A stretch of 14,400 bases of DNA, from NCBI GenBank assembly GCA_024275095.1, contig JAJRZV010000026.1, forward strand, positions 1-14,400, read 5' to 3'. The position numbers and the translations under genes are program-made. The notes under the pieces were generated by a model that saw only the letters and a list, made by a program, of their open reading frames with translations, was not told where the DNA came from and did not search any database. Of the stretch, positions 1-14,400 are shown one piece after another; position 1 is the first letter of the stretch, and the number at the start of each line of letters is the position of its first letter. This DNA comes from a bacterium (GTDB lineage Bacteria; JAJRZV01).

Positions 1-1170
1 AAGCCTTGCAACCGTGTAAAAACCAATGATGTGAAGGACATCATGAGGGAACTTAGCTGCGATGAGATGTTGAAGTGCAAGGGCTAACTTCTTCGCTGCC
101 ACAAATTTTCCTCCCCACGACATGGACCACGAAAGATCGATCAAAAGCGCCGTGGCACAGGATTTCCGTGCTTCCTCCATAAAAACCCGCCAGTCTTCTT
201 TTCTCAGCTCAAGCTGGTTATTCCTGAGAGGTCGTTTCAAAAGCGCCTCCTTCAATGTACCCACCACATCCAGGTGAAAACCGGACTGTTCCGCATAAGG
301 AATTGATACCTCATATTCCACTTCCCCCCGCCCTTTTTTAATACCGGGGTGCTGGCCAGCTCCTCCTTCTCGAAGGCGGGAGTATATCTCTGCCAGTGCC
401 TTTTCACCGATCCGTCGTATTCCTCGTGGTGTAAGTTTGAGACCAAAAGACTCCATTGTCACATATCCAGCGCTTTGAAGAGCTTCCACTGCCTGACGAA
501 ACATTCGAAGGCTCATAGCTCCCTTCACCCCGAGAGCCTGGGCAAGAACCTCCATGTCAACATCGTCCAGCCGACCCCCCTGAAGGGCTTTTTCAGTTCT
601 ATCAATGCGATCCATCAGGTCAGCCAGTTCTACAGCCTTTTCAAAGTTTACCTCCTGGGTCCCGGAAAACCGTTCTCCCCAGCGGTCAATCAGCTTTTGT
701 ACTTTCTTCAGGTTCTCTTTTACCTCGTTGTAAAGTTGTTCGAACTGCTCGCCGGCTTTCGAATTCTCAAATTGGTGAGAGAAAAGGGCCTCTATCAGTT
801 GAGGCAACGGTTGTTTCAAAAGGTCTAAAAAATTCTTCAACTGAGCTTTCCGTGCTTCATTTTCCAGCAAAGCTTTCCATTCCCGTTCCACAATCTCCTG
901 CAGCCGCTTCTTTAACTCATCCAGTGCATTTTCAATCTGATATTGATTGAGAATTTTTTTTCTATAGTGCTTTACCATGCGCACTATATCCTGAAGACTG
1001 CGCACCGGCAGCAATCTTACCCCTACAATGCCACCAACCTGAAGCATATCAAGCAGGGCATGTGTTACATCGCTGTATTCTATAATGCGCTCCATGAGCT
1101 GATGAAAGAGATGCTCTGCATCAACAGGAGTTTCTTCCTGAACTTCTTTTTTGAGATACCGGAATTTCAA
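1..1170 (-). CDS. VWA-domain protein, partner of the upstream AAA+ ATPase (3' end beyond window)
   Basis: The reading frame is open for 390 codons to the left edge, so the C-terminus is missing. The start is inferred as TTG 1170-1168, which overlaps the TGA stop of the ATPase gene (1169-1167). The product then begins MKFRYLKKEV, and the first in-frame ATG (1095) would remove 25 residues. Residues about 20-185 are charged and mostly helical. Residues about 200-260 look like a winged-helix fold, with LTPRGIRRIGEKAL at 246-259. A von Willebrand factor A domain begins near 338: LLIDLSWSMS carries the metal-site DxSxS motif (D345, S347, S349). The rest of the MIDAS lies outside the window. AAA+/VWA gene pairs (MoxR/VWA, ChlI/ChlD, RavA/ViaA) work as remodelling or chelatase machines, where the VWA protein recruits the target. 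Here the target is unknown. The VWA call is firm; the function is not. Confidence 0.85.
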   Translation of the reverse strand, partial: MKFRYLKKEVQEETPVDAEHLFHQLMERIIEYSDVTHALLDMLQVGGIVGVRLLPVRSLQDIVRMVKHYRKKILNQYQIENALDELKKRLQEIVEREWKALLENEARKAQLKNFLDLLKQPLPQLIEALFSHQFENSKAGEQFEQLYNEVKENLKKVQKLIDRWGERFSGTQEVNFEKAVELADLMDRIDRTEKALQGGRLDDVDMEVLAQALGVKGAMSLRMFRQAVEALQSAGYVTMESFGLKLTPRGIRRIGEKALAEIYSRLREGGAGQHPGIKKGRGEVEYEVSIPYAEQSGFHLDVVGTLKEALLKRPLRNNQLELRKEDWRVFMEEARKSCATALLIDLSWSMSWGGKFVAAKKLALALQHLIAAKFPHDVLHIIGFYTVARL

Positions 1171-2573
1171 ATCCGACCCCGGTACGTGTAACGACTGCCT
1201 TCAGGAATCTTACGAATGCGTCCGTGAGAATAAAGACCTTCAAGCACAAATTCCACAACAGAGGCAACCTCTCCGGGAACCCTTATATCAGCAAGACACG
1301 AGAGCTTTTCAGCAATTCCTTCCACCGCCTGAATTACATCCATGTATTCTCCGGATGGCATTTTGTCTCCCACCTCAATCCATGCACCACCTTCCAGGAG
1401 TTCCACCACTGGTTGAAAGTCATCCGGAGAAAAATGGTTGTTAAATATGGCTTTCACTGCTTCCAAGACAAAAGTCTCCAGCAACTCTTCCACAGACTTC
1501 TCTTCGCTTGTGTATTCCAGCTCAACCTTTCCTGCAGCAGTGGCAAACACAGCAGCAAGGTCACTGATACGGGGCACTGCAACCTGCTCTCCCAGTGAAA
1601 GACTGCGAGCTACCGCACTGGCAACAGCTGCCTCGTAATTGGCAATGGTCATTCTCACGCTGACGCCTGAGCGGTGATTGACATAGGGTGAACGCCGTGC
1701 AACAAAAGTCATTTCTGCTATGATTTCTTTCATAAAAGAAGGCACAAAAATTCTTAATCCTTCCGTGTGGGGAAGACGAGCCTCCTGTTCCATGATCTGA
1801 ATTTCTCTCTCCCGCGAAAGTGGATAATGCGTGCGAATCTGAGCATCAAAACGATCTTTGAGGGGTGTAACAATGCGACCTCGATTGGTGTAATCCTCAG
1901 GATTTGCGGTGGCGACGATAAGAATGTCCAGCGGGAGTCTCACCGTATATCCCCTGATTTGAATATCACCCTCTTCCATAATATTAAATAAACTCACCTG
2001 AACCCTTTCAGGAAGGTCCGGCAGTTCGTTAATGGCAAAAACACCGCGATGACTTCGAGGTACCAGGCCAAAATGAATGGTCCTCTCGTCGGAGAGATAA
2101 CGACCTTCTGCAACGCGAATAGGATCAACTTCACCGATAAGGTCAGCAACTGTAACATCCGGGGTAGCCAGTTTTTCCACGTAGCGCTGATCCCTGTGAA
2201 TCCACACTATCTCCAGCTCATCACCGTACTCTTTCACAAGCTCCCGGCACCGACTGCACACAGGAGCAAACGGGTCATCACGGATCTCACAACCCTTTAC
2301 TGCCGGTATGTACTCGTCCAGAAGGTTTACCATTAACCGAATCATCTTTGATTTTGCCTGACCTCTCTCTCCCAGAAAAATCATGTTGTGTCCTGCAATG
2401 AGAGCATTGATGACCTGGGGTATAACAGTCTCTTCATATCCGACAATCCCCGGGAAGAGTTCTTCTCCTGCGCGAAGTTTGCGGAAAAGATTGTTGCGAA
2501 GCTCCTCTTTTACAGAAAGAGACCTGTACCCTGCACGTTTCAGTTCACCAAGGGTTTGGGGACGCTCAGACAT
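1167..2573 (-). CDS. AAA+ ATPase of the Mg-chelatase subunit I / MoxR type
   Basis: The product is 468 residues. Visible motifs are Walker A GERGQAKS (68-75), a Walker B-like GVFAINE (177-183) with Asn where most relatives have Asp, sensor 1 ATANPED (221-227, N224), KDRF with a candidate arginine finger R241, and a sensor 2 region SGVSVRM (302-308). A Cys cluster sits between Walker A and Walker B: C95 and C106-x-x-C109. The C-terminal third (about 350-468) is helical and not assigned. The fold is that of Mg-chelatase ATPases, but no porphyrin genes are nearby, so chelation of magnesium is unlikely. The TTG start of the VWA gene overlaps its stop, which implies translational coupling and a two-protein complex. 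ATG 2573 has no clear Shine-Dalgarno sequence, and no better start exists downstream. The family call is strong; the substrate is unknown. Confidence 0.85.
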   Translation of the reverse strand: MSERPQTLGELKRAGYRSLSVKEELRNNLFRKLRAGEELFPGIVGYEETVIPQVINALIAGHNMIFLGERGQAKSKMIRLMVNLLDEYIPAVKGCEIRDDPFAPVCSRCRELVKEYGDELEIVWIHRDQRYVEKLATPDVTVADLIGEVDPIRVAEGRYLSDERTIHFGLVPRSHRGVFAINELPDLPERVQVSLFNIMEEGDIQIRGYTVRLPLDILIVATANPEDYTNRGRIVTPLKDRFDAQIRTHYPLSREREIQIMEQEARLPHTEGLRIFVPSFMKEIIAEMTFVARRSPYVNHRSGVSVRMTIANYEAAVASAVARSLSLGEQVAVPRISDLAAVFATAAGKVELEYTSEEKSVEELLETFVLEAVKAIFNNHFSPDDFQPVVELLEGGAWIEVGDKMPSGEYMDVIQAVEGIAEKLSCLADIRVPGEVASVVEFVLEGLYSHGRIRKIPEGSRYTYRGRI

Positions 2574-2657
2574 TTGTATAATATCTTACCGTTTTTTAAA
2601 GAGAAGATAAAACAGGAGAAAGTTCCCTTAGAAAAAACCAGAAGAATCTCGGTTGTT

Positions 2658-2694
2658 CTTCAAAAAAGAAAAAATCGTACCCTGAACGTCAGGG
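2658..2694 (-). terminator. Rho-independent terminator of the nfnAB operon
   Basis: On the minus strand, a 6-bp stem CCCTGA/TCAGGG with a CGT loop (2680-2694) is followed after four bases by a T-rich tract (2662-2676 on the other strand is almost all A). The 5' arm contains the last Pro codon and the TGA stop of nfnB, so the hairpin begins inside the gene. It separates nfnAB from the ATPase/VWA operon. Confidence 0.7.
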
Positions 2695-4113
2695 TTTAAA
2701 TTCCCCTTTCAGATACAAATCCATGTAATGAGCCGCCCTGCGACCATCTCCCATGGCAAGAATCACGGTGGAACCACCGAGTATAATATCTCCTCCAGCA
2801 AAAACACCTTCAACATTGGTATAAAGGGTGTTCATATCCACAACAATTTCGCCCCTGCGGCCCAGCTTGAATCCTGCGTGAGTTCGAGGAATAAGAGGAT
2901 TGGGAGACACCCCCACAGCCACCACCACTACATCCACTTCCATGGTAAAGTTGGAACCTTCAATAGGCACAGGTCGGCGTCGACCGGACTCATCCGGGGG
3001 ACCCAACTCCATACGAATGCACTCCATAGCCTTCACCCAGCCGTGCTGGTCACCCAGGTACCTTACAGGAGCTGTAAGAAAATGAAATTCTATTCCTTCT
3101 TCTTCTGCGTGTTTTACTTCCTCCACACGAGCAGGCATTTCTTCACGGGAACGACGGTATACAATCATCGCCCTCTCCGCGCCCAGGCGCTTGGCCGTAC
3201 GCACCGCATCCATGGCCGTGTTACCACCTCCGATTACCGCCACATGCTTACCTCTGATAACGGGTGTATCATATTCAGGAAAAAGATACGCGCGCATGAG
3301 GTTCACACGTGTAAGGTACTCGTTGGCTGAGTAAATACCATTGAGATTTTCTCCTTCAATCCCCATAAAATTGGGAAGGCCTGCGCCAGAACCGATAAAA
3401 AATGCCTGATAACCCTCAGCTCTCAAATCATCCAGGGTCGCTGATTTGCCCACAACAAAATTGGTAATAAACTCCACGCCCAAACGTCGTACATAATCCA
3501 CCTCGGCCTCAAGAACGGAGTTCGGCAACCTGAATTCCGGAATGCCGTACGTGAGCACTCCACCTTCCGCATGAAGGGCCTCAAACACAGCCACTTCATG
3601 ACCCTTCTTGGCCAGCTCTCCTGCAACGGTCAAACCCGCAGGGCCGGCTCCAATCACCGCAGCTTTCTTACCGGTCGTAAAACCTGCTGTTTCAACCTTT
3701 ACCTCTCCCTGTTCTCTCTCAAAATCCGCCACGAATCTCTCGAGGTGTCCAATAGCCACGGGCTCTCCACGCTTTGCCAACACACACACTTTTTCACACT
3801 GCTGTTCCTGGGGACATACGCGACCACAAATAGCAGGCAGTGCATTGGTTCTCTTAATCACCCTGGCTGCCTCTATAAATTCACCCTGTTCTATAAGTTT
3901 AATAAAGAAGGGAATGTCAATGTTCACCGGGCACCCTTCCACACACAGAGGCTTCTTGCACTGAAGACAGCGCTGGGCTTCTGCCATTGCGAGCTCAGGA
4001 GTATAGCCGAGATTTACTTCTATAAAACCCTTTATCCGCTCCAAAGGCTCCCTTTCAGGCATTTTGTGCCGGGGGATTGCCATTCGCTCCTTGGGTGATA
4101 GTTCTTTTGGCAT
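2689..4113 (-). CDS. nfnB: NADH-dependent ferredoxin:NADP+ oxidoreductase, large subunit (NfnB; GltD-like)
   Basis: This is the large subunit of the electron-bifurcating transhydrogenase, which couples NADPH to NAD+ and ferredoxin. I place the start at ATG 4113, giving 474 residues. It sits 6 bases after a strong AGGAGG and overlaps the TGA of nfnA by one base; a GTG at 4116 would be too close to that site. Numbered from the GTG, two [4Fe-4S] regions are visible: C50-x2-C53-x4-C58-x3-C62 and C97-x3-C101-x5-C107-x3-C111. An FAD Rossmann motif VIGAGPAGL lies at 154-162, an NADPH-binding VIGGGNTAMD at 294-303 with YRRSREEMPAR at 320-330, and the FAD-contact GGD at 441-443. Homologues are often annotated as glutamate synthase small subunit (gltA/gltD). 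The adjacent NfnA-type partner and the absence of a GltB large subunit favour Nfn or the related SudA. The gene ends in a hairpin terminator. Confidence 0.88.
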   Translation of the reverse strand: MPKELSPKERMAIPRHKMPEREPLERIKGFIEVNLGYTPELAMAEAQRCLQCKKPLCVEGCPVNIDIPFFIKLIEQGEFIEAARVIKRTNALPAICGRVCPQEQQCEKVCVLAKRGEPVAIGHLERFVADFEREQGEVKVETAGFTTGKKAAVIGAGPAGLTVAGELAKKGHEVAVFEALHAEGGVLTYGIPEFRLPNSVLEAEVDYVRRLGVEFITNFVVGKSATLDDLRAEGYQAFFIGSGAGLPNFMGIEGENLNGIYSANEYLTRVNLMRAYLFPEYDTPVIRGKHVAVIGGGNTAMDAVRTAKRLGAERAMIVYRRSREEMPARVEEVKHAEEEGIEFHFLTAPVRYLGDQHGWVKAMECIRMELGPPDESGRRRPVPIEGSNFTMEVDVVVVAVGVSPNPLIPRTHAGFKLGRRGEIVVDMNTLYTNVEGVFAGGDIILGGSTVILAMGDGRRAAHYMDLYLKGEFKP

Positions 4114-4967
4114 CACTCACCTCCTGCAACCCGGGTATTTCCTTCACCCTGGGCTAAGAACAAACGCAAACTCTCTTCTTCCATTGGTTTATATGCGCTG
4201 AGGCGTTTCATGAGGATATCAAAATCCACTTCGTGGGCATTGAATTCCGGACCATCCACACAACCGAAGAGGGTTTTTCCGCCCACCTGTACTCGACATG
4301 CACCGCACATACCTGTGCCATCTACCATGATGGGGTTAAGGCTCACCATGGTTTCTATACCTCTATCTCGGGTAAGGTCCGCTACCGCCTTCATCATGGG
4401 TACAGGACCAACAGCTATAACAAAATCCACTTTTTCTCTCTCCATAAGATCTCTGAGAGCATCTGTCACAAAACCCTTCCGGCCATACGAACCATCATCT
4501 GTGGTCACAATCAATTCATCACAATTCGAGCGAATTTCCTCTTCCAGAATGAGAAGTTCTTTCGTCCGAGCACCGAGAATGCTTATCAACCTGTTTCCTG
4601 CTTCCCTGTAAGCCTTCACAAGAGGATATATCAACGCGATACCCACACCACCTCCTACACATGCTACGGTCCCGTGTTTTTTTACAGGAGTGGGTTTACC
4701 CAACGGTCCCACGATGTCCCGGATTTTGTCCCCCTCTTTAAGAGAATTGAGAAGCTTTGTGGACTTGCCTATGCCCATTGCAATAAACCAGATGTCCCCA
4801 CTTTCAGGGTCAGCATCTGAAACGGTCAGAGGAAACCTCTCTCCCTTTTCGTAAATCCGGAGCATGATAAACTGCCCCGGCCGGCGGCGCCGGGCAATGT
4901 ACGGCGCGTGTACACGAAACTGACAGAGGTCTTTTCCGAGCTCTTTTTTCTCTTTAATCTCGAACAT
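4113..4967 (-). CDS. nfnA: NADH-dependent ferredoxin:NADP+ oxidoreductase, small subunit (NfnA)
   Basis: The product is 284 residues, the usual NfnA/SudB length, with a ferredoxin-NADP reductase fold. The N-terminal FAD barrel has ERFPLTVSD (43-51) and GPLGKP (87-92). The nucleotide-binding part begins at GGGVGIA (105-111). A C-terminal [2Fe-2S] region has D216, C221-x2-C224 and C236, matching the Asp plus three Cys pattern known for NfnA. In the Nfn complex this subunit binds NADH, and its FAD passes electrons to the large subunit. ATG 4967 follows a strong GGGAGGTGA Shine-Dalgarno sequence at optimal spacing. Its stop overlaps the start of nfnB (TGATG). A sulfide or polysulfide dehydrogenase subunit, or a dihydroorotate dehydrogenase electron-transfer subunit, would look similar. 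The pairing with nfnB and lack of pyrD nearby favour Nfn. Confidence 0.88.
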   Translation of the reverse strand: MFEIKEKKELGKDLCQFRVHAPYIARRRRPGQFIMLRIYEKGERFPLTVSDADPESGDIWFIAMGIGKSTKLLNSLKEGDKIRDIVGPLGKPTPVKKHGTVACVGGGVGIALIYPLVKAYREAGNRLISILGARTKELLILEEEIRSNCDELIVTTDDGSYGRKGFVTDALRDLMEREKVDFVIAVGPVPMMKAVADLTRDRGIETMVSLNPIMVDGTGMCGACRVQVGGKTLFGCVDGPEFNAHEVDFDILMKRLSAYKPMEEESLRLFLAQGEGNTRVAGGE

Positions 4968-4995
4968 GGTCTCACCTCCCGCAACGAGGGCTTAA

Positions 4996-5026
4996 ATAAT
5001 AACTCTCCCCGGTTGTAACTCGTCAA
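4996..5026 (-). promoter_or_regulatory. Candidate promoter of nfnAB
   Basis: In the gap between treT and nfnA, the minus strand has TTGACG (5021-5026, five of six consensus bases) and TATTAT (4996-5001, five of six). Their spacing of 19 bases is longer than optimal. A start near 4990 would give a short leader with the strong nfnA Shine-Dalgarno. I see no convincing terminator after treT, so readthrough from the trehalose genes is also possible. Confidence 0.35.
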
Positions 5027-5052
5027 GAAAAAGGGGTATGAATGAAGCTCGA

Positions 5053-6270
5053 TTAACTCTCCAGCAAATACAAGTAAAGGTCCAGGTGATCACCCAGCAG
5101 TCGGGTGATGAGGAATCGCTGGCGCACTCTTTCCACAGCATTGCGGCTGATATGCTCCCGCTCCTCCGGGTCCTTGAGAAGCCTTACAATCTTCTCAACA
5201 AAGGCATCATTGTCATGAGGGTCAACGAGATAACCGCTTTCTCCATCCTCAATCTGAAGGGGTATACCTCCTACCCGGGACGCAACAACAGGTGTACCTT
5301 TCCACATGGCCTCGGTCACCGTCAATCCAAAACCCTCTCTGATGGACTTTTGAATGATCACAGTTGCTGTACGCTGGAGAGAATTGACAAAAATATTGTT
5401 TTGCGCGGGATTTACCACGAGAATCACGTCGCTGTTGGCAGCGAGTTCCCCGGCACGTCTGCGCACCCGTTCCAAAACACTCCAGCCTTCGGGGTCATCC
5501 TCCGCCATGTTGCCGCACAAGACAAGACGACAGTCTACCTCCTCCCTCACCCGGCGAAAAATTTCGAGCACTCCTTCGGGGTCCTTCCATTTATCAAATC
5601 GGGAAATCTGGGCAATAATGGGTTTATCGAGGGGGATGTTAAATTTTTTCATGTACTTGTGGATCGTCTTTTCGGATAAGGGTTCATTTTTGGTGGAGAG
5701 GGGGTCTATGGCTGGAAAAAACACCCGCTGTTCCACAGGCAAATCTTCTTTAAGATAGGTTTCACTGGACACCACCATCACATCGTAGCGGAGAATAAAG
5801 CCCTTCAGGTAGGACCACAGATCGGAATTGGGATCGCTGAGGTCCACATGACACCGCCACACCCAGGGCTGAGCTTTTTTGTAAAAACGCACCATGGGAA
5901 GCGGCTGAGGGTCATGAACAACAACAACGTCGTGATCAATCTTACAGTACGAGGCAAACTCTTCATTCGTCTGCACATATAAGCGCTTCTTCATTTCTGT
6001 CAGGTTGATTGCTCCACCCTGCAGGGCGTTGTGAAATTTCTTTGTCACATTAAAAAAGTCCGGAGTGCCATGAAGAATCCGCCAATCCGCATCCAGTCCC
6101 ACACTGTTCATGAGCGGCACAAGAGATGTGAGCATTTCGGCAACGCCACCGCCAAAAAAGGTCGAATTGATGTGAAGCACCCGGGCTCCGTACAGGCGCC
6201 GCACGCGTTTGTACAGCCGAGACAGGACGTCGTCTCCGACAATCTCTCTGTAATCCTCAAGAGTCCTCAT
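5053..6270 (-). CDS. treT: Trehalose synthase, glycosyltransferring (TreT), GT4 family
   Basis: The product is 405 residues. TreT reversibly joins glucose from a nucleotide sugar (ADP- or UDP-glucose) to free glucose to give trehalose in the cytoplasm. The whole chain follows the archaeal/thermophile TreT pattern as I recall it: LEDYREIVGD at 4-13, NSTFFGGGVAEM at 35-46 (acceptor-side glycine loop), HDPQPLP at 119-125, WRCHVDLS at 138-145, SRFDKWKD at 223-230 (phosphate-binding R224 and K229), and the GT4 donor motif REGFGLTVTE at 311-320 with the E312-x7-E320 pair. The start ATG 6270 follows purine-rich AAGGGAGGGGG and a second AGAAGGGG. It overlaps the TGA that would end an extended otsAB frame. 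The neighbouring OtsAB supports a trehalose role. A different disaccharide donor or acceptor cannot be excluded from sequence alone. Confidence 0.88.
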   Translation of the reverse strand: MRTLEDYREIVGDDVLSRLYKRVRRLYGARVLHINSTFFGGGVAEMLTSLVPLMNSVGLDADWRILHGTPDFFNVTKKFHNALQGGAINLTEMKKRLYVQTNEEFASYCKIDHDVVVVHDPQPLPMVRFYKKAQPWVWRCHVDLSDPNSDLWSYLKGFILRYDVMVVSSETYLKEDLPVEQRVFFPAIDPLSTKNEPLSEKTIHKYMKKFNIPLDKPIIAQISRFDKWKDPEGVLEIFRRVREEVDCRLVLCGNMAEDDPEGWSVLERVRRRAGELAANSDVILVVNPAQNNIFVNSLQRTATVIIQKSIREGFGLTVTEAMWKGTPVVASRVGGIPLQIEDGESGYLVDPHDNDAFVEKIVRLLKDPEEREHISRNAVERVRQRFLITRLLGDHLDLYLYLLES

Positions 6271-6353
6271 CCCCTTCTGCCCCCTCCCTTCTTAATGAAT
6301 TGCGCTATTATACTTCGAATATATCTCCAGTCGTCTACATGATACCGCGCTCT
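6267..6353 (-). other. Detached C-terminal coding segment of otsAB after an in-frame TAA
   Basis: The gap between the otsAB stop (6356-6354) and treT is an open continuation of the otsAB frame, 28 codons long. It begins RARYHVDDWRYIRSII and ends in TGA 6269-6267, which overlaps the treT ATG as ATGA. Trehalose-phosphatases normally end with an A-x-Y-x-V segment and a short helix at just this point, and the annotated protein lacks it. The last eight codons double as the treT ribosome-binding region. No separate start codon or Shine-Dalgarno sequence would make this a gene of its own. Confidence 0.6.
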
Positions 6354-8477
6354 TTAAAACTCGTAACCAACTTTTACCGAATATGCATCTTCCGGCATCG
6401 CCTCAAACATGTCTTCATCCGTCCAGTCATCACCGGCACAGAAAATAAACTCCCACCGGTCCTTCTCCAGCCAGTGTCTCGCAGCTCGTCCCTTGTTGAC
6501 ACCCGTATGCTTTACCTCGATAACCTTATTTCCCTCGAGCACAGATACGTCCAGATTGGCCGTCAGGTGAAGAAGCGTATCTTTCAGCTCTCCTGCACGC
6601 GCTATGGCCATTTCCGCCTCCACAGCTCGGTAATGCCACGCAAGCGAATATTCCTTCTCTTCCAGAAAAGAGCCTGGTGTTCTATCCACGTACATTTCCA
6701 TAATGGGCCGAATTTCCTCTTTCCAGCGAGTGTCTGCTGTTTCAGTGCGCCGCCACCGTCCACCCCTGTGTTTTATAAACGCTCCGTGCTCTGCTACGAG
6801 ATTCAATTTCAACGAACCAAACCATCTGTCGAGCGTTTGTTTATCGCGTCCCGAAATAATCACCACATCATTCGCCCTGTCTTCTTGCAAGCCCTTTAAC
6901 AAAGCATACAGTTCTTCATCAGGTGCAGCTTCTTCCGGCATCCGGGCAAAGGGGGTGAGTGTTCCGTCGTAATCAAGAAAAATCAATCGCCGAGATGCTT
7001 TCCTGTATTCAGAAACCATGCGGGATCTCACGCGTGGGTGCAATATTCGACCGCGCAGCTCCTGCTGAATGGTGCGCACCTGTTCAAGCCGATCCATAAA
7101 ATCTCTTACCCATCGAGTAATATCGTAACGACGGATACGATCCTGCATACTGCGGTTTCTCTTTACCTGTTCTTTCTCAGGCATCGTCAGTGCCGCGTAT
7201 ATCGCCTCGGCCATTTCGTGAACATTATTGGGATTCACAACAATTGCTTCACTGAGCTCCCTCGCAGCGCCGGCCATTTCGCTCAATATAAGTACACCCC
7301 TTCCATCCCGCCGGGCAGAGACGTACTCCTTTGCAATAAGATTCATTCCGTCCCTGAGAGGTGTAATCAGTGCAACATCACACACGCCATAGAGAGCTGT
7401 GAGGTTATCAAAGGGAAGATAGCGATACATGTACCACACCGGCATCCATCCAATGGTTGCGTATTTGCCGTTTATTCGTCCAACCAGTTCATCAATCTGG
7501 CGTTTGAGAACCCGGTACTGTTCCACACCGATGCGAGAAGGAACAACCACGAGAATGAGAGTCACCTCTCCTCGAAAATCAGGGTTTCGCTCTAAAAAGA
7601 AGTCAAAGGCCTCCAGGCGATTGGGGATGCCTTTCGAATAATCAAGCCGATCAACTGATAAAATGAGCCTCCTGGGCCCCACGCGGGTGCGTATTGTCCG
7701 CATTTCGTGCTGAACCCCGGGTTGGGAGGTGGCATGGTGATATTTCTCAAAATCAATACTCATTGGAAACGCATCGGCCCGCATAATGTGACTGCCATCA
7801 TTAATCTGCCCAAGAGAATTTTCCAGACCAAGTATTCGCCTGATGCTGTCAAGGAAATGAAACACGTAATCGTAAATATGAAACCCTACGAGATCTGCTC
7901 CGAGAAGACCCTTTAACAGTTCAGCTCTCCAGGGCAACAGGCGGAAAATTTCATACGAAGGAAAGGGAATGTGAAGAAAAAAACCTATGCGCGCTCGAGG
8001 AAGTTTCTCCCGTAAAAGTGAAGGCAGGAGCATTAAATGATAATCATGGACCCAGATAATATCATCTTCGTCTGCAAGCTCCAGTACAGCATCTGCATAA
8101 AGCTGATTTACATTTTTATAGGATTCCCACATGCGGTCATCATAAACAGTGTAGGAAGGAAAATAGTGGAACAAAGGCCAGATGGTTCGGTTGCAGAAAC
8201 CATGATAAAAATTATCAATATCTGCCTGTCGCAAAAATATGGGATGATATCCAGCACAGAGAAGTTTCTCCTCCAGCTCTTCCTTGGCTTCACGCGCACG
8301 TTCTGAAGACATGCCTGCCCAACCCAGCCATACGTATCGCCCTTTATCAAACACGGAAGCAAGCCCGGTAGCCACGCCACCGGCGCTGGGTTGAATTCTG
8401 TATTCACCAGAACGTCTTACAATGTTCACAGGAAGACGATTTGAAACAAGTATCAGCTTTCCTTTTTGTTTTTGCAT
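6354..8477 (-). CDS. otsAB: Bifunctional trehalose-6-phosphate synthase/phosphatase (OtsA-OtsB fusion), possibly truncated at the C-terminus
   Basis: Counted from ATG 8477 the product is 707 residues. The N-terminal GT20 synthase (about 1-480) makes trehalose 6-phosphate from UDP-glucose and glucose 6-phosphate. It shows SNRLPV (12-17), the GG loop (33-34), WVHDYHLMLLP (142-152), HIPFPS (169-174), VDRLDYSKGI (275-284; R277 and K282 contact phosphates) and TPLRDGMNLIAKEYV (372-386). The C-terminal HAD phosphatase (about 490-707) removes the phosphate. It shows DYDGT (502-506; nucleophile D502, acid D504), SGR (542-544) and GDDWTDEDMF (682-691). I chose ATG 8477 because SNRLPV then lies where OtsA proteins carry it. 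A TTG at 8525, with AGGAAAGGA before it, would add 16 residues and overlap the FecR gene. The protein ends at VKVGYEF, about 20-28 residues early for a phosphatase. The missing segment is encoded in frame just after the TAA. Confidence 0.9.
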   Translation of the reverse strand: MQKQKGKLILVSNRLPVNIVRRSGEYRIQPSAGGVATGLASVFDKGRYVWLGWAGMSSERAREAKEELEEKLLCAGYHPIFLRQADIDNFYHGFCNRTIWPLFHYFPSYTVYDDRMWESYKNVNQLYADAVLELADEDDIIWVHDYHLMLLPSLLREKLPRARIGFFLHIPFPSYEIFRLLPWRAELLKGLLGADLVGFHIYDYVFHFLDSIRRILGLENSLGQINDGSHIMRADAFPMSIDFEKYHHATSQPGVQHEMRTIRTRVGPRRLILSVDRLDYSKGIPNRLEAFDFFLERNPDFRGEVTLILVVVPSRIGVEQYRVLKRQIDELVGRINGKYATIGWMPVWYMYRYLPFDNLTALYGVCDVALITPLRDGMNLIAKEYVSARRDGRGVLILSEMAGAARELSEAIVVNPNNVHEMAEAIYAALTMPEKEQVKRNRSMQDRIRRYDITRWVRDFMDRLEQVRTIQQELRGRILHPRVRSRMVSEYRKASRRLIFLDYDGTLTPFARMPEEAAPDEELYALLKGLQEDRANDVVIISGRDKQTLDRWFGSLKLNLVAEHGAFIKHRGGRWRRTETADTRWKEEIRPIMEMYVDRTPGSFLEEKEYSLAWHYRAVEAEMAIARAGELKDTLLHLTANLDVSVLEGNKVIEVKHTGVNKGRAARHWLEKDRWEFIFCAGDDWTDEDMFEAMPEDAYSVKVGYEF

Positions 8478-8484
8478 AAAGGAT

Positions 8485-9447
8485 TTATTTGAGCTCTTCT
8501 TCGAATCTCCGAAATCGCTCTTCAATCCTTTCCTGTTTCCGTCGCAGCTTTTCCTCTATCGCTTTCTTTTTCTTTTGAAACCGCTTTTCGACCCGTCTCA
8601 TCACTCTTTCAAAACGCGCGTTCACTTCACGAAATCTATTCTCAACCTCCTCCAGTGTAACCCCTCTTTTTCTGTACACCTGGAAAGAATGAGAAAGCAT
8701 TTCCTGGAGTTCTACAGAATTGACCAGATCCTCTCCAACTTTCTCCGGACGATCTTCTTCTCCCATATCTTCTACAAACGATTGGTACTTCTTCAACCTC
8801 TGTTGCATTACTCTGTTAATAGCCCTGAGCAGTTCCTGTTGTTTCTTTTCAAAAGCAAGTTTCTTTTGCAGGGCCCACCTCTCATAGTCAAAAGGAATTG
8901 CAAGAGACTGAACCCTTATCCCTTCCTCAATATCCACAATGGCTCTCTTTCCTCCTTCCACTTCCATTTCCGCACCATTAAGGGCAACTCTTCCCTCTTC
9001 AACTTCCACAACCGTGGAACCATCTGCTGCCACGATGACACTGAAATCTGTGCCCCGTACTCCCATAACAGAAGACGGGGACGTAACACTCACAACCCGA
9101 TCACGTGTAATCTTTTTTATCACAGCCTTTATCCGACCAATGGAGACTTTAATAAATGAAAACACCTTTGAGATTTCGGAGGAGGGCGCTATTTCCTTTT
9201 CTTCTATCTTCAATTCAGAAGATTCAAACACTGTCACAGAAGAGCCATCGCTGTAGGTAATTACCGTCCGGGACTTCTTCCCTGTTTGAACAACGTCTCC
9301 ACTGAACAGTACTGCACCCGGAGTTGCTCTTACAACAGGACCCACACCAGCGCGAACAATCTTTACTTCCCCCACCACGGATTTGACGGAAGCAAGCTGA
9401 CTCTGACTGGATGCTATCAATACAGCTGCTATTAAACACTTCACCAT
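8485..9447 (-). CDS. Secreted FecR-domain protein with a highly charged C-terminal helix
   Basis: The product is 320 residues. Residues 1-18 look like a signal peptide (short basic start, hydrophobic core LIAAVLIA) without a lipobox, so export to the periplasm or cell surface is likely. A FecR-type beta domain fills about 20-180, including MGVRGTDFSV at 128-137, the conserved core of the family. Residues about 190-320 are helical. The last 55 or so (264-320) are almost all Glu, Lys, Arg and Gln with regular Phe and Ile, suggesting a coiled coil or single alpha helix. Classical FecR is an iron-signal anti-sigma regulator with a membrane segment. This one has neither a sigma factor neighbour nor a later transmembrane segment, so a structural or ligand-binding role is as likely. 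ATG 9447 follows the dnaN stop by two bases, with GAGG at the end of dnaN as Shine-Dalgarno sequence. Confidence 0.78.
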   Translation of the reverse strand: MVKCLIAAVLIASSQSQLASVKSVVGEVKIVRAGVGPVVRATPGAVLFSGDVVQTGKKSRTVITYSDGSSVTVFESSELKIEEKEIAPSSEISKVFSFIKVSIGRIKAVIKKITRDRVVSVTSPSSVMGVRGTDFSVIVAADGSTVVEVEEGRVALNGAEMEVEGGKRAIVDIEEGIRVQSLAIPFDYERWALQKKLAFEKKQQELLRAINRVMQQRLKKYQSFVEDMGEEDRPEKVGEDLVNSVELQEMLSHSFQVYRKRGVTLEEVENRFREVNARFERVMRRVEKRFQKKKKAIEEKLRRKQERIEERFRRFEEELK

Positions 9448-9449
9448 TC

Positions 9450-10571
9450 TTATATCCTCATGGGCATTATCACCTGCGTCACCGCCGGCTCGTCATCTGA
9501 CTGAATAAGCCAGGCAGACTGTTCATCATTTCCTTTAAAAAGAATACTGGAAGCATCAAACGCATCGATGGCATCTTCAACATAATTCGCATTGAATACG
9601 ACCTCAATATCTCTTCCTGACCTTCTTTCAACAGGAACGTGCTCCTCACCTTCTCCTGCATCAGGAGAAGCAGAAGCGACAACAACCTCATTCTCTTTAA
9701 ACCTGAGAGATACCTGAGGCATTTTCTGATACGCCAAGGGCATAACCCTTCTCACAGCCCTTCTCAACTTTTCTCGTTCTATCTGATAAATAATAGAAAA
9801 ATCTCGGGGTAACACCGACTCATAATCAGGAAACTGACCTTCAACAAGGCGCATGGTAAAGGTTATCTCATCACCTGATACCGCCAGTATACCAGAATCA
9901 ACATGGATGTAAATATCTTCACCCATTTCTTTGAGAATTTTTTTCATTTCGAGAATACCTTTCCTCGGAATAATCACACCGTCTTCAAAAGCACTGAGAG
10001 AATTCTCAACCGGATAGCTCGCCAGAGAAAGCCTGTGGGAATCCGTAGCCACACACTCGAGAAATGTTTTGTTATCAATATTTTTAATTTTCATAAATAC
10101 TCCATTGAGCTGATACCTTGTTTCGTCGGTGGAGGCGGCAAACGCTGTTTTTTCAATTACCGTGTTCAACAGTTCCGCTGAAAGTTTTGCTCCAGATGTT
10201 GACTGAAATTCGGGCAGTTGAGGAAAATCATCCGGATCACTTTTGAGAATTTTAAAATCTCCCGTCTCCGTAATGATTTCTACTGTTTTTTCCCTTTCCA
10301 CTATTTGCACCTTCGGAGAGTCTGTTTCTTTTATCAGTTCGTAAAGCGTACGCCCGGGTACAAGAATTACACCGTGTGTACTCACTGTTTCAGCAGGAAT
10401 TTTTCTTACAAATCCTAACTCAAGATTGGTGGCGGAAACAGAAACAAACTGTTCGTTGATGGTACGAATAAGAACATTAGAAACGACAGCATATGCTCCT
10501 TTTTTTTCGATGATCCCCTGTACAAGGTAAAGAGTTTTTTCAAATGTTTTCTTTTCCACCACAATATTCAT
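9450..10571 (-). CDS. dnaN: DNA polymerase III sliding clamp, beta subunit
   Basis: The product is 373 residues, the normal length for the beta clamp, which forms a ring-shaped dimer on DNA and tethers the replicative polymerase. Family signatures are present: ATDSHRLSLA at 175-184, EGQFPDYESVLP at 244-255, and the C-terminal VIMPMRI that forms part of the partner-binding pocket. The start ATG 10571 lies after AGGAGGTGA. Another ATG four bases upstream is out of frame and opens only a few codons, which could slightly tune initiation. It follows dnaA in the usual order but is separated by 208 bases rich in DnaA boxes. Downstream the usual recF is replaced by a FecR-domain gene two bases away. 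Confidence 0.97.
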   Translation of the reverse strand: MNIVVEKKTFEKTLYLVQGIIEKKGAYAVVSNVLIRTINEQFVSVSATNLELGFVRKIPAETVSTHGVILVPGRTLYELIKETDSPKVQIVEREKTVEIITETGDFKILKSDPDDFPQLPEFQSTSGAKLSAELLNTVIEKTAFAASTDETRYQLNGVFMKIKNIDNKTFLECVATDSHRLSLASYPVENSLSAFEDGVIIPRKGILEMKKILKEMGEDIYIHVDSGILAVSGDEITFTMRLVEGQFPDYESVLPRDFSIIYQIEREKLRRAVRRVMPLAYQKMPQVSLRFKENEVVVASASPDAGEGEEHVPVERRSGRDIEVVFNANYVEDAIDAFDASSILFKGNDEQSAWLIQSDDEPAVTQVIMPMRI

Positions 10572-10600
10572 TCATTCACCTCCTGAATAAGAGAAAAGAC

Positions 10601-10613
10601 ATAATAATAATAG
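10601..10613 (+). other. Possible DnaA-trio element (TAA-TAA-TAA-TAG)
   Basis: The plus strand reads ATAATAATAATAG followed by CCTG and GGTTCCACTG. Read 3' to 5' from the G this gives GAT-AAT-AAT-AAT, the form of DnaA-trio repeats that guide strand opening next to DnaA boxes in several bacterial origins. The nearest good DnaA box is about 55 bp away; the adjacent GGTTCCACT is a poor match. Short AT repeats also occur by chance. Confidence 0.3.
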
Positions 10614-10667
10614 CCTGTTGGTTCCACTGAAAAAAGGAAAAATGTTTAAGAAAACAGGGAGTAAGAT

Positions 10668-10765
10668 TGTGTAAAACCTTGTGGGTAAGTTCAAACTTTT
10701 CCACACTGCACGTCACATTTTCCACGCGATAAAAAAGGATACTCTTTTTCAACAATCTTTCCACA
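10668..10765. other. DnaA-box cluster between dnaA and dnaN (probable oriC part)
   Basis: Six sites resembling the DnaA box TTATCCACA fall within about 100 bp. On the minus strand they are TTTTACACA (10676-10668) and TTACCCACA (10688-10680, one mismatch). On the plus strand they are TTTTCCACA (10697-10705, one mismatch), TTTTCCACG (10718-10726), TTTTCAACA (10746-10754) and CTTTCCACA (10757-10765). Two of the plus-strand sites are 21 bp apart, about two helical turns. The rest of the 208-bp gap holds an AT-rich repeat and the dnaN ribosome-binding site. No gene is seen in it. Placement of the origin here is an inference from box density. Confidence 0.65.
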
Positions 10766-10779
10766 CGAGTTTTCACAGG

Positions 10780-12108
10780 TTATCCTTTCAGTTTTTTGGT
10801 AAGATTTTCTATCAGCTCTCGAATATCCGGATCGTTTTTTACAAGTTCCTTTATTTTGTTTACTGAATGTATAACAGTGGAATGGTCCTTTCCTCCGAAA
10901 CGATGCCCAATATCCGGAAAAGAAGAATGAAGGACCTCCCGGCAGAGATACATGGCGATCTGGCGCGGAAACGCAATGTGTTTTGTCCTTTTTTTTGATT
11001 TGATCTCATTCGCCCTGATATTAAAGTGACGAGCAACCGTGTTGATTACATCATCCTCCGTGAGTTTACGCCGTTGAGAGATAAATCCGGAGAGGGCTTC
11101 GTCGACAAGTTCTTTTGTGATGTCTCCTCCTTTCATAGAGGCATAGGCAAGTACCCGTACAAGGGCGCCTTCCAGCTTGCGTACGTTATCAGCATTGACC
11201 TGCTGGACAATGTAGTGTGCCAGTTCTTCATTGAGATAAAAATTCTCGAGAAGCGCCTTTTTGCGGATAATTGCAACTTTTGTCTCATATTCAGGCGGTT
11301 TTATGTCAACAATGAGTCCCTGTTCAAAACGATTTTTTAATCTCTCTTCTACTTCTGAAAGGTTCTGGGGATATTTATCACTGGTAAGAACGATTTGTTT
11401 TCTCGCATTAAAGAATATATTGAATATATGAAAAAATTGGTCTTGTGTTCCAGGTTTGCCCTCAAGATAATGAATATCATCAACAAGTAAAACATCAAAA
11501 GAATTTCTGTAGAAATTTTGAAATTCCAGAATTTTGTTGGTGACCGACGCTCTTACAAAATCATTCATAAACTGGTCCGTTGTGATACTACACACCCGGA
11601 GGTTTGTACGGGACGAAATAATTTTGTTACCAATGGCATTAAGAAGATGGGTTTTGCCCAACCCGACTCCCCCGTAGATAAACAGGGGGTTATACCGGGT
11701 ACCAGGGGATTCAGCAACCGCATTGGCTGCCGCGTAGGCGAATTCGTTGCTTTTTCCAACAACAAACGTGTCAAAGGTAAAGCGAAGGTCAAGCAGGCCA
11801 AACAACCGGCCGTTGCGGACCGGTACCTTAGCCGTGTTTGGAGAAGGAACGACCCCCGTATCCTTCCACTCGTATTCCACCTTTATTGAATGTCCATAGA
11901 ATTCTGCCAGGGTGCGCTCCAGAATATCGGCATAATTTCGTTTAAACCACTTGAGGAAGTATTCGTCAGGCACGCGCATGCGCACCTTATCAGATTTGAA
12001 GGATACCGGTTCCAGTGGTTTGAACCAGGCCTCAAAGGCGTGTTTGTCATTGAGTTCTTCCTGTATGCGCAGGAGCACGTCGTCCCATGTGGCTTTTTTT
12101 TGTTTCAT
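10780..12108 (-). CDS. dnaA: Chromosomal replication initiator protein DnaA
   Basis: DnaA binds its boxes at oriC, forms an ATP-dependent filament and opens the duplex. Counted from ATG 12108 the product is 442 residues, a typical length. Domain I covers about 1-80 (TWDDVLLRIQEEL). AAA+ domain III follows after a short linker, with Walker A GGVGLGKT (146-153), Walker B LLVDDIH (207-213), and the NRFEQGL box with the arginine finger near R260. The C-terminal DNA-binding domain IV has the signature GGKDHSTVIH (405-414). A TTG at 12144 would add 12 residues (LCNTFQHAVEK), but it lacks a Shine-Dalgarno sequence and family proteins start near the ATG. A DnaA box lies one base before the ATG, so self-repression is plausible. 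A candidate promoter lies at 12272-12300. Confidence 0.97.
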   Translation of the reverse strand: MKQKKATWDDVLLRIQEELNDKHAFEAWFKPLEPVSFKSDKVRMRVPDEYFLKWFKRNYADILERTLAEFYGHSIKVEYEWKDTGVVPSPNTAKVPVRNGRLFGLLDLRFTFDTFVVGKSNEFAYAAANAVAESPGTRYNPLFIYGGVGLGKTHLLNAIGNKIISSRTNLRVCSITTDQFMNDFVRASVTNKILEFQNFYRNSFDVLLVDDIHYLEGKPGTQDQFFHIFNIFFNARKQIVLTSDKYPQNLSEVEERLKNRFEQGLIVDIKPPEYETKVAIIRKKALLENFYLNEELAHYIVQQVNADNVRKLEGALVRVLAYASMKGGDITKELVDEALSGFISQRRKLTEDDVINTVARHFNIRANEIKSKKRTKHIAFPRQIAMYLCREVLHSSFPDIGHRFGGKDHSTVIHSVNKIKELVKNDPDIRELIENLTKKLKG

Positions 12109-12109
12109 T

Positions 12110-12217
12110 TTTTCCACAGCATGTTGAAAAGTGTTACAAAGCAAATATTTTTATTTTTTAGGCACATAGAAGTTGGCTTCGCTACTTTTTGTGTTGTTTG
12201 TTCTACATTTTTCCACA
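12110..12217. other. DnaA boxes and AT-rich tract upstream of dnaA (second oriC part)
   Basis: Two identical TTTTCCACA boxes lie on the plus strand at 12110-12118 and 12209-12217. An inverted TTTTCAACA lies at 12130-12122 on the minus strand. Between them is an 18-bp run with no G or C (12143-12160) that could serve as an unwinding element or part of a promoter. The first box nearly touches the dnaA start codon. Together with the dnaA-dnaN cluster this suggests a two-part origin. Confidence 0.55.
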
Positions 12218-12271
12218 TAATGCTTGTTTTTTCTGTGATGTTTTCCCCTCCTCTCCGGTGGGTGGTGTTCT

Positions 12272-12300
12272 ATATTAGAAGCACCTGCTTCTGTGTGCAA
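12272..12300 (-). promoter_or_regulatory. Candidate dnaA promoter enclosing a palindrome
   Basis: On the minus strand TTGCAC (12300-12295) and TAATAT (12277-12272) are exactly 17 bases apart, each matching four of six consensus bases. Transcription would start near 12265, giving a leader of about 155 bases that includes a DnaA box and the AT-rich tract. The whole spacer is occupied by a perfect palindrome, so a repressor bound there would block RNA polymerase. Confidence 0.4.
12277..12292. repeat. Perfect 16-bp inverted repeat in the dnaA/PBP divergent region
   Basis: AGAAGCACCTGCTTCT has 7-bp arms (AGAAGCA/TGCTTCT) around a central CC. It has no following T-tract, so it is not a terminator. 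Its place between -35 and -10 of a candidate dnaA promoter, and upstream of the divergent PBP gene, suggests an operator for a dimeric regulator. The regulator is not identifiable. Confidence 0.55.
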
Positions 12301-12341
12301 GGAAAAAATCACCGCTGACATTGACACTGTGGAGTAGTAGA

Positions 12342-14400
12342 ATGAAGGGCATGAAAAGGTTTAAACAGCTCGTCGTGTTGCTTTTGATCGTTGGATTGGC
12401 GGCGGTTGTAGGGGGTGGTTCCTACGCCGTGTATGTGCTCAGGGATATTCCTCCGGTGGACAGACTCATTTCTTTTCAACCCCAGGAGCTCAACAAAGTC
12501 ACTGATTTCCAGGGAAATGTGCTGACGTACAGAGGGAGTGTGAAAAGAATTTTTGTTTCACTTGACAGAATTCCTGAAATCGTTCAGCACGCATTTGTCG
12601 CGGCAGAGGATGCTGAGTTCTACAGTCACAGGGGCATTAATCTGAGGGGTGTGGTTAGAGCTCTGATCAAGGACATTATGACGGGAACATTCCGGCAGGG
12701 AGGAAGTTCAATTACCCAACAACTCGCGCGCACGCTACTTCTCTCCCGCGAGCGCACCATTGTCCGAAAGATCAAAGAGGTTTATCTTGCATATCAATTG
12801 GAGAAATACCTTACAAAGGACAGAATCTTAGAACTTTATCTCAATCAGATTTACCTTGGAGAGGGTGCCTACGGAGTCGAGGCCGCGAGCCTTACCTATT
12901 TTGGAAAAAGTATAACGGAAGTGACATTGCCGGAAGCCGCACTTCTCGCCGCACTTCCGAAGGCTCCCAGTTATTATTCTCCTTACAGACATCCCAAGGA
13001 GGCCATGAGACGACGGGCTTATGTGCTGAAACGCTTGAAAGAAGAAAAATACATCACGGAGGAAGAGTACAGAGAAGCCCTTGCTTCCCCTCTTGTGTTG
13101 AAGAGAAGATGGCCCACACTACGTTGCAACGCTGAATATTTTGTTGACGTGGTTTTGAAAAAGATCAGGGCGGTTATCTCTGAAGAACGCTGGAGGAGGG
13201 GAGGGCTGGTGATACCGACAACCCTGGATATGGGAATCCAGTGTGCTGCTTCTCGAGCTCTTAAAAAGGGCCTGGTGGAGTTCAGCCTCAGGCAGGAATA
13301 CCGGTATCCTTACGTGAGCCTTCCCGAGAACCTGTGGAATGAATTTGTGGCTTTTGCAGCGAAGAGGGAATTGTATTCTTCCCCGCCCACACGTGTAATC
13401 ACCCCTCAGGGAGAGGTAAGGTTTGCCGCGCCGGTCAGTCATTTTGGACGTATCGCAGATGTGTACACGGGTGTTGTTACCGGGGTGATTCAAAATGATG
13501 AGAAAAGGGTTCTATGGGTGAACGTGGGAGGGCATCCAATAAAATTCACGCCGGATGACCTGGCATTTTCTCTTGATGTCTCTGGTTTTGATAAGACACT
13601 TTTTGAGAGCGTGGAAGCCGGCGACATTCTCTTTGTTGCTGTCGGTGAGGACATGAAGTTCCATCCGCGGTTCTATGTGTATCTTGAGCCCTATGCAGAA
13701 GGTGCAGTGATGGTAATGGAAAATGCAAGCGGTGCCGTGCGTGCGGTTGTCGGAGGTTTTGACTACCGGCGTTCTGCTTTTAACAGGGCGGTAGATGCAC
13801 TGCGTCAGACAGGCTCGGCATTTAAACCCGTGGTTTATACAACAGCACTGGAGGAGGGCTTTACACCATCCACGCCTGTTCCCGACGCGCCACTGGTGTT
13901 TAGAGACGTTCAAAAAGATGAAACGTGGAAACCGAAAAATTACGAGGAGCGTTTTGAAGGAGTGGTTCCCTTGCGTACAGCACTGGCAAAATCCATCAAC
14001 AGCGTGTCCGTGTACATTGCCTCTCGTGTGGGAGTGGACAAGATCATTCGTACTGCACGGAGACTGGGTATTCGTTCTCCATTGAACAATGACCTTTCCA
14101 TGTCCTTGGGTTCCTCGAGTTTGACACTTGAGGAGATGACGGCTGTGTTTTCTGTGTTTCCCAATCTCGGGCTAAAAAGGCCCTTGCAGTATATTCAAAA
14201 AGGTTTTTATCACACTGCCGGTCTTTCAGCAGAGGTAAATGCCGAACAGAAAGATGAAACCAAAAAAGTGCTTGACCCCGCTGTAGCCTACGTAATGGCC
14301 TCCATGCTTCGAAATGTAATTACCGAGGGCACTGGCTGGAGGGCAAGGGTACTTCACTTCGAGGTTGGAGGCAAAACCGGGACGACCGATGAACAGCGAG
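12342..14400 (+). CDS. Bifunctional class A penicillin-binding protein, PBP1A-like (3' end beyond window)
   Basis: The frame is open for 686 codons to the right edge. It encodes a cytoplasmic start, one membrane anchor (about 9-32) and then extracytoplasmic enzymes that polymerise and crosslink peptidoglycan. The GT51 glycosyltransferase shows EDAEFYSH (89-96, catalytic E89), GGSSITQQLAR, RKIKEVYLAYQLE, ELYLNQIYLG and AALPKAPSYYSP. A linker with an OB-like stretch follows (VYTGVVTGVIQN and onward). The penicillin-binding transpeptidase shows the active-site SAFK (S492-K495), SIN (S551-N553) and KTGTT (678-682). The start ATG 12342 follows GGAG (12331-12334) by seven bases; a second in-frame ATG lies at 12351. 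It is transcribed away from dnaA. The last part of the transpeptidase domain lies outside the window. Confidence 0.93.
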   Translation, partial: MKGMKRFKQLVVLLLIVGLAAVVGGGSYAVYVLRDIPPVDRLISFQPQELNKVTDFQGNVLTYRGSVKRIFVSLDRIPEIVQHAFVAAEDAEFYSHRGINLRGVVRALIKDIMTGTFRQGGSSITQQLARTLLLSRERTIVRKIKEVYLAYQLEKYLTKDRILELYLNQIYLGEGAYGVEAASLTYFGKSITEVTLPEAALLAALPKAPSYYSPYRHPKEAMRRRAYVLKRLKEEKYITEEEYREALASPLVLKRRWPTLRCNAEYFVDVVLKKIRAVISEERWRRGGLVIPTTLDMGIQCAASRALKKGLVEFSLRQEYRYPYVSLPENLWNEFVAFAAKRELYSSPPTRVITPQGEVRFAAPVSHFGRIADVYTGVVTGVIQNDEKRVLWVNVGGHPIKFTPDDLAFSLDVSGFDKTLFESVEAGDILFVAVGEDMKFHPRFYVYLEPYAEGAVMVMENASGAVRAVVGGFDYRRSAFNRAVDALRQTGSAFKPVVYTTALEEGFTPSTPVPDAPLVFRDVQKDETWKPKNYEERFEGVVPLRTALAKSINSVSVYIASRVGVDKIIRTARRLGIRSPLNNDLSMSLGSSSLTLEEMTAVFSVFPNLGLKRPLQYIQKGFYHTAGLSAEVNAEQKDETKKVLDPAVAYVMASMLRNVITEGTGWRARVLHFEVGGKTGTTDEQR

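Follow-up and report, generated by a model that had tools for sequence, protein, structure and literature searches.

Contig JAJRZV010000026.1 of the bacterial draft assembly GCA_024275095.1 carries, in the 14,400-nucleotide stretch analysed here (the window), an otsAB gene interrupted by a TAA codon, past which the same reading frame runs on up to the next gene, treT. The question raised by this locus is whether the encoded enzyme is really cut short, by a recent mutation or as its normal form, whether the stop is read through by the cell, or whether one base of the assembly is wrong.

The otsAB locus

The window's set of minus-strand genes includes dnaA, dnaN, a FecR-domain gene, otsAB and treT, together with further genes. 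Between positions 5053 and 12144 the trehalose genes come after dnaA, dnaN and the FecR-domain gene, all on the same strand, and they sit near a probable replication origin. The features discussed in the text are collected in Table 1.

The otsAB frame, as assembled, ends with DAYSVKVGYEF immediately before the TAA; after it, the frame reads RARYHVDDWRYIRSIIAQFIKKGGGRRG up to a TGA, which overlaps the ATG of treT (6268-6270) in an ATGA junction. This arrangement, i.e. the cut at VKVGYEF, the 28 codons that follow and the junction with treT, had been described in the first-pass annotation, and re-reading of the window found it exact. The listed TTG start falls within the FecR-domain gene that precedes otsAB; a likelier start is the ATG at 8475-8477, located just beyond the end of that gene. 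In 22 related loci, spread over many phyla, treT starts at most about 135 bases from the end of the OtsAB match; the two trehalose routes are often encoded adjacently, as these OtsAB-TreT loci illustrate.

The product has the organization of an OtsAB fusion, with a GT20 domain followed by a trehalose-phosphatase domain, and scores above the curated cut-off (634) of the NCBIfam model PRK14501. The truncated protein reaches 1022.5 bits and is aligned up to model position 702 of 729; when the stop is read through, the alignment covers positions 2-726 of 729 and the score rises to 1038 bits, a gain of 15.5 bits.

Table 1. Position of the features discussed in the text. Plain numbers refer to the window or, where indicated, to the OtsAB protein; the other entries give a sequence label and a position.
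Feature	Position	Strand	Remarks
treT (trehalose synthase, GT4)	5053-6270	-	start overlaps the TGA of the otsAB frame as ATGA
In-frame continuation of otsAB	6267-6353	-	28 codons, then TGA 6267-6269; profile score and structure
In-frame TAA	6354-6356	-	most probably a wrong assembly base; Ser or Thr in homologues
otsAB ORF as assembled	6354-8525	-	T6P synthase and truncated trehalose-phosphatase domain; 723 codons from TTG 8525
GT20 domain	OtsAB protein 23-481		domain match
Trehalose_PPase domain	OtsAB protein 516-713		domain match
FecR-domain gene	8485-9447	-	directly upstream of otsAB
rplC, in-frame TAA	L104:754		ribosomal protein L3 model matched 1-202/202 across the stop
prfB, in-frame TAA	L115:8711		RF2 model matched 14-352/353 across the stop
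dnaE, in-frame TAA	L115:1991	-	sole DnaE in whole-genome search
trmD, in-frame TAA	L123:3214		sole TrmD in whole-genome search
accD, in-frame stop(s)	L218:3224	-	only full-score AccD in whole-genome search
Best DnaE match of another genome, G057 (single contig, 5.0 Mb)	G057:C1:2465201-2468251		one in-frame TAG

The sequence beyond the stop

OtsAB homologues were gathered from 59 genomes and 61 further loci; after removal of near-duplicates, 60 tails were aligned. All comparison genomes belong to other phyla, and the window's genome is the sole representative of its own phylum in the search set. In the column corresponding to the stop the homologues carry either serine (39) or threonine (21). 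A change of TAA to AAA had been proposed as one way of restoring the full-length enzyme; this option is unsupported, because lysine occupies the column in none of the 60 sequences. The following columns contain Ala (58 tails), Arg or Lys (50), Tyr or Phe (56), a variable position, Leu or Val and then a hydrophobic helix. On a profile of these tails the window's tail obtains 19.7 bits, and none of 200 shuffled versions exceeds 2.0; the homologues themselves, when each is left out in turn, span 3.2 to 36.7 bits, a range that includes it. It therefore scores like an intact tail and has not decayed. By sequence comparison, the 28 codons are shown to be homologous to the C-terminus of the family. 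Codon usage and coding score of the tail are low, poorer than those of the gene body, so that codon bias alone would have missed what homology detects.

A structural model of the phosphatase domain was obtained with AlphaFold2, reading the TAA as Ser; the stop position is residue 225. Confidence is high (mean pLDDT 94.5, about 96-98 over residues 221-240), and a strand (229-231) and a helix (234-245) are predicted past the stop. Solved trehalose-phosphatases superpose on the model up to residues 247-250, i.e. 22-25 residues further on: 5dxi with Z 33.3 and rmsd 1.5 over 249 aligned residues, 5dx9 with Z 32.9 and rmsd 1.3 over 250, and 1u02 with Z 26.3 and rmsd 3.1 over 225. Enzymes of this family are built around a parallel sheet of six strands (PMC4081830), and in the model the tail is the last strand and helix of this HAD core. 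The complete C-terminal strand and helix are encoded in frame after the TAA and absent from the ORF as assembled, which therefore lacks part of the phosphatase fold. The earlier suggestion that the tail matches the ending and the final helix of trehalose-phosphatases is thus borne out by residue frequencies, profile score, predicted secondary structure and superposition alike.

All the catalytic elements lie upstream of the stop: the DYDGT and SGR motifs, the lysine of NKG and GDDxTDED. HAD motifs I-IV are present: D19, D21, S59, K179, D200 and D201, which do not vary among 42 sequences, are found in the window as well. This distribution would suit a shorter protein as the normal form, with a phosphatase complete at VKVGYEF. 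Such a form is hardly credible in view of the match of the tail to the family and of the extent of the solved structures, and is contradicted by the alignment, which had been recommended as a check: homologues continue beyond VKVGYEF, and none in the set is truncated at the stop column. Neither observation that could have spoken for a natural end, namely relatives stopping at this place with unrelated sequence afterwards or a domain already complete, was made; what follows the stop is related sequence. The truncated phosphatase, if made, would be expected to be inactive.

In-frame stops in the rest of the assembly

The survey of in-frame stops covered 1.77 of the 2.45 Mb of the assembly. Candidates came from a coding-potential scan for genes split by a single stop and from tblastn searches with ORFs of E. 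coli K-12 regions; they were read through with X at the stop, scanned with Pfam or NCBIfam, and considered confirmed when one domain or protein family spans the stop. Uncertain candidates (those in L167, L193, L130, L126, L148, L134, L185 and others) were excluded from the count, and those in L196, L214 and L116, as well as the purA neighbour in L204, were dropped, having been revealed by Pfam to be two adjacent genes.

In this way 22 further in-frame stops were confirmed in conserved genes (13 TAA, 6 TAG and 3 TGA). The genes affected encode SufB, a methyltransferase, an aldehyde ferredoxin oxidoreductase, a PLD-domain protein, a malic enzyme, the small subunit of a NiFe hydrogenase, two M50 peptidases, a type II secretion ATPase, a radical SAM protein, a biotin carboxylase, an MTS-type methyltransferase, a mandelate racemase-like enzyme, a DUF362 protein, ProB, a thiolase, an M16 peptidase and the products of dnaE, trmD, accD, rplC and prfB. 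Two of these, the biotin carboxylase and the mandelate racemase-like enzyme, are known enzymes of two domains, and there the stop falls between the domains or at the edge of one. In rplC, prfB, dnaE, trmD and accD, conserved sequence flanks the in-frame TAA on both sides. The RF2 gene, prfB, is itself one of the essential genes interrupted by TAA.

No cell replicates without DnaE, and a cell in which TAA truly terminated dnaE, trmD, accD, rplC and prfB would not live. Most of the in-frame stops in the assembly must therefore be base errors, since genes of this kind are indispensable. The comparison with E. coli gave about 5 stops in 63,107 codons, from which perhaps 50 to 60 affected genes may be extrapolated genome-wide. 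The same comparison contained one clear frameshift against five stops, a ratio unlike that of ordinary pseudogene decay, which would bring many frameshifts. The one clear indel apparently splits a ZraR-like sigma-54 regulator, in L202.

Other genomes were used as controls. Among 58,346 aligned codons of their OtsAB homologues no internal stop was found; three stops occur, all beyond the ends of the genes proper. DnaE was searched in 97 other genomes and, among the matches listed, the best match of one genome (G057) holds a stop, a second and uninterrupted DnaE copy being located elsewhere in that genome. Such stops are therefore not unique to the window's assembly. Scanning viral contigs for the pattern around the otsAB stop site gave no match, and the literature search yielded no paper dealing directly with such in-frame stops in draft genomes.

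Origin of the otsAB stop

Given the many stops of the same kind in the assembly, the simplest reading is that the otsAB stop belongs among them. The preferred reading, to which a probability of about 0.8 is assigned, is that the TAA is a wrong base in the draft assembly and that the real gene is full-length through the 28 codons. The stop would share its origin with the others, as the same defect recurs in indispensable genes; the true otsAB very likely runs on to the TGA overlapping treT, and its product would be a normal OtsAB enzyme, full-length and bifunctional. At five sites it is clear which residue was lost, otsAB being counted on the assumption that it was Ser, and all five changes belong to the G:C to T:A class; SufB, DnaE and AccD are ambiguous. 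Ex vivo oxidative damage has been described as giving a G:C to T:A bias (PMC12390751). Oxidised guanine could be guessed at as the chemistry from these five sites, or else low coverage, which might have produced an enrichment of stops near contig ends; no clear enrichment was observed (P about 0.05 at 2,250 bases).

A real and recent nonsense mutation would leave an OtsAB protein devoid of its last strand and helix, with the phosphatase probably crippled, and trehalose would come from TreT or not be made. One substitution in a Ser codon is enough, the undecayed tail fits a recent event, and the adjoining treT would make the loss bearable; the genome yielded no second trehalose-phosphatase, and most bacteria can do without the trehalose route. 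The interruption of indispensable genes in the same assembly makes a special cause for otsAB unneeded, and the set of homologues offers no other case of truncation at this stop. A mutation is thus regarded as unlikely here, while real pseudogenes may account for a few of the 22 interrupted genes, and the otsAB stop could be such a case.

Readthrough of the TAA, either programmed or due to a suppressor tRNA or an altered code, would yield a fraction of full-length enzyme. It agrees with a tail conserved at the protein level and would also explain the in-frame TAA codons of several essential genes, but most of the evidence makes it very improbable. Reassignment would involve one codon, one consistent residue and a cognate tRNA; here TAA, TAG and TGA all occur in frame, the residue expected at TAA varies (Ser or Thr in otsAB, Ser in TrmD, Glu in the hydrogenase), and a search covering 72% of the genome found no suppressor tRNA. 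The genome has two class-I release factors, and TAA terminates 287 of 749 long ORFs (38%), a normal terminal use. The stimulating mRNA structure past the stop that marks programmed readthrough was not detected 3' of the otsAB TAA (fold z-score -0.03), and back-up stops after TAA are not in excess (22.3% in frame, 20.4% off frame). That all the stops are real, and the bacterium survives because near-cognate readthrough of all three stop codons is pervasive, is scarcely believable; were it true, the phylum would translate its genes in an extraordinary way.

The first-pass annotation had left nonsense mutation, sequencing error and readthrough open, and had stated that the sequence does not show which. 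Evidence on the cause comes from the remainder of the genome: the recurrence of all three stop types in conserved and essential genes favours a base error, leaves nonsense mutation in the minority and disfavours readthrough. The E. coli-based estimate, of about one false stop per 10,000 codons in the window's genome, calls for caution. With false stops this frequent, truncations, gene losses and pseudogenes in this assembly, that of otsAB among them, need checking on the reads before any biological meaning is given to them.

Comparison with known systems places the locus as follows. Systems of readthrough or reassignment share with it an open, conserved frame past the stop, and differ from it in that three stop codons are involved here, with differing residues at TAA, normal termination at TAA and no suppressor tRNA found. 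Compared with OtsAB fusions of the PRK14501 type, the window encodes the full-length pair of GT20 and trehalose-phosphatase domains in one frame once the stop is read through, and has treT closely downstream as in the 22 related loci; it differs by the in-frame TAA which, as assembled, cuts off the last 28 codons. The G:C to T:A bias described for ex vivo oxidative damage is suggested in the window's assembly by five sites only. Common ground with base errors of draft assemblies lies in the stops of all three kinds scattered through essential as well as conserved genes, in the undecayed sequence that follows them, and in the small number of frameshifts.
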